64,000 nt of DNA from Robertkochia aurantiaca (GTDB lineage Bacteria > Bacteroidota > Bacteroidia > Flavobacteriales > Flavobacteriaceae), in assembly GCF_020166495.1 (NCBI RefSeq), contig NZ_JAINZS010000006.1:372001-436000 (forward strand). The letters are read 5' to 3'. The notes below the pieces were generated by a model. It saw only the letters and a list, made by a program, of their open reading frames with translations. It had not been told where the DNA came from and ran no database searches. Numbering within the stretch: the stretch's first letter is position 1; each line of letters starts with the position of its first letter. Of the stretch, positions 1 to 64,000 are shown piece by piece. The translations under genes were made by a program, and so were the position numbers.

Positions 1-133
1 TATCTACCGCCACTTCCAGGTTAGAGGGGGTAATGATCGGGTCCAGTTCGGCCAGGTCTTCTTCGCATGATACCAGGATTATGGCGAGTAGCCATAATCC
101 TGATAAGCGGTATATAAGTTTGAAAATATTCAT
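1..133 (-). CDS. Lipoprotein, N-terminal fragment (runs off window)
   Basis: Reading the minus strand from an ATG at 133 gives an open frame to the window edge. It begins MNIFKLIYRL, has a hydrophobic stretch and a lipobox (LVSC, Cys23), then an acidic EEDLAELDP segment ending in a sequence that resembles the start of a PKD-like fold (SNLEVAVD). This is a lipoprotein signal peptide followed by the beginning of a mature surface protein. It starts 4 bp after the stop of the PKD lipoprotein gene and so is probably the fourth gene of the SusC/D operon. In comparable flavobacterial loci this slot often holds a glycan-binding lipoprotein or a lipid-anchored glycoside hydrolase, but nothing here decides between them. 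Confidence 0.75.
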   Translation of the reverse strand, partial: MNIFKLIYRLSGLWLLAIILVSCEEDLAELDPIITPSNLEVAVD

Positions 134-137
134 AAGA

Positions 138-2276
138 TTATTGTTTTACGATGTCGTCGATATAGAAATCTCCGGCGGTAGTGCCGGGACCGTCGATAAA
201 TATTACCATGGTTCCGTATTGTCCGGTGGGTATGAAAGGTTCACCGGCACCCTGGGTTCCGTCGATATAGCTTTTGATCGCATCATTTGCGAAATCAAAG
301 GTCAGGGTTTCCCATCCGCTTCCGCTGTGATTGGCGGTTACCTCGGTTTGTCTTTCACCATTCAGTCCACCTTCGAACTTCAGTAGTACGGGAACTGCCG
401 CATTCGACCATACCTTCATGGTGATCACCTTGTTTCCAACGCTGAAATCAGCGGCGTTGTCAAGGTTAAAGAATCCACCTTCCCAATTCACACCTGAGTT
501 GGTGATCTGTCCGACCATTGAAGCTTCTGTATTGGTTCCTGACAGATCAGGATTCTCAACAACCTGATAAGAAGCACCGTTAAAGGTACCGAAATCATAG
601 GCTACATATGGATTGTCAAAATCAATTGGCAATGACAGGGGTTCAGAGGTGAATGCCAGGTGAGCAACATCATCGATGTAAAAATCACCTGCAGTGGTTC
701 CCGGACCATCGATAAAGAGGGTCATCACACCATATTGTCCGGTTGGCACGAAAGGTTCACCGGCACCCTGGGTACCATCGATATAACTTTTGATCGCATC
801 AGTAGCGAAGTCAAAGGTGAGAATTTCCCAACCGCTTCCTGAGTGATTGGCAGAAACCTCGGTTTGTCTTTCACCATTAATACCACCTTCGAATTTCAAT
901 AATACCGGAACAGGGGTGTTCGCCCAAACCCTCATGGCGATGGTTTTGTTCTCAACCGAGAAATCAACTGGTTCTCCCAAAGTAAAGGCTCCACCTTCCC
1001 AATTCACTCCTGAGTTGGTGATCTTGCCCACCGTGCCTGTGCTGGTATTCGCACCTGAAGCGTCAGGATTGGCAACCACCTCGAAAGAGGTTCCGTTAAA
1101 CACAGCCATTTCATAATTAACTCCCGACTCGTCAAAAGTCATTGGTAATTTCAGTGCCGTAGCTGATGCATCAGCCAGCATTATATCATCAAAGAAGAAA
1201 TTCTCTCCTTGTCCGTTGGTTCCGAAATCAGGGAATACCACCACCACGTCATAGGCGTTGGCAGCATCAAAAGCTCCTACAGTAGAGGTAGCCATATCAA
1301 AACTGAGGGTTTCCCATGTATTCGCCTCCGTAGTGGTTGCGGTTACTTCTGCTGCGATATCGGGATTCGATGAATTTTCGATCTTAAAGAGAACCGGAAC
1401 ACCGGCACGTGGTGACCATACTTTCATGGAAAGAACCGAACCGGTTGAGAAATCAATTGGCTCGTCCAGTCCGAGAGCACTTCCTGCCCAAACTTCAGAT
1501 CCTGCGGTCTTTTCGATCTGCAGCACTTTGGCGCTGGTGTTTGCTCCGCTTGCATCAGGATTATCTATGATGGAAGGATTGGCTCCTCCAAAACCTCCCC
1601 AGGCATAGGCAAGTACTTCTGACTCAAAATCAAGCGGCAGGGAAAGCGTCTCTGAAGTGGTGAAGCTCACAGTGATGCTTACCACGCTTTCGACGGTTTC
1701 TGCACTGGCTCCGCGAGCGATCACTCTGATGCTGTACGTACCTTCTGCCTCGTAGGTGAAAGTAGCGGTCTCTCCGTCCATCACTGTTACAGGCTCTTCA
1801 TCCTGACCCAATCCGAAATAGATATCATATGCGGCGGCATCGGCTGCACTTGGGGTAACGTTCACAGTCAGGTTGGAGGTTGCAATATCAACCACCAGGT
1901 CTGATGGCTTGGTAAAGGAAATGTTTACCACGCGAACCAGTTCGCTGGTCAAACCTGTAAGACCTACAGCTACCACACGAAGGTTGTATTGACCCTCTGC
2001 ATAGGTATGGTCGGCAGTTTCACCGGGACTTACCTCAAGGGGAGCTTCGTTTTCCTGGTCCCCGAAATAGATAAGAAAGCTGGTAGCCCCCTTAGCGGTC
2101 GGGGTAACCGATACCTCACCGCTGCCATCCTGGGCAATGTCAAAGGCTACATCGAGTTCAGTCGGAGCTGATACGTCCTGCAGCGCATAAGAGATCTCTT
2201 CTTTTTCGCACGAGCTTATCACCATGAGGGTGGCCAGCGAAAATATATAAGTTAATACTAGTTTTAGAGTTTTCAT
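138..2276 (-). CDS. PKD-like / CBM-like surface glycan-binding lipoprotein
   Basis: The 712-aa protein has a lipoprotein signal (VISSC, Cys23) followed by two PKD-like immunoglobulin-fold domains (about residues 37-120 and 125-205), each ending in a Y-x-[LI]-R-V-[IV]-A strand. Three modules of about 160 residues follow (about 210-372, 373-547, 548-712), each ending in a FY/FFxDD(I/V) motif as in beta-sandwich carbohydrate-binding modules. Modules 2 and 3 are nearly identical over long stretches (NSGVNWEGG, GSGWE.LTFDFA, FIDGPGTTAGDFYIDD). Its place directly after susD suggests the SusE/F position: an outer-membrane surface protein that captures the glycan. The substrate cannot be read from the sequence; PKD lipoproteins of this kind occur in flavobacterial laminarin loci, which is only a hint. 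Confidence 0.8.
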   Translation of the reverse strand: MKTLKLVLTYIFSLATLMVISSCEKEEISYALQDVSAPTELDVAFDIAQDGSGEVSVTPTAKGATSFLIYFGDQENEAPLEVSPGETADHTYAEGQYNLRVVAVGLTGLTSELVRVVNISFTKPSDLVVDIATSNLTVNVTPSAADAAAYDIYFGLGQDEEPVTVMDGETATFTYEAEGTYSIRVIARGASAETVESVVSITVSFTTSETLSLPLDFESEVLAYAWGGFGGANPSIIDNPDASGANTSAKVLQIEKTAGSEVWAGSALGLDEPIDFSTGSVLSMKVWSPRAGVPVLFKIENSSNPDIAAEVTATTTEANTWETLSFDMATSTVGAFDAANAYDVVVVFPDFGTNGQGENFFFDDIMLADASATALKLPMTFDESGVNYEMAVFNGTSFEVVANPDASGANTSTGTVGKITNSGVNWEGGAFTLGEPVDFSVENKTIAMRVWANTPVPVLLKFEGGINGERQTEVSANHSGSGWEILTFDFATDAIKSYIDGTQGAGEPFVPTGQYGVMTLFIDGPGTTAGDFYIDDVAHLAFTSEPLSLPIDFDNPYVAYDFGTFNGASYQVVENPDLSGTNTEASMVGQITNSGVNWEGGFFNLDNAADFSVGNKVITMKVWSNAAVPVLLKFEGGLNGERQTEVTANHSGSGWETLTFDFANDAIKSYIDGTQGAGEPFIPTGQYGTMVIFIDGPGTTAGDFYIDDIVKQ

Positions 2277-2298
2277 AGGTACGTCGATTTGTTTTTAA

Positions 2299-3762
2299 TT
2301 AATAACCAGGATTTTGCTCCCAACGGTTCCCCGCCAGTTCGATTTCTATTGAGGGTATCGGGAATAGTTCGTGTTTACCGGGGGTAAAGCCATTAATGGC
2401 TGAAGCGGCTCTTCCGGTTCTGACCAGGTCGAAGAACCTGTGACCTTCGCCGATAAGCTCCAGTCTTCTTTCTTCGTAAATAGCCTCGGTAAGCTCGTTG
2501 CCCGATGCGGTAACCGGATCAAGACCCGCCCGGTCACGAACCTCATTCAGGTAGGTTCGGGCCCTGTCGTCACTGATGCTTCCCCTGTTAAGGGCCTCAG
2601 CTGCCATTAGCAGCACATCGGCATAGCGAATGGCGCGGTAGTTGTTCGGGTTGGTCAGGTTCTGGTCTCCTGTATTGAGATCTCCCTGACGAGGTATGTA
2701 CTTGCGATTGTAGAAGCCGGTATGTTCAAAACCTTCTACGTAAGTAGCGCCTGTTTCCTCAGCCCATGCTTCGATATTCAGAATGGCAATATCTCTTCTT
2801 AGATCCTGATCAGAGAAGGCGTCATAAGCTTCCTGAACAGGTACGTTAAAACTAAATCCAGAGTCGAACAGGGGACCGGTATAATTTCGTGGCCCGTTAA
2901 ATCCAACAGCTACATTTCCTTCACTACACTGAAGGCAACCGAATCCGGCACCTTCCTGATCGGTGTACTGCACTTCGAAAACAGATTCTGCACTGTTCTC
3001 GCCTTCCTGTTCAAAAATGATGCTGTAGTCTTCAAGAAGTCTGTGCGGACCGTTTTGGATCAGTGTCTCCAGCACGGCAGCGCTTTCAACGAATTTATCC
3101 TGGTAGAGATAAACTTTACCAAGCAGCGCCTGGGCAGCGCCCTTGGTTACTCTTCCATCCTGACTTTGCGTATAGGGAAGAATGTCGGCTGCATATTGCA
3201 GATCAGCTTCGATCTGGGCATACACTTCACTTGTGGGTGTTCTTTCAACTACGTCCTGATCTCCAAAGAGGAAGCGTTGATCAACAGCCAGTGGCACATC
3301 GCCGAACCACTTTACGAGTTCGAAATAATAATAGGCTCTTAAGAAAGTTGCCTCTGCCAGGATCTGTTCTTTTCCGTCGAATTCAATCTTGTCTTTAAAC
3401 TCCAGGATGTAGTTCGCCCGATTGACACCGGCAAACATCCAGGTCCAGATATCGCGCAATTGCTGGTTAACCGGAGTATGCCTCATGTCATCCACTTCCT
3501 GTATCCCGGGAACGTCGGTGGCGCTTTCTCCACCGGCGAGGGTGTTATCTGAAGCGATCTCGCCCAGCATTACGTTCAGGTAGGTGGAATGCAGCAGGTC
3601 ATAGGCAGCCACAAGAGCGTCCTGGTAATCCTGTTCTGTATTGAAGAAGTTTTCAGAATCTTCGTCGAAAGAATCAACTTCTACGAAATCATCGGTACAT
3701 CCGACAGCCACCATGGCTGTAACAAATGCGATTATGAGGTAGGTAGTCTTTATAATTTTCAT
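2299..3762 (-). CDS. susD: SusD/RagB-family nutrient-binding outer-membrane lipoprotein
   Basis: The 487-aa protein has a lipoprotein signal (VAVGC, Cys22), the N-terminal SusD-like segment (FFNTEQDYQDALVAAYD), TPR-like helices (EATFLRAYYYFELVKWFGDVPL), the later YADVLLMAAEALNR motif, and the typical C-terminal ending IPSIEIELAGNRWEQNPGY. Length and motif order match complete SusD proteins. SusD caps the SusC barrel on the cell surface and hands glycans or peptides to it. The gene starts 12 bp after the susC stop and is followed after 22 bp by the PKD lipoprotein, so the three are surely co-transcribed. Confidence 0.95.
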   Translation of the reverse strand: MKIIKTTYLIIAFVTAMVAVGCTDDFVEVDSFDEDSENFFNTEQDYQDALVAAYDLLHSTYLNVMLGEIASDNTLAGGESATDVPGIQEVDDMRHTPVNQQLRDIWTWMFAGVNRANYILEFKDKIEFDGKEQILAEATFLRAYYYFELVKWFGDVPLAVDQRFLFGDQDVVERTPTSEVYAQIEADLQYAADILPYTQSQDGRVTKGAAQALLGKVYLYQDKFVESAAVLETLIQNGPHRLLEDYSIIFEQEGENSAESVFEVQYTDQEGAGFGCLQCSEGNVAVGFNGPRNYTGPLFDSGFSFNVPVQEAYDAFSDQDLRRDIAILNIEAWAEETGATYVEGFEHTGFYNRKYIPRQGDLNTGDQNLTNPNNYRAIRYADVLLMAAEALNRGSISDDRARTYLNEVRDRAGLDPVTASGNELTEAIYEERRLELIGEGHRFFDLVRTGRAASAINGFTPGKHELFPIPSIEIELAGNRWEQNPGY

Positions 3763-3774
3763 TGCAGCAACATT

Positions 3775-6700
3775 TTAAAATTTAAGATTTACACCCAGCA
3801 AATAGGTTCTGGGTACAGGATAGAATCCCTGGTCAATACCACCTCCGATGGGAGCTCCGTTAGAAGCCGCAGGGTCATATCCCAAATAATCGGTAAAGGT
3901 GTAGATGTTATTTCCAGACAGGTAGAATCTGAGCTTGGTTATACCAGCCTTTTCTATCACACTGGCAGGAAGTGAATACCCAATCTGAACATTTTGGATT
4001 CGCACAAAAGAACCATCTTCCACGTAGAAGTCAGAGAACAGGATGTTCGAAGTGGCTCCTGTAGTGACTCTTGGGTATTCGTTAGTCGATCCCGGTCCTG
4101 TCCAGCGGTTTAGTACGTAGTTCATTTTATTAACCAACGGCTGGTTACGCTCATAGTTTCGAACGATGTCATTACCTACAGAGGCAAAAGCATAGGCTGT
4201 CAGGTCAAATTGTTTATAGTTCATACTGAGGTTCAGACCCATGGTAGCATCCGGGATTGGATCACCGATATATGTTCGATCATTACTATCGATCACACCA
4301 TCTTCGTTAATGTCTACGAATCTCAGGTCACCTGGGTTGGCATTGGTCTGAGTAGCATGGGCATCAACCTCAGCCTGGTTCTGGAAAACCCCGTCGGTTT
4401 TCAATCCGAAGAAATATCCAAGTGGGAATCCATCTTCCATTCTTGAAGGCGGATCCTGTCCGACACCAAACGATCCGCCGGGTATGAACCCAACTCCATT
4501 ATTCACTGAGATCACCTCATTCTCAAGGAAGGTAGCATTATAATTAATGCCAAAGCTGAAATCCTTCTCCGCGTCGCTATTGTAGCCGATAACAAATTCA
4601 AAACCGCGGTTTTCAACGGTACCGGCATTCACGACAGGCGATCCCGATCCTGGCGCTCCGGCACCCAGAATACCTGACACCGGTGGTGAAACCAGAAGGT
4701 TCTCAGTGCGTTTCTGGAAGTAGTCTGCCGTGATGTTCACGTGACTGTTGAACATTCTGATATCGGTACCGATATCAAGTGTTTTTTGTTCTTCCCATTG
4801 GATCTCAGGGTTAGACAACTGTCCGGCAGCCGAACCAAAGAAAAGGGTGTCGTCGAATACATAGGTTCCTTCCCCTGAAAGAACCGATCGGAAAGCGTTA
4901 GCTGCGATACGGTCGTTACCTACAATACCGTAACTACCTCTCAGCTTCAGGAAGTTCAGGACTTCGCTTTCTCTCAGAAATTCTTCTTCGCTGATCACCC
5001 AACCGGCAGAGAAGGATGGGAAGTAACCGAAACGGTTTTCAGGACCAAAGGCGGTCGAGCCGTCACGTCTGATGATGGCAGATAATAGGTATTTGCTGTC
5101 GTAATTATATTGCACACGGGCAAAATAGGACAGGAGTCGGCTATCAAATTGATCTCCCCCGTTGATGAAGTTGTCTATAACGTCTGTTGCGTTATCGATA
5201 TCTGCATTCAGGAATGAATTACCGGGAATGTCAAAGCCGGTGAAGCCTGAGAGCTGTCCCTGTGTTCTGAAAACAGACATACCAAGGGTAGCTTCCACAT
5301 TGTGAACATCAGCGAATGTTTCGCTGTAATTGAGGAAGGTATCCCAGGTGTAATCCTTGAAGATATTGTCGTTTTCGGCCACCAGGTTACGGTCTACGTT
5401 AAACACCTTACCTGACCCGTAAAATACTTCCGGCAAGAAGACCAAGGAACTGGTTTCGGCATAGTTGAACTGCAGGCTAGTTTCAAAGCGAAAGTTGTTT
5501 AAGAAGGTGTAATTACCTCCGATCTTACCTGATATCCTGTTAATTTCATTGGAATTAAAGGTATTGGCGATCTGAGACGCGGGGTTGATAACCTCGTTCC
5601 CTAGTCCTTCAGAAATACTGAAAGCTCCGTCGGCCTCTCTGACATTCAGAGTAGGAGCATTGTTGGCAGCGTTGAACAAAACCGATCCCAAAGCGTTCTC
5701 GGCAAGTGTCTTTCTGTTCGTATTGGTATAAAGGAAATTCGTGGTGATATTGAGATCTTCAAAAAGTGTGGCATTAAAGTTTCCTCTGATCGTACTACGG
5801 TTAAAGTTGGCTTTTTCAGCACCAACGATACCGTCTTGCGTCAGGAATGAAGCACCCACAGAATAGCGGGTGTGCTCAGTACCTCCTGAGGCTGTCAGGT
5901 TATGATTGATGATGGGGGCTTTTCCGAATACCTCATCCTGCCAGTCGGTTCCTTCTCCTAATCCGGCAACGTTCGGAAAAGGAAGCTGATCACCTCCAGC
6001 AGCGTAGGCCTCATTGACGATAAGTGCATATTCTGTGGCATTTAAAACAGGTAATTTTCTGCTTGTTTCCTGGAAACCGCCATAAGCATCATACGAAAAT
6101 TGCAGGGGGGTGTTCTTGCGACCTGTTTTGGTGGTGATCAAAATCACCCCATTCGCCGCACGCACCCCATAGATACCCGCTGTAGCATCTTTCAATACGT
6201 TAATGCTTTCAATGTCGCCGGGGTTAAGTACCGAAAGGTCTTCGATCACGTTCCCGTCTACCAGGATAAGCGGACGGTTATCGCCGTTGGTCGAGATACC
6301 CCTGATACGAATATTGGAAGCGGCACCGGGTGAACCGGACTGGGTGGTTACCTGAACACCGGCTACCTGCCCCTGAAGAGCCTGTTCCACACGCTGGGGG
6401 TTGAGTTCTTCAATCATCTCTTCACCCACTACAGAGACAGCACCGGTGATCTCTTTCTTTCTTTGAGTACCATAACCCACTACCACCACTTCTTCAAGTG
6501 ACTGGGTGTCGGGTTTAAGGCTGATATTTAAAAAAGTATCATCAGTAACGGTTATTTCCTGGGGTTGAAAACCTATATAGGAAAAGACCAAGGTGGTTCC
6601 CGGTGAGATACCACTAATCTGAAAGTTTCCGTCAAAATCGGAGCTGACTCCTTTGGTAGTATTCTTTACCATGATATTGACGCCGGGCAGCGGGGTCTCG

Positions 6701-6798
6701 GTCTGATCATCTGTGACCTTCCCGCTTACGGTAAATTCTTGACCGTATCCTGCCGTAATAAACAGGCATAGCATTAGGAAAATTAATTTGTGACGCAT
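3775..6798 (-). CDS. susC: SusC/RagA-family TonB-dependent receptor
   Basis: The 1007-aa protein has a signal peptide (about 1-19), a carboxypeptidase-regulatory-like beta-sandwich (about 22-105, GVNIMVKNTTKGVSSDFDG), the conserved LEEVVVVGYGTQ segment, a plug domain (about 110-230, with RIRGIS and RPLILVDG), then a 22-strand-type barrel ending in LGVNLKF. It imports the ligand bound by SusD across the outer membrane using TonB energy. It is the first gene of the minus-strand operon; the 620-bp region upstream separates it from a propeller-LuxR regulator on the same strand. The length is normal for SusC. The substrate is not deducible from the receptor alone. Confidence 0.96.
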   Translation of the reverse strand: MRHKLIFLMLCLFITAGYGQEFTVSGKVTDDQTETPLPGVNIMVKNTTKGVSSDFDGNFQISGISPGTTLVFSYIGFQPQEITVTDDTFLNISLKPDTQSLEEVVVVGYGTQRKKEITGAVSVVGEEMIEELNPQRVEQALQGQVAGVQVTTQSGSPGAASNIRIRGISTNGDNRPLILVDGNVIEDLSVLNPGDIESINVLKDATAGIYGVRAANGVILITTKTGRKNTPLQFSYDAYGGFQETSRKLPVLNATEYALIVNEAYAAGGDQLPFPNVAGLGEGTDWQDEVFGKAPIINHNLTASGGTEHTRYSVGASFLTQDGIVGAEKANFNRSTIRGNFNATLFEDLNITTNFLYTNTNRKTLAENALGSVLFNAANNAPTLNVREADGAFSISEGLGNEVINPASQIANTFNSNEINRISGKIGGNYTFLNNFRFETSLQFNYAETSSLVFLPEVFYGSGKVFNVDRNLVAENDNIFKDYTWDTFLNYSETFADVHNVEATLGMSVFRTQGQLSGFTGFDIPGNSFLNADIDNATDVIDNFINGGDQFDSRLLSYFARVQYNYDSKYLLSAIIRRDGSTAFGPENRFGYFPSFSAGWVISEEEFLRESEVLNFLKLRGSYGIVGNDRIAANAFRSVLSGEGTYVFDDTLFFGSAAGQLSNPEIQWEEQKTLDIGTDIRMFNSHVNITADYFQKRTENLLVSPPVSGILGAGAPGSGSPVVNAGTVENRGFEFVIGYNSDAEKDFSFGINYNATFLENEVISVNNGVGFIPGGSFGVGQDPPSRMEDGFPLGYFFGLKTDGVFQNQAEVDAHATQTNANPGDLRFVDINEDGVIDSNDRTYIGDPIPDATMGLNLSMNYKQFDLTAYAFASVGNDIVRNYERNQPLVNKMNYVLNRWTGPGSTNEYPRVTTGATSNILFSDFYVEDGSFVRIQNVQIGYSLPASVIEKAGITKLRFYLSGNNIYTFTDYLGYDPAASNGAPIGGGIDQGFYPVPRTYLLGVNLKF

Positions 6799-7420
6799 AG
6801 GTATAGTTTTGAAATCTAAAACTACTCGTATGCATTATGAAATCCTCAAAAAAGACCTCAACAAAATTCATACATCGTAATAATGGGTGTTAATTTTTAG
6901 GAAAGAGATACTGGGTTTCCTTTAAAATAAGCTGTTAAGAGAGTGTTAACGAATTATAAATAATCTGTTTTAACTGGTTGTTTATAAGCTAAAAAACGTT
7001 TTCGTTGAGGTAATGTTGAGGTAAAATAGCTCAGCGTAGAGGTATTTTATAAAAGCCTGTGCGATTTAAAAAGGCATTTTTGATCTTAGTTGAAAGCATT
7101 TCTTCGAAAACGATATCGTAATCAATGGGAAGGTATAGGGTGAGAAAATTATTCATAATAATATTATCGGGTTGATTTTCTCCATGAAGACCACCTTCAA
7201 CCGAATGTGATTTTTCAGGTCTTTTTTGGTGAGCTTACATTAAAGGTGATATTCACTTTGGAAACGAATATAATTATGGACTGACGAAAGGATTAAGGAG
7301 GTTGGTTACTGCCTGATTTAAGCAGGTAATGAAGTTTGATGAGTAAAATAATCAAGTAGCGCAGGCGACCTGAAATTGAAATTCGTGTTGAGCGGAGTCA
7401 GGTAGATCACATGCCAGTGA
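6799..7420. other. Intergenic control region upstream of susC, no gene seen
   Basis: This AT-rich stretch of about 620 bp has no convincing reading frame on either strand. It must contain the susC promoter, since susC begins at 6798 on the minus strand, but I found no exact TAnnTTTG element on that strand near the start. The only clear internal structure is a 9-bp direct repeat at 7005-7024, listed separately. Confidence 0.6.
7005..7024. promoter_or_regulatory. Tandem 9-bp direct repeat, possible operator
   Basis: TTGAGGTAA occurs twice with 2 bp between (7005-7013 and 7016-7024), an 11-bp period that places both half-sites on one helix face. It lies about 210 bp upstream of susC in a gene-free region next to the gene for a LuxR-type regulator. 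A role as that regulator's binding site is inference. Confidence 0.3.
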
Positions 7421-10228
7421 TCAGATGTCTAGTATGTATTCCACAAGGCTCTGTTCGTGTTCCAGGTCCATCTTCTTACGCAGGCGGTAGCGTTTGATCT
7501 CCACACTGCGCACCGAAATGTTGAGCAGGGGTGCTATCTCTTTTGAAGACAGGTTCAGCCTTAAGTAGGCACACAACCTGAGATCGTTGGGGGTGAGAGT
7601 GGGGTGCTTTTCCTTCACCTTTTTGAGAAAGTCTTTGTCGGCATTGTTAAAGGCATCTTTAAAGAGATTCCAGTTATCTTCTTCGCTGATGTCATTGTTA
7701 ATGCTGCTGATGATGGTTTTAAGGTCTTTTTCTGACTTCCCGTTTAGTTTTTTGAGACGGTCTCTGACCTCGATCAGAAATTCATTCTTCTTGATCAGGT
7801 TCATGGTTGATGCAGCCAGTTCCCTGTTCTTGCTCTCCACATCTTCCCTGAGCTTTTCATTTCGCAACCTGATGATCTCCTGTTCGTTCTGCAGCTGCTG
7901 CAGCCGCATTTTCTCTTCATTCTCCTTGATGAGTCGGTACTGCTGCCGTGTATAATAGCGCTTGTATTGCCGGTTTATAAAATAGGCTGAAATAACCAGT
8001 AAAATAAAATAGACCGTCAGGGCCCAGTTTGACAGATACCACGGGCGCAGGATCACAAAACTGAAAGAGGCAATGTTTTCACTTTTCCGGTTTCCGATTC
8101 GTCCCTCCACTTCAAACCGATACTCTCCGTAGGAAAGGTTTTCGAAGCTGGCTATCGGATCTTTTGTCCAGTCGGTCCATGCATCCTGATGCCCCATTAA
8201 TCGGTATCTGTAGGTGGCCTCGGTAAATTCCCGGTACTCAGGAATATAATATTTGAACCCTATATTGTTATTATCAGAACTCAGTCTTGCCGATACTTTG
8301 TGATTCAGTAAAGAATCTTTTTGGTTGAAACTGTGAATAAACGCCCTTTCCAGTTGTACCTGGTAGGAACGGGTATTGGCCTCTGAAAGGTCCATTTTCA
8401 GGTAACCGTCTTTGGATGCGATCAGGTATTTTTCTCCTCCGAGATACGAAATATGCTCATATCCTGATTTAGACCTGATCTTTTCATAGGGAATGCCTGT
8501 TTTTTCTATGGTATAATAACTGCCCAGGTCGTTGGTGCTGATACGGTTCAGGTTGTCTTTGGTAAATACCCAGAGGTTGCCGTTCCGGTCGTTGATCATT
8601 TTTCCGGATACATATTTATCGTTCTGAAAGAGTTCGCTAAGCAGTGTATCCCTGGTAAAGCCTTTTTGTTCCTGCAGATCTAACCGGTAAATTCCTTTCT
8701 GGTTGGCATAGATGATATCACGATTAAATCTGGTCAGTCCTGCGTTCTTTCCTTTCTCCGGGAGTTCCAGTTTTTTAAAGTCTGATATAAGCTTCAGGCT
8801 TTTATCAAGCTGCAGTTCAAATACCCCTTTATATTCATGACTCATGAAAATTTTAAGATCATCGGTGATCTCGAAGTGTTTCGATGAATAATTAAAACCT
8901 TCCACGGGGCCTGCATATTGCCATTTTCCGTTTCTTTTCTCAAGGAGGTTGAAACCGTTATAATTCCCCTGCAATAATTTTGAATCCTCGCCCGGGATAA
9001 CCCTGAAGTCCCAGGTGCCCGGAATATTCGCCAATAGTTCAGCCTCGCCTCCCTTAATGAGAAAGGTGCCGCTGTCATGACCGCAAAACACCTGATCATC
9101 ATGGATGAAAAGAGACCATACCTGTGATTTTGTACCTTCAATCAATCGAAAGTCTTTATCGTTACCCTCTCTGTAGAACAATCCCTGGTTGGTTCCCAGG
9201 TATAAAATGTCATCTTTAATAGCCGTGGTATAAACCGTTCCCAGTTCCCCGCCATTGTCCCTAAAGATCCTGAAGGGAGAGTTGAGATTGATGCAGTTGA
9301 TCCCGCTGTCAAGAGCCAGCCAGATATTGTGGTCCCGGTCTTCCTTCAGCGAAAGAACCGTGTTGTTCGAAAGACCCGAATACTGATCAAGCCGGTACAG
9401 GATCTCCAGATCTTCATTTATGATTAAGACTCCTGTGGCAATAGTACCCAATGCGATGTTTCCTTCGGAAAGTTGAGAAACGCTGTATATTCTGAGGCTC
9501 TTAATCCTGTCGTCTAAGGGAACCTCCTCGAGAAGTTTATCGCGTGTATTGTAGCGGTAAAACCCGTTTTGTTCACTCAGGATCAAAAGTTCGTCATCCT
9601 GCTGCAGGATGGAAACGATACGGGAATTCGCTATGTTCTGATTCGTAAGGAAGGGTGTGGCCTCTCCGTTAAGGACCTTAAAAATACCCAGGCCAAAAGA
9701 ATGAAAATAGATATCGTCACCTACCAGGAACATTTTGGTGACTCCGTTTCTGGCACCAACTGAACTGAAAGTCTTTCTCAGGGTATCGAAGATCAGAATT
9801 CTGTTCAGTGACTGAAACAGTACATAGTGATCAGACTTTTGGATATCCCAGAATTGTTCGTCTTCGATGAATTCCAAGGAGTATTCTTCTGCCAGTGACT
9901 GGTATTTCAGGGTGTTGGTATGGTCTGCTGACCAGAAACCAATATCCATATAACAGCCGGTGTAGACCAGGTCGTCGATCACCTTTACAGATCGCATGAT
10001 GCTTTTATTGGGGGTGGGGTAATGATTCCAATAGGCGCCGTTGTAAACCAGCAGGCCGTCGTTATTGGCCACAAAGATCTTCCCGTCTGCACCCTGGTCG
10101 ATCTTCCAGTTCTGATTGCCCGCCTGATAATCTATCGGATCGAATTCCAGAACAGGAGGCAATTCCTGGGTAAAACCCGAGAAAGCGCCAAAAAAGAACA
10201 AAAGTAACAGTAAAGAAACAGGTCGCAT
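7421..10228 (-). CDS. Two-component-propeller / Y_Y_Y / LuxR-HTH membrane regulator
   Basis: The 935-aa protein has a signal peptide (about 1-21), a long beta-propeller with repeated motifs of the type SxLSNNTVLSLKEDRDHNIWLALDSGIN (Reg_prop repeats, to about residue 620), a Y_Y_Y domain (about 650-727), one membrane helix (about 735-752), a coiled coil (about 762-830) and a C-terminal LuxR-type helix-turn-helix (about 878-925, LSSKEIAPLLNISVRSVEIKR). There is no histidine kinase or receiver domain, so it differs from the hybrid two-component systems with the same sensor and looks like a one-component transmembrane transcription factor. The periplasmic propeller probably senses an oligosaccharide; the DNA-binding domain stays at the inner membrane. 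The adjacent same-strand susC operon is the likely target. Confidence 0.88.
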   Translation of the reverse strand: MRPVSLLLLLFFFGAFSGFTQELPPVLEFDPIDYQAGNQNWKIDQGADGKIFVANNDGLLVYNGAYWNHYPTPNKSIMRSVKVIDDLVYTGCYMDIGFWSADHTNTLKYQSLAEEYSLEFIEDEQFWDIQKSDHYVLFQSLNRILIFDTLRKTFSSVGARNGVTKMFLVGDDIYFHSFGLGIFKVLNGEATPFLTNQNIANSRIVSILQQDDELLILSEQNGFYRYNTRDKLLEEVPLDDRIKSLRIYSVSQLSEGNIALGTIATGVLIINEDLEILYRLDQYSGLSNNTVLSLKEDRDHNIWLALDSGINCINLNSPFRIFRDNGGELGTVYTTAIKDDILYLGTNQGLFYREGNDKDFRLIEGTKSQVWSLFIHDDQVFCGHDSGTFLIKGGEAELLANIPGTWDFRVIPGEDSKLLQGNYNGFNLLEKRNGKWQYAGPVEGFNYSSKHFEITDDLKIFMSHEYKGVFELQLDKSLKLISDFKKLELPEKGKNAGLTRFNRDIIYANQKGIYRLDLQEQKGFTRDTLLSELFQNDKYVSGKMINDRNGNLWVFTKDNLNRISTNDLGSYYTIEKTGIPYEKIRSKSGYEHISYLGGEKYLIASKDGYLKMDLSEANTRSYQVQLERAFIHSFNQKDSLLNHKVSARLSSDNNNIGFKYYIPEYREFTEATYRYRLMGHQDAWTDWTKDPIASFENLSYGEYRFEVEGRIGNRKSENIASFSFVILRPWYLSNWALTVYFILLVISAYFINRQYKRYYTRQQYRLIKENEEKMRLQQLQNEQEIIRLRNEKLREDVESKNRELAASTMNLIKKNEFLIEVRDRLKKLNGKSEKDLKTIISSINNDISEEDNWNLFKDAFNNADKDFLKKVKEKHPTLTPNDLRLCAYLRLNLSSKEIAPLLNISVRSVEIKRYRLRKKMDLEHEQSLVEYILDI

Positions 10229-10354
10229 GAGGCAGCAATTTTTCTGGGTCTAAATATAACGGTTTCTGCAAAAAGTCGGCATAAAAGCTTCAGTCCAAAC
10301 AGCTTGGTCATGAAGGATTACTTTTTTTAGGATTTCTTTAACGGCATAATACCT

Positions 10355-10362
10355 TAACTTTG
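10355..10362 (+). promoter_or_regulatory. Bacteroidota -7 element TAnnTTTG
   Basis: TAACTTTG is an exact match to the -7 consensus of the Bacteroidota primary sigma factor and lies 30 bp before the ATG of the DUF5916 gene, giving a short 5' leader. No clear -33 TTG was found at the usual distance. Confidence 0.5.
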
Positions 10363-10392
10363 ATCACTCCTGACTAACCCTATGCTTGATCG

Positions 10393-12588
10393 ATGAAGTT
10401 TCTTTTATCTCTTTTACTACTTATTACATTTTTTAGCCTTCAGGCTCAGACCTCTGATAAATCATTCACGGTTAAATATACCAGGGAGCCATTTAAGATT
10501 GATGGGATACTCGATGAAGAAGCCTGGAAGGATGCCGAGAGTGCGCGTGATTTTATGCAGTATTTTCCGTCTGATACCGCCCTGGCGAATAAGCAGACTG
10601 ATATCAAGATGTTGTATGATGATACAACCCTCTACCTGGGGCTGACCATTGAGACTTCAGGCGATGAATATGTAATTCCTTCCCTGGAAAGAGACTTCAG
10701 GGCAGGGGGCAATGACAATATCAGCCTGCTGTTCGATACTTTTAACGACGGGACCAATGCTTTTCTGTTTGGTATTAACCCTTATGGAGTACGCAGAGAA
10801 GCGCTGATCTCGAATGGCGGTGCTGACAACAGTGGTTTTACCACTTCGTGGGACATAAAATGGCAGGGCGAAACAAGGGTCTATGAAAACTATTATACAG
10901 CAGAGATCGCTATTCCTCTTACTTCGGTAAAGTATAAAAGTGGGGAAACGAAGTGGCGATTCAACAGTTATCGCTTTGACATGCAAGATAACGAGCAGAG
11001 TACCTGGGTTCGCATACCTCAAAACCAGGTAATATTCAATCTCGCTTTTATGGGCGATATGAATTTTGAATATCCCCTGGGTCGCTCCAGAACCCCTGTG
11101 GCGATAATTCCTTATGTTAACACCAGGTTGAGCAAAGACTATGTAGCAGATAACAGTCAGACCGATTTTAAGTTTGGTGGGGATGCGAAGATCGCCGTTG
11201 GAGGAGGTATGAATCTTGACCTTACATTAAATCCTGATTTCTCGAATGTGCAGGTTGATAATATAGTGGTTAACCTGACCCGTTTTGAAATCTCCTTACC
11301 TGAACGAAGGCAGTTCTTTATAGATAACAGTGATCTGTTCGGAACATTTGGGGATGAACGGGATATGAATCCTTTTTTCTCAAGACGTATAGGAATCGCT
11401 ACCAATGCCGATGGGCAAACGATTGAAAATCCTATAATCGCCGGTGCCCGACTGAGCGGAAAGATCGATGAGAACTGGAGGCTGGGGTTACTAAACGTAC
11501 AAACGGAAGAAGATCCGGAAAATGAGATCCCATCCAATAATAATACGGTGGTTGCTCTGCAGAGAAAAATGTTTTCCCGGTCTAACCTCAGTTTACTGTT
11601 TGTGAACCGGCAGACATTTGAAGATTACGATTTCCTGGAAACGGGCGAGCGGTATAACCGGGTTGTTGGCCTGGATTACAATCTTGCTTCAGCAGACAAT
11701 ACCTGGGTTGGGAAGTTCTTTGCCCATAAGGCCTTTGCTCCTGAAATCGGTGATGAGAGTTACAGTGCGGGAGTAAACCTTCGTTATAACTCGACTAATC
11801 TTTCCTATGGGATTCGCGGAAATTACGTCGGTGATGATTTCCGGTCTGATCTGGGATTTGTAAGGAGAACCGATATTATTGCCGGCAGGCCTTTTGCCCA
11901 ATATACTATCTGGAAACGTACCGATAAGATCAATAATTACAGTTTCAGGGTGAACCCGAATTTCATCTGGCGCCCGGGACTGGATTATCAGAATACAGAC
12001 TATGCCATCTTTAGTACATGGAACGTGGAGTTCACCAATCAATCGAGATTTTCGGCACGTCTTATAAACCGGTTCACCTACCTGACCGACCCATTTGATC
12101 CAACCAATACCGACGGAGCGGTTGAATTACCAGGTGATGAAGGATATTATTACAACAGTTTTGAGGTGGAATACGGCTCTGACAGGCGGAAGATATTCTC
12201 GTATAATATACAGCCGAATTATGGCGCTTTTTTTAATGGAGAACGGTTTTCAATTGAGGGTGGAATGAACCTCCGGGTACAGCCTAAAATGTTTTTTTCG
12301 GTCGATGTGAATTACGACCATATTGATCTACCTGATCCCTATCCCGATGCAGATATCTGGCTGATCGCTCCCAGGGTGAATATTACTTTCAGCAAATCTG
12401 TCTTTTGGTCAACCCTGGTCCAGTACAGCAATCAGATCGATAACCTGGGAGTCAATTCACGGCTCCAGTGGCGATTCGCTCCCCTTTCAGATCTTTTTCT
12501 TGTATATAACGATAATTATTTCGTTAACACCATCATGCCCAAAAGCAGGTCGATAAACCTGAGGGTGTCTTATTGGCTGAACATTTGA
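10393..12588 (+). CDS. DUF5916 outer-membrane protein with CBM9-like N-terminus
   Basis: The 731-aa protein has a signal peptide (about 1-19), then a CBM9-like beta-sandwich (about 25-215) opening with the characteristic KIDGILDEEAWKDA and LYLGL, followed by the long DUF5916 region (about 225-731). The latter contains NLDLTLNPDFSNVQVD and LPERRQFFIDNSDLF, hallmarks of the family, then alternating aromatic beta-strands ending in INLRVSYWLNI, consistent with an outer-membrane barrel. Its biochemical role is not established; CBM9-type domains suggest sugar or hydrophobic ligand contact. It is monocistronic and divergent from the propeller-LuxR regulator, and converges on the pseudogene at 12599. 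Confidence 0.88.
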   Translation: MKFLLSLLLLITFFSLQAQTSDKSFTVKYTREPFKIDGILDEEAWKDAESARDFMQYFPSDTALANKQTDIKMLYDDTTLYLGLTIETSGDEYVIPSLERDFRAGGNDNISLLFDTFNDGTNAFLFGINPYGVRREALISNGGADNSGFTTSWDIKWQGETRVYENYYTAEIAIPLTSVKYKSGETKWRFNSYRFDMQDNEQSTWVRIPQNQVIFNLAFMGDMNFEYPLGRSRTPVAIIPYVNTRLSKDYVADNSQTDFKFGGDAKIAVGGGMNLDLTLNPDFSNVQVDNIVVNLTRFEISLPERRQFFIDNSDLFGTFGDERDMNPFFSRRIGIATNADGQTIENPIIAGARLSGKIDENWRLGLLNVQTEEDPENEIPSNNNTVVALQRKMFSRSNLSLLFVNRQTFEDYDFLETGERYNRVVGLDYNLASADNTWVGKFFAHKAFAPEIGDESYSAGVNLRYNSTNLSYGIRGNYVGDDFRSDLGFVRRTDIIAGRPFAQYTIWKRTDKINNYSFRVNPNFIWRPGLDYQNTDYAIFSTWNVEFTNQSRFSARLINRFTYLTDPFDPTNTDGAVELPGDEGYYYNSFEVEYGSDRRKIFSYNIQPNYGAFFNGERFSIEGGMNLRVQPKMFFSVDVNYDHIDLPDPYPDADIWLIAPRVNITFSKSVFWSTLVQYSNQIDNLGVNSRLQWRFAPLSDLFLVYNDNYFVNTIMPKSRSINLRVSYWLNI

Positions 12589-12598
12589 TCATTGTCGG

Positions 12599-13665
12599 CT
12601 AGAAAGCTTCCCCGATTCTGAAGTGGATACCCCAGTCGCCGTCACCGACCGCGGTATCCAGGCCGACCTTAAGCTTATTCTTTTTAATTGCGGTATAGCG
12701 AAAACCGGTGCCGATTCCGGGGTAGAGCTTCCAGTTGTAATCATAGTTGTCAGCTCCGTAAAGGGTAGCTAACCCGAAGAAACCTACCAGCCCGAGCCCT
12801 GAATCGCAGTTCTTGTGATACTCGGTATGTACGGCGATTTTACCATCACCTCTGAATTCTCCTAGAGAGTAGTCTCTTATGTCTTTATTGCCGATTACCA
12901 CCTGCTGTTCAAAATCTACATCTCCCAGTCCTGCGTTTAGATGTGCCCTTACTGCCAGAACATCATCATTGGCTACCATTCCGATGTATCGGTTGTATTC
13001 TGCTTTAACCCTGTTGGCAGGGGTGTCGTTGGCCAGCCATTCAGGGAAAATACTCAGCTTTATCTTCGCCAGGTAGCCTGAATCGGGATATCATATCAGG
13101 TCCCGGGTCTCTGTGGTGAGTATAAAACTCAGTGCGTTTTTCATATTGTTGGTGGGGGGGGTGCGATATCACCTTCAAAAGTGGTTTCTGCCACTGATCG
13201 GGTAAGGGCAAGTTCGCCGTACCAGTAACCCTTTATATTTCTTTGTACCCCCAGATGCACTATTTTAAAGGCTGAACGGAAATCCTAAATGCCCGGTGGT
13301 ATGTCGATCGACTCAAGCCCGGTTTGTGAATTCTGATCTCCGGTTCCCGCGACTGCTGATCTCCGCCAGCGGTCATGATCGAGAAAAAGCCTGGTAAAGG
13401 CAAAACCGAAAAAGGAGCCGTTGGTGGGAAATACGATCATGGTGCCGGCCATGGTCGGGGGTGAAACGGTATCTTGCTTACTCATGGGAAACATAATCAT
13501 AGGTACGGCACCAAACTCGAACTTCAGATTTCTGCTGCAATTCAGTTAAGGTACCGGAACGAATTTAAGATCTGATTTTGGTTTGGCTGATTCGGAAGAT
13601 TCCTGAGCGAAGGAACAGGAAAGGAAGAGAAGCAGAACTACAATGCAAACAGTTTGTTTTGTCAT
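12599..13665 (-). pseudogene. Broken outer-membrane barrel protein (stops and frameshifts)
   Basis: On the minus strand a signal peptide starts at 13665 (MTKQTVCIVVLLLF, ending SFAQ) and runs into FVPVP followed by an in-frame TAA near 13546. The same frame then continues LNCSRNLKFEFGAVPMIMFP and reaches a second in-frame TAG at about 13285, after which DFRSAFKIVHLGVQRNIKGY continues in frame. Near a run of seven Gs (13153-13161) the readable frame changes to NALSFILTTETRDLI, and near 13090 it changes again to DSGYLAKIKLSIFPEW, running to the natural end at 12599 (IHFRIGEAF). TTETRD...GY is typical of Omp85/BamA-like or surface-antigen barrels. At least two stops and two frameshifts make this a decayed gene unless the assembly is wrong here. 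It lies just upstream of the convergent DUF5916 gene and after a porin gene. Confidence 0.85.
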
Positions 13666-13679
13666 TTTGATAGCAGATA

Positions 13680-14789
13680 TCAGTTAAACAGGTCGATACT
13701 TTTATTGAGGTCAAAACTGAGGCCCAGCAAGATGACATCTGTGTTGTTGGGAAAGACCACTTTTCTGGATTGGTCCAGTCTGCCCTGGAGATAGATCGAG
13801 AACATATTTCCGAAGTAATAGTTCAGTCCGGCATAGAATTGCAGCAGGCGATAATTTTCATCTAACGCTGCTACGTCACCTCGTTGCCATTTGTAATTAA
13901 AGCCACCTTCGATTTTTACACGCGCATGAATGGCATAGCGGTTCAGGAATTCTACACCGCAGACAGGGAATGCGATAAGTGTTTCGTCGTCAATACGAAG
14001 ATATTCATGTTCGATGACTGCAAAGGTAAGGCCGGAATACAATTTATCATCGTTATATCCATAGCCAGCTATAAAGGTGTTTGAATTGCCATTCAGTCCA
14101 TTGACCAATTGTCTGAAGTTACCGGGAATCTCGGCATGATTAAAGGCTACGCCAGCTTTCAGCCGGTCGCTGAAAGCATAGGTCAGTGAACTTCCGAAAT
14201 TCGTGTGAGAACCGAACAACTGGGTTTGCAACCCTATCTGAAACTTCCCAATACGGTTGCGATAAACCACGGCTTCATCTGCGCGTCCGGTTCCTTTCCA
14301 ACCTCCGTCGGTATTTCCGGCATAGACGTCGGCAGCACTGCTTCCGAACACGGTGAAATTATCGGTGAATTGACCCACATCATAGTATACACCCCATTGT
14401 TTTCCGAGCGAAATAGCCCCCAGGATTTCATGAGCGATTCCTAAATACGCCAGTCGCAGGCTGAAGGGTTCAGGTTCTTGAAACGGGTCTGAAACGAATT
14501 CTGAAGGGCTATTGGCATTGTTGTTGAACTGGGTTCCCCGGGCCAGGTTCAGGCCGTATTCAAGTTTTCCAAAGGCGGAGGTTTTATTTCCAACCTTTCT
14601 TGAGATGAGAGTACCGAATCGTGGTACATTCTCACCCAATTCTGCCTGCCCGGAGAAGTAGGCCGTATGCACCTGTAGATGAAGGTTGAATGCGATCGAA
14701 TCTATAATGCGTATGTTCTGAGCATGAACTTCTTTCACAAATACACATAAGAAAGCGATACTTAGAAAGCAGAAAAAACGGGTTTTCAC
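13680..14789 (-). CDS. Porin-like outer-membrane protein (paralogue 1)
   Basis: The 369-aa protein has a signal peptide ending in VHAQ (about residue 24) followed by regularly alternating amphipathic beta-strands. The LGKQWGVYYDV motif corresponds to the conserved GRxxGxxYD segment of trimeric Gram-negative porins, and YRNRIGKFQIGLQ is another porin strand. It ends in a short SIDLFN tail. It should form a general or anion-selective diffusion pore. It shares many motifs with the protein at 18067-19206 (GKQWG.YYDV, VFG, YAG.TDGG, VYRN.IG.F), so the two are paralogues about 4 kb apart. The pseudogene begins 14 bp downstream on the same strand and may have been its operon partner. Confidence 0.8.
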   Translation of the reverse strand: MKTRFFCFLSIAFLCVFVKEVHAQNIRIIDSIAFNLHLQVHTAYFSGQAELGENVPRFGTLISRKVGNKTSAFGKLEYGLNLARGTQFNNNANSPSEFVSDPFQEPEPFSLRLAYLGIAHEILGAISLGKQWGVYYDVGQFTDNFTVFGSSAADVYAGNTDGGWKGTGRADEAVVYRNRIGKFQIGLQTQLFGSHTNFGSSLTYAFSDRLKAGVAFNHAEIPGNFRQLVNGLNGNSNTFIAGYGYNDDKLYSGLTFAVIEHEYLRIDDETLIAFPVCGVEFLNRYAIHARVKIEGGFNYKWQRGDVAALDENYRLLQFYAGLNYYFGNMFSIYLQGRLDQSRKVVFPNNTDVILLGLSFDLNKSIDLFN

Positions 14790-15013
14790 TGAAGCTTTAT
14801 TTAGTAAGCGGGTGGCTACAGGGGAAGGTGAGGGACGGAATTTATCGTGAAATTATAGCTTTATGACTGATAATGAAACTAAAAAAACGCCTGTTTACTT
14901 TACTTTCTTAAATTTAAGAAAGAATGCAGATACATGATGTGTCAGCTTCAATAAATACGAAAACCCAACATTGTCTTACCTGGGGCTTTTTTCTCTTTTT
15001 AGATACATGTCAA

Positions 15014-16453
15014 ATGAAATGCTTCATGTTTTTGAGGTTGATTTTTGTGCTATTGCCATTATCAGTATTACATGCTCAGGATACCCATTACTGGACCCAG
15101 CAATTCGGAAACCGATCAGCGTTGATGTCTGGTGCCGTAGTGGGTGGTGCCAGTGATAACACAATGCTGTTTTACAACCCGGGTTCCCTCGCCTTTCTGA
15201 AAGACGCTTCTGTTTCTGTAAACGCTAACGCCTACAGGGTTGAAGCCATTCGTATTAAAAATGCTTTGGGAAATGAGGCTGACTTCCAAAGTGATCAGTT
15301 AGGTTCGGTGCCTTTGTTAGCCGGCGGAATGATCAATTTGCAAGACCAAAGATGGAAGCTGGGCTATGGATTTTTGGCGCCGGTCGATTTCAATTTTAAA
15401 GGGATAGCCCGTGCAGACGGTAATTTCAATATAATCGATGATGCTGAAAGTCCTGGTGCGGAAGAAACCGTGGGAGAATCCAGTATCTCGAATAAGGTTA
15501 AGGAGCTACTATTTGCCTTTGCAGCTTCCTATAGGTTAGATGAACACTGGGGCTTTGGAGTCAGTAGCTTTTTTACGGTTCGGTCACACACCTATAACAG
15601 GACTTTGTCTATTTATAGTTTTGCCAATGATGAAGCTGTAGGTTTGGTCGGTGGCAACCTGATTCAGAATGTAGACTATTACAATGTTAGATATGCGCTA
15701 AAAGTGGGGATAAACTATCAAAAGGAGCCATGGGGTGTAGGACTAACTCTTACCTCCCCTTCGTTGAATTTATTTGGGAAGGGTACCACTGCCTCTAATA
15801 TTGCCGCCAGGAATCTTAAGTTAATTGGTGATGACCGGGTAAGCGGGGTAGCTACTGACCGACAGGCTAAATTAAAAACCACCTTTAAATCGCCGTTTTC
15901 TGCCAGTTTCGGAGCTAACTATGCTCCTGGCGCATCTACTTATGCGGTTACTGTTCAGTATTTTTCAGGTATCGATATTTATAATATCATGAATCCTGCA
16001 CCGGGATCTTTTGTAAGACCGGTGAGTATTGCTCCGGCTTTAGGTAGTAACCAGTTTTTGCAAGTGGGTGCCGGAGCCCGTTCGGTTTTTAACGTGGCAT
16101 TGGGGTATGAATACGCAATTGATGAAGATTTCACATATTATTTTAGCGGGCGGAACGATATGTCATATTTCGATGAAGACCTTAATGATCGAAGCGGAAT
16201 TCAAGTGACAACCAGTAGCTGGGACCTGTATCATTTCGCTTCGGGATTTACTTTTGACAAGGCTAACAGCAGTCTAAGCCTGGGTCTTTTATTCAGTACC
16301 GGAAAGAACGACAGATATGAGCAAAGTGGAAGTATAAATCCTTCCCTTCAGGAAGGAGATCTTTTGAGAGGAGCCGTTACCATTACCGAGGCAAGTTATA
16401 CGAGTCTGGGGGTTTTATTTGGTTTTACATATTATTTCAGAAAATTTAATTGA
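15014..16453 (+). CDS. FadL/OmpP1-like outer-membrane transport protein
   Basis: The open frame extends upstream to 14924, but the ATG at 15014 gives a proper signal peptide (MKCFMFLRLIFVLLPLSVLHAQ), so I place the start there (479 aa). The mature N-terminus, QQFGNRSALMSGAVVGGASDNTMLFYNPGSLAF, matches the OmpP1/FadL family opening, where a plug sits in a 14-strand barrel that lets hydrophobic compounds cross the outer membrane. Later segments (WGVGLTLTSPSLNLFGKG, YFSGRNDMSYFDED) are barrel strands. It ends in an aromatic strand (FGFTYYFRKFN), as expected for BAM-inserted proteins. The DUF2237 gene follows after 21 bp and is probably co-transcribed. The transported ligand is unknown. Confidence 0.82.
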   Translation: MKCFMFLRLIFVLLPLSVLHAQDTHYWTQQFGNRSALMSGAVVGGASDNTMLFYNPGSLAFLKDASVSVNANAYRVEAIRIKNALGNEADFQSDQLGSVPLLAGGMINLQDQRWKLGYGFLAPVDFNFKGIARADGNFNIIDDAESPGAEETVGESSISNKVKELLFAFAASYRLDEHWGFGVSSFFTVRSHTYNRTLSIYSFANDEAVGLVGGNLIQNVDYYNVRYALKVGINYQKEPWGVGLTLTSPSLNLFGKGTTASNIAARNLKLIGDDRVSGVATDRQAKLKTTFKSPFSASFGANYAPGASTYAVTVQYFSGIDIYNIMNPAPGSFVRPVSIAPALGSNQFLQVGAGARSVFNVALGYEYAIDEDFTYYFSGRNDMSYFDEDLNDRSGIQVTTSSWDLYHFASGFTFDKANSSLSLGLLFSTGKNDRYEQSGSINPSLQEGDLLRGAVTITEASYTSLGVLFGFTYYFRKFN

Positions 16454-16474
16454 TCAGAAAGGAGAACGACGAAG

Positions 16475-16852
16475 ATGGAAACGATCACAAAGACTAAGGA
16501 AAAAAATGTTTTAGGGACCGAATTAAAGCCTTGTGGCTTTGATCCTGTTGCAGGGTATATGCGGGATGGATATTGTCGCCTTGTTTACGGAGATTCGGGA
16601 ACGCACCTGTTGTGTGCCGTGATGAGCGAGGAATTCCTGGAGTTCAGCCGCTTAAGGGGTAATGATCTGGTCACTCCCATCCCCCAATGGCGTTTTCCGG
16701 GTTTGAAGCCCGGAGATCACTGGTGTTTATGTGTTAGTCGCTGGATTCAGGCGGAACGCAAGGGAGTAGCACCAAAGGTGGTGCTGGAATCAACCCATCA
16801 GGATACCTTAAAATACATAGACTTCGAGTTGTTGCTCGATTACAAGTATTGA
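16475..16852 (+). CDS. DUF2237 family protein
   Basis: The 125-aa protein matches the DUF2237 pattern: NVLGTELKPCGFDPVAGYMRDGYC near the N-terminus, then HLLCAVMSEEFLEFSRLRGNDL and PGDHWCLCVSRW with conserved Cys/His/Trp residues. Family length is about 120 aa, so it is complete. The function is unknown; the conserved cysteines would suit metal binding or redox chemistry, which is inference. A purine-rich AAGGAG lies about 10 bp before the ATG. It follows the FadL-like gene in the same direction, and its stop is 1 bp from the stop of the convergent oxidoreductase gene. Confidence 0.85.
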   Translation: METITKTKEKNVLGTELKPCGFDPVAGYMRDGYCRLVYGDSGTHLLCAVMSEEFLEFSRLRGNDLVTPIPQWRFPGLKPGDHWCLCVSRWIQAERKGVAPKVVLESTHQDTLKYIDFELLLDYKY

Positions 16853-16853
16853 G

Positions 16854-18059
16854 TCACTTAGCCGGGTTTATTTGTGAGAGGGCTTCCTCTGCAGCTTTTC
16901 TTCCCGAATACATGGCAGCATTGAGAGAGCCGTTAAAAAGGTAATCACCGGCCTGGAAAATACTTGTGGATGACTGAGTACCTGACTCTTCCGAATACAT
17001 ACTGAGATTGCTGATATCGGGAAGGGCCTGTTTAATGTGAAACAACTTTATGAATGATTTCACTTGTATCCCGCAAACATCAGATAATTCCTTTTCGACC
17101 TTGTCGATCAGTTCTGCATCGCCATAATTATGATCCTTTACAACGGTTACAGACAGAAGATCTTTTTGATCGAAGGGATAAGCGATATTATTAATGATGC
17201 TATTCCCCGGTAATAGTGCGATCAGGTCATTGGAAAGATGTTGGTTCTCTGTCTGAAAATAAAGATTGGTGCAGTTTTTCCATTGCAGGTTGATTTCCGG
17301 GTTTAAGCCGGGTACGGTATTAATGATCAGGTCAGATGTGATGGTTTTATCACCAGGAAGGTGGATCTCATTTCCGGAGATCTTCTGTACAGGGCAATTA
17401 AACTCAAAACGGGTGTTTTGAAGCTTCAGGGTAAGCTGTTGTGCAATTCCGGCGATGCCTTTTTTAGGAATGGCCGCTTTTCCCTCGCTGAACATTTTAA
17501 AGACGAACTCAAACATTCTGGAAGAGGTTTTCAGCTCGGGTTCGAGGAAAATACCGGTAAAGAAGGGTTGGAAGAAATTGCTGATCACTTTTTCAGAAAA
17601 GCCATAGTTCTTCAGGTATTGCAGGGTGGTAAGCTCAGGGCTTGTAAAGATGGTGGCCAGGTCGGTTCTCTTTAACTTTTCACTCAAACGAAAGATGAGC
17701 CATTTATCGGTGAGAGTTGCCACTTTGCTTTTCAGGGTTGGCCAGAGGGAACCAGGATCTCTCAGGGGATCACCGATTCTCTCCTTTTTACCTTTTTGAA
17801 ATATGATGGCTCCCGGTTTGAAATATTCCAGTTCCAGGGCATGAAAGTCAAGATATCTTTTTGCTTCAGGATAAGCGGTTAGCAGTACCTGAAAACCGTG
17901 GTCCAGGTAATACTTTCCGTGCATGTCTGTTCTTACTCTGCCTCCGGTGCGATCGGTAGCTTCATAAATGACAGGGCTGTAGCCTTCTTCTTCGCAGGTA
18001 AAGGCAGCAATGAGTCCGCTGACACCCGCTCCGATAATGCTTATAGAAGGTTTTTGCAT
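16854..18059 (-). CDS. FAD-dependent amine-oxidase-like oxidoreductase
   Basis: The 401-aa protein begins with a dinucleotide-binding motif (SISIIGAGVSGLIAAFTCEEEGYSPVIYEA, broken GxGxxG) followed by DRTGGRVRTD, the second FAD-contact motif of the protoporphyrinogen oxidase / phytoene desaturase / monoamine oxidase superfamily. The C-terminus has the GD..FNGSLNAAMYSGRKAAEEAL motif that closes on the flavin. It is somewhat shorter than typical 450-500-aa desaturases. No signal peptide, so cytoplasmic. Substrate unknown. It lies 7 bp after the porin gene at 18067-19206 on the same strand and probably shares its transcript. Confidence 0.85.
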   Translation of the reverse strand: MQKPSISIIGAGVSGLIAAFTCEEEGYSPVIYEATDRTGGRVRTDMHGKYYLDHGFQVLLTAYPEAKRYLDFHALELEYFKPGAIIFQKGKKERIGDPLRDPGSLWPTLKSKVATLTDKWLIFRLSEKLKRTDLATIFTSPELTTLQYLKNYGFSEKVISNFFQPFFTGIFLEPELKTSSRMFEFVFKMFSEGKAAIPKKGIAGIAQQLTLKLQNTRFEFNCPVQKISGNEIHLPGDKTITSDLIINTVPGLNPEINLQWKNCTNLYFQTENQHLSNDLIALLPGNSIINNIAYPFDQKDLLSVTVVKDHNYGDAELIDKVEKELSDVCGIQVKSFIKLFHIKQALPDISNLSMYSEESGTQSSTSIFQAGDYLFNGSLNAAMYSGRKAAEEALSQINPAK

Positions 18060-18066
18060 AGGTTTT

Positions 18067-19206
18067 CTATTGAAAGTTAATATTCTTTTTTGCCCGGTGA
18101 CTGATATCTATGCGTATGCCAAGAGTGAAGAGATCCGGGTTTGAAATTCCGAATTGGTCATAGCCGCGTGCGTGGCGGTATTCGGTATAGAAATAACTCA
18201 GTTGAAACGGCCGGTACTCCATTCCCGCAATGAAATGCAGGGTTTTGAAATCGGGATGAAGAGGCAGGTTTTGGGTATCGGGTTGGGCGTAATTGATGCC
18301 GCCCAGAACGCGGAATTTTCGCTGTTTATATTTGAAGTAAAATTCAGTCCCGTAATTGTCGTAAACAACTGTAACGGTTTCCTCCTCATCGATGATGGTA
18401 TCTGCCAGGTCGCCATTGGTCTGAACGGCATAGACCAGGCCGGCCTCAAAAGTATCACCAAGGTATTGTATTCCCGCTATGAAATATTTCGGGTCATCAT
18501 CGAAACCGATGGTATTGTTGATGATGGGGTCTGCAAAAAGCGCGGTGGTGAAGGAGGCTCCTATGCGAAAGCCGATAAAGGGTGAGTATTGTAAGGAAGC
18601 TCCGTAACCGTCAATAAAACGGTTATTGGTGGTGGAGCGTAACAGCATTTGGGTTCCCAGGGTAAAACGGCCTATGGAATTTCTGTATATCAGCGCCTGG
18701 TTCGATCTGCCTGTCCCGATACCTCCATCGGTACCCGCAACATAGGTATTGCTTCCCCGGCCTCCGAAGACATTGAATTGATCGGTATAGCCTGAAACAT
18801 CATAATACGTTCCCCATTGCTTCCCCACACTTATTTTTCCGTACTTATGAAGGTCGATTCCGATATAACTGAGACGGTTTCCAAAGACTTGCCCTTCCTG
18901 ATCGCGATCGAATACAAGAAATCCGCTGGACGTCTGAGCATCAGCGTTAAAGGAAAACGTGCTTTTTATGAAATTGATGCTGAGTTCAGCATGAATAAAG
19001 AAGGAAGCTTTATCGGTTTTGGTTCCCAGGTGGAAGCCAATCCGGCTGGCGTTATCCTGAAATTCGGCTTCGTTCCTTATAATCCCCAAATGCGACCTCA
19101 AACTGGTATAGGGTTCAAAGGAAATCTCTATGCTGTCATTTGCCGACTGGGCATTTATTTCCGCGGTCAGCAGACACAGTAAAAGAATAATTGCTCTATT
19201 ATACAC
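18067..19206 (-). CDS. Porin-like outer-membrane protein (paralogue 2)
   Basis: The 379-aa protein has a signal peptide ending in NAQS (about residue 20) and a porin-type barrel with ISVGKQWGTYYDVSGYTDQFNVFGG, the same key segment as in the porin at 13680-14789, and YRNSIGRFTLGTQ. Both have the short insert Y.AGTDGG after that motif, likely part of the constriction loop. It is the first gene of a two-gene minus-strand unit with the FAD oxidoreductase. Role inferred: passive outer-membrane diffusion channel. What the two paralogues discriminate cannot be told from the sequence. Confidence 0.8.
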   Translation of the reverse strand: MYNRAIILLLCLLTAEINAQSANDSIEISFEPYTSLRSHLGIIRNEAEFQDNASRIGFHLGTKTDKASFFIHAELSINFIKSTFSFNADAQTSSGFLVFDRDQEGQVFGNRLSYIGIDLHKYGKISVGKQWGTYYDVSGYTDQFNVFGGRGSNTYVAGTDGGIGTGRSNQALIYRNSIGRFTLGTQMLLRSTTNNRFIDGYGASLQYSPFIGFRIGASFTTALFADPIINNTIGFDDDPKYFIAGIQYLGDTFEAGLVYAVQTNGDLADTIIDEEETVTVVYDNYGTEFYFKYKQRKFRVLGGINYAQPDTQNLPLHPDFKTLHFIAGMEYRPFQLSYFYTEYRHARGYDQFGISNPDLFTLGIRIDISHRAKKNINFQ

Positions 19207-19335
19207 AGCAGAATGTACTAACGGGCTTTCTAATAAAGTTATGAAAGATTCTGCTATGGTATAAAGGTTTTAAGATGAAGGGTATCAACTTCCCTGTATA
19301 GGGTAAAATTGATAAACTACCATTGAATCAGCAGA

Positions 19336-19464
19336 TCAGGCAGCCTTTTTCTTTTGGGGTTGTGGTATTTTTTCTACTCTGGTGTTATTACCCATAAAAT
19401 GGATCAGACCGACGGCGACGATAATAGCTAGTGAAGCGAATAAATAGATATACAAAGTTTCCAT
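19336..19464 (-). CDS. Small single-span membrane protein
   Basis: The open frame starts at 19539, but the METLYIYLFASLAIIVAVG start at 19464 gives a compact 42-aa protein: one hydrophobic helix (about residues 4-23) and a short basic tail rich in Lys and Pro (VEKIPQPQKKKAA). I prefer this start because upstream codons read as AT-rich intergenic DNA. No family recognised. Size and topology resemble small accessory subunits of membrane complexes, but no neighbour supports a specific partner. Confidence 0.45.
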   Translation of the reverse strand: METLYIYLFASLAIIVAVGLIHFMGNNTRVEKIPQPQKKKAA

Positions 19465-19560
19465 GAGAAATGATTTTTCACCAGCAAAGTTCTTAAAAAG
19501 AACACATATTGTTTTATTTATATTTAGAATGTATAGCATAAGTTATTTTAATGGGTATGC

Positions 19561-19843
19561 GGTCAGATGGTGAGATGGTGAGATGGTGAGATGGTGAAGT
19601 GGTGAGATGGTCAAGTGGTCAAGCGGTCAGAAAGTACGTCTTTGCGAGTCCCTAATGGGATGAAGCAATCTTTTAAAGAGATATTCGAAATTGGACCAGA
19701 TACTCAAGTATCCACGTACCACCATACCTTCATACCCCCATACCTTCATACCCCCATACCTTCATACCCCCATACCTTCATACCCCCATACCTAACTGGC
19801 AGATTCTTCGCCCCGAGCTGTCGGGGCTCTGAATGACGGTTTT
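19561..19843. repeat. Composite repeat, copy A
   Basis: Layout: an outer 8-bp-period array (ATGGTGAG / GTGGTCAA variants); a left core at about 19632-19700 containing TTTGCGAGTCCC..GGGATGAAGCAATC; an inner 8-bp-period array of CATACCCC/CATACCTT variants; and a right core (19793-19839) GGCAGATTCTTCG..CTCTGAATGACG. Left and right cores are imperfect inverted repeats of each other and each can form its own stem-loop. The open frame over it (from 19615) is an artefact of the repeats. Confidence 0.85.
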
Positions 19844-19847
19844 AGTG

Positions 19848-20060
19848 TGGTGGTCAAGTGGTCAAGTGGTCAGAAAGTACGTCTTTGCGAGTCCCTAATG
19901 GGATGAAGCAATCTTTTAAAGAGATATTCGAAATTGGACCAGATACCCATGTGCCTTTGTACCCACGTACCCACGTACCCACATACCCATGTGCCTCCGC
20001 ACCCACGTACCCACATACCCATGTGCCTCCGCACCCACGTACCTGCATACCATCCACCTA
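19848..20060. repeat. Composite repeat, copy B (right core missing)
   Basis: The left core is identical to copy A over about 78 bp. The inner array uses CCCACGTA and CCCATGTG variants. The right core is absent: after the inner array the sequence passes directly into the terminator at 20063. This is either a truncated copy or one whose end was replaced by the gene's 3' region. Confidence 0.85.
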
Positions 20061-20062
20061 AT

Positions 20063-20093
20063 AAAAAAGCCCCTCATTTCTGAGGAGCTCTTT
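20063..20093 (-). terminator. Rho-independent terminator of the alpha/beta hydrolase gene
   Basis: On the minus strand, GCTCCTCA-GAAA-TGAGGGGC forms a stem with a GAAA loop followed by six Ts. It lies about 20 bp after the stop at 20115. Confidence 0.8.
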
Positions 20094-20114
20094 AAATCAT
20101 TATTTTGACTTGCC

Positions 20115-21035
20115 TTAAGATTTAGAAAGGGAGTTGTATTTTTCCCTGAATGAAAGAATCGCTTTGGTCAGGTCTTCCTTTTGCTCCTGAAAAGGAATAT
20201 GACCGCCTTGGTTCTCCCATAACAGCATCTTAGGGAAGCGCACCTCCCTGTAATGTTCCGGGCCTACCATATAGTCTTGCTTCCCATAGAAAAATAAAAC
20301 AGGGATGGTTATCTTTTGGGTGTCCGGCAGATAGTTGTACCAGTAGTCATCAATGGAAAGTGCTGCGTTTCCAAAATCATAGTTCCAGTTTTCTATTTGC
20401 TGGTAGGTTGCATTCATAATAGCTTCACTTTCCTTTTGGGAATAGGCCATTCTCCAGAAAATATCTTTTTCTCTCAGTTTATTTCCCAGATATCTCATAC
20501 GTTCCATCAGGGAAAGGCTGTCTTGTTCGCAACCCGGGTAGGTCTCTTCTAAAAATTCAGAAGCCTTTGGAGCCCAGCTCTCGCAAAAGCTCTTATTGAG
20601 ATGCAGGGTAGTGTTGATCATCAACATCCCTTTGTTCGACCCGGGATAGGCCTTGGCGTAGGCCATTTGAAGGATTCCTCCGAAAGAGTGACCTAGGGTA
20701 TACCAATTGTCATAACCAAGGGCGGTTCTGATTTCTTCAAAGTCCTTTGTCATTCGCTCCAGGCTGTAATCCTGATTTTCAGGGCTGGATGATCGTCCGA
20801 CCCCACGCTGATCAAGATAGATAACGGTAAAGTTTTCTTCCATGGTCTCTCCGTAGAATTTCTCGAACCAATAGCTGCCCGATCCCGGTCCGCCATGCAA
20901 ATAGAGCACGGGGTCACCGTTTCCTTCAACTTTTACATATAGATTTACCCCATCTGAGGTGGTGATTTGTTTTTCCTCTGCCCGGAGATTGTTACCGATC
21001 AGAAGTATGGCCAGGGTGATGATTAGTTTGTTCAC
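20115..21035 (-). CDS. Secreted alpha/beta hydrolase (proline-iminopeptidase-like, S33 type)
   Basis: The 306-aa protein has a signal peptide (about 1-19, ending LRAEE). It carries the S33-type oxyanion motif HGGPGSGSYWF (about 48-58), the LDQRGVGRSS motif (about 94-103), the nucleophile elbow GHSFGG (Ser about 116), an acid in YGKQDYMVG and a late His in QGGHIPF. All catalytic elements are present. Proline iminopeptidases release N-terminal proline, but many relatives have other substrates, so the exact reaction is open. The signal peptide suggests periplasmic action. It is a single gene between repeat clusters with its own terminator. Confidence 0.85.
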   Translation of the reverse strand: MNKLIITLAILLIGNNLRAEEKQITTSDGVNLYVKVEGNGDPVLYLHGGPGSGSYWFEKFYGETMEENFTVIYLDQRGVGRSSSPENQDYSLERMTKDFEEIRTALGYDNWYTLGHSFGGILQMAYAKAYPGSNKGMLMINTTLHLNKSFCESWAPKASEFLEETYPGCEQDSLSLMERMRYLGNKLREKDIFWRMAYSQKESEAIMNATYQQIENWNYDFGNAALSIDDYWYNYLPDTQKITIPVLFFYGKQDYMVGPEHYREVRFPKMLLWENQGGHIPFQEQKEDLTKAILSFREKYNSLSKS

Positions 21036-21189
21036 TATTTTGATTTTAGTTTGAAGGATAGACGATCATATCGAATTTCCGTTACAGAGGGAAATTGATT
21101 TTGTGTACAGCGAAGTAGCGAAGGGGCAAAGAAGCGAAGAAGCGATAGGACGAATGATGAATTGTAAATGATAAATGACGACAGGTGAA

Positions 21190-21457
21190 ATAGTGAGGTA
21201 GTGAGGTGGTCAAGTGGTCAAGTGGTCAAGTGGTCAAGCGGTCAAACGGTCAGGTAGTCAGTAGGATCGTCCTTGCGAACCCCATGAATTGGGGTAAAGC
21301 AATCTTTCACAGGGTTGTCGAAATCTAATCAGAAATACCCATGTACCTTTGTACCCATGTACCCATGTACCCATGTACCCACGTACCTCCATACCTCCAT
21401 ACCCTCATACCTCCATACCCTAATTGGCAGATTCTTCGCTGCGCTCTGAATGACGAT
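21190..21457. repeat. Composite repeat, copy C
   Basis: The outer array has about nine 8-bp units (GTGAGGTA, GTCAAGTG, GTCAAACG), then left core CCTTGCGAACCCC..TTGGGGTAAAGCAATC, an inner array of ACCCATGT / ACCTCCAT units (about eleven), and right core GGCAGATTCTTCG..CTCTGAATGACG. Its left core is a subtype different from copies A, B and F. Confidence 0.85.
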
Positions 21458-21460
21458 TTT

Positions 21461-21708
21461 GTGAGATAGTGAGGTGGTGAGATAGTCAGATGGTCAAACG
21501 GTCAGGTAGTCAGTAGGATCGTCCTTGCGAACCCCATGAATTGGGGTGAAGCAATCTTTCACAGGGTTGTCGAAATCTAATCAGAAATACCCATGTACCT
21601 TTGTACCCATGTACCCAAGTACCCACGTACCTCCATACCCCCATACCCCCATACCCCCATACCTCCATACCCTAATTGGCAGATTTTTCGTTCCGCTCTG
21701 AATGAGGA
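21461..21708. repeat. Composite repeat, copy D
   Basis: Directly adjoins copy C and shares its left-core subtype almost exactly (about 90 bp up to the inner array). The inner array changes from ACCCATGT to CCCCATAC units. The right core ends in CTCTGAATGAGG. Confidence 0.85.
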
Positions 21709-21725
21709 CTAGGCAAGAGCTTTTT

Positions 21726-22082
21726 TCAAAACTGTATCCAGATCCTGGCTGTGTCCTTTTTATCTTTTTCGAAGAATCTCACTTCCGAATCGGTAAAAAA
21801 ATCGGTTATCCGGGCTGCCCATTCCTGCCATTTTTTATCTCCGACAAAAGCCATTCTTCCATAATCGCTTAAATGCGAAGTGTCGATTTTGATATCTGCG
21901 ATGAACCCTTCAAGAGTATAGCCTTTAAAATTTTCAAACTCGAAATAGAAATCCACTTTCCGGCCTTTCTCTGTAATCTGATGAATGCGCTTGTGCACCG
22001 ATTCGAGATCTTCCTTACTCAGTTTTCCGGAGATCTTTAATGCGATGAGATTGTCTTTTTTACTGTCTATATGTTCTATCAT
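21726..22082 (-). CDS. SpoIIAA-like (STAS-fold) protein
   Basis: The 118-aa protein looks like the SpoIIAA-like family (CRAL-TRIO/STAS-type fold): N-terminal LIALKISGKLSKEDLESVHKRI, central VDFYFEFENFKGYTLEGFIADIK, then YGRMAFVGDKKWQEWAARITDFFT and an ending VRFFEKDKKDTARIWIQ, all standard positions for the family. These small cytoplasmic proteins have no firmly assigned role; some may bind lipids or act in anti-anti-sigma-like switches. It has no signal peptide. It sits between composite repeats and is likely in a unit with the SnoaL-like lipoprotein gene 57 bp upstream. Confidence 0.8.
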   Translation of the reverse strand: MIEHIDSKKDNLIALKISGKLSKEDLESVHKRIHQITEKGRKVDFYFEFENFKGYTLEGFIADIKIDTSHLSDYGRMAFVGDKKWQEWAARITDFFTDSEVRFFEKDKKDTARIWIQF

Positions 22083-22139
22083 AATTTTTTATTTACGTTG
22101 CCTGATATCCTCCGCGTGCAGCTGCTATTGATTCCGGTT

Positions 22140-22613
22140 TTAGTTCCCGTTCAATTGTCTTTCGTAATCTTCAGCGTCATAGATTCCGATTGATTTCTGA
22201 ATAAGTCCGTTGTTGTTTATGGTCCATTCCTCAAACCCGCTGAAATCGACTTTATTTCCCGTTCCGTTGGGTCCGTTGTTGGTTCCTCTAAAGGTCCAGT
22301 AATATCTATAGGCGTTATTATGAACCGTCAAACTATCCATGGTTAATTTCATATCCGGAAATGCTGACATGTAGGATCCCGCCGTTTCTGCTAATTCCTC
22401 CCTTCCGACGGCTGGGGTACCGTTGTTTACGGTCAGCTCGCCATCTTCGGCGTAAAATGAAGCCATCTTTTCCGGCTGCTTGCTGTTCCAGGCAGCAGTA
22501 TAGTTTTCTGCGAATTCAACCATTTTGTCGTAATCTGATTTTTCAGTTTTACACCCAGTCAGTACAGCAGAGAATGCCAGAATCACCAGCATAAATAAAT
22601 TATTGATTTTCAT
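22140..22613 (-). CDS. SnoaL/NTF2-like lipoprotein
   Basis: The 157-aa protein has a lipoprotein signal (SAVLTGC, Cys21) and an NTF2-like cone fold: YTAAWNSKQPEKMASFYAEDGELTVNNGTPAVGREELAE, the standard opening of SnoaL-like polyketide-cyclase/ester-hydrolase relatives, then FPDMKLTMDSL, YYWTFRGTNNGP and FSGFEEWTINNNGLI. The likely role is binding or turnover of a small hydrophobic compound in the envelope; no specific substrate is indicated. It precedes the SpoIIAA-like gene on the same strand. A composite repeat begins about 58 bp upstream of its start. Confidence 0.8.
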   Translation of the reverse strand: MKINNLFMLVILAFSAVLTGCKTEKSDYDKMVEFAENYTAAWNSKQPEKMASFYAEDGELTVNNGTPAVGREELAETAGSYMSAFPDMKLTMDSLTVHNNAYRYYWTFRGTNNGPNGTGNKVDFSGFEEWTINNNGLIQKSIGIYDAEDYERQLNGN

Positions 22614-22670
22614 GTTATTTCGCTTTTAGGATTAGGAACCTTTAAGTTACGGATTTCCGGCGGGTAATTT

Positions 22671-22919
22671 GAGAGGTGAGGTGGTGAGGTGGTGAGGTGG
22701 TGAGATGGTGAGATGGTCAAATAGTCAGGTAGTCAGTAGGATCGTCCTTGCGAACCCCATGAATTGGGGTGAAGCAATCTTTCAAAGACTACTTGGAAAT
22801 TCAATTAGAGATATCCACGTACCCACGTACCTCCATACCCTCATACCTCCATACCGTCATACCCCCATACCCTAACTGGCAGATTCTTCGCCCCGAGCTG
22901 TCGAGGCTCTGAATGACGG
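22671..22919. repeat. Composite repeat, copy E
   Basis: Outer array of GAGGTGGT units, left core as in copies C and D but diverging after CAATCTTTCAAAGAC, inner array of CCCACGTA then CATACCTC units, right core GGCAGATTCTTCGCCCCGAG..CTCTGAATGACGG as in copies A and F. Confidence 0.85.
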
Positions 22920-22920
22920 T

Positions 22921-23206
22921 TTAGTGAGATAGTGAGATGGTCAGACGGTCAGATGGTCATATAGTCAGGTAGTCATTAGGATAGTCTTTGCGAGTCCCTT
23001 ATGGGACGAAGCAATCTTTTAAAGAGATATTGGAATTTGGAGCAGATACCCACGTACCCATGTACCTCCATACCCTCATAACCCCATACCTCCATACCCT
23101 CATACCTCCAAACCCTAATTGACAGATTCTTCGCCCCGAGCTTTCGGGGCTCTGAATGACGGTTTAGTGAGATAGTGAGGGGGTCAGGTAGTCAGGAGGT
23201 CAAAAG
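22921..23206. repeat. Composite repeat, copy F plus trailing 8-bp array
   Basis: The left core resembles copies A and B (TTTGCGAGTCCC..GGGACGAAGCAATC), with an inner array of CCATACCC-type units. The right core ends at 23162 and is followed by a further outer-type array (GTGAGATA, GTCAGGTA) with no next core, so the cluster ends in half a unit. Confidence 0.85.
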
Positions 23207-23265
23207 GTGAATAACCCAAGGAGCTAAGCAGCAACTGATTAATTTTAGAGGATATGTAGATATGA

Positions 23266-23322
23266 CGGCTCCTTCCCCTGTTGGGGGAAGGTGGTAACGT
23301 CAAAGACGTTGACGAAAGGGGG
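23266..23322. repeat. Stem-loop repeat-like element
   Basis: CCTTCCCC-TGTT-GGGGGAAGG is followed by AACGTC-AAA-GACGTT, two adjacent perfect or near-perfect hairpins, and then a G-run. Elements of this look are scattered in Bacteroidota genomes. It does not belong to the 8-bp-array family beside it. Confidence 0.5.
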
Positions 23323-23382
23323 GGCGATCTTGGAGTACCTGAAACGGTGTATGGAAAAAAGTATTAACACCTAAAAACCCAA

Positions 23383-23413
23383 TAAAAAAAGCTCCTCATT
23401 TCTGAAGAGCTTT
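23383..23413 (-). terminator. Terminator of the tRNA-Leu gene
   Basis: On the minus strand, AGCTCTTCA-GAAA-TGAGGAGCT is followed by seven Ts and begins 3-4 bp after the tRNA 3' end. It shares its loop and most of its stem with the terminator at 20063. Confidence 0.8.
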
Positions 23414-23416
23414 CTG

Positions 23417-23498
23417 TGCGGGTGAAAGGACTCGAACCTTCACACCTTGCGGCACTAGATCCTAAGTCTAGCGTGTCTACCAATTCCACCACACCCGC
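23417..23498 (-). tRNA. tRNA-Leu (anticodon UAG)
   Basis: On the minus strand a full cloverleaf can be traced: acceptor GCGGGTG pairing with CACCCGC, D-arm region with GGTAGAC, anticodon stem CTAGA/TCTAG with loop CTTAGGA (anticodon TAG, reading CUA and other CUN codons), a short class II variable arm (TGCCGCAAGGTGT) and the T-arm GGTTCGAGTCC. The discriminator is A and no CCA is encoded, as often seen in this phylum. The 82-nt length with an extended variable arm fits leucine. Confidence 0.95.
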
Positions 23499-23510
23499 GA
23501 ATTGTGGGTG

Positions 23511-23518
23511 CAAATATA
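23511..23518 (-). promoter_or_regulatory. -7 element of the tRNA-Leu promoter
   Basis: Read on the minus strand this is TATATTTG, an exact TAnnTTTG match, 12 bp before the 5' end of the mature tRNA. This is the expected distance for a tRNA promoter in Bacteroidota. Confidence 0.65.
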
Positions 23519-23567
23519 AATCAATTTTCGAATATTGAAACGGTATTCGCCAAAAAAGTTCTTTTTG

Positions 23568-23575
23568 TATTTTTG
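23568..23575 (+). promoter_or_regulatory. -7 element upstream of the M20 dipeptidase gene
   Basis: TATTTTTG is an exact TAnnTTTG match 19 bp before the ATG at 23595, giving a very short leader. It is divergent from the tRNA promoter 50 bp away. Confidence 0.55.
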
Positions 23576-23594
23576 AGGTAAGAAATAAAATTTC

Positions 23595-24986
23595 ATGGAA
23601 AACATAAAAGCGTATGTCGATACGCATAAGGAACGATTTCTGGACGAACTTATACAATTGTTAAAACTTCCATCGGTGAGTGCCGACCCGGCCTTTTCTC
23701 AGGATGTACTGAATACAGCAGAAAAGGTAAAAGATGCCCTGCTGGATGCGGGTTGTGATCATGCTGAGGTATGTGAAACTCCGGGCTATCCCATTGTTTT
23801 TGCCGAGAAAATCATCGATACTTCCCTTCCCACGGTGCTGGTTTACGGGCATTACGATGTACAACCACCTGACCCGGTAGATCTATGGAACTCTCCGCCT
23901 TTTGAACCGGTGGTGAAAACCACCGATATTCATCCCGAGGGTGCAATATTCGCAAGGGGCGCCTGCGATGACAAGGGACAGATGTATATGCATGTGAAGG
24001 CTATGGAGTTTATGACGGAAACCGGGCAGCTTCCCTGTAATGTGAAATTCATGATAGAGGGGGAAGAAGAAGTGGGGTCTGAAAGTCTTGAATGGTTTGT
24101 AAAGAACAACAAGGAGAAACTGGCCAATGATGTGATCCTGATCTCAGATACGGGAATGATCGCTAAAGATGTTCCTTCCATCACCACAGGACTCAGGGGT
24201 CTTACCTACGTAGAGGTTGAGGTGACCGGTCCGAACCGGGATCTGCACAGCGGTCTGTATGGAGGGGCGGTGGCAAACCCCATCAACATCCTCTCAAAGA
24301 TGATCGCCTCCCTGCACGATGAGAACAATCACATCACTATACCCGGTTTTTACGACAAGGTCGTTGAACTTAGCCGGGAAGAGCGGGAAGAGATGGCCAA
24401 AGCTCCCTTTTCACTCGACAGTTATCGCAATGCCCTGGGCATTAAGGATGTTTACGGGGAAAAGGGATATACCACCAATGAGAGAAACTCCATACGACCA
24501 ACTCTCGATGTAAACGGTATCTGGGGCGGTTATACCGGGGAAGGTGCCAAAACAGTGATACCGGGTAAAGCCTACGCCAAGATCTCCATGCGATTAGTAC
24601 CTCACCAGGAATGGCAGGAAATAGCCGATCTGTTCCAGGCGCATTTCGAATCGCTCGCTCCTGAAGGAGTGACCGTAAAGGTGAAGCCGCATCACGGAGG
24701 GTACCCCTATGTCACGCCAATCGACAGTGATGGTTACCAGGCCGCCAGCAAGGCTTATGAGGAAACTTTCGGGAAGACGCCTATTCCCCAGCGCAGCGGT
24801 GGAAGCATACCTATCGTATCGCTTTTTGAAAAGGAACTGAAGAGCAAAACGGTACTTATGGGATTCGGTCTTGACAGCGATGCCATCCATTCCCCGAATG
24901 AACATTTCGGCCTTTGGAACTTCTATAAGGGAATCGAAACCATCCCATGGTTCTATCATTATTTTACAGAACAGAAGAAATCTTAA
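23595..24986 (+). CDS. M20-family dipeptidase
   Basis: The 463-aa protein matches the M20 metallopeptidase layout of dipeptidases such as carnosinase-type and PepV-like enzymes. It has a metal-ligand His in VYGHYDVQPPD (about residue 82), the bridging Asp in RGACDDKGQ (about 120), the catalytic Glu pair in EGEEEVGSES (about 155), a second metal site after it, a dimerisation insert (HSGLYGGAVANP) and a late His in SDAIHSPNEHFG. No signal peptide, so cytoplasmic. It hydrolyses dipeptides imported or released by protein turnover. It is a single gene with a promoter and terminator of its own. Confidence 0.92.
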   Translation: MENIKAYVDTHKERFLDELIQLLKLPSVSADPAFSQDVLNTAEKVKDALLDAGCDHAEVCETPGYPIVFAEKIIDTSLPTVLVYGHYDVQPPDPVDLWNSPPFEPVVKTTDIHPEGAIFARGACDDKGQMYMHVKAMEFMTETGQLPCNVKFMIEGEEEVGSESLEWFVKNNKEKLANDVILISDTGMIAKDVPSITTGLRGLTYVEVEVTGPNRDLHSGLYGGAVANPINILSKMIASLHDENNHITIPGFYDKVVELSREEREEMAKAPFSLDSYRNALGIKDVYGEKGYTTNERNSIRPTLDVNGIWGGYTGEGAKTVIPGKAYAKISMRLVPHQEWQEIADLFQAHFESLAPEGVTVKVKPHHGGYPYVTPIDSDGYQAASKAYEETFGKTPIPQRSGGSIPIVSLFEKELKSKTVLMGFGLDSDAIHSPNEHFGLWNFYKGIETIPWFYHYFTEQKKS

Positions 24987-25001
24987 TCTAAATTTCTTTC
25001 G

Positions 25002-25034
25002 CGCCGGAGCTTTACATGCTCCGGCGTTTTTTTT
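25002..25034 (+). terminator. Strong terminator after the M20 dipeptidase gene
   Basis: CGCCGGAGC-TTTACAT-GCTCCGGCG is a perfect 9-bp stem followed by eight Ts, 15 bp after the stop codon. Confidence 0.92.
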
Positions 25035-25075
25035 ATTATGAAGGTCTTTTACAGCTAAATAGTGCCCGAAATAAT

Positions 25076-25119
25076 GTAACATCCGGTAACATTTTGCGTT
25101 ATATAGATTGATTCATCAA
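25076..25119. promoter_or_regulatory. Repeat structures upstream of the DUF4407 gene
   Basis: GTAACAT is directly repeated at 25076 and 25086 (10-bp period), and a perfect inverted repeat TTGATTCATCAA lies at 25108-25119, 13 bp before the ATG. These could be operator half-sites or part of the leader; no regulator is identified. Confidence 0.3.
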
Positions 25120-25131
25120 TAAAACGCAGTT

Positions 25132-26232
25132 ATGTTACAATCTTTCTTCTGGATGTGTTCAGGCGCCGATCCCAAATTGCTGAAGGAATGCTCGGGTTCT
25201 GAACAGATCAAACAGGCCGGAATCGGAGGTACTGTATTCTTCACAGCCCTTATGGCCTTTATTGCCGCTGCCTATGCGCTCTATACCGTGTTCGATTCTG
25301 TTTTTATGGCTGTTGCCTTTGGTCTTGTGTGGGGTTTACTGATCTTTAATCTCGACCGTTTTATCGTCTCTACCATAAAAAAGCAGGGTAGTGCAGGGAG
25401 TCAGTTTCTACAGGCTGTTCCCCGAATCCTGCTGGCTGTGATCATTGCTATAGTGATCGCCAAACCCCTGGAGCTGAAAATATTTGAAAAGGAGATAGAT
25501 CGGGTGCTACTGGAGGAAAAGAATCAAATGACACTTGATAACCAGGATCAGCTGGCCTTACAGGTGCAGCCTGAGATCGATCGCCTGGAGACTGAGGCCA
25601 ACGCTCTTAAGGAAGAGATACGTACCAAGGAAAGCGAAGTAAACGCGCTTTACGATACCTATATTTCAGAGGCTGAAGGCCGTGCGGGTACTGGTTTGCT
25701 TGGGAAGGGCCCTGTGTACAAAGAAAAACGTGAAAAACATGACCAGGCACTGGCAGAACTGCAATTGCTGAGGAATGAGAACAACGCGCAGATCACGGCC
25801 AGGGAACAACAGATCATGGAGTTGCGGTCTTCCTTTCGGGAGAATGTTTCCCGAACGCAGCCTGTTATCGATGGCTTCGACGGACTGATGGCCCGGATCA
25901 ATGCGCTTGACAAACTGCCTTGGCTTCCTTCCTTTTTTATATTCCTGTTGTTTCTCGCTATAGAAACCGCACCGATAATATCGAAGTTATTGGCTCCGGT
26001 AGGTGAGTATGACCTGAGGTTGGCTGACAGTGAAAAGACCGTGGCGACATGGACCGCCCAGAAGGCACACCAGATGCAACGCCAAAAAGAAGCCGATGCG
26101 GCCATTTATGACCGGGTCTATACCGAGTTGGCCGAAGAGGAAGAGTTATATGCTTACAAACGACAAAAGGCCAGGGAAGTAATGCAGTTGCAGGCCGACG
26201 CATTTTATCGCCAGCAAAAGGCCGGATTGTGA
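25132..26232 (+). CDS. DUF4407 membrane protein with coiled coil
   Basis: The 366-aa protein has three N-terminal hydrophobic segments (about 32-50, 55-75, 100-118), then a Glu/Lys-rich coiled-coil stretch (about 130-250), a fourth helix (about 265-285, FFIFLLFLAIETAPIISKLLAP) and a charged C-terminal helix. The FWMCSGAD opening and NLDRFIVST and ETAPIISKLL motifs are typical of DUF4407. The function of the family is unknown; its topology suggests a membrane-anchored extended helical domain. The PNPOx-like gene follows after 34 bp and may be co-transcribed. Confidence 0.88.
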   Translation: MLQSFFWMCSGADPKLLKECSGSEQIKQAGIGGTVFFTALMAFIAAAYALYTVFDSVFMAVAFGLVWGLLIFNLDRFIVSTIKKQGSAGSQFLQAVPRILLAVIIAIVIAKPLELKIFEKEIDRVLLEEKNQMTLDNQDQLALQVQPEIDRLETEANALKEEIRTKESEVNALYDTYISEAEGRAGTGLLGKGPVYKEKREKHDQALAELQLLRNENNAQITAREQQIMELRSSFRENVSRTQPVIDGFDGLMARINALDKLPWLPSFFIFLLFLAIETAPIISKLLAPVGEYDLRLADSEKTVATWTAQKAHQMQRQKEADAAIYDRVYTELAEEEELYAYKRQKAREVMQLQADAFYRQQKAGL

Positions 26233-26266
26233 TCAAAAGAATATCTTTGAAACATAGTTCTACAGT

Positions 26267-26815
26267 ATGGGTAAGAAATACGACCGTATAAACCAGAGGC
26301 TTCAGGATTTTATCGAACGCCAGAAGATTTTCTTTACGGCCACGGCTGCAAGTGAAGGCAGGATCAACCTGTCACCCAAAGGAATGGATACTTTCAGGGT
26401 GCTTGATTCGAACCGGGTCATGTGGTTGAACCTTACCGGCAGCGGTAACGAAACTGCCGCACACCTTCTTCAGAACGACCGTATCACTATTATGTTCTGC
26501 GCTTTCGAAGGGGTGCCTATGATACTTCGCCTTTATGGAAGGGCTGTTGCCTATCATCCCGGTGATGCCGAATTTGATAAGTACATAGGGCTATTCCCGG
26601 AGATCGCCGGGACCCGTCAGCTTTTCGATGTTGCAGTGGAACTCGTTCAGACCTCCTGTGGCATGGGGGTGCCTCTTATGGATTTCAGGCAGCACCGTGA
26701 TGAACTCAGAACCTGGGCCGAAGAACTGGGTGAAGATGGAATCGCAGACTACCAGGAGCGGAAGAATCAAAGCAGTATCGATGGGCTGCCTACCAGGCTA
26801 CCCGTTAAAAACTGA
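26267..26815 (+). CDS. Pyridoxamine 5'-phosphate oxidase-like flavoprotein
   Basis: The 182-aa protein has a split-barrel FMN-binding fold: FIERQKIFFTATAASEGRINLSPKG near the N-terminus, VMWLNLTGSGNETAAHLLQNDRITIMFCAF in the middle, and an ending motif (QTSCGMGVPLMDF) seen in the long PNPOx-like family. The family includes FMN- or F420-dependent reductases rather than true vitamin B6 enzymes, so substrate and cofactor are undetermined. Cytoplasmic. Its last 11 bp overlap the 3' end of the convergent 1230-aa gene. Confidence 0.85.
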   Translation: MGKKYDRINQRLQDFIERQKIFFTATAASEGRINLSPKGMDTFRVLDSNRVMWLNLTGSGNETAAHLLQNDRITIMFCAFEGVPMILRLYGRAVAYHPGDAEFDKYIGLFPEIAGTRQLFDVAVELVQTSCGMGVPLMDFRQHRDELRTWAEELGEDGIADYQERKNQSSIDGLPTRLPVKN

Positions 26816-29800
26816 TCCCGAAACCAAAGGCGAAACGGTTGCCTTCGTCTGAGTTAAAGAAAGATACATCCAGATAGATCAGGTTGCTGGCTGCTACATA
26901 AATACCGCCACCGATTGAATCATGCCAACTGTTTTCAGGATCTCCTGACGCCCAGACCCTTCCGTAGTCATAGCCCAGATAAATACCCGGCTGCATCGGT
27001 AAAAGTCGTGTTCTGTATTCCCTGAAGTTGTACCTGAGGTCTCCGTTGAAAACCAGGCTGTGTTTCCCTGTAAACCTGTTTATTCTGTATCCCCTGAGTC
27101 CGTTGTTTCCTCCCAGGAAGGCTCCCTGGTAAAACTCAAATCCGTTCCCGAAATTCAAATGACTGGCAACCCCGGTCTTCAGTACCAGCTTTTTATCGGA
27201 GGTGAGGCGTGAATAATACAGCAATTCCGGTTTGAGGTAGGCAAAATCTTTGCTCCCGTTCTTCAGGTTCCGGGTATAGCCGGTCTCTATATCGAAGCGC
27301 ATACCCCTGGATGGATTGATGTCACGATCATAACTTTCATACAGAAATCCGAATTCGAGGCTCATGAAATATTTCCAGTCATAGAATTCGGGATCGTCAC
27401 TGAAGGTAGTGATGAACCGACCTTCAGTCTCATCGACCTTTACGCCTTCGAAACGAAGCAAGGCTCTCATGTCGTTCCCGTAGTCGGAGCGTCTCACAAT
27501 TCCTGTTTCCAGGCTCATATTGCTGAGGTTGACCCGGTTGTAGTCAAGTCCCAGTTCTTCGTCGGGGTTTTCAGATTCCGTTCCTAAACCAAAGAAGTTA
27601 TGCGCGAAGGTCGGACTGTTATAGCGGGCGCCTACCCAAAGATTCGAAGACTTGAACCAACCCGCAAACTCCCCCTGGTATTGAACTTCGACTCCTTCGG
27701 TCGCAAAGTGATATTTGAGACCGATATCATGACTGCTGGTGAAGGGATTCCGCTCGAATCCATAACTGGTGATATTGTAATTAACGCCTGCGATGACCCC
27801 CGCATCAGGATTAAACCCGATTCCCGGAAGCAACATATTGGTCGAATATTTGTTCTTGCTGAAGGTGAACAGGTTGTTTTCATAGATATCGGTAAAGCGC
27901 TTGGTTCCGCCATCGTTTCTGATTATCGTATTCTTTTTAGATTTATGGTCGTAGAACCTAAGTCTGTGACCATTTTCAATATCATAGCTGTCGTTGTTTT
28001 GTCCGCCGATAAGCCTTACGAGGATTTTTGATTTGTAATCGCCTGTAACGGTAAAGGTATCGGTATCATCCAGGCCGTAGATCCATATCTCCTCGGTCTG
28101 CTCAGGGTCGAAGGTCTTATCCAGTAAAAGGTCTGCACGTTCCCCGTCTTTATTCCGGTAGATCTCTACGCGGGTGAACCCGTCTTCGAGTCTTTTCACA
28201 TCGATATAATCATCTTTGTCTGTACCGCGAAGCACCACCGTTTGGTTGAGAATGTCATAATAGTTTTCTGCGATCTCCTGAAGCAATGCTTTTCGGCCGA
28301 TCAGGGTCTTTTTGATCTCTTCCATGCTTTCATCCTGAACCTCCAGTGGCATTTCCCTGAAGGCCGAATCGATGACTTCTTCTGTAAGGGTGTTCTGTAA
28401 GTGTTTTGCTTCCCTGATAAAGTCTTCGAGTCTTGCGTTCTGTATCAGAACACGGTCCATGGGCAGGGGTTCTGTGTTGAACCATTCAAGGTTTTTCAGT
28501 TCGGGTTCATAGCGCTGCATCATTCGGGCCGGAGCGACAAGCGTACGTATGGAGCTGAGGAAAGCTCCGTCAAAGTCAGAAAAAGCCTGGTCTCTGTCGC
28601 GGGGCACCGGTCTGTATATATCGAGCTCGCCTTCTTCAAATTTAGCCCATCGCCACTGATCGGTGTGCCTGTCCCAGTCTCCGATGAGCATATCGAAGAG
28701 CCTGGCCCTTACATAGGCATTCTCATCCAGGCGGTTTTCTTCATCTTCCCTCAGATCGGCGAAGAGATCATCGGTACTGTCGATGTCATTGGCATAACCG
28801 AACCCCGGGTTGTTGTTGTGCTCATCGGCCGGACGCTCCTCGATCATATAGAGTTCATCTCCATAGAGTTCATTGTATTTGCCCAGGGCCGGTTGTTTCG
28901 GAATGTAGTAGAGTTGTGGGTGGGTGTGAAAAACCCCGGCTGCCTTTGCGAGTACTGTTATGGGGTAAGCCGCATAGGGGTGGGCTGTGGTATAGAAGTC
29001 CTGCAGAAATTCTTCAGGAAGTGTCCCGGTAAGGTCTTCCTGTTCCAACACTTTGTCTTTCAATACGACTGTCTGCAGGAACTGGGCGCCACTCTTTTTG
29101 AGTCCTCTCATATTGAACTCACGTCCCTCGCTGTCGACCAGTCTTAATGTCTTGGTCTGATGACCTCCTCCCATACGAATCGGTGTAAGGCCGCCATAAA
29201 GGGTGTCAAGCAGGGCAACTTTTGCTTTTATCTTTCTTCCGTACAGTTCGCGGTAGTGATCCCCCCAAACCCCTGCGTAGAGATTTGAGACATCGATCTC
29301 TCCTGGCTCATATACCGAAGATTCGATCTCCCGGGGATACTCTGCCGGAAATACAGGTTCGCGATATGCGATTCTCGGCGGGAATACCTCTGTCTGAAAT
29401 ACCGGTTCACCCGGTTTTTCGGCATCGTAATAACGAATCCATGAAGAGCCATCGGTAAATACATCCAGTACGGCATACCCCTGGTTTCCGTAGGTGAAAA
29501 CCGCATCTCCGGTTAGTTTGGTGGCTGAAATCTTAGATCCTGAGCCTGAAACCACCTGCCTGAAATTCTCAGACTCCGTGTATTGAAGGGAGTGCTCGTG
29601 ACCTGATACAAATATGACCCTTGCGGGTGCTTCTTTCACAATGGATTTTATACGGGTGGTGAATTCCCTGTATTTCTCGTTTTGAATATCCTGAATCGAG
29701 ATACCTCCTGACTTGCGTGTGATCGTGATCAGGGAACCAAGTCCGGGAAGGGGTATCTTTTTCTGAAAGGGAAACAGGTGCTTCTCTGCAGCGTAGTAAC

Positions 29801-30497
29801 CTCCATGAGGCCCGTAAGAATATAGCGGGTGATGAATGGCTATGAGCACGGTCTTGCCTTCTGCTTTCTTGAGCATGGTTTCCAATTCTATAAAGAATTG
29901 ACGGCGCGTCTTTATCTCACAGTCATCATTGATGGTCGGGTGGTCATCCCAATCTTCGAGAAACAACTGAGAATCAATGATGATGATGTGCGTCTGATCA
30001 TCGATATCAACTTCGTCCAGGCCACATGCATCACTGGGGAGGAAGCCGTGTTTTAAGTCGAGCCTGTCTTCTATAAAATCTTCCTGTCTTTGTAAGCCTT
30101 TAATACCGCCGCTGTACCAGTCGTGATTCCCGGGAATAAAAACACTGCGGCCGGGAAAACGTGCTGCAGCTTCCACCTGCACCTGCAGCCTGTGAGCCGC
30201 AAGTTCATAATCGGGGTCTTCTTTTTTTGGGAGGCCGTTGGGATAAATATTATCGCCCAGGTATAATGCAAAATCATCTGCTTTTCCTTCAGCCATGGCA
30301 TCGCTCCATGCCTTTATGGCCCGGCTGGGTTCTCCGGCGGGAGAATTCCCGGCATCTCCAAGGAGATAGAACCGTTTGTGAAGGGTTCGGTCTTCTGGAT
30401 ATAACTCGTAGGCTTCTTCGCGGTATTGAACCTCGTAAGACGCACAGGCGGTGAGGAGAAAAAAAATAAGAAAGGGAGAAAATTGAGTAAGCCGCAT
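26805..30497 (-). CDS. Metallophosphoesterase / kinase-like / Omp85-type barrel fusion lipoprotein
   Basis: The 1230-aa protein has a lipoprotein signal (FLLTAC, Cys18). Residues 42-330 form a calcineurin-like metallophosphoesterase with all metal motifs: GDAGN (47), GDNIY (81), GNHDW (123), HHPLY (222) and GHEHS (299). Residues about 430-760 look like an atypical kinase: Gly-rich loop RMGGGHQTKTLRL (441-453), lysines after NMRGLKK (462-468), a catalytic-loop-like LIGDWDRHTDQ (604-614) and a metal-site-like PRDRDQAF (632-639), the order seen in HipA/Fam20C-type folds. Residues about 880-1230 form a beta-barrel with Omp85-like strands (GGNNGLRGYR, ending FAFGFGISF). The kinase reading is inference. 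It is divergent from the HD-PycTM gene with 43 bp between. Confidence 0.85.
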   Translation of the reverse strand: MRLTQFSPFLIFFLLTACASYEVQYREEAYELYPEDRTLHKRFYLLGDAGNSPAGEPSRAIKAWSDAMAEGKADDFALYLGDNIYPNGLPKKEDPDYELAAHRLQVQVEAAARFPGRSVFIPGNHDWYSGGIKGLQRQEDFIEDRLDLKHGFLPSDACGLDEVDIDDQTHIIIIDSQLFLEDWDDHPTINDDCEIKTRRQFFIELETMLKKAEGKTVLIAIHHPLYSYGPHGGYYAAEKHLFPFQKKIPLPGLGSLITITRKSGGISIQDIQNEKYREFTTRIKSIVKEAPARVIFVSGHEHSLQYTESENFRQVVSGSGSKISATKLTGDAVFTYGNQGYAVLDVFTDGSSWIRYYDAEKPGEPVFQTEVFPPRIAYREPVFPAEYPREIESSVYEPGEIDVSNLYAGVWGDHYRELYGRKIKAKVALLDTLYGGLTPIRMGGGHQTKTLRLVDSEGREFNMRGLKKSGAQFLQTVVLKDKVLEQEDLTGTLPEEFLQDFYTTAHPYAAYPITVLAKAAGVFHTHPQLYYIPKQPALGKYNELYGDELYMIEERPADEHNNNPGFGYANDIDSTDDLFADLREDEENRLDENAYVRARLFDMLIGDWDRHTDQWRWAKFEEGELDIYRPVPRDRDQAFSDFDGAFLSSIRTLVAPARMMQRYEPELKNLEWFNTEPLPMDRVLIQNARLEDFIREAKHLQNTLTEEVIDSAFREMPLEVQDESMEEIKKTLIGRKALLQEIAENYYDILNQTVVLRGTDKDDYIDVKRLEDGFTRVEIYRNKDGERADLLLDKTFDPEQTEEIWIYGLDDTDTFTVTGDYKSKILVRLIGGQNNDSYDIENGHRLRFYDHKSKKNTIIRNDGGTKRFTDIYENNLFTFSKNKYSTNMLLPGIGFNPDAGVIAGVNYNITSYGFERNPFTSSHDIGLKYHFATEGVEVQYQGEFAGWFKSSNLWVGARYNSPTFAHNFFGLGTESENPDEELGLDYNRVNLSNMSLETGIVRRSDYGNDMRALLRFEGVKVDETEGRFITTFSDDPEFYDWKYFMSLEFGFLYESYDRDINPSRGMRFDIETGYTRNLKNGSKDFAYLKPELLYYSRLTSDKKLVLKTGVASHLNFGNGFEFYQGAFLGGNNGLRGYRINRFTGKHSLVFNGDLRYNFREYRTRLLPMQPGIYLGYDYGRVWASGDPENSWHDSIGGGIYVAASNLIYLDVSFFNSDEGNRFAFGFGISF

Positions 30498-30540
30498 TAT
30501 TTAGTTGGCAATTTTATATTTCGTAATATTATAGTACTAT

Positions 30541-31737
30541 ATGAAAGCAAAGCAAAAGATCATGAACGATAAACTTGTAGAAGAAGCCGCAGCATATGTC
30601 AGTGAGCTGTTATCTACAAAGCTCGATAAGAAGTACCTCTATCACAATCTACGTCATACCGAGCGGGTAGTTAAAAATACGAAAGTCCTGATTGATAACC
30701 ACGAACTTTCCCCAAAAGAGCAGGAAAACCTGCTGCTGGCCGCCTGGTTTCATGATACCGGATATATTCACGGAAGCGAGAACCACGAAGAAAACAGTTG
30801 TGAAATAGCCAGTGACTGGTTAAAGGAACGGGAGGTTGATGTGAACCGGATCGCCCAGGTCTGCGAGGTCATTCTGTCTACAAAAATGGAAGCCGAACCT
30901 GAGAACGAATTACAAAAGATACTGAAAGATGCAGATTCATCTCATCTGTCTAAACCCAGCTATATCAACACCTCAGAGATTCTAAGGCAGGAGCTTAAAC
31001 TCACCGGGGTAGCTGAATATTCACTTGAAGAATGGCGAAAGGAGAACATACAGTTGCTGGTCAACCGTCATAAATTCTACACAGACTTTGCAAAGAAGAA
31101 CTGGAACAAAGGCAAGGAAGAGAATATTGAAGAGCTGGCCAAGCAGCAACGAAAAGCCAAAAGGAGGCAGCATAAGGAAGAATTAAAAGTGCATCTTAAA
31201 GGCAAGAATCCTGACAGAGGGATACAGACCCTGTACAGGGTGACCCTGAGGAACCATCTGAAGCTGAGTGATATTGCAGACACCAAGGCAAACATTCTTT
31301 TGTCGGTTAATGCCATAATTATTTCCCTGGCACTGGCAAATCTGATACCAAAACTGGATAATCCTTCGAACAGTCACCTGTTATTGCCCAGTCTCATCCT
31401 GGTGCTTTTCAGTGTGGTTTCTATCATATTTGCCATACTTTCCACCAGGCCTAATGTAAGCAGTGGTGAGTTTTCTGATGAAGATGTAAAAGACCGCAAA
31501 GTCAACCTGTTGTTTTTCGGCAACTTTCACAAGATGCCTTACATGAAATATGAATCGGCACTCAGGGAGATGATCGTAGACCAGGAATATATCTATGATT
31601 CGTTGACGAAAGATCTCTATTATCTGGGGGTGGTGCTGGCGCGCAAGTACCGGCTTTTGCGTATTACCTATACTGTGTTTATGATCGGGATCATACTTTC
31701 GGTGCTTACTTTTCTGGCGGCCTTTCTTCTGATTTAG
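30541..31737 (+). CDS. HD domain fused to Pycsar-effector-like (PycTM/DUF5706) membrane domain
   Basis: The 398-aa protein has an N-terminal HD phosphohydrolase domain (about 12-170) with metal residues in order: H35/H39 (YHNLRHTERV), H71-D72 (WFHDTGY) and D130 (LKDADSSH). A basic linker (about 195-225) leads to a PycTM-like region with the family signature LSDIADTKANILLSVNAIIISL (241-262) and helices at about 250-270, 280-301 and 373-397. In Pycsar anti-phage systems PycTM proteins sense cyclic UMP or CMP and damage the membrane; HD-fused versions are widespread in Bacteroidota and may be housekeeping. No pyrimidine cyclase gene is in the window. The 3' end overlaps the GAF gene by 32 bp. 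Confidence 0.85.
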   Translation: MKAKQKIMNDKLVEEAAAYVSELLSTKLDKKYLYHNLRHTERVVKNTKVLIDNHELSPKEQENLLLAAWFHDTGYIHGSENHEENSCEIASDWLKEREVDVNRIAQVCEVILSTKMEAEPENELQKILKDADSSHLSKPSYINTSEILRQELKLTGVAEYSLEEWRKENIQLLVNRHKFYTDFAKKNWNKGKEENIEELAKQQRKAKRRQHKEELKVHLKGKNPDRGIQTLYRVTLRNHLKLSDIADTKANILLSVNAIIISLALANLIPKLDNPSNSHLLLPSLILVLFSVVSIIFAILSTRPNVSSGEFSDEDVKDRKVNLLFFGNFHKMPYMKYESALREMIVDQEYIYDSLTKDLYYLGVVLARKYRLLRITYTVFMIGIILSVLTFLAAFLLI

Positions 31738-34087
31738 CAAGTTCCTGCATCAGGTCTTCATAAGTGAGCTTGCTCTTATGTTCTTCATGACGATAGAGTA
31801 TACCCACCCTTAAGGCTTTAAGTCCGCTGACACCCTGGGTGTTGTCGATCTCATGGATCTCATGGTTGGCAGCAAGTATTCCCTTTGATTGCAGAAGTCT
31901 TACGTATCTTAAATATTCCCGTTCTTCATTTTTTCCGCCATATACAATGGTGATATGCCCGGGTTTGGTGATGCGCTCGTCGGTTCCCAGAATCAGGGAT
32001 TTGTCGATACGTTTTTTAAGTATCTCATAGCGGGCATTATATGACCCGTCTACATCGAAATGCTTTTCATCCATTCTGAACTTAATGGCAAGCGGGTTGG
32101 AATGCACGAGAATCATAGAGGTGACATCAAGCGGAATTTCCAGTTCGGGTTTGAGATTATAGTACACATTTTCCATATGGCACATGGTTTCTAATTGCCA
32201 TAATCTCAGGTTCTGAAGATACACCTCGCTGTATTCCCGGTCTTTTGAAATGGAAGCTCCGATATACATGGTATGCTCCACCCCATCGGTCTTGTACCGC
32301 TCGAAGTAATGAGGGAACATCGCGTAGGCTTCTTCGTGTTTCTGATCCAGAAGCCTTGCCATACGGCGGTTGATCAGGTTGACAGTATTATCGTATTTAT
32401 TCCGGTAGGTGTTGATCATTCCGCTTTTCGAATCGATTCGCTCTTCATATTGAAGAACCTTCTTATTCAGATCTGCACTAATCGTTCTCAGTTGTGGGAG
32501 AACCGGATGGATTTCCTCGAAAAGAAAATTGATGATATCCTGTTCCGTATTTGTCAGGTAGTCGTTCCTGACATTGTCGATCAGTGACATGATACGGAAG
32601 TTGTATTCTTCATAAATAGGAAGTCTGCCGTGTTTAATGGCAAGATCCATGATCTCCTCGACCAGCGATAGTTGTTCCAGAAGGTCCCGCCGGGTTGCTG
32701 AGTTTCTTTCCTCTGAGGAATTCCTGATGTCGATCTGACCGTAAAGCGGGTGAACATCTTTAAAGCTGATCTCTCTGAATGAAACCATATTTCCTTTTTC
32801 CTTTTCTCTGAGGAAGTGTCTGGCTTCTTCAACAAATTTCCATTTCACACTGTCATGTATGGAGGTGCACTCGTTCTGTATCACTGCCTCAATGCGGTTG
32901 GCCTCTTCATTGCGGTTCCTGGCTACGGCAGTCACAATAAAAGGCATGACGTCATTCAGCTTATTGGCATTCACGCTGTTGAGTTCTTTTCTCCTGGGTG
33001 ACAGCAATTCCAATACGCCCAGCAACTCCCCGTCACGGGCTACGGGAGCCAGGATGATACTTTTGTACCCCTGCTTCTTATACCGGTCATAGGCTTTGCG
33101 GTCTCCGGAATCTGTGACATAGCGGTCGATGTCAGATATGGCAAAATAACTGTGATTGTTTAACAGGGCATTCTTGGCCCCTCCGCAGAACAAATGTTCA
33201 CAACGCTCGAGGCTTTCCCCTTCCAGCAGGTAACTGGGAACGTTCTCGTTGATGCGTTCAAAGCTTTTGGTATTCTCTTCATAGGCAGAAAACCCGATCT
33301 TCAGATCCGGAATACCATATATCGACTTAAAGACATTAGTGAACCAGGAAAGGTTAAGACTGCTTTTGGCACTGGTGTTCAGCAAGCCCGTTTTTAATTC
33401 AGAAATAGAATTGTCGATGGTCACATCAAAGATGTTTGAAATAACAAAGCCTTTGGCAACCCAGCTTCCCGGAGGAAACTTCTCTTTCCACAGCTCTATA
33501 TTATCAAAACCATTCAGCAATTCGTCTATGTCGCCTTCATCGAGGTCAACCGCATTTTCCGTCGGGTAGATCTCCATGAAGTCTGCGTTATAGGTTACCC
33601 TGTAATGCTTCATGATTCCCTGTGAATCGGGTATGTCGTAGTATAAGGGTCTTCTGAACTGCACATTTCGCCCGTAGTAAAAACTCAGAATAACACTGCA
33701 GGCCATAATGTACATGTCATTGTCAGGGATCTCCCTGAATTTCGGACTGAAGTCATCACCTGCTTCACTAACGATATTGTCAAAGCGTTTAGAAGATTTA
33801 AAGATAAAACCTTCAAACGGTACCCCTGCGGTCTTGATCTCGTTATAAGTCAATATCGGGGAAAAGGAATCCTGTAACAGGCGGTCGATGACCTCCTGGT
33901 ACTTATGAACCGATTCAAATTCGGTAAACCCTTCCCGAAGTTCAGGGTACTCCTTTTGAATCTCAAGCACTTCTTTTGCCCTGGCGGCGATATCAGTATC
34001 ATCGCTTTTAGCGAGCATTTCATATGATTCCATCAGCTTATTAAAGCTGATATACATAGTAAAAGGAGAAGAAGTATGTTTATCCAT
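31706..34087 (-). CDS. Large GAF-domain protein of unknown function
   Basis: The 793-aa cytoplasmic protein has a GAF-like domain at about residues 235-395 (with YFAISDIDRYVTDSGDR, GYKSIILAPVARDGELLGVLELLSP and a following helix). The N-terminal 230 residues and C-terminal 400 residues match nothing I recognise; the C-terminus is helical, then mixed alpha/beta near ITIVYGGKNEEREYLRYVR. No kinase, cyclase, GGDEF or DNA-binding motif is visible. GAF domains commonly bind cyclic nucleotides or other small ligands, which is suggestive next to the HD-PycTM gene, but convergent orientation argues against a simple operon. Confidence 0.75.
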   Translation of the reverse strand: MDKHTSSPFTMYISFNKLMESYEMLAKSDDTDIAARAKEVLEIQKEYPELREGFTEFESVHKYQEVIDRLLQDSFSPILTYNEIKTAGVPFEGFIFKSSKRFDNIVSEAGDDFSPKFREIPDNDMYIMACSVILSFYYGRNVQFRRPLYYDIPDSQGIMKHYRVTYNADFMEIYPTENAVDLDEGDIDELLNGFDNIELWKEKFPPGSWVAKGFVISNIFDVTIDNSISELKTGLLNTSAKSSLNLSWFTNVFKSIYGIPDLKIGFSAYEENTKSFERINENVPSYLLEGESLERCEHLFCGGAKNALLNNHSYFAISDIDRYVTDSGDRKAYDRYKKQGYKSIILAPVARDGELLGVLELLSPRRKELNSVNANKLNDVMPFIVTAVARNRNEEANRIEAVIQNECTSIHDSVKWKFVEEARHFLREKEKGNMVSFREISFKDVHPLYGQIDIRNSSEERNSATRRDLLEQLSLVEEIMDLAIKHGRLPIYEEYNFRIMSLIDNVRNDYLTNTEQDIINFLFEEIHPVLPQLRTISADLNKKVLQYEERIDSKSGMINTYRNKYDNTVNLINRRMARLLDQKHEEAYAMFPHYFERYKTDGVEHTMYIGASISKDREYSEVYLQNLRLWQLETMCHMENVYYNLKPELEIPLDVTSMILVHSNPLAIKFRMDEKHFDVDGSYNARYEILKKRIDKSLILGTDERITKPGHITIVYGGKNEEREYLRYVRLLQSKGILAANHEIHEIDNTQGVSGLKALRVGILYRHEEHKSKLTYEDLMQELAKSEERPPEK

Positions 34088-34238
34088 AAAAATGTGCTTA
34101 CTACCCTTCTGTCGTAAAAGTTGGCAATAAATAACATTTGACCTTCAGGGAATTGCAAAGATAATGAACCGGGAAAGAGATTGAAAATTCAGACTTCCCG
34201 GTTTCCCCTCTTTGGGGTTTATTTGGTATTTTTAAATC

Positions 34239-35141
34239 ATGTCTGTTAAAAGCCGTTATGATCTGGCCTATCGGAGGGCCAAAGTTCTCGAGTTCGATGA
34301 TCGCTCCCGATTTATTTTCTTAAGTGATTGTCACCGCGGCGACAATAGCTTTGCCGACGAATTTGCGAACAACCGGAATATTTATTATCACGCCCTTCAG
34401 GTCTATTATAAAAAGGGATTCACCTATTGTGAGCTTGGAGACGGAGATGAACTTTGGGAGAATCTTTCATTCGAGCCCATATTCGAATCACATAAGAATG
34501 TATTCATGCTGATCAGGGAATTTCATCGTGACAACCGGTATTTTCCCATTTACGGCAACCATGATATGGCATACCGGGATCCCGACCGGGTACGCAGGAA
34601 TTACAATACCCGGTTCGACCCTGAGAAAAGGCGGGAGGTACCATTTATGCCGGGCCTGGAATATACCGAATCGATCGTTTTGAAGCATCGTGACAGCGGT
34701 CAGGAGATCTTCCTGGTTCACGGGCATCAGGCAGACTGGTGGAATTACCTGTTCTGGAGAATGAGCAGGTTTATGGTTAGGGTGTTGTGGAAACCCCTTC
34801 AGGTAGTTGGCATATCTGATCCGACCAGCCCTGCCAAAAATAACCGCGAATCTATCCGGCAGGAAAAACGTACCGAAAGGTGGATAGCAGAAAAGGGAAA
34901 CCTTTTTACCATCACAGGGCATACACACCGGCCACGTTTTCCGGAGCCGGGAGAGTTGCCCCTTTTTAATGATGGCAGCTGTGTGCACCCCAGGAGTATA
35001 ACGGGTATTGAACTGGAAGAGGGACAGTTGAGTCTGATCAAGTGGTATGTCGATATAACCGAAGAAGGCTTTCTCCAAATAAAGAGGGAAGTTCTGGAAG
35101 GTCCCACCCGCCTTGAAGATTACCAAACATCTGCCATATGA
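34239..35141 (+). CDS. Cytoplasmic metallophosphoesterase (LpxH/UDP-diacylglucosamine-hydrolase-like)
   Basis: The 300-aa protein has a complete calcineurin-like motif set: FLSDCHRGD (about 27-35), GDGDELWE (about 67-74), YGNHDM (about 105-110), LVHGHQADWW (about 160-169) and TGHTHRPRF (about 223-231). The DELWE and HGHQADWW motifs recall LpxH-type hydrolases, though other phosphodiester substrates are possible. There is no signal peptide or membrane helix except a hydrophobic FWRMSRFMVRVLWKP patch that could touch the membrane. The stop overlaps the start of the PQQ dehydrogenase gene (ATGA at 35138), so the two are translationally coupled. Confidence 0.85.
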   Translation: MSVKSRYDLAYRRAKVLEFDDRSRFIFLSDCHRGDNSFADEFANNRNIYYHALQVYYKKGFTYCELGDGDELWENLSFEPIFESHKNVFMLIREFHRDNRYFPIYGNHDMAYRDPDRVRRNYNTRFDPEKRREVPFMPGLEYTESIVLKHRDSGQEIFLVHGHQADWWNYLFWRMSRFMVRVLWKPLQVVGISDPTSPAKNNRESIRQEKRTERWIAEKGNLFTITGHTHRPRFPEPGELPLFNDGSCVHPRSITGIELEEGQLSLIKWYVDITEEGFLQIKREVLEGPTRLEDYQTSAI

Positions 35142-37300
35142 TAAAAAAGATTGCGTTAGCAGCCGCTCTTAGCCTGACTGCCTGCTCTGAAAGACGACCC
35201 TCACAAGCGACGCCTGATCATTATGCTTGGGAGAGTTACCTGGGTGGTCCTGAGAGAAATCATTATACCCGGCTTTCACAGATCACCGCTGAAAACGTCA
35301 GCCATCTAGAGGTTGCATGGCGGTATTTTACACCTGACAGCGGACAAATGCAGATGAATCCTGTGATCAGGAATGGCCTGCTTTATGGTAGTGATTCCCG
35401 GGGAATGATATTTGCCCTCAATGCCGGAACCGGTCAACTGGAATGGCATTTCAGGGATACATTACAAACACAAAGTACCAGCAGAGGAGTGGCATACTGG
35501 GAAGGTGAAAAGGGAGATCGTCGCATATTGGTAACTACCGGACCTTATCTTTGGGCCTTAGACGCAGATACCGGGAATCCGGTGACTTCATTTGGCAAAG
35601 ATGGGCGTATCGATCTTCATGACGGATTGCCTGAAATCGCCGCAAAAAAGTATATAGGTGCCACCACACCCGGTACGGTTTTTAAAGATATGATCATCAT
35701 TTCTGTACGGGTTGCGGAAGGAACTGAAGCAGCGCCAGGAGATGTAGGGGCTTTCGATGTGAGAACAGGAGAAGTTCGCTGGACCTTTCATACTATCCCA
35801 CACCCGGGAGAGCAAGGGTATGAGGCCTGGGAAAACAGGGAGGCTTACAGGAATGAGGGGATCGGGGGAGCGAATAACTGGGCCGGTATGGCTTTAGATG
35901 AACAGCGGGGAATAGTCTATGTTCCTACCGGAAGTATAGCTCCTGACTTCTATGGAGGTGACCGTAAAGGTGACAACCGATATGCGAACTGCCTGCTCGC
36001 CTTGAACGCTTCTGATGGAAGGCTGTTATGGTATTATCAGTTCACACACCACGATGTCTGGGACAGGGACCTGCCTGCTCCTCCCAATCTGATAAGTGTA
36101 GACCATGATGGAGAAAAGATCGATGCTGTGGCTCAAATCACAAAACAGGGTTATGTGTTTCTGTTCGATCGGGAAACCGGGGAACCTCTTTTTAATATAG
36201 AGGAAGTGCCTGTTCCCGAATCTGAACTGGAGGGGGAAGCGTTGTGGCCCACCCAGCCCAGACCTGTGAAACCTGATCCCTTTGCAAGGCAGGCTCAGGA
36301 TCTGAAGGAAGAAGACATCAGCAGGGATGCTCCCGATCGCGACAGCTTGCTGGCTTTGTTCAGAAACTCCGACCGGCGGTGGTATGCCCCCGGAAGCAGC
36401 AGCCCTGTTTTACTGCTTCCCGGCTACGATGGCGGGGCCGAATGGGGAGGTGCCGGTGCCGACCCCGATCAAGGTATTCTTTATGTAAATGCAAACGAAA
36501 TGCCATGGATTCACCAGTTGGAAGACTTGCAGGATGATTCCAGGGGAGCTGCCTCTGCAGGAGAGCTTCTTTATGACCGGTATTGCGCTGCCTGCCATCT
36601 ATCGAATTTGAAAGGGATGCCCGAGAGTGGTTATCCTTCCCTTGAGGGCCTCCGGAATAGACTTAACAAGGAGTCATTTTCGCAAATGCTTTCAACCGGT
36701 AAAGGAATGATGCCGGGCTTCCCCCAGTTAGATGAAAAGGAGATAGACCTGCTCTATAACTTCCTGGGAGGACAGGATAAGTCTGAGTTTGTCGGGGAGC
36801 AGTTAAATGTAAATGTCGAACAGCGCTACCGGCACAAGGGGTATAGAAAATTTCTGGATCAGAGCGGATTGCCGGCCATAGCACCACCGTGGGGGACACT
36901 GAGTGCCATCGACCTGAATTCTGGAGAGTATATATGGAGAATACCTTTTGGTGAAGAAGAGCGAACCACTGCTTACAAGGGTGAACAACCTACCGGAACC
37001 GAGAATTACGGTGGTCCGATCATCAGTGAAAACGGCCTTTTGATGATCGCTGCCACCCGCGATGGTTTCTTCCGGGTGTATGATCGTCATACAGGAGAGT
37101 TGCTGTGGAAATACCGTTTGCCGGCTCCTTCTTTTGCCACCCCGGCCACCTATGAGATAAATGGCAAACAATTCGTAGTGGTCGTATGCGGAGGGGAAAA
37201 ACTCGGAACATCTAAAGGAAACCAGGTCATAGCATTGAGTCTCCCCGATGACCTAGCGACCGAGCCTGAGAATTCTGAAAGCTCCCCTGATAACCACTAA
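35138..37300 (+). CDS. PQQ-dependent dehydrogenase with embedded cytochrome c domain
   Basis: The 720-aa protein has a lipoprotein signal (SLTAC, Cys16), then quinoprotein propeller blades (NVSHLEVAWRYFTPD, GRLLWYYQFTHHDVWDRDLPAPPNL, FLFDRETGEPLF) as in membrane-type glucose, quinate and sorbosone dehydrogenases. A class I haem-binding motif CAACH lies at 483-487 with the axial Met region MMPGFPQL, and propeller blades resume after it (PPWGTLSAIDLNSGEYIWRIPFGE), so the haem domain is inserted rather than C-terminal. It should oxidise a sugar or alcohol in the periplasm and pass electrons through its own haem. PQQ synthesis genes are not in the window. The 3' end overlaps the convergent cation-transporter gene by 48 bp. 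Confidence 0.9.
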   Translation: MIKKIALAAALSLTACSERRPSQATPDHYAWESYLGGPERNHYTRLSQITAENVSHLEVAWRYFTPDSGQMQMNPVIRNGLLYGSDSRGMIFALNAGTGQLEWHFRDTLQTQSTSRGVAYWEGEKGDRRILVTTGPYLWALDADTGNPVTSFGKDGRIDLHDGLPEIAAKKYIGATTPGTVFKDMIIISVRVAEGTEAAPGDVGAFDVRTGEVRWTFHTIPHPGEQGYEAWENREAYRNEGIGGANNWAGMALDEQRGIVYVPTGSIAPDFYGGDRKGDNRYANCLLALNASDGRLLWYYQFTHHDVWDRDLPAPPNLISVDHDGEKIDAVAQITKQGYVFLFDRETGEPLFNIEEVPVPESELEGEALWPTQPRPVKPDPFARQAQDLKEEDISRDAPDRDSLLALFRNSDRRWYAPGSSSPVLLLPGYDGGAEWGGAGADPDQGILYVNANEMPWIHQLEDLQDDSRGAASAGELLYDRYCAACHLSNLKGMPESGYPSLEGLRNRLNKESFSQMLSTGKGMMPGFPQLDEKEIDLLYNFLGGQDKSEFVGEQLNVNVEQRYRHKGYRKFLDQSGLPAIAPPWGTLSAIDLNSGEYIWRIPFGEEERTTAYKGEQPTGTENYGGPIISENGLLMIAATRDGFFRVYDRHTGELLWKYRLPAPSFATPATYEINGKQFVVVVCGGEKLGTSKGNQVIALSLPDDLATEPENSESSPDNH

Positions 37301-38047
37301 AAATACGATCGTACCAATGATCAGATCCGGCAAGTTTGATTGAAATGCGGTTACGAGTATCCCCGCCAGTATTACTCCCGAATTGATAATAATATCGTTT
37401 GAAGTGAAGATCAGACTGGCCTGCATATGAGCCTCTTCTTTTCCTTTTGCCTTTTGCAGGACATACAAGCAGAAGGCATTCGCTGCCAGTGCCAGGGCAG
37501 CAATAACGATCATGGTCTGGTGATTGGGAATTTCCCGAAGGCTTATAAATCTCCTGATAACCTCAGCGAAACCGAGAAGTGCCAGGCCCAGTTGTAGGTA
37601 TCCGGCGATGGTAGCTATCGATTGTTTGCGTTTAAGAGTACTGTTCACTCCCAAAAGACTGATGCCATACACTGAGGCATCTGCCAGCATATCAAGACTG
37701 TCTGCTATCAGCCCCATGGAATTTGAGATCAGTCCGGTAGTCATTTCGATCAGAAAAAAAGACAGGTTTACCCAGAAGACGATCTGCAATGATTTCTTCT
37801 GATCCTTACCTTCGAAAGTATATGGCTCTTCAGTTTCTTCTGAACTAAGCAGTTCTTCTCCCAATTTAAGAGACGCTATTAACTGTAGTAACTCATCAGG
37901 CTGTCGGTGGTGAAATATGGTCAGGCGACGGTTGTCGAGATCAAAATCCAGGTCCTGGACCTCGGGATGGTCCCCAATTTTGAGGCGGATCATATTCTCT
38001 TCCGAGGGGCAATCCATCTTTTTTATGTGGAGTACCGTTTTTCTCAT
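37253..38047 (-). CDS. Cation-diffusion-facilitator-like transporter with HMA-like N-terminus
   Basis: The 264-aa protein starts with an HMA-like ferredoxin fold (about 1-75, VLHIKKMDCPSEENMIRLKI) that has one Cys where metallochaperones have CxxC. About six membrane segments follow (about 90-262). Helix 2 carries SNSMGLIADSLDMLADASVYG, corresponding to the metal-site helix of CDF proteins, and helix 5 carries ASLIFTSNDIIINSGVILAG. The usual cytoplasmic C-terminal CDF domain is missing, so it is a short version. It probably exports a divalent metal; the ion cannot be assigned. The ferredoxin gene is 11 bp upstream, which suggests a shared transcript. Confidence 0.82.
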   Translation of the reverse strand: MRKTVLHIKKMDCPSEENMIRLKIGDHPEVQDLDFDLDNRRLTIFHHRQPDELLQLIASLKLGEELLSSEETEEPYTFEGKDQKKSLQIVFWVNLSFFLIEMTTGLISNSMGLIADSLDMLADASVYGISLLGVNSTLKRKQSIATIAGYLQLGLALLGFAEVIRRFISLREIPNHQTMIVIAALALAANAFCLYVLQKAKGKEEAHMQASLIFTSNDIIINSGVILAGILVTAFQSNLPDLIIGTIVFLVVIRGAFRILRLGR

Positions 38048-38058
38048 GTATAGACTGC

Positions 38059-38379
38059 TCAGGATTCAGGAGCCAACTCCACTTCCAGTCCGTCAAGCTC
38101 TTCCGAAATCGGTATCTGGCAGCCCAGGCGGCTGTTCTCCTGAACATGAAAGGCTTCTGAAAGCATAAGATCTTCATCCATGCTCATCTCAGGTAGCGGG
38201 TGATCGCTCAGTATATAACACTGACAGGAAGCACACATAGCCATACCACCGCAAGTACCTTCTACCGGTAATTCATATGCTTTGCATACCTCCATGAGGT
38301 TCATAGCCATATCTGTCGGGGCAGTGACTTCGTGTACGACGCCCTCTCTGTCTTTGATCTTGATCTGTATGTCTGACAT
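38059..38379 (-). CDS. Adrenodoxin-type [2Fe-2S] ferredoxin
   Basis: The 106-aa protein has the cluster ligands C43, C49 and C52 in GTCGGMAMCASCQCYI and C87 in SRLGCQIP, the CX5CX2C...C spacing of vertebrate-type (ISC/adrenodoxin) ferredoxins. The acidic surface (MSMDEDLML) is typical for docking. It transfers single electrons. The ferredoxin reductase gene 62 bp upstream on the same strand is the obvious electron donor. Confidence 0.93.
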   Translation of the reverse strand: MSDIQIKIKDREGVVHEVTAPTDMAMNLMEVCKAYELPVEGTCGGMAMCASCQCYILSDHPLPEMSMDEDLMLSEAFHVQENSRLGCQIPISEELDGLEVELAPES

Positions 38380-38441
38380 TCAGAAAATTTTGAAGGCAAA
38401 GATAGGCAAGAGCCGGTAAATAAAGAATCGATTATAAGGTA

Positions 38442-39500
38442 TTAGTCAATGCTTTTGATCACCGCCTTTTCAGCTTCTTTCCGGCTTCCGTCGAAACCAT
38501 CGATACCGCTCACGGTAGTATACTTCATGACATATCGCTTGTCAGGGAATATACGCTTATAGGCTGACTGGCACATAAGAGTTGCTTCATGGAACCCGCA
38601 GAGGATCAGTTTCAGTTTCCCGGGATAGGTGTTTACATCGCCGATCGCATAGATGCCGGGAACGTTGGTCTGATAGTCCAGGGTGTTGTCTACCTTGATT
38701 GCATTCTTTTCAATTTCCAGTCCCCAGTTCGCTATAGGACCTAATTTTGGAGAGAGACCAAACAAAGGGATAAAGTGATCGGTTTCCAGAATATGATCTT
38801 CGCCGTTCTTTGAAACAGTTACGGCTGTCAGATTTTCTTCACCGTGCAGTGCGGTAATCTCTGCCGGGGTGATGAGGTTGATCTTTCCTTTTTGCTTGAG
38901 TTCTTCTGCTTTTTCAACCGAATCAAGAGCTCCCCTGAACTCATTGCGTCTGTGTACCAGGGTAACGTCTGCGGCTACATCAGACAAAAATATACTCCAA
39001 TCAAGTGCAGAATCACCTCCTCCGGCGATCACCACGCGTTTGTCGCGATACATTTCGGGGTCTCTGATGATATATTCAACGCCTTTATCTTCAAATTTCT
39101 CAAGATCTTCGAGCTGTGGTTTTCGGGGCTCAAAGCTTCCGAGTCCGCCGGCTATGGCTACTACAGGTGCCTGGTGGCGTGTTCCGCGATTGGTGGTGAC
39201 TATAAAGGTGCCGTCTTCCTGCTTTTCAATCGTTTCAGCTCGTTCACCCAGGGTGAATCCCGGATCGAAGGGTTTGATCTGTTCCATGAGATTATCTACC
39301 AGGTCCCCGGCAAGAACTTCAGGAAAACCGGGAATATCGTAAATAGGCTTCTTAGGGTAGATTTCCGCACACTGGCCTCCGGGCTGGGGAAGTGCATCGA
39401 TCAGGTGACATTTAAGTTTTAATAAACCGGCTTCAAAAACCGCAAATAGGCCGGTAGGTCCGGCTCCGATTATGAGTATATCTGTTTTAATCATTTTCAT
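38442..39500 (-). CDS. Ferredoxin-NADP+ reductase, thioredoxin-reductase-like (type 2)
   Basis: The 352-aa protein has an FAD-binding GAGPTGLFAVFEAG near the N-terminus, PGGQCAEIYPKKPIYDIPG (TrxR-like, without the CxxC redox pair), the NADP-binding motif VIAGGGDSALDWSIFL (about 155-170) with VHRRNEFRG, and the C-terminal GIYAIGDVNTYPG FAD motif. Absence of CxxC together with the C-terminal extension (VSGIDGFDGSRKEAEKAV) fits the bacterial YumC-type ferredoxin/flavodoxin reductase rather than thioredoxin reductase. It is encoded directly before the ferredoxin gene in the same operon-like run with Nfu and Mrp. Confidence 0.92.
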   Translation of the reverse strand: MKMIKTDILIIGAGPTGLFAVFEAGLLKLKCHLIDALPQPGGQCAEIYPKKPIYDIPGFPEVLAGDLVDNLMEQIKPFDPGFTLGERAETIEKQEDGTFIVTTNRGTRHQAPVVAIAGGLGSFEPRKPQLEDLEKFEDKGVEYIIRDPEMYRDKRVVIAGGGDSALDWSIFLSDVAADVTLVHRRNEFRGALDSVEKAEELKQKGKINLITPAEITALHGEENLTAVTVSKNGEDHILETDHFIPLFGLSPKLGPIANWGLEIEKNAIKVDNTLDYQTNVPGIYAIGDVNTYPGKLKLILCGFHEATLMCQSAYKRIFPDKRYVMKYTTVSGIDGFDGSRKEAEKAVIKSID

Positions 39501-39573
39501 TATTCCTTAAGCAGCTTGATGATTTTCACCACGGGCTTATCCGAACACGTGACGGAAGGTGATCAGTCTGCTT

Positions 39574-39813
39574 TTATTCTACATTAATGACCTCCTCTAT
39601 CTGGGGAACATATTTCTTGATGGTCATTTCCACTCCGCTTTTCAATGTCATTTGATTGACACTGCAACCTACGCAGGTGCCCTCGAGCCTTACACGTACC
39701 AGCTTGTCATCGTCGATGGAAACGAGGGAAATGTCTCCTCCGTCGCTTTTCAGGAAAGGCCTGATTTCTTCGAGCGCCTTCTCTACATTGGTCTTGATTT
39801 CTTCAGATGTCAT
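39574..39813 (-). CDS. NifU C-terminal-like (Nfu) Fe-S scaffold protein
   Basis: The 79-aa protein is a stand-alone Nfu domain: VEKALEEIRPFLKSDGGDISLVSI, then GTCVGCSVNQMTLKSGVEMTIK with the cluster-binding CxxC (C47, C50). It delivers a [4Fe-4S] or [2Fe-2S] cluster to target proteins. It starts 4 bp after the mrp stop, so the two Fe-S carrier genes are tightly co-expressed, and the ferredoxin and its reductase lie just downstream. Confidence 0.93.
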   Translation of the reverse strand: MTSEEIKTNVEKALEEIRPFLKSDGGDISLVSIDDDKLVRVRLEGTCVGCSVNQMTLKSGVEMTIKKYVPQIEEVINVE

Positions 39814-39817
39814 GGGT

Positions 39818-40951
39818 TTATTTCTTGTTCACGGCAGAGCAACCGGCCATGGTGGTTATTTTAATAGCCTCTGTCGGAGGCAGGGTTTCGTTTCTTTTCA
39901 CTACCTGTTCAACCGTGTCACGGGTAATTTTTTCGAAGGCTTCAGATTGCGGAGTGCCTGACTGCAGTGCAGCAGGTCTGCCGACATCTCCGGCCTCACG
40001 AATGCTTTGAACCAGCGGCACCTCTCCCAGGAAAGGTACTTTCAGGTCTTCTGAAAGATTCCGTGCACCGCTTTCTCCGAAGATATAATATTTATTATCG
40101 GGTAATTCAGCCGGAGTAAAATAGGCCATATTTTCAACGATGCCCAGCACGGGTACGCTGATGCTTTCCTGCTGGAACATGGCGACACCCTTTTTAGCAT
40201 CGGCCAGGGCGATATTCTGAGGGGTACTTACCACCACCGCTCCTGTAATAGGAAGGGCCTGCATGATACTCAGATGAATATCACCTGTTCCCGGAGGAAG
40301 GTCAACCAATAAAAAGTCCAGTTCTCCCCAGGCAGCATCGAATATCATCTGGTTAAGAGCCTTCGATGCCATTGGTCCTCTCCAGATCACGGCCTGGTCG
40401 GGTTGGGTGAAAAAGCCGATAGACAAGATCTTTACCCCATAACTTTCAACCGGCTTCATTTTTGATTTCCCATCGACGTTAATGGCCAGGGGCTTTTCTC
40501 CCTCCACATCAAACATGATGGGAATCGAAGGTCCGTAGATGTCAGCATCGAGCAATCCGACCTTAAAGCCCATTTTCGAGAGTGTGACCGCGATATTGGC
40601 AGTAACCGTAGATTTTCCTACCCCGCCTTTTCCCGAAGCAACAGCCACCACGTTCTTGATCCCGGGAATCGCTTTCCCTTTGATCTTTGGCTTTTCGGCA
40701 GGCGCGTCAACCTTTACATTGACGGTTACTTTCGCCTTCTGGTGCACCTTATCGTGTATGATCTTCATGATCTCCACTTCGGTTTTCTTTTTAGCCTGAA
40801 GGCTTGGGTTGTTTATGGTGATATCGACGACAACTTCTTCGCCAAAGGTCATCACATTTGTTACGGCACCGCTTTCAATCATATTCTTTCCTTCACCGGG
40901 TGCTGAAATATGTTCCAATGCTTTTAAGACCTCTGCTTTATCTATCTTCAT
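39818..40951 (-). CDS. mrp: Mrp/NBP35-family Fe-S carrier ATPase
   Basis: The 377-aa protein has an N-terminal MIP18/DUF59 domain (about 1-95, VLKALEHISAPGEGKN), then a ParA-like ATPase with deviant Walker A VASGKGGVGKST (about 105-116) and LLVDLPPGTGDIHLSI. The C-terminal region reads VENMAYFTPAELPDNKYYIFG, where ApbC/NBP35 homologues have a cluster-binding CxxC; here no such pair is visible and only one Cys remains near the end (AGCSAVNKK). A Cys-poor variant at this place is common in Bacteroidota as far as I know. It probably loads Fe-S clusters onto apoproteins together with the adjacent Nfu. Confidence 0.92.
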   Translation of the reverse strand: MKIDKAEVLKALEHISAPGEGKNMIESGAVTNVMTFGEEVVVDITINNPSLQAKKKTEVEIMKIIHDKVHQKAKVTVNVKVDAPAEKPKIKGKAIPGIKNVVAVASGKGGVGKSTVTANIAVTLSKMGFKVGLLDADIYGPSIPIMFDVEGEKPLAINVDGKSKMKPVESYGVKILSIGFFTQPDQAVIWRGPMASKALNQMIFDAAWGELDFLLVDLPPGTGDIHLSIMQALPITGAVVVSTPQNIALADAKKGVAMFQQESISVPVLGIVENMAYFTPAELPDNKYYIFGESGARNLSEDLKVPFLGEVPLVQSIREAGDVGRPAALQSGTPQSEAFEKITRDTVEQVVKRNETLPPTEAIKITTMAGCSAVNKK

Positions 40952-41109
40952 AGTGTGCTATTTCTGGAGCAATTTTTATTAATTCCTTTTTTATAATCAT
41001 TCTAAACAGCAAAGATAATACTTCAGGTCTATATTACGAAAGTTATGAATTGAAAAGCGCGATGAGATCATAACAGGCGGCTATAGCTGGTAATACCGGG
41101 CGCGAGCTA

Positions 41110-41445
41110 TCATAATTCCCCGGCCGGGTCCCAGAAGGTTTCCCTGAAATCTGTAATGGTATTGTCTTCAATGCGATGACCTTCGTTTTCCAGCAGCTGT
41201 TGCATGAGGTTGGTTCCCGGGAAGTGATGCTTACCGGTAAGAACTCCCTGCCGGTTCACTACCCTGTGGGCAGGAACATCTTCGCGATTGTGAGAGGCAT
41301 TCATCGCCCAGCCCACCATGCGGGCACTTCTTGCCGCGCCAAGGTAACGGGCTATGGCCCCGTAGGAGGTAACTCTTCCGTAGGGAATTTTTGCAACCAC
41401 CTCGTAGACCCTCTCAAAGAAGCTATCCTGTTCAGCTTTCGGCAT
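41110..41445 (-). CDS. Alkyltransferase-like (ATL) MGMT-family protein
   Basis: The 111-aa protein is the C-terminal MGMT domain alone: FFERVYEVVAKIPYGRVTSYGAIARYLG, then RMVGWAMNAS and VPAHRVVNRQG. In true O6-methylguanine methyltransferases the last motif is PCHRV with the acceptor Cys; here Ala59 replaces it. ATL proteins with Trp or Ala at this position bind alkylated guanine without repairing it and recruit nucleotide excision repair. The start overlaps the end of the LysE gene by 14 bp, so it is the third gene in a trmB-lysE-atl unit. Confidence 0.9.
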   Translation of the reverse strand: MPKAEQDSFFERVYEVVAKIPYGRVTSYGAIARYLGAARSARMVGWAMNASHNREDVPAHRVVNRQGVLTGKHHFPGTNLMQQLLENEGHRIEDNTITDFRETFWDPAGEL

Positions 41446-42067
41446 AGAATAATCGTATCAGGGTGATAATGAGCAGTACGCCCATAAGTGCGCTCAGAAT
41501 ATAATCTGAATAGCGTGCAAAACGATCTGTTTTTTCCTGCAGCTTATCAAAATAAAACACATACATATAGAGCATGGCAAAGGTGCCCACCCCGGCTGCC
41601 ACGATAAAGGTCACTACGTCGGTAACTTCAAATTTGATCCATCCGCTCACATTCCAGGCGGCATTGAGGCCACAGAAGTAAGCGATAGGCAAAACATTCA
41701 GGGCGCTGATCAGCATGCCTTTAAAAAAGAGGTTCTTCTTTTTTACCTTAACCCCCCTGACCTTTTTCTTTTTTCCTTTTTTGGCGAGCACCAAAAAATA
41801 AACGGCAAAGAAGCTGAATACCAGGATGGCAATCTTCAGCAAGATGTCGATCACATAGGGGTTGTTGTAGAGGTATTTTGAAATAAGTACCCCGATATAG
41901 GCCTGTATCACTACGGTAAGCGAAGCCCCGGCAGAAAAAATGATGCCGCTTTGTTTTCCTTTGTTTGTACTGGTCTTTGCTGCGGTAATATTTACCAATC
42001 CCGGAAATACAACTCCTACCATGGCGGCTGAGAAAGTAGCAAAGAACAAAATGATGATGTGGGTCAT
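41432..42067 (-). CDS. LysE-family transporter
   Basis: The 211-aa integral membrane protein has about six helices. The first region (FFATFSAAMVGVVFPGLVNITAAKTSTNKGKQSGI) matches the LysE/RhtB opening GPxx..T...GRRAG loosely, and a basic loop (KKGKKKKVRGVKVKKK) sits mid-protein before the second half. Members export amino acids or other small molecules; the substrate is unassigned. Its ATG overlaps the trmB stop (TAATG), showing translational coupling. Confidence 0.75.
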   Translation of the reverse strand: MTHIIILFFATFSAAMVGVVFPGLVNITAAKTSTNKGKQSGIIFSAGASLTVVIQAYIGVLISKYLYNNPYVIDILLKIAILVFSFFAVYFLVLAKKGKKKKVRGVKVKKKNLFFKGMLISALNVLPIAYFCGLNAAWNVSGWIKFEVTDVVTFIVAAGVGTFAMLYMYVFYFDKLQEKTDRFARYSDYILSALMGVLLIITLIRLFYAES

Positions 42068-42741
42068 TAGTTTAGTTTAAAACGCACGTAGGTGATGGGT
42101 TTCTCCTGCTCAAGATACTGCTTTTCATAGAATGTCTGAATTCCTGTAACTTCTTCAGGGCTTCCTTCATTGCGATAGACATGGTGATTCGCATATTCGA
42201 TCTCATAGCCCAGACCATGCAGGAGTCCAAGGGTATACCCATGCAGAAATTCGCTGTCGGTCTTCAGGTGAATTCGGCCTTCGGGTTTCAGAACGGCCTT
42301 GTATCTTTCCAGAAAAACCTGGTTGGTCAGGCGGTGTTTGGTGCGTTTGTATTTGATCTGCGGGTCGGGAAAGGTGATCCAAATCTCATCTACTTCGTTC
42401 TCACCGAATAACAGGTCGATGAGTTCGATCTGTGTTCTCAGAAAACGTACGTTGTCCATATTTTCATCAAGGGCTGTTTTGGCTCCTCTCCAGAACCGGG
42501 CGCCTTTGATATCGATCCCGATGTAGTTGTGATGCGGATTTTTACGGGCCAGGTTGACGGTATACTCTCCTTTTCCGCAGCCCAGTTCCAATATAAGCGG
42601 GTTGTCGTTTTTGAAAACCTTCTCACGCCACTGCCCCCGTAATTCAAAACGACCTTCGGTAACCGTATCCCTTTCAGGCTGAATCACATTCGAAAAACCT
42701 TCATTCTCTTTAAATCGCTTCAGCTTGTTTTTACTGCCCAC
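42067..42741 (-). CDS. trmB: tRNA (guanine-N7-)-methyltransferase
   Basis: The 224-aa protein has the SAM-binding motif LELGCGKGEYTVNLA (about 51-65), YIGIDIKGARFWRGAK, the family-specific IWITFPDPQIKYKRTKHRL (about 118-137) and HLKTDSEFLHGYTL. It methylates guanine 46 in the tRNA variable loop. Complete in length. It is first in a three-gene unit with LysE and ATL genes and divergent from the glycosyltransferase gene. Confidence 0.96.
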   Translation of the reverse strand: MGSKNKLKRFKENEGFSNVIQPERDTVTEGRFELRGQWREKVFKNDNPLILELGCGKGEYTVNLARKNPHHNYIGIDIKGARFWRGAKTALDENMDNVRFLRTQIELIDLLFGENEVDEIWITFPDPQIKYKRTKHRLTNQVFLERYKAVLKPEGRIHLKTDSEFLHGYTLGLLHGLGYEIEYANHHVYRNEGSPEEVTGIQTFYEKQYLEQEKPITYVRFKLN

Positions 42742-42811
42742 AACAATTTTTTAAAATTTTGACAAAATTAAGGAAATCTGGTGCACCGGAAAATAAAGTT
42801 TCTTTGGACCT

Positions 42812-43873
42812 ATGAAAATGAAGAAACGCATACTGGTTGCTCCTCTTAACTGGGGGTTGGGTCATGCCACCCGTTGCATCCCCGTGATCAAACAGCTCGA
42901 AAAGGCCGGATACGAGCCGGTACTTGCATCAGATGGGGCAGCCTTGCAGCTTCTTCGACTGGAATTCCCTCACCTTGATAGCCATGAACTGCCATCGTAT
43001 CATATTCGATATGCCGAAAAAGCCAGGTACTTCAAGTGGAGAATGATGCTCGATTCTCATAAGATCATGGCAGCTGTTCGTAAGGAAAGAGCGTTAACCG
43101 CCAGACTCGTCGGAGAACTGGATCTGAAGGGGATTATATCTGATAACCGTCTGGGTGTCTGTTCGACCCTGGTGCCTTCGGTCATTATCACCCATCAGCT
43201 GAATGTGCTTTCAGGTAACACTACATGGATCAGTTCTAAAATGCATCAGCGAATCATCAGGCGTTTCGATCAATGTTGGGTTCCCGATTTTGAGCAGGAG
43301 CCGAATCTGAGCGGTCGGTTGGGGCATATGAAGAACGGGGCGGCTAACCTTGTCTATATCGGGCCGCTAAGTCGGCTCAGAAAACGGGAAGTACCTGCCT
43401 GTTATGATCTCATGGTCGTCTTGTCGGGTCCGGAACCCCAGCGAAGTATGCTTGAAGACATACTGATGGATAGGCTTCCTGAATTCAAGGGGAAAGTACT
43501 GTTCGTAAGAGGACAGATCGGGAAACAGCAGTGCATGTACAAGCAAAACAATATGGTGGTATATAATTATATGAACTCAGGTCAGCTTGAAAAGGCCTTT
43601 AATTCAAGTACCCTGATCCTGAGTCGTTCGGGTTACACCACTATTATGGATCTTGCCAAGCTGGGGAAGAAAGCGTTCTTTATACCCACCCCGGGACAGT
43701 ACGAACAGGAATACCTGGCAGCACTGCTCGATCAGGAAAAAGTGGTTCCCTTTTGCAGGCAGGATGATTTTTCACTGGATAAATTGGAAAGGTCAGTTGA
43801 TTATTCAGGTTTTACGCACCTGGGGTCCTGTTTTGATCTCAACGGGCTTTTTAGCCTTTTCGAGGGTGAATGA
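42812..43873 (+). CDS. GT28/MurG-like glycosyltransferase
   Basis: The 353-aa protein has the GT-B N-terminal motif RILVAPLNWGLGHATRCIPVIKQLEKAGYEPVLASDG, then DLKGIISDNRLGV, and the C-terminal nucleotide-sugar site LILSRSGYTTIMDLAKLGKKAFFIPTPGQYEQEY, which parallels MurG and diacylglycerol glucosyltransferases. The acceptor is unknown; the family in Bacteroidota is usually annotated only as glycosyltransferase. No signal peptide. The last 69 bp overlap antisense the 3' end of the histidine kinase gene. Confidence 0.85.
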   Translation: MKMKKRILVAPLNWGLGHATRCIPVIKQLEKAGYEPVLASDGAALQLLRLEFPHLDSHELPSYHIRYAEKARYFKWRMMLDSHKIMAAVRKERALTARLVGELDLKGIISDNRLGVCSTLVPSVIITHQLNVLSGNTTWISSKMHQRIIRRFDQCWVPDFEQEPNLSGRLGHMKNGAANLVYIGPLSRLRKREVPACYDLMVVLSGPEPQRSMLEDILMDRLPEFKGKVLFVRGQIGKQQCMYKQNNMVVYNYMNSGQLEKAFNSSTLILSRSGYTTIMDLAKLGKKAFFIPTPGQYEQEYLAALLDQEKVVPFCRQDDFSLDKLERSVDYSGFTHLGSCFDLNGLFSLFEGE

Positions 43874-44899
43874 GAATTCTGAGCCTACCCCGTATACGCT
43901 TTCGACGTAGATCTTTTCTTTATGAGCTTCAATGATATGTTTAACGATCGAAAGTCCGAGACCCGAACCTCCCTCACGACGGCTTCCGCTTTTATCGACC
44001 CGGTAAAAGCGTTCGAACAGCCGGGGAATATTTTGTGACTCGATTCCCTCACCGTTATCGGTCACCCTTACGATTACCTTATTGCGAATCAGGTCTTCGA
44101 TACTCACCTCGGTGGTGCCTGATTCTTTACCGTATTTTATGGAATTCACGACCAGGTTGGTGACCACCTGCTGAATGCGTTCCTTGTCGGCATATACCAG
44201 CACCGGCTCAGGATACTCGATATCGAAGGTCAGGGTGATGTTCTTTTTATTGGCTTTCATTTCCAGCATATCGAATACGCCCTGAACCAACTCTACGATA
44301 TCGAATTCTTCCCTTTCAAGGTGCAGGTCTCCTGATTCGAGTTTGCTGATCATGTCGAGGTCGCGTACGATGTAGATCAGCCTCTCCACGCCTTTATTTG
44401 CGCGGGCCAGGTATTTTTTGCGTACAGATTTGTCTTTCATGGCCCCGTCGAGAAGGGTGAGAATATAGCCCTGTACGGTAAATAAAGGAGTTTTCAGCTC
44501 ATGGGAAACGTTTCCCAGGAATTCCTTTCGGTAGTTCTCCCGGATCTTTAAAGATTCGATCTCCATTTTTTTGTTCTCTGCGAATTTTTCGATCTCCTGG
44601 GTAAGCGTTTTCATGTCGGTGGTGATCGGCTGATCCTGGAAACTGCTCGATTCAAGAAGGGTTACATCATCATATATCTGTTTGACCCGTTTGTAAATAA
44701 AGCGCTCCACCCTTATCTGTATTACAAAGAAGCAGACGATAAATAAAATAAGTGCGAATCCTAAAACCAGAGGGAACTTGAATTGACCGAATGCATAAAT
44801 GAAAACTGCAAACAGCAAGCTGCTGATAAGGGTGATCAGCAGAGAAGACCGTAGGGCAAAGCGGTAGGATTTTTTTAGTTTGGTTTTCAAGAATTTCAA
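43805..44899 (-). CDS. PhoR-type sensor histidine kinase
   Basis: The 364-aa protein has two closely spaced membrane helices (about 15-38 and 41-62) with almost no periplasmic loop, a helical linker, a HisKA domain with phospho-acceptor His133 in FLGNVSHELKTP, and a HATPase domain with NLVVNSIKYGKESG, VRVTDNGEGI, FERFYRVDKSGSRREGGSGLGLSIVK. The lack of a periplasmic sensor domain is as in PhoR of phosphate regulation, which senses through the transporter complex. It follows the response regulator gene by about 75 bp on the same strand. The naming as PhoR rests on topology and context, not on a decisive motif. Confidence 0.88.
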   Translation of the reverse strand: MKFLKTKLKKSYRFALRSSLLITLISSLLFAVFIYAFGQFKFPLVLGFALILFIVCFFVIQIRVERFIYKRVKQIYDDVTLLESSSFQDQPITTDMKTLTQEIEKFAENKKMEIESLKIRENYRKEFLGNVSHELKTPLFTVQGYILTLLDGAMKDKSVRKKYLARANKGVERLIYIVRDLDMISKLESGDLHLEREEFDIVELVQGVFDMLEMKANKKNITLTFDIEYPEPVLVYADKERIQQVVTNLVVNSIKYGKESGTTEVSIEDLIRNKVIVRVTDNGEGIESQNIPRLFERFYRVDKSGSRREGGSGLGLSIVKHIIEAHKEKIYVESVYGVGSEFSFTLEKAKKPVEIKTGPQVRKT

Positions 44900-44973
44900 G
44901 AAGGCGAAAAATAAGCATACGATCTTACTTCACAGAGGTATGCAGTTATCTCACCAAATTACAGTTTTAATAA

Positions 44974-45660
44974 TTAAAGCACAAACTTGTAGCCCACACC
45001 TTTCACGGTTTTGAAGTGGTGATCACCTATCTTTTCGCGCAGTTTCCTGATGTGTACATCTATGGTTCTGCCACCTACAACCACTTCATTCCCCCATACC
45101 TTATCGAGTATGTCTTCTCTTTTAAAGACCTTTCCCGGGCGCGATGCAAGCAGTGAAAGCAGTTCAAATTCCTTGCGCGGCAGAACGATGTCTTTACCAT
45201 TCTGGGTGATCTTATATTCATCACGGTTGATGATGATGTCACCCACTTTGGTCTTGTTGTCTTCGGCCTGGTCTTCTTCCTTCAGTCGGCGCAGCAGGGC
45301 CTTTACCTTTGAAGTAAGCACTTTGGGCTTGATCGGTTTGGTGATATAGTCGTCTGCACCCGCCTCGAAACCGGCCACCTGAGAATAATCTTCTCCCCGG
45401 GCAGTCAGGAAAGTGATGATGGTCTGGCTTAGTTCAGGAATGGCACGCATTTTCTCACAGGTTTCGATCCCGTCCATTTCGGGCATCATCACATCTAAGA
45501 TTATAAGGTGCGGTTTTTCCTTTTTTGCTTTTGCGATTGCTTCATGGCCACCTTCGGCAGTTGAAACATTGTATCCTTCCGCAGAAAGATTATAGCTCAC
45601 GATCTCCAGGATATCCGGCTCATCGTCTACTAAAAGGATCTTGGTTTCCTTCTTTTTCAT
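44974..45660 (-). CDS. PhoB-type (OmpR-family) response regulator
   Basis: The 228-aa protein has a receiver domain (about 5-120) with acidic residues in LLVDDEPD, phospho-acceptor Asp56 in LIILDVMMPEMDG, Thr in ITFLTARGED and Lys in DYITKPIKPK, followed by a winged-helix domain (about 135-228) with FELLSLLASRPGKVFKREDILDKVWG and RTIDVHIRKLREKIG. It is the cognate partner of the histidine kinase downstream. Its own upstream region holds a good promoter and PhoB/PhoP-like direct repeats, consistent with autoregulation. Confidence 0.92.
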   Translation of the reverse strand: MKKKETKILLVDDEPDILEIVSYNLSAEGYNVSTAEGGHEAIAKAKKEKPHLIILDVMMPEMDGIETCEKMRAIPELSQTIITFLTARGEDYSQVAGFEAGADDYITKPIKPKVLTSKVKALLRRLKEEDQAEDNKTKVGDIIINRDEYKITQNGKDIVLPRKEFELLSLLASRPGKVFKREDILDKVWGNEVVVGGRTIDVHIRKLREKIGDHHFKTVKGVGYKFVL

Positions 45661-45685
45661 GAAATAAGTGATTGATTCTTATGGT

Positions 45686-45715
45686 CAAAAGTAAAGATAA
45701 AATTTATTCACCAAA
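45686..45715 (-). promoter_or_regulatory. Promoter of the phoB-like gene (-7 and -33)
   Basis: On the minus strand, TTTG (45712-45715) and TACTTTTG (45686-45693) stand 18 bp apart, an exact TAnnTTTG -7 box with a TTTG -33 element. The start codon is 26 bp downstream at 45660. Confidence 0.65.
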
Positions 45716-45719
45716 GGGC

Positions 45720-45752
45720 TTAACATTGATTTAATATGATAACAATAATGTA
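45720..45752. promoter_or_regulatory. Candidate Pho-box-like direct repeats
   Basis: TTAACA (45720-45725) and TTAATA (45731-45736) stand at an 11-bp period, with a weaker third unit ACAATA at 45742. This is the arrangement of PhoP/PhoB boxes (TTAACA-N5-TTAACA in Bacillus; 11-bp repeats in E. coli). It lies immediately upstream of the -33 element of the phoB-like gene and in the shared upstream region of the divergent TonB-receptor operon. Binding is inferred. Confidence 0.45.
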
Positions 45753-45839
45753 ACCTGTACCCCAGAGAGCTTTAATTTTTAGCTAACGTGCTTCGTCTGA
45801 TTAGGCCGTTATTTTGCGGCAGAATTTATAAACGTAGAC

Positions 45840-48629
45840 ATGAAGAGATTACTGTTGCTGATGTTGACATTTGTTTCAACGTCAATTTTTGCCCAGGAGG
45901 GTAGCCCCGGATCAATTATGGGACTTATTACCGATAAGGAAATGAATAACGAACCGCTTCCGTTTGCCAACGTGCAGATACAAGGATCCACTAAAGGAAC
46001 GACCACTGATATGGACGGCCTTTATGAAATTCCAAATATGGAGCCGGGTACCTATACCGTAGTAGTAAGTTTTGTGGGGTACGAAACCCTTGAAATACCA
46101 AATGTAGTGGTTGAAGCAGGAAAGGTTACAGAGATCAATACAGCCTTAGGTGCTGGTAGTGTAAGCCTTGACGAAGTAGTAGTGACCACTACGGTAAGAA
46201 GAGATTCAGAAACCGCTCTGTTACTTGATCAGAAAAAAGCGGTAGAGATTAAAGAGAGTATCGGAGCACAACAATTAACAACAATTGGAGTGTCTGATGC
46301 TGCCACTGCAACCACCAAAATATCAGGAGTTTCAACCAGTGAAGGCTCAGGTGACGTTTTCGTAAGAGGATTGGGAGATCGTTATTTATCGACCACTCTT
46401 AACGGGTTACCTATTCCCTCAGATGATATTGAGCGGAAGAACATCGACCTGGGGTTATTCCCAACCAGTCTGATTCAAAACATTGGAGTAAGCAAGACGT
46501 ACGGTGTTGAAAACTATGCAGATCAGGCATCTGGTACCATCGATATTTCTTCGAGGGAGCTTGTGGGAGATGAGCAATTTTCTGCAGGAGCTCTTACGGG
46601 CATCAATACAAATGTTGCTCAAAATGGGGTTTGGAGTAATTTTAAAGTTTCGCCGAACCAAAACGATGTAACTGCCGGGTATTACAATCCAAGCGGAAAT
46701 ATATTTTCCAACATCACCCAGCAGTCTTGGAATACCCAGACTCAGGAATTCCCTATGAACTATCGTTATCAGATCACTGCCGGGAAGAAGATCGGAGAGA
46801 AGCTGAGCGTACTGGCAACCGGTAGGCAATCTATTTCGAATGAATACCGAAAAGGAGTTTTTCGTCAGTTCCGTTCGAATTTCATCGAAGATACCCTGAC
46901 CGATGTAGAGAACTTCCAACGAAATGTAAATACATCAGGCTTGCTTGATGTGACCTATAAAATGGACTATCGCAACAAGATCAAGTTTAATACCCTTTTG
47001 ATCAATACGCTGAGCGATCAGATCTTTGAAGGAGGTCGTAACGGAGTGGGGGCGATATTCGAGGAAACCGAACCGGTTGAAGGTCTGGGGCAGTTTATTC
47101 GTGACCAGAATACCAAGCAGACAACCCTGTGGATCACCCAGCTATCGGGACAGAACTTCCTTACCGATAAAAACCAGCTTAACTGGGGATTAGGATATAA
47201 CAATGTTAATGCAGATGAGCCCAACCGAATCAGAAATGAGGTCAACTTCGATGATGATTTCGTGCAACTGGGACGTACCGGAGGTTTTCAACAGAGAAAA
47301 TCCCTGCAAAAGATCACCGATAATGAGTATAACGGTTTTGTAAAAGACAAGCAGACCTTTATAGATACCGAGAATACCACTCTTGATGTGACTATCGGGG
47401 GAAGCTATAGAAACAAGAGCCGTAATTTCATTTCACAGTTTGTCGGAGTAGAAGAAAGAGCCACAAATGCTATCAATCCTCCTTCTATAGATGATCTGAG
47501 CAGCATTTTTACCCCGGAAAATTTTGAAAGTGGTTTGCTTACCTACAACTTCCTTTCTCCCGATCGTTACGAAGGAGAGCTTCAGTCATATGCCGGGTTT
47601 GCCAATATGAACCTTGCACTTGACAAGTGGAATATCAACCTGGGCGTAAGGTATCAGAACGATGACATCTATGTGCTTTACGATGTGGGTAACATCCCCG
47701 GAAGAATCGGTGAGGCTGACAAGGCTTACAGTAACCTGTACCCCAGCCTGAACCTGAAATACAATATCAATGAGAACCAGGCGATTCGTTTTGCGACCAG
47801 CCGTACCATTACCCTTCCCGAATTCAAGGAGATAGCTCCCTTTGAATACGTGTCTCAGACAGGGCAGGTGACCAGAGGTAACCCTGATCTGGAAGCTTCA
47901 ACGAACTATAACTATGATCTGAAATGGGAATTCTTTCCAAGTGCTTCTCAGCTGATCTCTGTTGCGACCTTTTACAAACTGATCGAAGACCCTATTAACA
48001 AGGTACAGGATCGTGGGTCGGCAGGCGTGTTCTCTTATTTCAATTCAGGAGATGAGGCTGAGGTTTACGGGATGGAACTTGAAACCCGACTGGACCTGAT
48101 AAAAAGTGCAGAGGAAGATAAGGGATATGACCTGGCACTTAACCTGAACGCCACCCGTATGTGGCATGAGCAGGATCTTAAAGAGATACGTGACGAGAAC
48201 GGAAACTTTATAAGAACCTTCCAGTATAACAATAAAACCACTAATGGCCTTCAGGGAGCTTCTGACTGGATCTTGAATTCAAGTCTGATCTTCAATACCA
48301 AGGGAGCGAATCCATTTAATGCGTCGCTAACGGCGAATTACGCTTCTGACAGGATCTTTGCCATTGGTGCACCTGAAATACAAACCGCAGGAGATTTGTT
48401 CTATAATGATGACATCATTGAAAAAGGTTTTGTCACCCTTGACGCCGTTTTGAGAAAAGACTTTGGTGATCATTGGAGCTTTCAGTTCAGGGGATTGAAT
48501 CTGTTAAATCCTGAGATAAGAAGAACACAGTTGATAAAACCCAGTACCACAGGTATTGAGCGCGAAGTAGACGTGAGGTCTTATACCCGTGGTGCGATAC
48601 TGAACCTGGGCGTTAACTATACATTTTAA
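45840..48629 (+). CDS. TonB-dependent receptor with carboxypeptidase-like N-terminal domain
   Basis: The 929-aa protein has a signal peptide (about 1-18), a CarboxypepD_reg-like domain (about 25-110, PFANVQIQGSTKGTTTDMDGLYEI), a plug (GDVFVRGLGDRYLSTTLNGLPIPSDD) and a long barrel ending LNLGVNYTF. The plug motif RGLGDRY..TLNG is that of the non-SusC class of TonB receptors. It is followed after about 30 bp by the two-fold repeated lipoprotein gene, a receptor/surface-lipoprotein pair. Divergent placement from a PhoB-type regulator suggests phosphate-regulated uptake, perhaps of an organophosphate or a protein-bound nutrient; this is inference. Confidence 0.9.
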   Translation: MKRLLLLMLTFVSTSIFAQEGSPGSIMGLITDKEMNNEPLPFANVQIQGSTKGTTTDMDGLYEIPNMEPGTYTVVVSFVGYETLEIPNVVVEAGKVTEINTALGAGSVSLDEVVVTTTVRRDSETALLLDQKKAVEIKESIGAQQLTTIGVSDAATATTKISGVSTSEGSGDVFVRGLGDRYLSTTLNGLPIPSDDIERKNIDLGLFPTSLIQNIGVSKTYGVENYADQASGTIDISSRELVGDEQFSAGALTGINTNVAQNGVWSNFKVSPNQNDVTAGYYNPSGNIFSNITQQSWNTQTQEFPMNYRYQITAGKKIGEKLSVLATGRQSISNEYRKGVFRQFRSNFIEDTLTDVENFQRNVNTSGLLDVTYKMDYRNKIKFNTLLINTLSDQIFEGGRNGVGAIFEETEPVEGLGQFIRDQNTKQTTLWITQLSGQNFLTDKNQLNWGLGYNNVNADEPNRIRNEVNFDDDFVQLGRTGGFQQRKSLQKITDNEYNGFVKDKQTFIDTENTTLDVTIGGSYRNKSRNFISQFVGVEERATNAINPPSIDDLSSIFTPENFESGLLTYNFLSPDRYEGELQSYAGFANMNLALDKWNINLGVRYQNDDIYVLYDVGNIPGRIGEADKAYSNLYPSLNLKYNINENQAIRFATSRTITLPEFKEIAPFEYVSQTGQVTRGNPDLEASTNYNYDLKWEFFPSASQLISVATFYKLIEDPINKVQDRGSAGVFSYFNSGDEAEVYGMELETRLDLIKSAEEDKGYDLALNLNATRMWHEQDLKEIRDENGNFIRTFQYNNKTTNGLQGASDWILNSSLIFNTKGANPFNASLTANYASDRIFAIGAPEIQTAGDLFYNDDIIEKGFVTLDAVLRKDFGDHWSFQFRGLNLLNPEIRRTQLIKPSTTGIEREVDVRSYTRGAILNLGVNYTF

Positions 48630-48659
48630 CCCAATAATCTAAATTTTAAATCAGAAATT

Positions 48660-50621
48660 ATGAAAACTAACATGATGAAAATCACAGCCTTTGCCTCTCT
48701 GTTCGCAGCAGTCGCCTTTGTTGGCTGTAGCAGTGACGATAGCGGTATCGTTATTCCGCCCGACGGTGGAGGAGGAGAAACTCCCGATGTCGAAACCGAA
48801 CTGCAGGGAACTATCAGCCAGGATTCCATCCTGGACCCCGCTATAGCATACGAACTGAAAGGAACCCTGCTGGTTGAGGCGGGAGCTACCCTGACCATTC
48901 CTGCCGGTACCACCATCACATCAGATGCGGGAACAGAAAACTATATAGCCGTATTAAAAGGAGCTCAGATCGACGTTCAGGGAACCATGTCTGAACCGGT
49001 AATCATGACTTCTGTCAACGGGAATGCCGGTGACTGGGGTGGACTACTTCTTTGTGGAGAAGGTATTACCACCGAAGGAGTTGATGCCATTGCTGAAGTA
49101 GGCGGACTGGTATACGGTGGAACCAATCCAGCAGATAACTCGGGGAATATCAATTACCTGGTCATCGAAGGTGCCGGAGCACAGATCAACTCTGAGTCGC
49201 AGTATAACGGACTATCTCTTTATGCAGTCGGTTCTGGTACTACCATCTCTAACGTGGCGATACTTGACGGTGCTGATGACGGAGTTGAATTCTTCGGAGG
49301 TTCGGTTTCAGTAGAGAACCTGTACCTCGAAAATAATGAAGATGATTCAGTAGACTGGACCGAAGGATGGGACGGTGCGATCACAAACACCTACGTATTG
49401 CACACTATCACCGGTTTTTCAACTGCCATAGAAGCAGATGGTGAAAACCAGAACCCTACCATCACCAATTTTACTGCTGTTTCAGAAACCGGAGGAACTG
49501 CATTACAGTTCAAAAAGGAATCAGGTGCTACCATCACCGGATTGTCACTTACCGGATATGATACTTCTATCGATATGCGTGACAACGGTCCTCTGGCAAA
49601 CATCCAGATCGACGGCGCCGATGCAAATCCTGAACTGACCTATACCGCTCCTGCGACTGTAGATGTTAGTATGTTTGACTGGGTCTCTAACCGGGGAGAG
49701 GTAGCTGAAGATATACTTCAGGGAACCATCACCGGTGATGTTGTACTCGATGCTTCAGTAGCTTACACGCTGAACTCTTCGCTTATCGTTGAGAACGGTG
49801 CTTCGCTTACCATTCCTGCGGGAACCAAGATCACTGCCAGAGCCGGTGGAACAGATGTTTACATCGCAGTACTTAAAGGAGGAACCATCGACATTCAGGG
49901 AACTGAAGAGAATCCTGTAGTTATGTCTTCAGCCAATGAAATGGCCGGTGACTGGGGTGGACTTACCATCTGCGGAAATGCTTCTACCACTGCCGGTGTT
50001 GATGCAGTAGCCGAAGTGGGAGGTTTCATTTACGGAGGAAATGACGATGCTGACAGTTCAGGTAACATCTCTAACCTGGTTGTTATAGGAAGTGGAGCTC
50101 AGATCAATGCTGAATCTCAGTATAACGGAATCTCTTTCTATGCTGTAGGTTCAGGAACCACCGTTCAGAACATCGCGGTTATCAACGGAGCCGATGACGG
50201 AGTTGAATTCTTCGGAGGTACCGTAAGTGCGGCCAATATTTATCTTCAGGATAACGAAGACGATGCGGTTGACTGGACCGAAGGATGGAACGGAACAATT
50301 ACCGATACATATGTACTTCACGATATTACAGGTTTCTCTACAGCTGTTGAAGCTGACGGAGTTAACGCCAACCCTAAACTAATCAACTTTACTGCTGTTT
50401 CTTCTACCGGAGGAACCGCCCTGCAATTCAAAAAGGAATCAGGAGCTACTTTTACCAATGCTTCTATTTCAGGATATGCAACCTTAGTTGATATGCGAGA
50501 TGGCGGACCTGTGTCAAACATCTTTGTAGATGGTACGCCTTTAAGCACTGCCACTGATGATGTTTGGAACGGAACGCCGGTTGATATCTCCAGCTGGACG
50601 TGGATAGATGCCAGATTGTAA
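48660..50621 (+). CDS. Two-fold repeated beta-helix surface lipoprotein
   Basis: The 653-aa protein has a lipoprotein signal (AVAFVGC, Cys23) and an acidic/glycine linker (IPPDGGGGETPDVE). It then has two homologous halves (about 45-345 and 350-653), each with LTIPAGT.I.A, YIAVLKG, GDWGGL, VGG.IYGG, SQYNG.S.YAVGSGTT, DDGVEFFGG, NEDD.VDWTEGW and TALQFKKESGAT. The short Ile/Val/Gly-rich repeats suggest a right-handed parallel beta-helix. The function is unknown; it is co-transcribed with the TonB receptor and probably acts as its surface partner. Gene end is marked by a terminator. Confidence 0.85.
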   Translation: MKTNMMKITAFASLFAAVAFVGCSSDDSGIVIPPDGGGGETPDVETELQGTISQDSILDPAIAYELKGTLLVEAGATLTIPAGTTITSDAGTENYIAVLKGAQIDVQGTMSEPVIMTSVNGNAGDWGGLLLCGEGITTEGVDAIAEVGGLVYGGTNPADNSGNINYLVIEGAGAQINSESQYNGLSLYAVGSGTTISNVAILDGADDGVEFFGGSVSVENLYLENNEDDSVDWTEGWDGAITNTYVLHTITGFSTAIEADGENQNPTITNFTAVSETGGTALQFKKESGATITGLSLTGYDTSIDMRDNGPLANIQIDGADANPELTYTAPATVDVSMFDWVSNRGEVAEDILQGTITGDVVLDASVAYTLNSSLIVENGASLTIPAGTKITARAGGTDVYIAVLKGGTIDIQGTEENPVVMSSANEMAGDWGGLTICGNASTTAGVDAVAEVGGFIYGGNDDADSSGNISNLVVIGSGAQINAESQYNGISFYAVGSGTTVQNIAVINGADDGVEFFGGTVSAANIYLQDNEDDAVDWTEGWNGTITDTYVLHDITGFSTAVEADGVNANPKLINFTAVSSTGGTALQFKKESGATFTNASISGYATLVDMRDGGPVSNIFVDGTPLSTATDDVWNGTPVDISSWTWIDARL

Positions 50622-50642
50622 TCTGCATTTATAAATTCTGTT

Positions 50643-50667
50643 AAAGCACCCTTCGGGGTGCTTTTTC
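50643..50667 (+). terminator. Terminator after the beta-helix lipoprotein gene
   Basis: AAGCACCC-TTC-GGGGTGCTT followed by a T-run, about 20 bp after the stop at 50621. Confidence 0.85.
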
Positions 50668-50674
50668 ATTTTCG

Positions 50675-50682
50675 TACTTTTG
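50675..50682 (+). promoter_or_regulatory. -7 element before the LuxE/PaaK-like gene
   Basis: TACTTTTG matches TAnnTTTG exactly. The predicted start point (about 50689) falls at or just before the ATGs at 50691 and 50700, so the mRNA would have almost no leader. Confidence 0.6.
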
Positions 50683-50690
50683 CGTTCTTA

Positions 50691-51677
50691 ATGAAAGGCA
50701 TGAACGTCAGGGCTGTTTTTGATATTTCCAATAAGGAAGAGTTCCGGGAGAGAGCCCTGGAGGTTTTTAATTATCAGTACGACAATGTGCCCGTCTACAG
50801 GGAATTCTGTGAGTTGCTGCAAACCGACAGGAACGCGGTGAAAACGCTTGAAGAGATCCCCTTTCTTCCCATAGCTTTCTTTAAGTCTAAAAAGATCATC
50901 ACTTCAGACACTTCGGCCATGCAGGTTTTTAGCAGTAGCGGGACTACGGGAACGATCCCCAGCAAACATTATGTGGCTAACCTGGGTGCTTATGAGCAGA
51001 GTTTTATGAAAGCTTTTGAGCTGTTTTATGGTGACCCTCAGGATTACAATATCCTGGCCTTATTGCCTTCTTACCTGGAACGGGAAGGCTCCTCTTTGAT
51101 CTATATGGTGGCTGAACTGATAGAACGATCGAAGAAGAAGATCAGTGGATTTTACCTGAACGAACTGGATGAACTGGCTGCCCTTCTCAGAAAGGTCGAC
51201 GCTGCCGGAGAGAAAACACTACTTATAGGGGTTTCTTTTGCGCTGCTCGATCTGATCGAATCACATTCATTCGAACTGAAAAACACCCTGGTAATGGAGA
51301 CCGGCGGAATGAAAGGCAGGCGCAGGGAGATGATTCGGGAAGAGCTGCATGAGGCCTTATGTAATGGTTTCGGTATCGACGCCATTCACTCTGAATACGG
51401 AATGACCGAACTGCTTTCTCAGGCCTATTCAAAGGGCAACGGAATCTTTCACGCTCCGCCCTGGATGCAGGTTCTGGTCAGAGACACTGAAGATCCTTTG
51501 AGCTATATGGAGAATGGCAGAACGGGAGGAATCAATGTCATCGACCTTGCCAATGTGAATTCCTGCAGTTTTATCGCTACACAAGATCTGGGCAAGCTAC
51601 ATCCCGGTGGCGGTTTCGAAGTGCTGGGTCGCTTTGACAATTCTGATATCAGGGGGTGTAACCTGATGGTACTTTAA
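50691..51677 (+). CDS. LuxE/PaaK-family acyl-activating enzyme
   Basis: The frame is open from 50658, but the promoter overlaps that start, so I use the ATG at 50691 (328 aa; 50700 is also possible). The protein has a nucleotide-binding motif FSSSGTTGTIPSKHYV (about 85-100) and HSEYGMTELLSQAY, the adenylate-forming signature of LuxE acyl-protein synthetase and PaaK phenylacetate-CoA ligase. It is shorter than PaaK (about 430 aa), as LuxE is. It should activate an acyl acid as AMP ester and pass it to a thiol; substrate unknown. There are no other lux genes in the window, so bioluminescence is not implied. A repeat array begins just after the stop. Confidence 0.85.
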   Translation: MKGMNVRAVFDISNKEEFRERALEVFNYQYDNVPVYREFCELLQTDRNAVKTLEEIPFLPIAFFKSKKIITSDTSAMQVFSSSGTTGTIPSKHYVANLGAYEQSFMKAFELFYGDPQDYNILALLPSYLEREGSSLIYMVAELIERSKKKISGFYLNELDELAALLRKVDAAGEKTLLIGVSFALLDLIESHSFELKNTLVMETGGMKGRRREMIREELHEALCNGFGIDAIHSEYGMTELLSQAYSKGNGIFHAPPWMQVLVRDTEDPLSYMENGRTGGINVIDLANVNSCSFIATQDLGKLHPGGGFEVLGRFDNSDIRGCNLMVL

Positions 51678-51680
51678 CAT

Positions 51681-51896
51681 AACCACCCCTGCCAGGCCAT
51701 GCCTGGCATCCTCTTTCAGCTAGCATGCTGCTATAATTAACCACAACCACCCCTGCCAGACCACGCCTGGCATCCCCTTTCAGCTAGCATGCTGCTATAA
51801 TTAATCACAACCACCCCTGCCAGGCCACGCCAGGCATCCCCTTTTGGCTAGCATGCTGTTATATTTAATAACAACCACCCCTGCCAGGCTGAGCCT
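51681..51896. repeat. Tandem array of 64-bp units (left of the DUF559 gene)
   Basis: Units begin at 51681, 51745, 51809 and 51873, exactly 64 bp apart, each starting AACCACCCCTGCCAGGC. Each unit contains a hairpin TGCCAGGC..GCCTGGCA and a second palindrome around AGCATGCT. The loop and stem bases vary in a compensated way (for example CCATGCC and CACGCCAG), as expected if the hairpin is maintained. The fourth unit runs into the 130-bp direct repeat. Confidence 0.9.
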
Positions 51897-51897
51897 G

Positions 51898-52027
51898 GCA
51901 TCCCCTCCTTGTAAAGGAGGGGAATTCAAGTGCATTCATATAGGATGTATTACAAACCGATTAGAGAGTTATATAAGAAAGCCATAAATCTCCCCCTCCT
52001 TTGCAAGGAGGGGGGTTGGGGGGAGGT
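51898..52027. repeat. 130-bp direct repeat, left copy
   Basis: Begins with hairpin CCCCTCCTT-GTA-AAGGAGGGG and ends with CCCCCTCCTT-TGC-AAGGAGGGGG followed by GTTGGGGGGAGGTTG; about 70 bp between. The right copy at 52637-52766 is identical apart from one G in a G-run. Because both end hairpins share the same stem sequence, the ends are also inverted repeats of each other. Confidence 0.92.
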
Positions 52028-52051
52028 TGATTTAAAGCTTTACATGTTTAA

Positions 52052-52408
52052 TTATAAGTATCCGGCGATTTTTTTTAATACGTTTTCTGTATCATTAAAT
52101 ACTTCATCGTTCCGAAACCTTAGAACTTTGAAACCCATTCTTTGAAGGTGCAGGTCTCTTTTGATGTCTTTTTCTTCGCTTAAGGGATTAAAATGGGGAG
52201 CACCATCCAGTTCGATCACTAATTTTGCTGATGGGCAATAAAAGTCTACGATGTAATTACCCAAGCCAGACTGTCTTCGAAATTTTTGGCCTTTCAGTTT
52301 ACGGTTTTTCAGATGATACCATAAGTATTTTTCAGCGGGTGTAGCTTCAGTTCGAAGTTTTTTTCTAAAGTGGTAGGTGTAAAGGCGGTTGAAAAAGAAG
52401 CGTTTCAT
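52052..52408 (-). CDS. DUF559 (PD-(D/E)xK, Vsr-like) endonuclease-family protein
   Basis: The 118-aa protein is a full-length DUF559 protein: LRTEATPAEKYLWYHLKNRKLKGQKFRRQ, then NYIVDFYCPSAKLVIELDGAPH with likely active residues D55, E66 and D68 and a GFKVLRFRNDEVFNDTENVLKKI ending. The fold belongs with very-short-patch-repair endonucleases. Whether it is an active nuclease is not established. The gene is enclosed by 130-bp direct repeats and 64-bp arrays on both sides with no other gene in the segment, which suggests that gene and repeats form one element. Confidence 0.9.
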   Translation of the reverse strand: MKRFFFNRLYTYHFRKKLRTEATPAEKYLWYHLKNRKLKGQKFRRQSGLGNYIVDFYCPSAKLVIELDGAPHFNPLSEEKDIKRDLHLQRMGFKVLRFRNDEVFNDTENVLKKIAGYL

Positions 52409-52484
52409 GCTATCATATTTTGTAGAAAATATACTAAATAATACTGAAGCCTAACTTTTTTTATCTCTTTTGTCAGCGCAACCA

Positions 52485-52636
52485 TCCCCTGGCATTTCCT
52501 TCCGGCTGGCATTTCCTTCCGGCTGGCATACTATCATGATTAGTCACAACCACCCCTGCCAGGCTGCGCCTGGCATTTCCTTCCGGTTGGCATACTGCTA
52601 TCATTAGTCACAACCACCCCTGCCTGGCTACGCCAG
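52485..52636. repeat. Tandem array of 64-bp units (right of the DUF559 gene)
   Basis: Units begin at 52548 and 52612, 64 bp apart, of the same family as the array at 51681, preceded by partial units with GGCATTTCCTTCCGGCT. It leads into the right 130-bp direct repeat just as on the left side, so the order array-then-repeat is direct, not mirrored. Confidence 0.88.
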
Positions 52637-52766
52637 GCATCCCCTCCTTGTAAAGGAGGGGAATTCAAGTGCATTCATATAGGATGTATTACAAACCGAT
52701 TAGAGAGTTATATAAGAAAGCCATAAATCTCCCCCTCCTTTGCAAGGAGGGGGTTGGGGGGAGGTT
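52637..52766. repeat. 130-bp direct repeat, right copy
   Basis: Same sequence and orientation as 51898-52027, offset by 739 bp, with a single-base length difference in the terminal G-run. The stretch from here to the propeller lipoprotein gene at 52856 holds no further recognisable feature. Confidence 0.92.
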
Positions 52767-52855
52767 GTTTACAAAGGTTTAGTTGAAGTATTAATAGAGC
52801 AGGACTGCAGTGTGGTTTCAGTTCCAACTTCACTGTATTCCTTCACGCAGGCTAA

Positions 52856-53722
52856 TCACTCCACCACCAACTCATACAAATTCCCGCCGCTTATCCCGCG
52901 TCTTTCATCGCTGATCAGTAAATGGGTTTCGTCAGGGCTGAAGCAAATGCCTTCTTTCTGTGAATAGTATTCCATGTCTCTCACCGTAATCTCGCCGGTG
53001 GTGATGTCGTCGTTTTTGAAATTGCTTATGGTCCAGATCTTATTATGACCAAGAAGTACGACCGTTTTTCCATCAGCGGAGATGTCGGCGCCGGTGATAA
53101 AGCAAGTATTTTGCTCATCACAGGTCTTCAAAGTGCCCAACAGCTCAGCCGCATGTTCACCGGGCTCAGCCGGAATTTTATAAACATAGGCGCTTCCGTC
53201 GAAATCACTGCTCCTGTTTTTGGTGATGACGTATAAATAGCCCTTGCTGAAATACATGGCTTCAGCATCATAATGAAAGTCTTCCTTTTTCGGAGGGAAG
53301 TCTTTTTGTTCCGGATAATAGAAGCGAATTGCCTCCGCTTCCACATCATCTTCAGCCTTCAGCACATCTCTTACCCTGTATATGACCAGGTCATCCCGGT
53401 CGTTATCATTATTTCCGAAGTCACCGATAAAAAGGGTTCCGTCGGGAGCTGTTGCCAGGTCTTCCCAGTCATCGTTGTCTGCATTCTCGACGTTAAGGTC
53501 TTTGATTATATTTCCTTGCCGGTCGAGGCCGTAGATATGATCATCATTTCCTGAATCGGCGATCGTCCATATCAGCGGAGAACCGGGAAGGGTTTCCAGT
53601 GCTGAGTTTTCGTTCAGTAGTTCGGGCATGTCGGCTATAATCTTCAATTGACCGTAGTCGTAACTGCAACTCAGAAGCGTCATTAAGAGGGAGTTATAGA
53701 AAAGCAAGGATTTGAATTTCAT
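52856..53722 (-). CDS. Beta-propeller lipoprotein
   Basis: The frame is open from 53794, but the ATG at 53722 yields a proper lipoprotein signal (MKFKSLLFYNSLLMTLLSC), so I use it (288 aa). The mature part reads like an NHL/SdiA-type propeller: LPGSPLIWTIADSGNDDHIYGLDRQGNI, NADNDDWEDLATAPDGTLFIGDFGNNDN, YDAEAMYFSKGYLYVITKNR, ISADGKTVVLLGHNKIW and EGICFSPDETHLLISDE. The strands with GN, D and E residues suggest a Ca-binding or hydrolase-like propeller, but no catalytic set is recognised. Extracytoplasmic role unknown. It is divergent from the LacI-family gene. Confidence 0.75.
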   Translation of the reverse strand: MKFKSLLFYNSLLMTLLSCSYDYGQLKIIADMPELLNENSALETLPGSPLIWTIADSGNDDHIYGLDRQGNIIKDLNVENADNDDWEDLATAPDGTLFIGDFGNNDNDRDDLVIYRVRDVLKAEDDVEAEAIRFYYPEQKDFPPKKEDFHYDAEAMYFSKGYLYVITKNRSSDFDGSAYVYKIPAEPGEHAAELLGTLKTCDEQNTCFITGADISADGKTVVLLGHNKIWTISNFKNDDITTGEITVRDMEYYSQKEGICFSPDETHLLISDERRGISGGNLYELVVE

Positions 53723-53803
53723 GCGAAGCCGGGGTTTCGTGTAATTTCCATTCTGTATTAAAGATAAAACACTAATTTTAATCCTGCGAAACACAGCCGA
53801 TTA

Positions 53804-54823
53804 ATGAAAAAGAAAATTACCCTTAAGGAAATATCAAAACGTTTTAATGTATCGATCTCGACCGTATCTAAGGCGTTGAAAGACAGCCCCGAGATAAGTG
53901 AGAAAACACGGAAGATGATCCAGGCCTTTGCAAAGGAGCATAATTATAAGCCTAACAATATTGCCCTTAGCCTGAAAAATCAAAAGACCAAGAACATCGG
54001 GATCATACTTCCCGAGATCGTACACTATTTCTTTTCTTCTGTGATTACGGGAATTGAAAGATATGCCACGGAAAAGGGTTATAACGTGATCGTCTGTATC
54101 TCGAACGAGTCTTTCGATAAAGAGGTGATCAATATGGAGATGCTGGCCAATGGCAGCATCGATGGCTTCATTATGTCGCTGTCAAGAGGAACCGAACGCA
54201 AACAGGATTTCCATCATATCAAAGAAGTGATCAACCAGGGGATGCCGGTAGTGCTTATCGACAGGGTGACTGATGAAGTGGAATGTGATAAGGTGATCAT
54301 CGATGACTTTCACGGTGCCTACAGCGCTGTGAGTTACCTGGCTGAGCAGGGCAGAAAACGTATTGCCCTGATCACCATGCCTGATTATATGAGCGTAGGC
54401 CGTTTGCGTATGGAAGGGTACAAAAAGGCCCTGGAAGATGCCGGTCTCGAATACGATCCGGAGCTGGTACTGCGCATGGAAGATTTCTATGAGAACTTTG
54501 AGGCGATCGAAAAGGTCATCAAAGAGCGAAAGGCCGATGCGGTTTTTGCAGTCACTGAATTCTTCGCCGTCAGCGCCATGAAAATGGCCCAGAAAGAAGG
54601 TATCAAGGTCCCCGAAGAACTCTCGGTGATCGGTTTTACCGACGGTATCATTTCCATAAGCAGCAGTCCTTCACTAACCACCGTAAGTCAGCACGGGGAA
54701 GAGATCGGAGAAAAGGCAGCCCATTTACTGATCGAACGACTCGAAAATGAAAACATGGCCGAGCAGAAACCACCTCAGAAAGAAGTGGTCAAGACCACGC
54801 TGGTAAAAAGAGACTCTGCCTAA
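53804..54823 (+). CDS. LacI-family transcriptional regulator
   Basis: The 339-aa protein has the LacI helix-turn-helix at the N-terminus (LKEISKRFNVSISTVSKALKDSPEISEKTRKMIQ, residues about 5-38), hinge helix, and a periplasmic-binding-protein-like ligand domain (NIGIILPEIVHYFFSSVITGIE, VLIDRVTDEVECDKVIIDD, ELSVIGFTDGIISISSSPSLTTV). It should respond to a sugar or related ligand. Its stop overlaps by 4 bp the stop of the GyrI-like gene at the end of the CRTAC1/haloperoxidase operon, so it may regulate that convergent operon or a distant one. Confidence 0.93.
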   Translation: MKKKITLKEISKRFNVSISTVSKALKDSPEISEKTRKMIQAFAKEHNYKPNNIALSLKNQKTKNIGIILPEIVHYFFSSVITGIERYATEKGYNVIVCISNESFDKEVINMEMLANGSIDGFIMSLSRGTERKQDFHHIKEVINQGMPVVLIDRVTDEVECDKVIIDDFHGAYSAVSYLAEQGRKRIALITMPDYMSVGRLRMEGYKKALEDAGLEYDPELVLRMEDFYENFEAIEKVIKERKADAVFAVTEFFAVSAMKMAQKEGIKVPEELSVIGFTDGIISISSSPSLTTVSQHGEEIGEKAAHLLIERLENENMAEQKPPQKEVVKTTLVKRDSA

Positions 54824-55719
54824 TTTGCCAACGGCATAAAGATCTCGGTGGTCCATGCCAGTTCATTTCCTCCCTGATTCGGATTATCATGATAGATCTC
54901 CAGAGGGAGCTTCGCCAGCTCTTTATCGCGTTTAACAGCATAATCATAGATCGAATACCAGGCACGGTTCGAGTGGATATAGTTTCCATTGAACACGGCC
55001 TTGATAGAGGGTGATGCTTCGATCTTCTTGTAGAAAATCTCAGGATGCTCCGGCAGGCTGTCGGTTTGATCCACAGGAAAACAGAAATCAAATGCGATCT
55101 CATTGGTCTCCTCATTATAATCGGTAACCTGAACCATCGGATTACCCCTTAGCGGAAGTTCGTGTTTGTTCAGGAATCCGGTGATATAGTTATAGTGACG
55201 CATCATTTCCCTTGCTTTCTTCTCTGGTGTGGAGGTAGTGCTGTAACAGGCACAAAAAGAGTCGGGAGAAACGCTTTCGCCGACTACCCTGACGCGGAAC
55301 CGATCCAGGTTATCATCGAGTATGTCTTTAAAATCGTAGATGAGTTCCTTGGTGTGCAGTTCCACCGGTAATTCCTCAAAATACATGAGAGCCCGGTTCC
55401 TGAGGGAATTTCCCGGTTCTGTAACCTTAAGAGTAACCCGGCTGCTGCTGTCTGTTAGTTGCTCGACCTCCCACCTCAGCTTATAATTCCTTTCTTTAAA
55501 CGCGATCTCCTGTTCGATATACCGGTATTCTTCACGGGCGATCTCATTCTTCACCGTCAGACTGTCTGAAAGGGTCGTATAGGCATTGATCTCATGAAAG
55601 AGATTACCCGTACTGGTTTCGGTGTTAAAGGCAGCGATATAATCTGCCGGTTTCAGGAAAAGATAAGTGGCAGTGCCTGCCAGCAAAAGCGCAAGCACCA
55701 TAATCGTGTTCTTTTTCAT
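54820..55719 (-). CDS. SRPBCC + GyrI-like effector-binding-domain protein
   Basis: The 299-aa protein has an N-terminal membrane helix or uncleaved signal (about 5-23), a START/SRPBCC-like part (about 30-150, with SDSLTVKNEIAREEYRYIEQEI and RWEVEQLTDSSSRVTLKV) and a C-terminal GyrI-like ligand-binding domain (about 155-299, PMVQVTDYNEETNEIAFDFCFPV, VFNGNYIHSNRAWYSIYDYA, ending TTEIFMPLAN). GyrI-like domains bind small amphiphilic ligands. It lies 3 bp after the haloperoxidase gene and is last in the operon. Function unknown; membrane-tethered ligand binding is an inference. Confidence 0.75.
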   Translation of the reverse strand: MKKNTIMVLALLLAGTATYLFLKPADYIAAFNTETSTGNLFHEINAYTTLSDSLTVKNEIAREEYRYIEQEIAFKERNYKLRWEVEQLTDSSSRVTLKVTEPGNSLRNRALMYFEELPVELHTKELIYDFKDILDDNLDRFRVRVVGESVSPDSFCACYSTTSTPEKKAREMMRHYNYITGFLNKHELPLRGNPMVQVTDYNEETNEIAFDFCFPVDQTDSLPEHPEIFYKKIEASPSIKAVFNGNYIHSNRAWYSIYDYAVKRDKELAKLPLEIYHDNPNQGGNELAWTTEIFMPLAN

Positions 55720-55722
55720 TTA

Positions 55723-57066
55723 TTATTCTTTTTCAGCGATTGTTTCTTCAGATTGCATGTCAAGATTCTCGACTACATAATCTCCCAGGTTACGCCCCTG
55801 ATCCAGTCCTACCTCAATGGCCATTCGGTAATGAATACCTCCGTACATACGGCTTATGGCTGCCTCTTCGGCTGCATTGCGGAATGATTTAAAACTTCTT
55901 ACCGGCAGCCCGTATGGCAATTCTGTGTCGTCGTCAAAGGCAAAATCTTCCCCGAAAACCGAGGTCAGGGCTTCTGAAGCGGCACCCGACACCACAGAAT
56001 GTCCGCTGGTATATTCAGGAAAAGGCGGAGTCTGTAAAATGGGTTTCCAGTTGTCGTCTATGTATTTGTTGATCAGGGTTTCGGGGCGGATCAGGTTACT
56101 CCGGTATTTTTCATCCCAGCAGCTGATAAAGCCATCTGCGATAGCGATCGAGGTTTTGGTATAAGCCATGACCGTTTTTCTGAAATCACTATCGGTTTGT
56201 TTACAGGCGATCTTGCATATGCCGATCCAGTGTGCTCCCGGAGTGATCTTTTTTGTGGCGAACATCAGGTGACCGCGTGTAACCGAAACATAAGGGTTAC
56301 AATCCCAGAACTGAGCGATGGCCACTTCTTCAGATTCGTCTGAGGTAATTTTATTTCCCACCTCGTACACTTCCATCAGTTCCTTGTGAAATTCTGAACC
56401 TTCCTCCATGGAAAAAGGAGCCGGAGGAGCCGGTTTAAACTGAGAAGCTGAGTCGAGGGTAAAAGGTCTGATCTTGTTCCAGTGCGGCTCGATACCATCC
56501 ATATAAGCCGGAGGAGTGGGTTGCCACCTGCCGGGTTCTTCACTCCTGACGGTAAACTTGGGCATGGTACGGGTTTGCTTATAATTATCTTTGTCCATCC
56601 AGTCGCGGATATGCGCCACCACTTTTTCAGCATATTCCTTGGTTTTATTGAATTCTGAGCTGTTTTCTTTTTGCCATTGGTTCAGAACACTATCCTGGTA
56701 GGTGGCCAGTTTCTCTTCTGAAAAGATCAGGGATTTGCTCAGCTGCATGTGAGCGATCATTGCAGCCAGGTCCATATTTACTCCTTCTTCCTCCGGTTCG
56801 GGTATGGGAGTTAATCCGTTCACCTGCCCCGCAAGACTGTTGTAGTTGGCATCGTCTAAAGCAATGATCTCATAAGCGGCGATATTCGGATAAGCGAAGA
56901 TACGGCTGGCAACAGGGGGAGAGAAGATATCGTGTATCATCACCTCAACGGTTTCATCGACAGACTGATGAAAATGGTCTGCCCTGATTGCGATCGGCGC
57001 TTCATTCCTGCTGCAGGATTGCAGTATCAGAAAAACAGTAACAAGAATTACAATAGGTTTATTCAT
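55723..57066 (-). CDS. Vanadium-dependent haloperoxidase-type PAP2 protein (lipoprotein)
   Basis: The 447-aa protein has a lipoprotein signal (LILQSC, Cys18). The vanadate/phosphate-binding triad of the PAP2 fold is intact: KYRSNLIRP (K-x6-RP, about 325-333), EYTSGH (SGH, about 355) and SRMYGGIH (SR-x5-H, about 405-412). Length and motif spacing are those of bacterial vanadium haloperoxidase-like proteins, but these sites also occur in acid phosphatases, so halide oxidation is not proven. The mature protein is likely periplasmic or on the outer membrane. It overlaps the CRTAC1-like gene upstream by 8 bp. Confidence 0.88.
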   Translation of the reverse strand: MNKPIVILVTVFLILQSCSRNEAPIAIRADHFHQSVDETVEVMIHDIFSPPVASRIFAYPNIAAYEIIALDDANYNSLAGQVNGLTPIPEPEEEGVNMDLAAMIAHMQLSKSLIFSEEKLATYQDSVLNQWQKENSSEFNKTKEYAEKVVAHIRDWMDKDNYKQTRTMPKFTVRSEEPGRWQPTPPAYMDGIEPHWNKIRPFTLDSASQFKPAPPAPFSMEEGSEFHKELMEVYEVGNKITSDESEEVAIAQFWDCNPYVSVTRGHLMFATKKITPGAHWIGICKIACKQTDSDFRKTVMAYTKTSIAIADGFISCWDEKYRSNLIRPETLINKYIDDNWKPILQTPPFPEYTSGHSVVSGAASEALTSVFGEDFAFDDDTELPYGLPVRSFKSFRNAAEEAAISRMYGGIHYRMAIEVGLDQGRNLGDYVVENLDMQSEETIAEKE

Positions 57067-60000
57067 TGATCTTAGGATTATTTATGCGATAGATTTCTGC
57101 CTCGCTGTTATTAATGGTTACAACCAGATATGAATCACCGGCAAACTCGATCACATCGAGAGCCCTGATTGCCTTACCGCTGAGGTTCAACCCATACTCG
57201 TGGGTTAAATGTACATTATCGATATCAGTTATCAAAGCACCGGGAAAGCCGTCAAAGCGGCCGTGATAAGGCCTTACTCCGAAGTAATTTCCACCGGCAA
57301 GCACTTCAGGCTGTCCGTCTTTATTGAAGTCCTGTAGAGTAAAGGCGGTAATGGGAGCCAACTGTAAATCTTCTCCAAAGGGTATGAACTTAAAAATGCC
57401 CTCCTCATTTAACAAGATGCCTGAGCGAAGTTCATGTACTTCTAATTTTTGAGCCTGATCAAGCAGGGACTGATCGATTACTTCATGAATGGGTTTTCCG
57501 GCGAAATCCCTGTAACGGGTAAATTTCTTGCGCATGAGCGTTGGCATCTGGGAAGCCAGATGATCCAGGCCGTCGAAGGTGTAATATTCACCATTGTGTT
57601 CCTGGGTTACAATGGTTTCTCTTTTTCCGTTTTTATCGAAGTCGTGATGATACATACGCAAAGGTGCTTGCTCCGTGGCCCTGAACTTAGTGTTCGACCC
57701 CCAATTTCCGAGTATAAAATCCAGGTCTCCGTCATCGTCTATGTCGAAAGGCTGAACAGCCTGCCACAACCCGTTCAGCTTATCGGGGATCACTGAGGAG
57801 GCTCTCTTGAGGGAGCCCTTTTCATTCATGAATAGCACGGGTGACATCCATTCGCCCACAACCAGCAGATCCGGCCAGCCATCTTCATTGATGTCCTGCC
57901 AAACCGCATCGGTGACCATGCCAACAGATCCCGGCTGTTGTTTCCCGTCTTCTCTGAAAACACCTTTCTCATTCAGAAGGAAAACAGACTCGGGAAGGAC
58001 GCCGAAATCGTCAGAGTTCGTGTGACTTCCGAGAAATAAATCCAGGTCACCGTCACCATCATAATCGGCGGCGGCGATGACATTGTTGTTTTGATAGCTT
58101 TCGGGCAGTTGTTTTTTTACAAGCATTCCGGCCTCCCCTGCATAGTAATGGTCGAGCAGAGGCGCAGCTTTGCCAAAAAAATGTGCTCCGCCGGTAGTAG
58201 TTATCAGGTCGTTCAGGCCGTTGTTGTCGAAATCAAGAATCAGGGCCCCCGTATCTTCACTGATAGAATCTCCGGCCACTGCATCGAAGTTCTGCTCAGT
58301 AAATCCGTCTTCATTCTGCAAATAGATCTTTGACGGAAAGTAGCGGGAGCTTCCGAAGAACAGGTCGGTTTTTCCGTCACCGTTCAGATCACCTGAAGCG
58401 AATGCCGGCCCCCTGTCTGATACCTGGTACGGAATAAGCTTATGGTTATTGAAATCGACATAATTGTCTTCGGTGTGCACGTAATCGATGCCGAGATTGT
58501 TTTTCGATTTCTCAAACAACAGAGAATTCCTGAGTGGGGTTTCAACACCCCTCTCGTAAGTATCCTGTTGTACCGTTTTCAAGGTGGTATTCGTGGGAAC
58601 ATCTCTCAGCAGGGTCTCTGACCGGTCAGGCCATGTGATCAGAACAGAATCTATTTCGGCGACATTACCGGGGAAGCCTATATGAACAAAAGGTTCTGAT
58701 GATGACTGAAATCCTCTGACGGGATACAGTTCCCGAAAATAGATTTTGCCGTTGCTGTAGGCGGTCACCTTTGTTCCGGTACCAAAGCTGTTTTTACCAT
58801 TAGCTTTAAGCTTAAGCTTGAGGAAGCGGGTAGCTTTTTGATCTGTCTGGTTGATCAGTACAGTGGCAGGAGCATTCACGTTATTGATGACCAGGTCGAG
58901 GTCTCCGTCAAGATCCAGATCTCCATAGGCGGCTGCGGTGGCATTAGTGGTTTCTTTCGGTAACCAGGTATTGCTTCTGTCTGAGAAGAACAGCGAATCG
59001 CTTCCCTCAAAGATGTAGTTGGGAACGGTGCCTGAAGGCATCCGGTCTAAAGCTTCTTTATCAATACCCTTGGCAGGATTGAGACTTGCCTTGATCTCCC
59101 CACTCGATATGAACCTGATATAATCCAGATCATTAGGGCGCTTTGGAATTCCGTTTGCGATAAAAAGATCCTGGTTGCCGTCCTGGTTAAAATCGCTGAA
59201 GAGAGCCGACCAGCTCCAGTCAGTAGCTGCTATGCCGCTATGCAGAGCGGCTTCGGTAAAGAATTCGCCTCCCCGGTTCAGTTGCAGCATGTTTCGGGTG
59301 AACTGATAATGGTAGCCCAGTTTTTGTGTACGCAACTTCATCATCTGCACATTGTCATCTCCTTCAGAAGCCTTCAGTGGTATTTCCTTTTCGGGCAACA
59401 TATCTAAAGAGAGCAGATCAGGCCAGCCGTCATGATTGATGTCGGCCACATCATTTCCCATCGAGAAACGGGAGATATGTTTAAAATGCGCCTTAACAGA
59501 CTCTTTGAAGGTGCCGTCTCCCTGGTTCAGATAAAAATAGTCATCTTCATGAAAATCATTTCCGATATACAGGTCTGGGTAGCCGTTCTTGTCGAAGTCA
59601 GATACCGCAATTCCGAGTCCAAATCCATTGATCCCTCCGTATATTCCCGCAGCTTCGCTCACATCGGTAAAATGATCTCCATCGTTTCTCATCAGCCGGT
59701 CACCTGTTTTCGGGTTACGTTGGTCACGAAGACTAACATCGCCATAAGACTCTTGTGTGTGTACGGCATGGTTCAGAAGGTAGAGGTCAAGATCTCCGTC
59801 CAGATCGTAATCAAAGAAAGCGGCATGGGTGCCGTAAGATTCCAGGTTGAGATTGTAAGCTTCAGACATTTCTTTGAATGTCAGATCGCCCTGGTTGATG
59901 AAAAGCTCGTGGTGCCCCTGAAAATCATGGATTCCGGATACGGCAGAGACAAAGATGTCGAGGTATCCGTCGCCGTTCACATCTGCCATGACCGTACCTG

Positions 60001-60334
60001 TGTTCCAGTTTCCGGTGCCGGAGACTCCTGCCGTTTCGGTAATATCTTCAAACCGCAGGCCTCCCTTATTCAGGTATAATTTATTGGGAACCCGGTTGCC
60101 GCTGAGGTAGATATCAGGAAGGCCATCGTTGTTCACATCTCCGATCGATACGCCACCCCCGTTATAGTAATAGAGATAATCGAGTATGTTAACCGTATCA
60201 TCCGTATCAAGGATGTTGGCAAACTCAATACCGCTTTTTTCCGGTTCCAGATACACGAACAGTGTATCTTCCTTCTTGCAGGCAAGCAGGATCATTGAAA
60301 ATACAATCGATATGTAGATCGCTTTATGGTTCAA
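57059..60334 (-). CDS. CRTAC1-like FG-GAP/ASPIC lipoprotein (A)
   Basis: The 1091-aa protein has a lipoprotein signal (MILLAC, Cys19), many VCBS/FG-GAP propeller repeats with calcium-binding DxNxDG motifs (DVNNDGLPDIYLSGN, DFDKNGYPDLYIGND, DIDDDGDLDFILGNW) and, about residues 480-590, an ASPIC/UnbV domain (VNNVNAPATVLIN, YPVRGFQSS, VLITWPDRS). The second half repeats the propeller type. Such proteins are homologous to eukaryotic cartilage acidic protein 1; role unknown, probably extracellular or surface binding. It overlaps the B gene by 11 bp and the haloperoxidase gene by 8 bp. Confidence 0.9.
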   Translation of the reverse strand: MNHKAIYISIVFSMILLACKKEDTLFVYLEPEKSGIEFANILDTDDTVNILDYLYYYNGGGVSIGDVNNDGLPDIYLSGNRVPNKLYLNKGGLRFEDITETAGVSGTGNWNTGTVMADVNGDGYLDIFVSAVSGIHDFQGHHELFINQGDLTFKEMSEAYNLNLESYGTHAAFFDYDLDGDLDLYLLNHAVHTQESYGDVSLRDQRNPKTGDRLMRNDGDHFTDVSEAAGIYGGINGFGLGIAVSDFDKNGYPDLYIGNDFHEDDYFYLNQGDGTFKESVKAHFKHISRFSMGNDVADINHDGWPDLLSLDMLPEKEIPLKASEGDDNVQMMKLRTQKLGYHYQFTRNMLQLNRGGEFFTEAALHSGIAATDWSWSALFSDFNQDGNQDLFIANGIPKRPNDLDYIRFISSGEIKASLNPAKGIDKEALDRMPSGTVPNYIFEGSDSLFFSDRSNTWLPKETTNATAAAYGDLDLDGDLDLVINNVNAPATVLINQTDQKATRFLKLKLKANGKNSFGTGTKVTAYSNGKIYFRELYPVRGFQSSSEPFVHIGFPGNVAEIDSVLITWPDRSETLLRDVPTNTTLKTVQQDTYERGVETPLRNSLLFEKSKNNLGIDYVHTEDNYVDFNNHKLIPYQVSDRGPAFASGDLNGDGKTDLFFGSSRYFPSKIYLQNEDGFTEQNFDAVAGDSISEDTGALILDFDNNGLNDLITTTGGAHFFGKAAPLLDHYYAGEAGMLVKKQLPESYQNNNVIAAADYDGDGDLDLFLGSHTNSDDFGVLPESVFLLNEKGVFREDGKQQPGSVGMVTDAVWQDINEDGWPDLLVVGEWMSPVLFMNEKGSLKRASSVIPDKLNGLWQAVQPFDIDDDGDLDFILGNWGSNTKFRATEQAPLRMYHHDFDKNGKRETIVTQEHNGEYYTFDGLDHLASQMPTLMRKKFTRYRDFAGKPIHEVIDQSLLDQAQKLEVHELRSGILLNEEGIFKFIPFGEDLQLAPITAFTLQDFNKDGQPEVLAGGNYFGVRPYHGRFDGFPGALITDIDNVHLTHEYGLNLSGKAIRALDVIEFAGDSYLVVTINNSEAEIYRINNPKINE

Positions 60335-63300
60335 GGCTGTATATACGTGGTTTCTGATCGTTGATTGCTGCTATGACATATCGTTTTCCGTCTTTATCCT
60401 GAAAAACTTCCAGGTGTTTGATTTCATCACGAATAAACATTCCTGCTTTTTGGTAATCCTGCCATTCGAAATTCATCTTTCCGTCACCCAGCAGTACGTT
60501 GCCATAATTGGCATCAAGTCTTGAGAACTGGGGTTTGAATTCGAAATTATTCCCCCCCATAATAAGATCAGGATTTCCGTCATTATTTATATCAGTACAA
60601 CTGATATCACAAACACATGAGAATTGCACCCTTGAGGGAAGCTCCTTTATGGTAAAAGATCCGTTACCCTCGTTGATAGCCACTACCGAAGCAGAAATGG
60701 TCACTTTTTTCTCCTTGCTTTTTCTGAAAACCGCCGGAGGAAAGAGTTCGTCTATCGACTTACCGGCATATTCTGATGCTTTCAGATTTTGCTTTTTAAG
60801 TGATACCAGCTGGGCGGTCAATTCCTTTTTCATATGAACGGGGTAATCCTTTCCTTTTAAATGGCGGGTAACGATCTGCTCGGTGCTGCCATTATCATCG
60901 AAATCATTTACCCACATCTTCACCGGATTTTCGGGTGAAGGCTTGTAGGGTAGGTTTTTGCCTTTATTTCCTAAAACAAGGTCCTGATCTCCATCGTTGT
61001 CAAGGTCATAGGCGGCCACGGTGTTCCACCAGCCATATTGTTCATCAAGACCTGATTCCTCGCGCAACAGGCGGCTTCCTGTGTTTTTAAGTATCACGGG
61101 GGTTCCCCATTCAGAAACCGTTACGAGGTCTTTGTGTCCGTTGCCGGTAACATCAGACCACACGGCATCGGTGACCATGCCCAAATCCTGCAGGTCAAAA
61201 GCCAGCAGATCGGTGACATCTTCAAAATTACCCTTACCGTCATTTCTCAGTAAAAAATGTTGAGGGTCTTTTCCGTAGGTTGCGGTTACATTTCGGGCAC
61301 CGATAAAGACATCGGTGTCACCGTCGTTGTCGAAGTCATGCGGACTTATCACGGCGATGTTCATAGTGCTTGAAATCACATCTGTTAGTGCAGCTGTGAA
61401 TTTACCTTTCCCGTTATTGAGGTAAAGCCTGGTTTTGTTGTATTCTTCCAGGCCCATTTCGTTACCTCCCGACCCTACCATGAGATCCAGGTCCCCGTCG
61501 TTATCTGCATCGAAAAATGCTGCTGCGGTATCTTCAAAAATGGCGTCCTTTTCCAAATCAGGTGTTTTGAGAACAGCCAGGTCCCCATTACCCTTATTCC
61601 TGTAAAGAACGGAAGCCTGATCCCGGGCTCCCCCTATAAAAACATCTTCATTTCCATCGCCGTCTATATCACCAACAGCCAATGAAGGGCCTTCCTGGGA
61701 GATCATTTGATACAGCAATCCTTCGTAATCAAAATCAACATGTGAGTTCTCGGCATGTTTTACCGTAGTCGAATTATCCAGCTCTCTCATCAGAGGTTTT
61801 TCAGCTGTCTTTTTACCGGGAGTATAAACAGCATCAGCATCAGCCTGGTTGAATTCGAGAAGCTGATTGCCGGCAACCGAGGAAACAACAGAAGTACGGG
61901 TATCAGGCCAGATCACACGAATGGAATCTATTTTCCGGGCGTCGCCCAGACCTATTGTCATGGTGTAATCCATTGAAGACTGAAAACCTCTTGAAGGATT
62001 GTGTTCCTGTATATAGTGCTGTCCGTTAAAATACAGGTATACGGTACTACCTACAGCAAATCTGTTGGTTTCGTTACCGTTGAGTTTTATCTTTATGTAA
62101 TTGTTCTCTGTAAGTTCGTTGGCGTTGTTGCGGTACAGGAATGATTCCATGTTGACATTGTTCACCACCAGGTCCAGGTCACCATCGTTATCCAGGTCAC
62201 CGTATGCACAGCCGTTCGAAAGGCTTGGTTTATCCATTCCCCAGTCAGCGGAAGCATTGTCAAAAGTGATGTCTCCGTTATTTCTGAAAGCATAGTTGGG
62301 AACCGGGACGATAGGCATTTTATTAATGATAGAATCTATGGCTTCTTTCTTTCCGGTGAGTGCCATTTTTTGAATGATCTCATTGGCAAAGAAATCCACA
62401 AAATCAAGATCGGTAAGGTCATGGTTGACCCCGTTTGTTACATAGATATCACGGTAACCGTCATTGTCCATATCGAACATGAGGCCGGCCCAGCTCCAGT
62501 CTGTTTTTGCAACGCCACTGAAATAAGCCACTTCTGAGAAGCTTTGATTTCCGTTGTTCAGCTGAAGGGTGTTCTGAATATACTGCTGGTAGAAGTCCTT
62601 ACTCTGTTTAAGTTTAAATACATTGTATCCTTCGAAGGTCATCACCGATTTGGTACGCTGATCTCCTTCCGGGAGCATGTCAGTGATGAAGATGTCCTGG
62701 TTTCCATCATTGTTGATATCGGCCATATCGATACCCATGGCCGACAGGCAAAGGTGAGATGTCCAGTTCTTGATGTCTTCGGTAAAGGTGCCATCCTGGT
62801 TATTGATGTAGAGGTAGTCCCTTTCATAGAAATCATTGGAGACGTAGATGTCAGGGTAAAGATCTTTATTGATGTCGCTGATCACCACGCCGAGTCCGAA
62901 TCCTATCAGGCTTCCGTAAATTCCGGCCTCTTCACTTACATCTGTAAACTTCCCGTTATCGTTTCTCAGCAGCATATCGCCCACACCTCTGAAGATTTCC
63001 GGTACTCCTTCCCAGTCCTGAGCCCGCACCTCACGTTGCTCGGCATACCCAAGACTGCTTACAGGAATATTACTGTTATTGAGTATGTATGCATCAAGAT
63101 CTCCGTCTTTATCGTAATCAAAAAAGGTGGCATGGGTTGAAAAACCGGTTTTTGCCAGATTATATTCTTCAGCTCTTTCTGTAAAAGTAAGGTCACCGTT
63201 ATTTATATACAGGTCGTTATCGTGATTATTACCTTCCATATTACCGGCATTGCTAACATAGATGTCCAGCAGTCCGTCCTGGTTAATATCAACCATATTA

Positions 63301-63695
63301 ACCCCGGTAGACCACGGCTTGTTTCCCTCGATCCCTGCGCTGGCTGAAATGTCTTCGAATTTCATGTCGCCCTTGTTGAGAAAAAGCTTGTTCTTTCCCA
63401 TATTGGCGGTCAAATAAACATCGGGAAGGCCATCGTTATTGATGTCACCGATAGCCACCCCGCCACCGTTATAGAAGTTTCGGTACTTGAATATGTTAAA
63501 ATCGGGTTGGTTTTCCACTTCATTGAGAAATCTGAGCCCGGTTTCTTCAGGAGACATCAGGGTGAATAGGCTGGGTTGCTCCATATGTTCAGCTGTTTCA
63601 GACTTTTCACTGTCACAGGAGAAAAGTAGCGTGCAAACCGCTGCAATCAGGTACGTATGGTTATTTCTTAGAAACATCATGGGTTTTATTTGCAT
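60324..63695 (-). CDS. CRTAC1-like FG-GAP/ASPIC lipoprotein (B)
   Basis: The 1123-aa protein is a paralogue of the downstream gene product with the same order: lipoprotein signal (TLLFSC; the Met at residue 6 or 7 may be the real start, as it gives a shorter signal peptide), FG-GAP repeats (GDINNDGLPDVYLTANMG, DYDKDGDLDAYILNN, DINKDLYPDIYVSND), an ASPIC domain (VNNVNMESFLYRN, HNPSRGFQSS, RVIWPDTRTS) and a second propeller (FDNDGDTDVFIGARN). It overlaps its neighbours at both ends, by 35 bp and 11 bp, so translation is probably coupled. Confidence 0.9.
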   Translation of the reverse strand: MQIKPMMFLRNNHTYLIAAVCTLLFSCDSEKSETAEHMEQPSLFTLMSPEETGLRFLNEVENQPDFNIFKYRNFYNGGGVAIGDINNDGLPDVYLTANMGKNKLFLNKGDMKFEDISASAGIEGNKPWSTGVNMVDINQDGLLDIYVSNAGNMEGNNHDNDLYINNGDLTFTERAEEYNLAKTGFSTHATFFDYDKDGDLDAYILNNSNIPVSSLGYAEQREVRAQDWEGVPEIFRGVGDMLLRNDNGKFTDVSEEAGIYGSLIGFGLGVVISDINKDLYPDIYVSNDFYERDYLYINNQDGTFTEDIKNWTSHLCLSAMGIDMADINNDGNQDIFITDMLPEGDQRTKSVMTFEGYNVFKLKQSKDFYQQYIQNTLQLNNGNQSFSEVAYFSGVAKTDWSWAGLMFDMDNDGYRDIYVTNGVNHDLTDLDFVDFFANEIIQKMALTGKKEAIDSIINKMPIVPVPNYAFRNNGDITFDNASADWGMDKPSLSNGCAYGDLDNDGDLDLVVNNVNMESFLYRNNANELTENNYIKIKLNGNETNRFAVGSTVYLYFNGQHYIQEHNPSRGFQSSMDYTMTIGLGDARKIDSIRVIWPDTRTSVVSSVAGNQLLEFNQADADAVYTPGKKTAEKPLMRELDNSTTVKHAENSHVDFDYEGLLYQMISQEGPSLAVGDIDGDGNEDVFIGGARDQASVLYRNKGNGDLAVLKTPDLEKDAIFEDTAAAFFDADNDGDLDLMVGSGGNEMGLEEYNKTRLYLNNGKGKFTAALTDVISSTMNIAVISPHDFDNDGDTDVFIGARNVTATYGKDPQHFLLRNDGKGNFEDVTDLLAFDLQDLGMVTDAVWSDVTGNGHKDLVTVSEWGTPVILKNTGSRLLREESGLDEQYGWWNTVAAYDLDNDGDQDLVLGNKGKNLPYKPSPENPVKMWVNDFDDNGSTEQIVTRHLKGKDYPVHMKKELTAQLVSLKKQNLKASEYAGKSIDELFPPAVFRKSKEKKVTISASVVAINEGNGSFTIKELPSRVQFSCVCDISCTDINNDGNPDLIMGGNNFEFKPQFSRLDANYGNVLLGDGKMNFEWQDYQKAGMFIRDEIKHLEVFQDKDGKRYVIAAINDQKPRIYSLEP

Positions 63696-64000
63696 TTTTG
63701 GTAAAAATCAGGAGGCTGTCATTGTTTCGGCCAGTTATAAAATATTCTTTTCCGGCGATTCTTATTTTATCCAGGTCCCTGACAGGACCGTCGATTGCGA
63801 ATCCGCTGTTTGTCGGGCTGAAGAATCCATTTCCATCGTTCAGCAATAATACGCCCTTATTGGCATCCAGCCTTCCGAGTTGGGTGCTTATTTCAAATAG
63901 ATTCCCGGCCAGGAACATATCTGTAAACCCGTCTTCATTGAAATCATCTGTGATGATAGTCATAACAGCAGACAATTGGGCAGGGTACGGGAGTGGATGA
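63661..64000 (-). CDS. CRTAC1-like FG-GAP protein (C), C-terminal part
   Basis: On the minus strand the frame is open from the window edge to 63661. It contains DDFNEDGFTDMFLAGNLFEISTQLGRLDANKGVLLLNDG, which matches the C-terminal segments of the two downstream paralogues (for example DINNDGNPDLIMGGNNFEFKPQFSRLDANYGNVLLGDG in protein B). The codons upstream of the TTG at 63975 remain open (HPLPYPAQLS), so the gene continues beyond the window and the TTG is not a start. It is therefore the third paralogue and the most upstream visible gene of the operon. Confidence 0.85.
   Translation of the reverse strand, partial: HPLPYPAQLSAVMTIITDDFNEDGFTDMFLAGNLFEISTQLGRLDANKGVLLLNDGNGFFSPTNSGFAIDGPVRDLDKIRIAGKEYFITGRNNDSLLIFTKNANKTHDVSKK

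Follow-up and report, generated by a model that had tools for sequence, protein, structure and literature searches.

The analysis supported a fusion of a metallophosphoesterase, a kinase-like domain, and an Omp85-type barrel in one protein, encoded by the gene at 26805..30497 (minus strand, as are all parts of this gene given below) of the window, i.e., the whole stretch of 64,000 nucleotides that was analyzed. The product (1230 aa) comprised a lipoprotein signal, the metallophosphoesterase, the kinase-like domain, a beta domain, and the barrel. The favored reading, held with modest confidence, is that of an outer-membrane lipoprotein whose central domain would be a phosphotransferase of protein-kinase-like fold, nearest to CtkA and CotH and joined to an acid-phosphatase-like domain. 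Most relatives retain the kinase residues and some are located next to polyphosphate-making genes, a hint of an unrecognised phosphorylation system of the cell envelope. An outer-membrane kinase-like domain that occurs across the phylum and has no Pfam or NCBIfam family would ask how phosphorylation outside the Gram-negative cytoplasm is powered. The donor, the substrate, and the partners could be approached directly by experiment through the phosphatase-type fusion and through the linkage with HD-PycTM and polyphosphate kinase. No description of the fusion was found among the titles and abstract openings covered (up to 20 per search), which came from a library with few subscription papers and no bioRxiv preprints.

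Domain composition and predicted location

The open reading frame translated without interruption, and the gene was present as a single copy in its own genome. The three-domain architecture proposed in a preliminary description was borne out by the intact frame and by matches to PF00149 and PF01103 at its ends, with Foldseek and the structural model backing the fusion. The segments quoted there were located at the residues given: RMGGGHQTKTLRL (441-453), K467-K468, GDWDRHTDQ (606-614), and PRDRDQAF (632-639). Between the PF00149 and PF01103 matches, no match above the curated cut-off was obtained in the Pfam and NCBIfam scans.

The predicted signal peptide (residues 1-18, 30444..30497) ended in the lipobox LTAC, the Cys being followed by A-S-Y and, in fourth place, E. 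Relatives were aligned in an 81-row set, for which the best 80 of 123 were taken from a six-pattern search. A C-A-S/T start was seen in 67 of the 81 rows, in each case free of acidic residues over the three positions after the Cys; the others had no C-A-S/T start (11), were truncated (2), or differed (1).

The N-terminal domain (residues 38-370, 29388..30386) is, as judged from its matches, acid-phosphatase-like. It matched PF00149 (calcineurin-like; residues 42-241, E 1e-7) and, in the PDB sequence search, human purple acid phosphatase (E 0.0015), and the first Foldseek match of the near-full-length model, presumably placed on this domain, was GAP50 (3tgh, E 1e-10). The metal-ligand positions, which we picked from known metallophosphoesterase motifs, were all filled in the window protein. 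Ligands were intact in 64, lost in 15, and unreadable in 2 of the 81 rows, and 14 of the 15 ligand-less rows still carried the kinase residues. A Riemerella metallophosphoesterase is listed among T9SS effectors in PMC10202324, and a study of a metallophosphoesterase from Riemerella (Niu et al. 2021) is cited in PMC10281475 and PMC11834572.

A mainly beta domain (residues 755-862, 27912..28235, from the model), present in 68/68 kinase-bearing proteins, preceded the Omp85-type barrel (residues 884-1228, 26814..27848). The barrel was recognized by PF01103 (residues 1035-1230, E 6.4e-9, over the cut-off), by the model, in which 16 strands were counted, and by Foldseek, whose top matches included structures of TamA and BamA; the match to NCBIfam NF047779 fell under the cut-off. 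No Pfam POTRA model matched the window protein at E ≤ 10. In its 16-strand barrel and lipoprotein start, the protein resembles members of the Omp85 superfamily such as TamA, BamA, and the Omp85 lipoproteins surveyed in Bacteroidetes by Heinz and Lithgow (2014), but phosphoesterase and kinase-like domains stand in the place of POTRA. The main text of that survey does not use the terms metallophos, phosphoesterase, phosphatase, or kinase.

By these features, the protein is a predicted outer-membrane lipoprotein. A surface location, as put forward in the preliminary description, gained no clear support, given the starts free of early acidic residues and the normally periplasmic N-terminal domains of Omp85 proteins. 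Since no ATP pool is known in the periplasm, a kinase there would be without an obvious donor.

Fold and conservation of the kinase-like domain

The middle domain (residues about 401-752, 28242..29297) obtained sub-threshold matches only against Pfam and NCBIfam, and was assigned from the model, Foldseek, and hhalign. The AlphaFold model of residues 388-862 (pLDDT 91.3, pTM 0.91) placed the elements in protein-kinase-like order: strand, Gly loop, strand, strand with Lys, helix, catalytic loop, paired strands, and metal-binding Asp. Structure comparison was done by Foldseek, in which CtkA (four chains) and CotH (two) supplied the top six PDB matches, all at probability 1.00 and with E 2.7e-5 to 5.5e-4. 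The best was CtkA 3akk (E 2.7e-5), with CotH at E 2.3e-4. The remaining six matches at E ≤ 0.001 were Gcn2, Rv3197 (three), PI4KII-alpha, and COQ8A; by title or known function, we take all twelve to be kinases or kinase-like. The TM-score by target reached 0.49 at best among the 50 matches listed, and the CtkA and CotH superpositions had an rmsd of >8 Å and 10-12% identity.

In the PDB profile search, the best match was again CtkA, sub-threshold (E 0.12), with the catalytic loop and its D-RH segment aligned. The hhalign comparison of 83 kinase rows (the window protein counted twice) with CotH, represented by 30 pieces including two fragments (22 and 183 residues), gave E 5.8e-5 and probability 65.7 over 150 columns, compared with E 0.055-0.71 for five unrelated families; the match to the HipA_C family was weak (probability 2.2, E 0.022). 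Neither PF08757 (CotH) nor PF07804 (HipA/CtkA) was listed for the window protein or among the families listed (25 of 27) for 54 members, and none of the Pfam kinase-clan families named in passages of PMC9758233, which cover part of the clan, was an obvious fit.

Taken as a prediction, a protein-kinase-like fold of the middle domain is supported, and in the model CtkA and CotH are closer to it than Fam20C. Resemblance to HipA, Fam20C, and CotH had been suggested beforehand: the fold and motif order held up in the model, the Foldseek comparison, the profile-profile comparison, and the conservation, and CotH came out near, but HipA was weak in profiles and Fam20C was a weaker match than CtkA and CotH. 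Fam20C, the Golgi casein kinase, is an extracytoplasmic kinase with a kinase-like fold; its structural match was marginal (4kqb/4kqa, E 0.018, probability 0.60) and weaker than those of CtkA and CotH, and it was rejected as the nearest relative. CotH (PF08757; B. cereus 5JD9/5JDA) resembles the middle domain in predicted fold and, at a probability of 65.7, in the 150-column profile match, which includes the catalytic loop and P-x-D-x-D. In the window protein, by contrast, the domain is part of a fusion that also has phosphoesterase, beta, and Omp85 barrel domains; CotH proper was seen as a separate protein near the kinase gene in locus L119. The likeness to CtkA (Helicobacter pylori) and HipA lies in the CtkA matches described above; unlike them, the window protein is a predicted exported lipoprotein.

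The motifs fell at the corresponding positions of the model. The Gly-rich loop (residues 441-453, 29139..29177; G444 in 81/81 rows) lay between two N-lobe strands, and K468 (29094..29096) closed the next one. E553 (28839..28841) was located in strand 548-554. GDWDRHTDQ (28656..28682) followed the long helix 592-605, in the place of a catalytic loop, and PRDRDQAF (28581..28604) was at the metal-site position, aligned with the P-x-D-x-D of CotH. K468, E553, and D636 were present in 81/81 rows and D609 and D634 in 80/81, all five jointly in 80/81; the figure for the catalytic motif may run high, because WDRHTDQW was itself one of the six search patterns. A diverse set of 83 rows, in which the window protein is counted twice, was made up of 68 rows from a whole-profile genome search (window included) and 15 taken from the 81-row set. 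In this diverse set, K468 was found in 79, E553 in 80 (3 gaps), D609 in 74, and D634 in 81 rows, all five residues in 74, and R599 and D602 were invariant (83/83). Of the two lysines named in the preliminary description, K468 held up together with the three Asp residues; K467 was variable (Lys in 9/83) and was rejected as a conserved residue. As sequence features, the conserved motifs are more than chance, and the kinase-like domain as a whole was just slightly better conserved than its neighboring domains. At least one key residue was missing in 9/83 rows, so some family members are probably pseudokinases; in the divergent pairs of L112, L113, and L114, one partner had Ser replacing the catalytic Asp.

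Distribution and gene neighborhood

The kinase-like domain was detected in 144/395 Bacteroidota genomes in fused, kinase-barrel, or free-standing form. Among 68 kinase-bearing proteins (the window protein being counted twice in the underlying 83 rows), 27 had the phosphoesterase-kinase-beta-barrel, 31 the kinase-beta-barrel, and 10 the kinase-beta architecture, so the phosphoesterase domain was missing from 41. In L115 and L116, which belong to two genomes from a single genus, the three parts were encoded by adjacent genes, and within the stretches around the loci a separate gene matching the window phosphoesterase profile was found in these two only. For the neighborhoods, 60 diverse loci (L112-L171, 52 genomes) were hand-picked among the profile-search matches listed so that many families were represented. 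Of these, 20 were retrieved before the first sighting of PPK1 and 40 after it, with neighbors unseen at the choice; neighbor profiles were built from this set and the window.

The divergent neighbor in the window (30541..31737, plus strand, 398 aa) combined an HD domain (PF01966, E 3.8e-7) with PycTM (PF18967, E 1.2e-35). It was followed by a 793-aa protein with GAF similarity only sub-threshold (31706..34087, minus strand; relatives in 49 of the 80 nearest-relative loci L002-L081) and a separate 300-aa metallophosphoesterase (34239..35141, plus strand; its cluster in 30/132 sources). Linkage of HD-PycTM to the kinase gene was supported: full-length HD-PycTM, defined as a match across both halves, occurred in 86 genomes, 84 of which had the kinase gene (Fisher p 1.7e-43, kinship ignored). 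Half matches were tallied apart, and HD-only and broken matches were left out; neither full nor half HD-PycTM was found in 29/144 genomes with the kinase gene. Like Pycsar (cyclase and PycTM effector), the window neighbor carries PycTM; unlike it, an HD domain is added and no cyclase was seen among the examined neighbors of the HD-PycTM gene in the window. A class III cyclase gene lay ahead of a PycTM-type gene in L131, L135, L136, and L141. The kinase protein matched no PADLOC model.

Linkage of the kinase gene with polyphosphate kinase 1 (PPK1) was supported in part of the phylum. PPK1 was near 19/60 diverse loci (18 genomes, 7 families), four of the 19 genes (L122, L130, L137, L139) being cut by the stretch end. 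In the PPK1 tree, 18/19 linked genes fell to the same side of a branch with 100/100 support; linked rows L144 and L153 were on long branches, and the 17 unlinked genes came from the highest-scoring part of the search, which favors one PPK1 type. At least 23 HD-PycTM to PPK1 distances were obtained, two of them (G152, G208) outside the 86 full-length cases. None of HD-PycTM, SdiA, PPK1, and SixA was nearby in 19/60 diverse loci.

Candidate functions

In the favored reading, the lipid and the Omp85-type barrel would hold the protein at the outer membrane, with the kinase-like domain, catalytically active, facing the periplasm and phosphorylating a protein, glycan, or lipid of the envelope. The acid-phosphatase-like domain joined to it, its metal ligands present in most near relatives, may serve as an optional counter-enzyme. 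A kinase-like fold put to other chemistry, transferring AMP or glutamate or acting on a small molecule or lipid, is a less likely possibility: SelO, SidJ, and PI4KII are kinase-fold families with other chemistry or substrates, PI4KII-alpha is among the Foldseek matches at E ≤ 0.001 (9.3e-4, probability 0.99), the reaction does not follow from the fold by itself, and R599 and D602 are invariant. The domain nevertheless retains the Lys, the DRH-type catalytic loop, and the DxD segment, which are the tools of phosphotransferases with a kinase-like fold. That the fold was kept as a pseudokinase scaffold, which would sense a ligand or act as an adaptor and so control the barrel or the phosphoesterase, would suit the lack of a known periplasmic ATP pool, the 9/83 diverse rows short of a key residue, and the Ser-bearing partners in L112-L114. 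We consider it unlikely, as all five residues persist in 74/83 diverse and 80/81 nearer rows, beyond a scaffold's need, and relaxed constraint is visible in the phosphoesterase of the same proteins (ligands lost in 15/81).

Phosphate scavenging, with the phosphoesterase as the working enzyme and the rest as anchor or substrate binder, would agree with the intact ligands in 64/81 rows and the phosphate-linked neighbors. It is very unlikely given the 41/68 kinase-bearing proteins devoid of the phosphoesterase domain, with a separate gene, within the stretches around the loci, just in L115 and L116, and the kinase residues in 14 of the 15 rows that lost ligands. Chance motif resemblance in an unrelated alpha/beta domain is hardly credible: no Pfam or NCBIfam family matched and TM-scores were below 0.5 among the matches listed, but all twelve Foldseek matches with E ≤ 0.001 are taken to be kinases or kinase-like, the profile matches to CotH and CtkA cover the same catalytic segment, and in the predicted secondary structure the motifs fall where those of a kinase would.

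The neighbors suggest how the favored outer-membrane phosphotransferase might sit in a polyphosphate-linked envelope module. In it, PPK1 and a SixA-type phosphatase would be cytoplasmic, HD-PycTM would lie in the inner membrane, and an SdiA-regulated-type propeller protein would be at the outer membrane with the kinase-barrel protein. A further-reaching proposal, which we regard as unlikely though the genomic linkage would permit it, is a new outer-membrane-anchored kinase family that acts in the ATP-free periplasm and draws phosphate directly or via a carrier from polyphosphate: PPK1 would make the polymer, its handling at the inner membrane would fall to HD-PycTM, and the kinase would write, and the phosphoesterase erase, envelope phosphate. 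Among 110 genomes with the linked PPK1 type, the kinase gene was found in 83 and not in 27; that this type goes exclusively with the kinase gene was thus rejected, which makes the polyphosphate-donor reading less likely. No PPK1 was found beside the gene in the window or in near relatives (0/80 loci L002-L081 and 0/30 short-flank loci L082-L111). In Robertkochia aurantiaca, PPK1 is located on another contig, between SixA-like and Ppx/GppA genes.

Domain composition and predicted fold

The gene at 26805-30497 (minus strand) was a single unbroken reading frame with one copy in its own 3.43-Mb genome, and the segments quoted in the preliminary description were found at their residues in the translation. 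The N-terminus of the 1230-aa protein was a lipoprotein signal. The two ends of the proposed fusion were confirmed by the only Pfam matches above the cut-off, a calcineurin-like phosphoesterase at residues 42-241 and the C-terminal Omp85 domain at 1035-1230; the sole NCBIfam listing was a sub-threshold Omp85 family. The Omp85-type barrel was also recovered in a near-full-length model (residues 31-1230; pLDDT 87.3, pTM 0.82) with 16 barrel strands by our own count. Its Foldseek matches were headed by the acid-phosphatase-like GAP50, and most of those ranking after it were TamA and BamA entries.

The central kinase-like domain (approximately 401-752) was modeled within residues 388-862 from 54 sequences (pLDDT 91.3, pTM 0.91). 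The N-lobe part of the model comprised strand 438-442, the Gly loop, strand 448-454, and strand 460-468 with K468 as the last residue, followed by helices, strand 548-554 holding E553, helix 592-605, loop 606-614, strands 615-622 and 625-632, and then D634 and D636. The modeled elements come in kinase order, as had been read from the motifs. The Foldseek comparison against the PDB, proposed earlier as a check, gave the kinases CtkA and CotH as top matches, with TM-scores below 0.5 in the rows listed; all twelve matches at E ≤ 0.001 were, by title or by what is known of them, kinases or kinase-like. In a PDB profile search, CtkA ranked first (E 0.12, aligned on the catalytic loop), and the other two matches, both to ribosomal eS7 (E 0.36), look like chance. 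In profile-profile comparisons, where five unrelated neighbor families served as controls (E 0.055-0.71), the suggested resemblance to atypical kinases scored E 5.8e-5 for CotH (probability 65.7; PRDRD aligned with the CotH P-x-D-x-D) and was weak for HipA (E 0.022). The fold family is already known. The combination of phosphoesterase, kinase-like domain, and barrel was not described among the literature matches listed; metallophos, phosphoesterase, phosphatase, and kinase were absent from the accessible part of the main text of an Omp85 survey (PMC4104836), and the last three terms from the available portion of a F. johnsoniae BAM paper (PMC12611786).

Conservation and architecture

Near relatives (mostly Flavobacteriaceae) were the best 80 of 123 obtained in a GTDB genome scan, and were aligned with the query in 81 rows. 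K468, D609, D634, and D636, for which invariance had been raised as a question, were present jointly with E553 in 80 rows, L056 being the exception; because the catalytic motif served as one search pattern, the set may be biased at this motif. Columns conserved at ≥97% numbered 45/352 in the central domain, 29/299 in the phosphoesterase, 12/108 in the beta domain, and 35/351 in the barrel, a small difference between the central domain and its neighbors. The phosphoesterase metal ligands, scored at positions chosen from known motifs and assumed to be the ligands, were intact in 64 rows and lost in 15, while 2 rows were truncated and could not be read. Of the 15 rows, 8 had no gap at the ligand positions and 7 had one or two of them gapped. 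All five kinase residues were kept in 14 of the 15; the catalytic residues of the kinase-like domain persist in proteins that have lost the phosphoesterase ligands.

A C-A-S/T start was found in 67 of the 81 rows, and all 67 were free of acidic residues at the three positions after Cys; of the others, 11 had no such start, 2 were truncated, and 1 was slightly different. The 11 rows without it were among the 15 with lost ligands. These proteins (L060-L063, L066-L071, and L075), in which the five kinase residues were kept, possibly form a subgroup with an altered anchor.

The kinase-like domain was detected by profile search in 144 of 395 Bacteroidota genomes and 75 of 171 genera. Architectures were counted in 60 diverse loci and the window, where the kinase cluster of 72 proteins comprised 27 phosphoesterase-kinase-beta-barrel, 31 kinase-beta-barrel, and 10 kinase-beta proteins, 2 free phosphoesterases, and 2 free barrels. 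In two genomes of one genus (L115, L116), kinase, phosphoesterase, and barrel were consecutive same-strand genes. At least nine architecture changes were needed on the tree. What stays constant is the kinase-like domain, and the phosphoesterase domain is common yet dispensable. In the diverse alignment (83 rows, window protein counted twice), K468 was present in 79 rows, D609 in 74, D634 in 81, and D636 in 79; 9 rows lacked one or more of the five key residues, and R599 and D602 were kept in all 83.

One diverse locus (L126) had an in-frame stop between the phosphoesterase start and the remainder of the gene, and its pieces were handled separately. In three genomes of family f9 (L112-L114), free-standing kinase-like genes were transcribed divergently. 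The minus-strand protein beside the divergent start had Ser for the catalytic Asp in all three and the plus-strand partner kept Asp, so these residues suggest possible pairs of enzyme and pseudoenzyme; L114 had a third copy. Homologues of the domain were also found in five plasmid records, three from Hymenobacter, one from Persicobacter, and one from Parabacteroides (NZ_CP094537, CP012852, NZ_CP037921, NZ_CP049908, and NZ_OY725747), annotated as hypothetical protein in four and with the gene not listed in one.

Genomic neighborhood and proposed function

HD-PycTM genes, such as the divergent neighbor at 30541-31737 (plus strand), were found near the kinase gene in 60/80 near-relative and 38/60 diverse loci. 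The corresponding counts were 46/80 and 30/60 for an SdiA-regulated-type protein, 49/80 and 10/60 for a GAF-like protein, 0/80 and 19/60 for PPK1, 0/80 and 16/60 for a SixA-type phosphatase, and 0/80 and 13/60 for a class III cyclase. Thirty further loci with only ~1.5 kb of flank had HD-PycTM in 6 and the other five types in none. None of HD-PycTM, SdiA, PPK1, and SixA was found in 19 of the 60 diverse loci. The window's own GAF-like protein (31706-34087), 793 aa long, matched no family above cut-off; its relatives are those counted above in 49/80 near-relative loci.

Full-length HD-PycTM was present in 86 of the 395 genomes, 84 of them with the kinase gene (outside families f1 and f2, 42/44 against 100/346); neither full nor half HD-PycTM was found in 29 of the 144 genomes with the kinase gene.

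The 19 linked PPK1 genes (18 genomes, seven families) were confirmed by a profile built in the analysis, and Pfam and NCBIfam were run on that of L118. With ~17 kb of sequence at each locus, genome sizes of 2.4-7 Mb, and between zero and three copies of PPK1, we estimate that less than one PPK1-bearing locus was expected by chance. In a tree of 37 rows, 18 of the 19 and the window genome's own PPK1, which lies on another contig flanked by SixA-like and Ppx/GppA genes, shared one side of a 100/100 branch. The 17 unlinked genes, drawn from other places in the genomes concerned or from different genomes, fell on the opposite side from the 18; because these were picked among the highest-scoring profile matches, the split shows two types, not a dedicated one. 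The exception was the PPK1 of L153; this gene and that of L144 each had a long branch. A type dedicated to the kinase gene was ruled out: the linked type was detected at E ≤ 1e-225 in 110 genomes, of which 83 had the kinase gene and 27 lacked it (outside f1 and f2, 41/65 against 100/346). An HD-PycTM match lay ≤1.7 kb from linked-type PPK1 in at least 23 genomes.

An outer-membrane location of the protein is predicted from its barrel and lipid. From the Omp85 topology, in which N-terminal domains are normally periplasmic, and the lipobox, we infer that its N-terminal domains face the periplasm. By analogy with patatin-type Omp85 proteins, whose N-terminal domains are exported to the surface, they may instead be exposed there. 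The protein is a predicted phosphotransferase with a target in the envelope, and would belong to a module with HD-PycTM, joined in part of the phylum by PPK1. That polyphosphate is the phosphate donor is a bold guess.

In four loci (L131, L135, L136, and L141), the kinase-barrel gene preceded a same-strand class III cyclase gene, itself followed by a short HD-PycTM-cluster gene (~190-220 residues), a Pycsar-like pair adjoining an envelope-protein gene; the match to PADLOC PycC was examined for the L138 cyclase alone. In L119, a CotH gene (1835-2962; PF08757, E 7.2e-44, tested in this locus only) and a porin-like gene lay near the kinase-barrel gene, and the cluster of the CotH gene was also present in L120 and L155.
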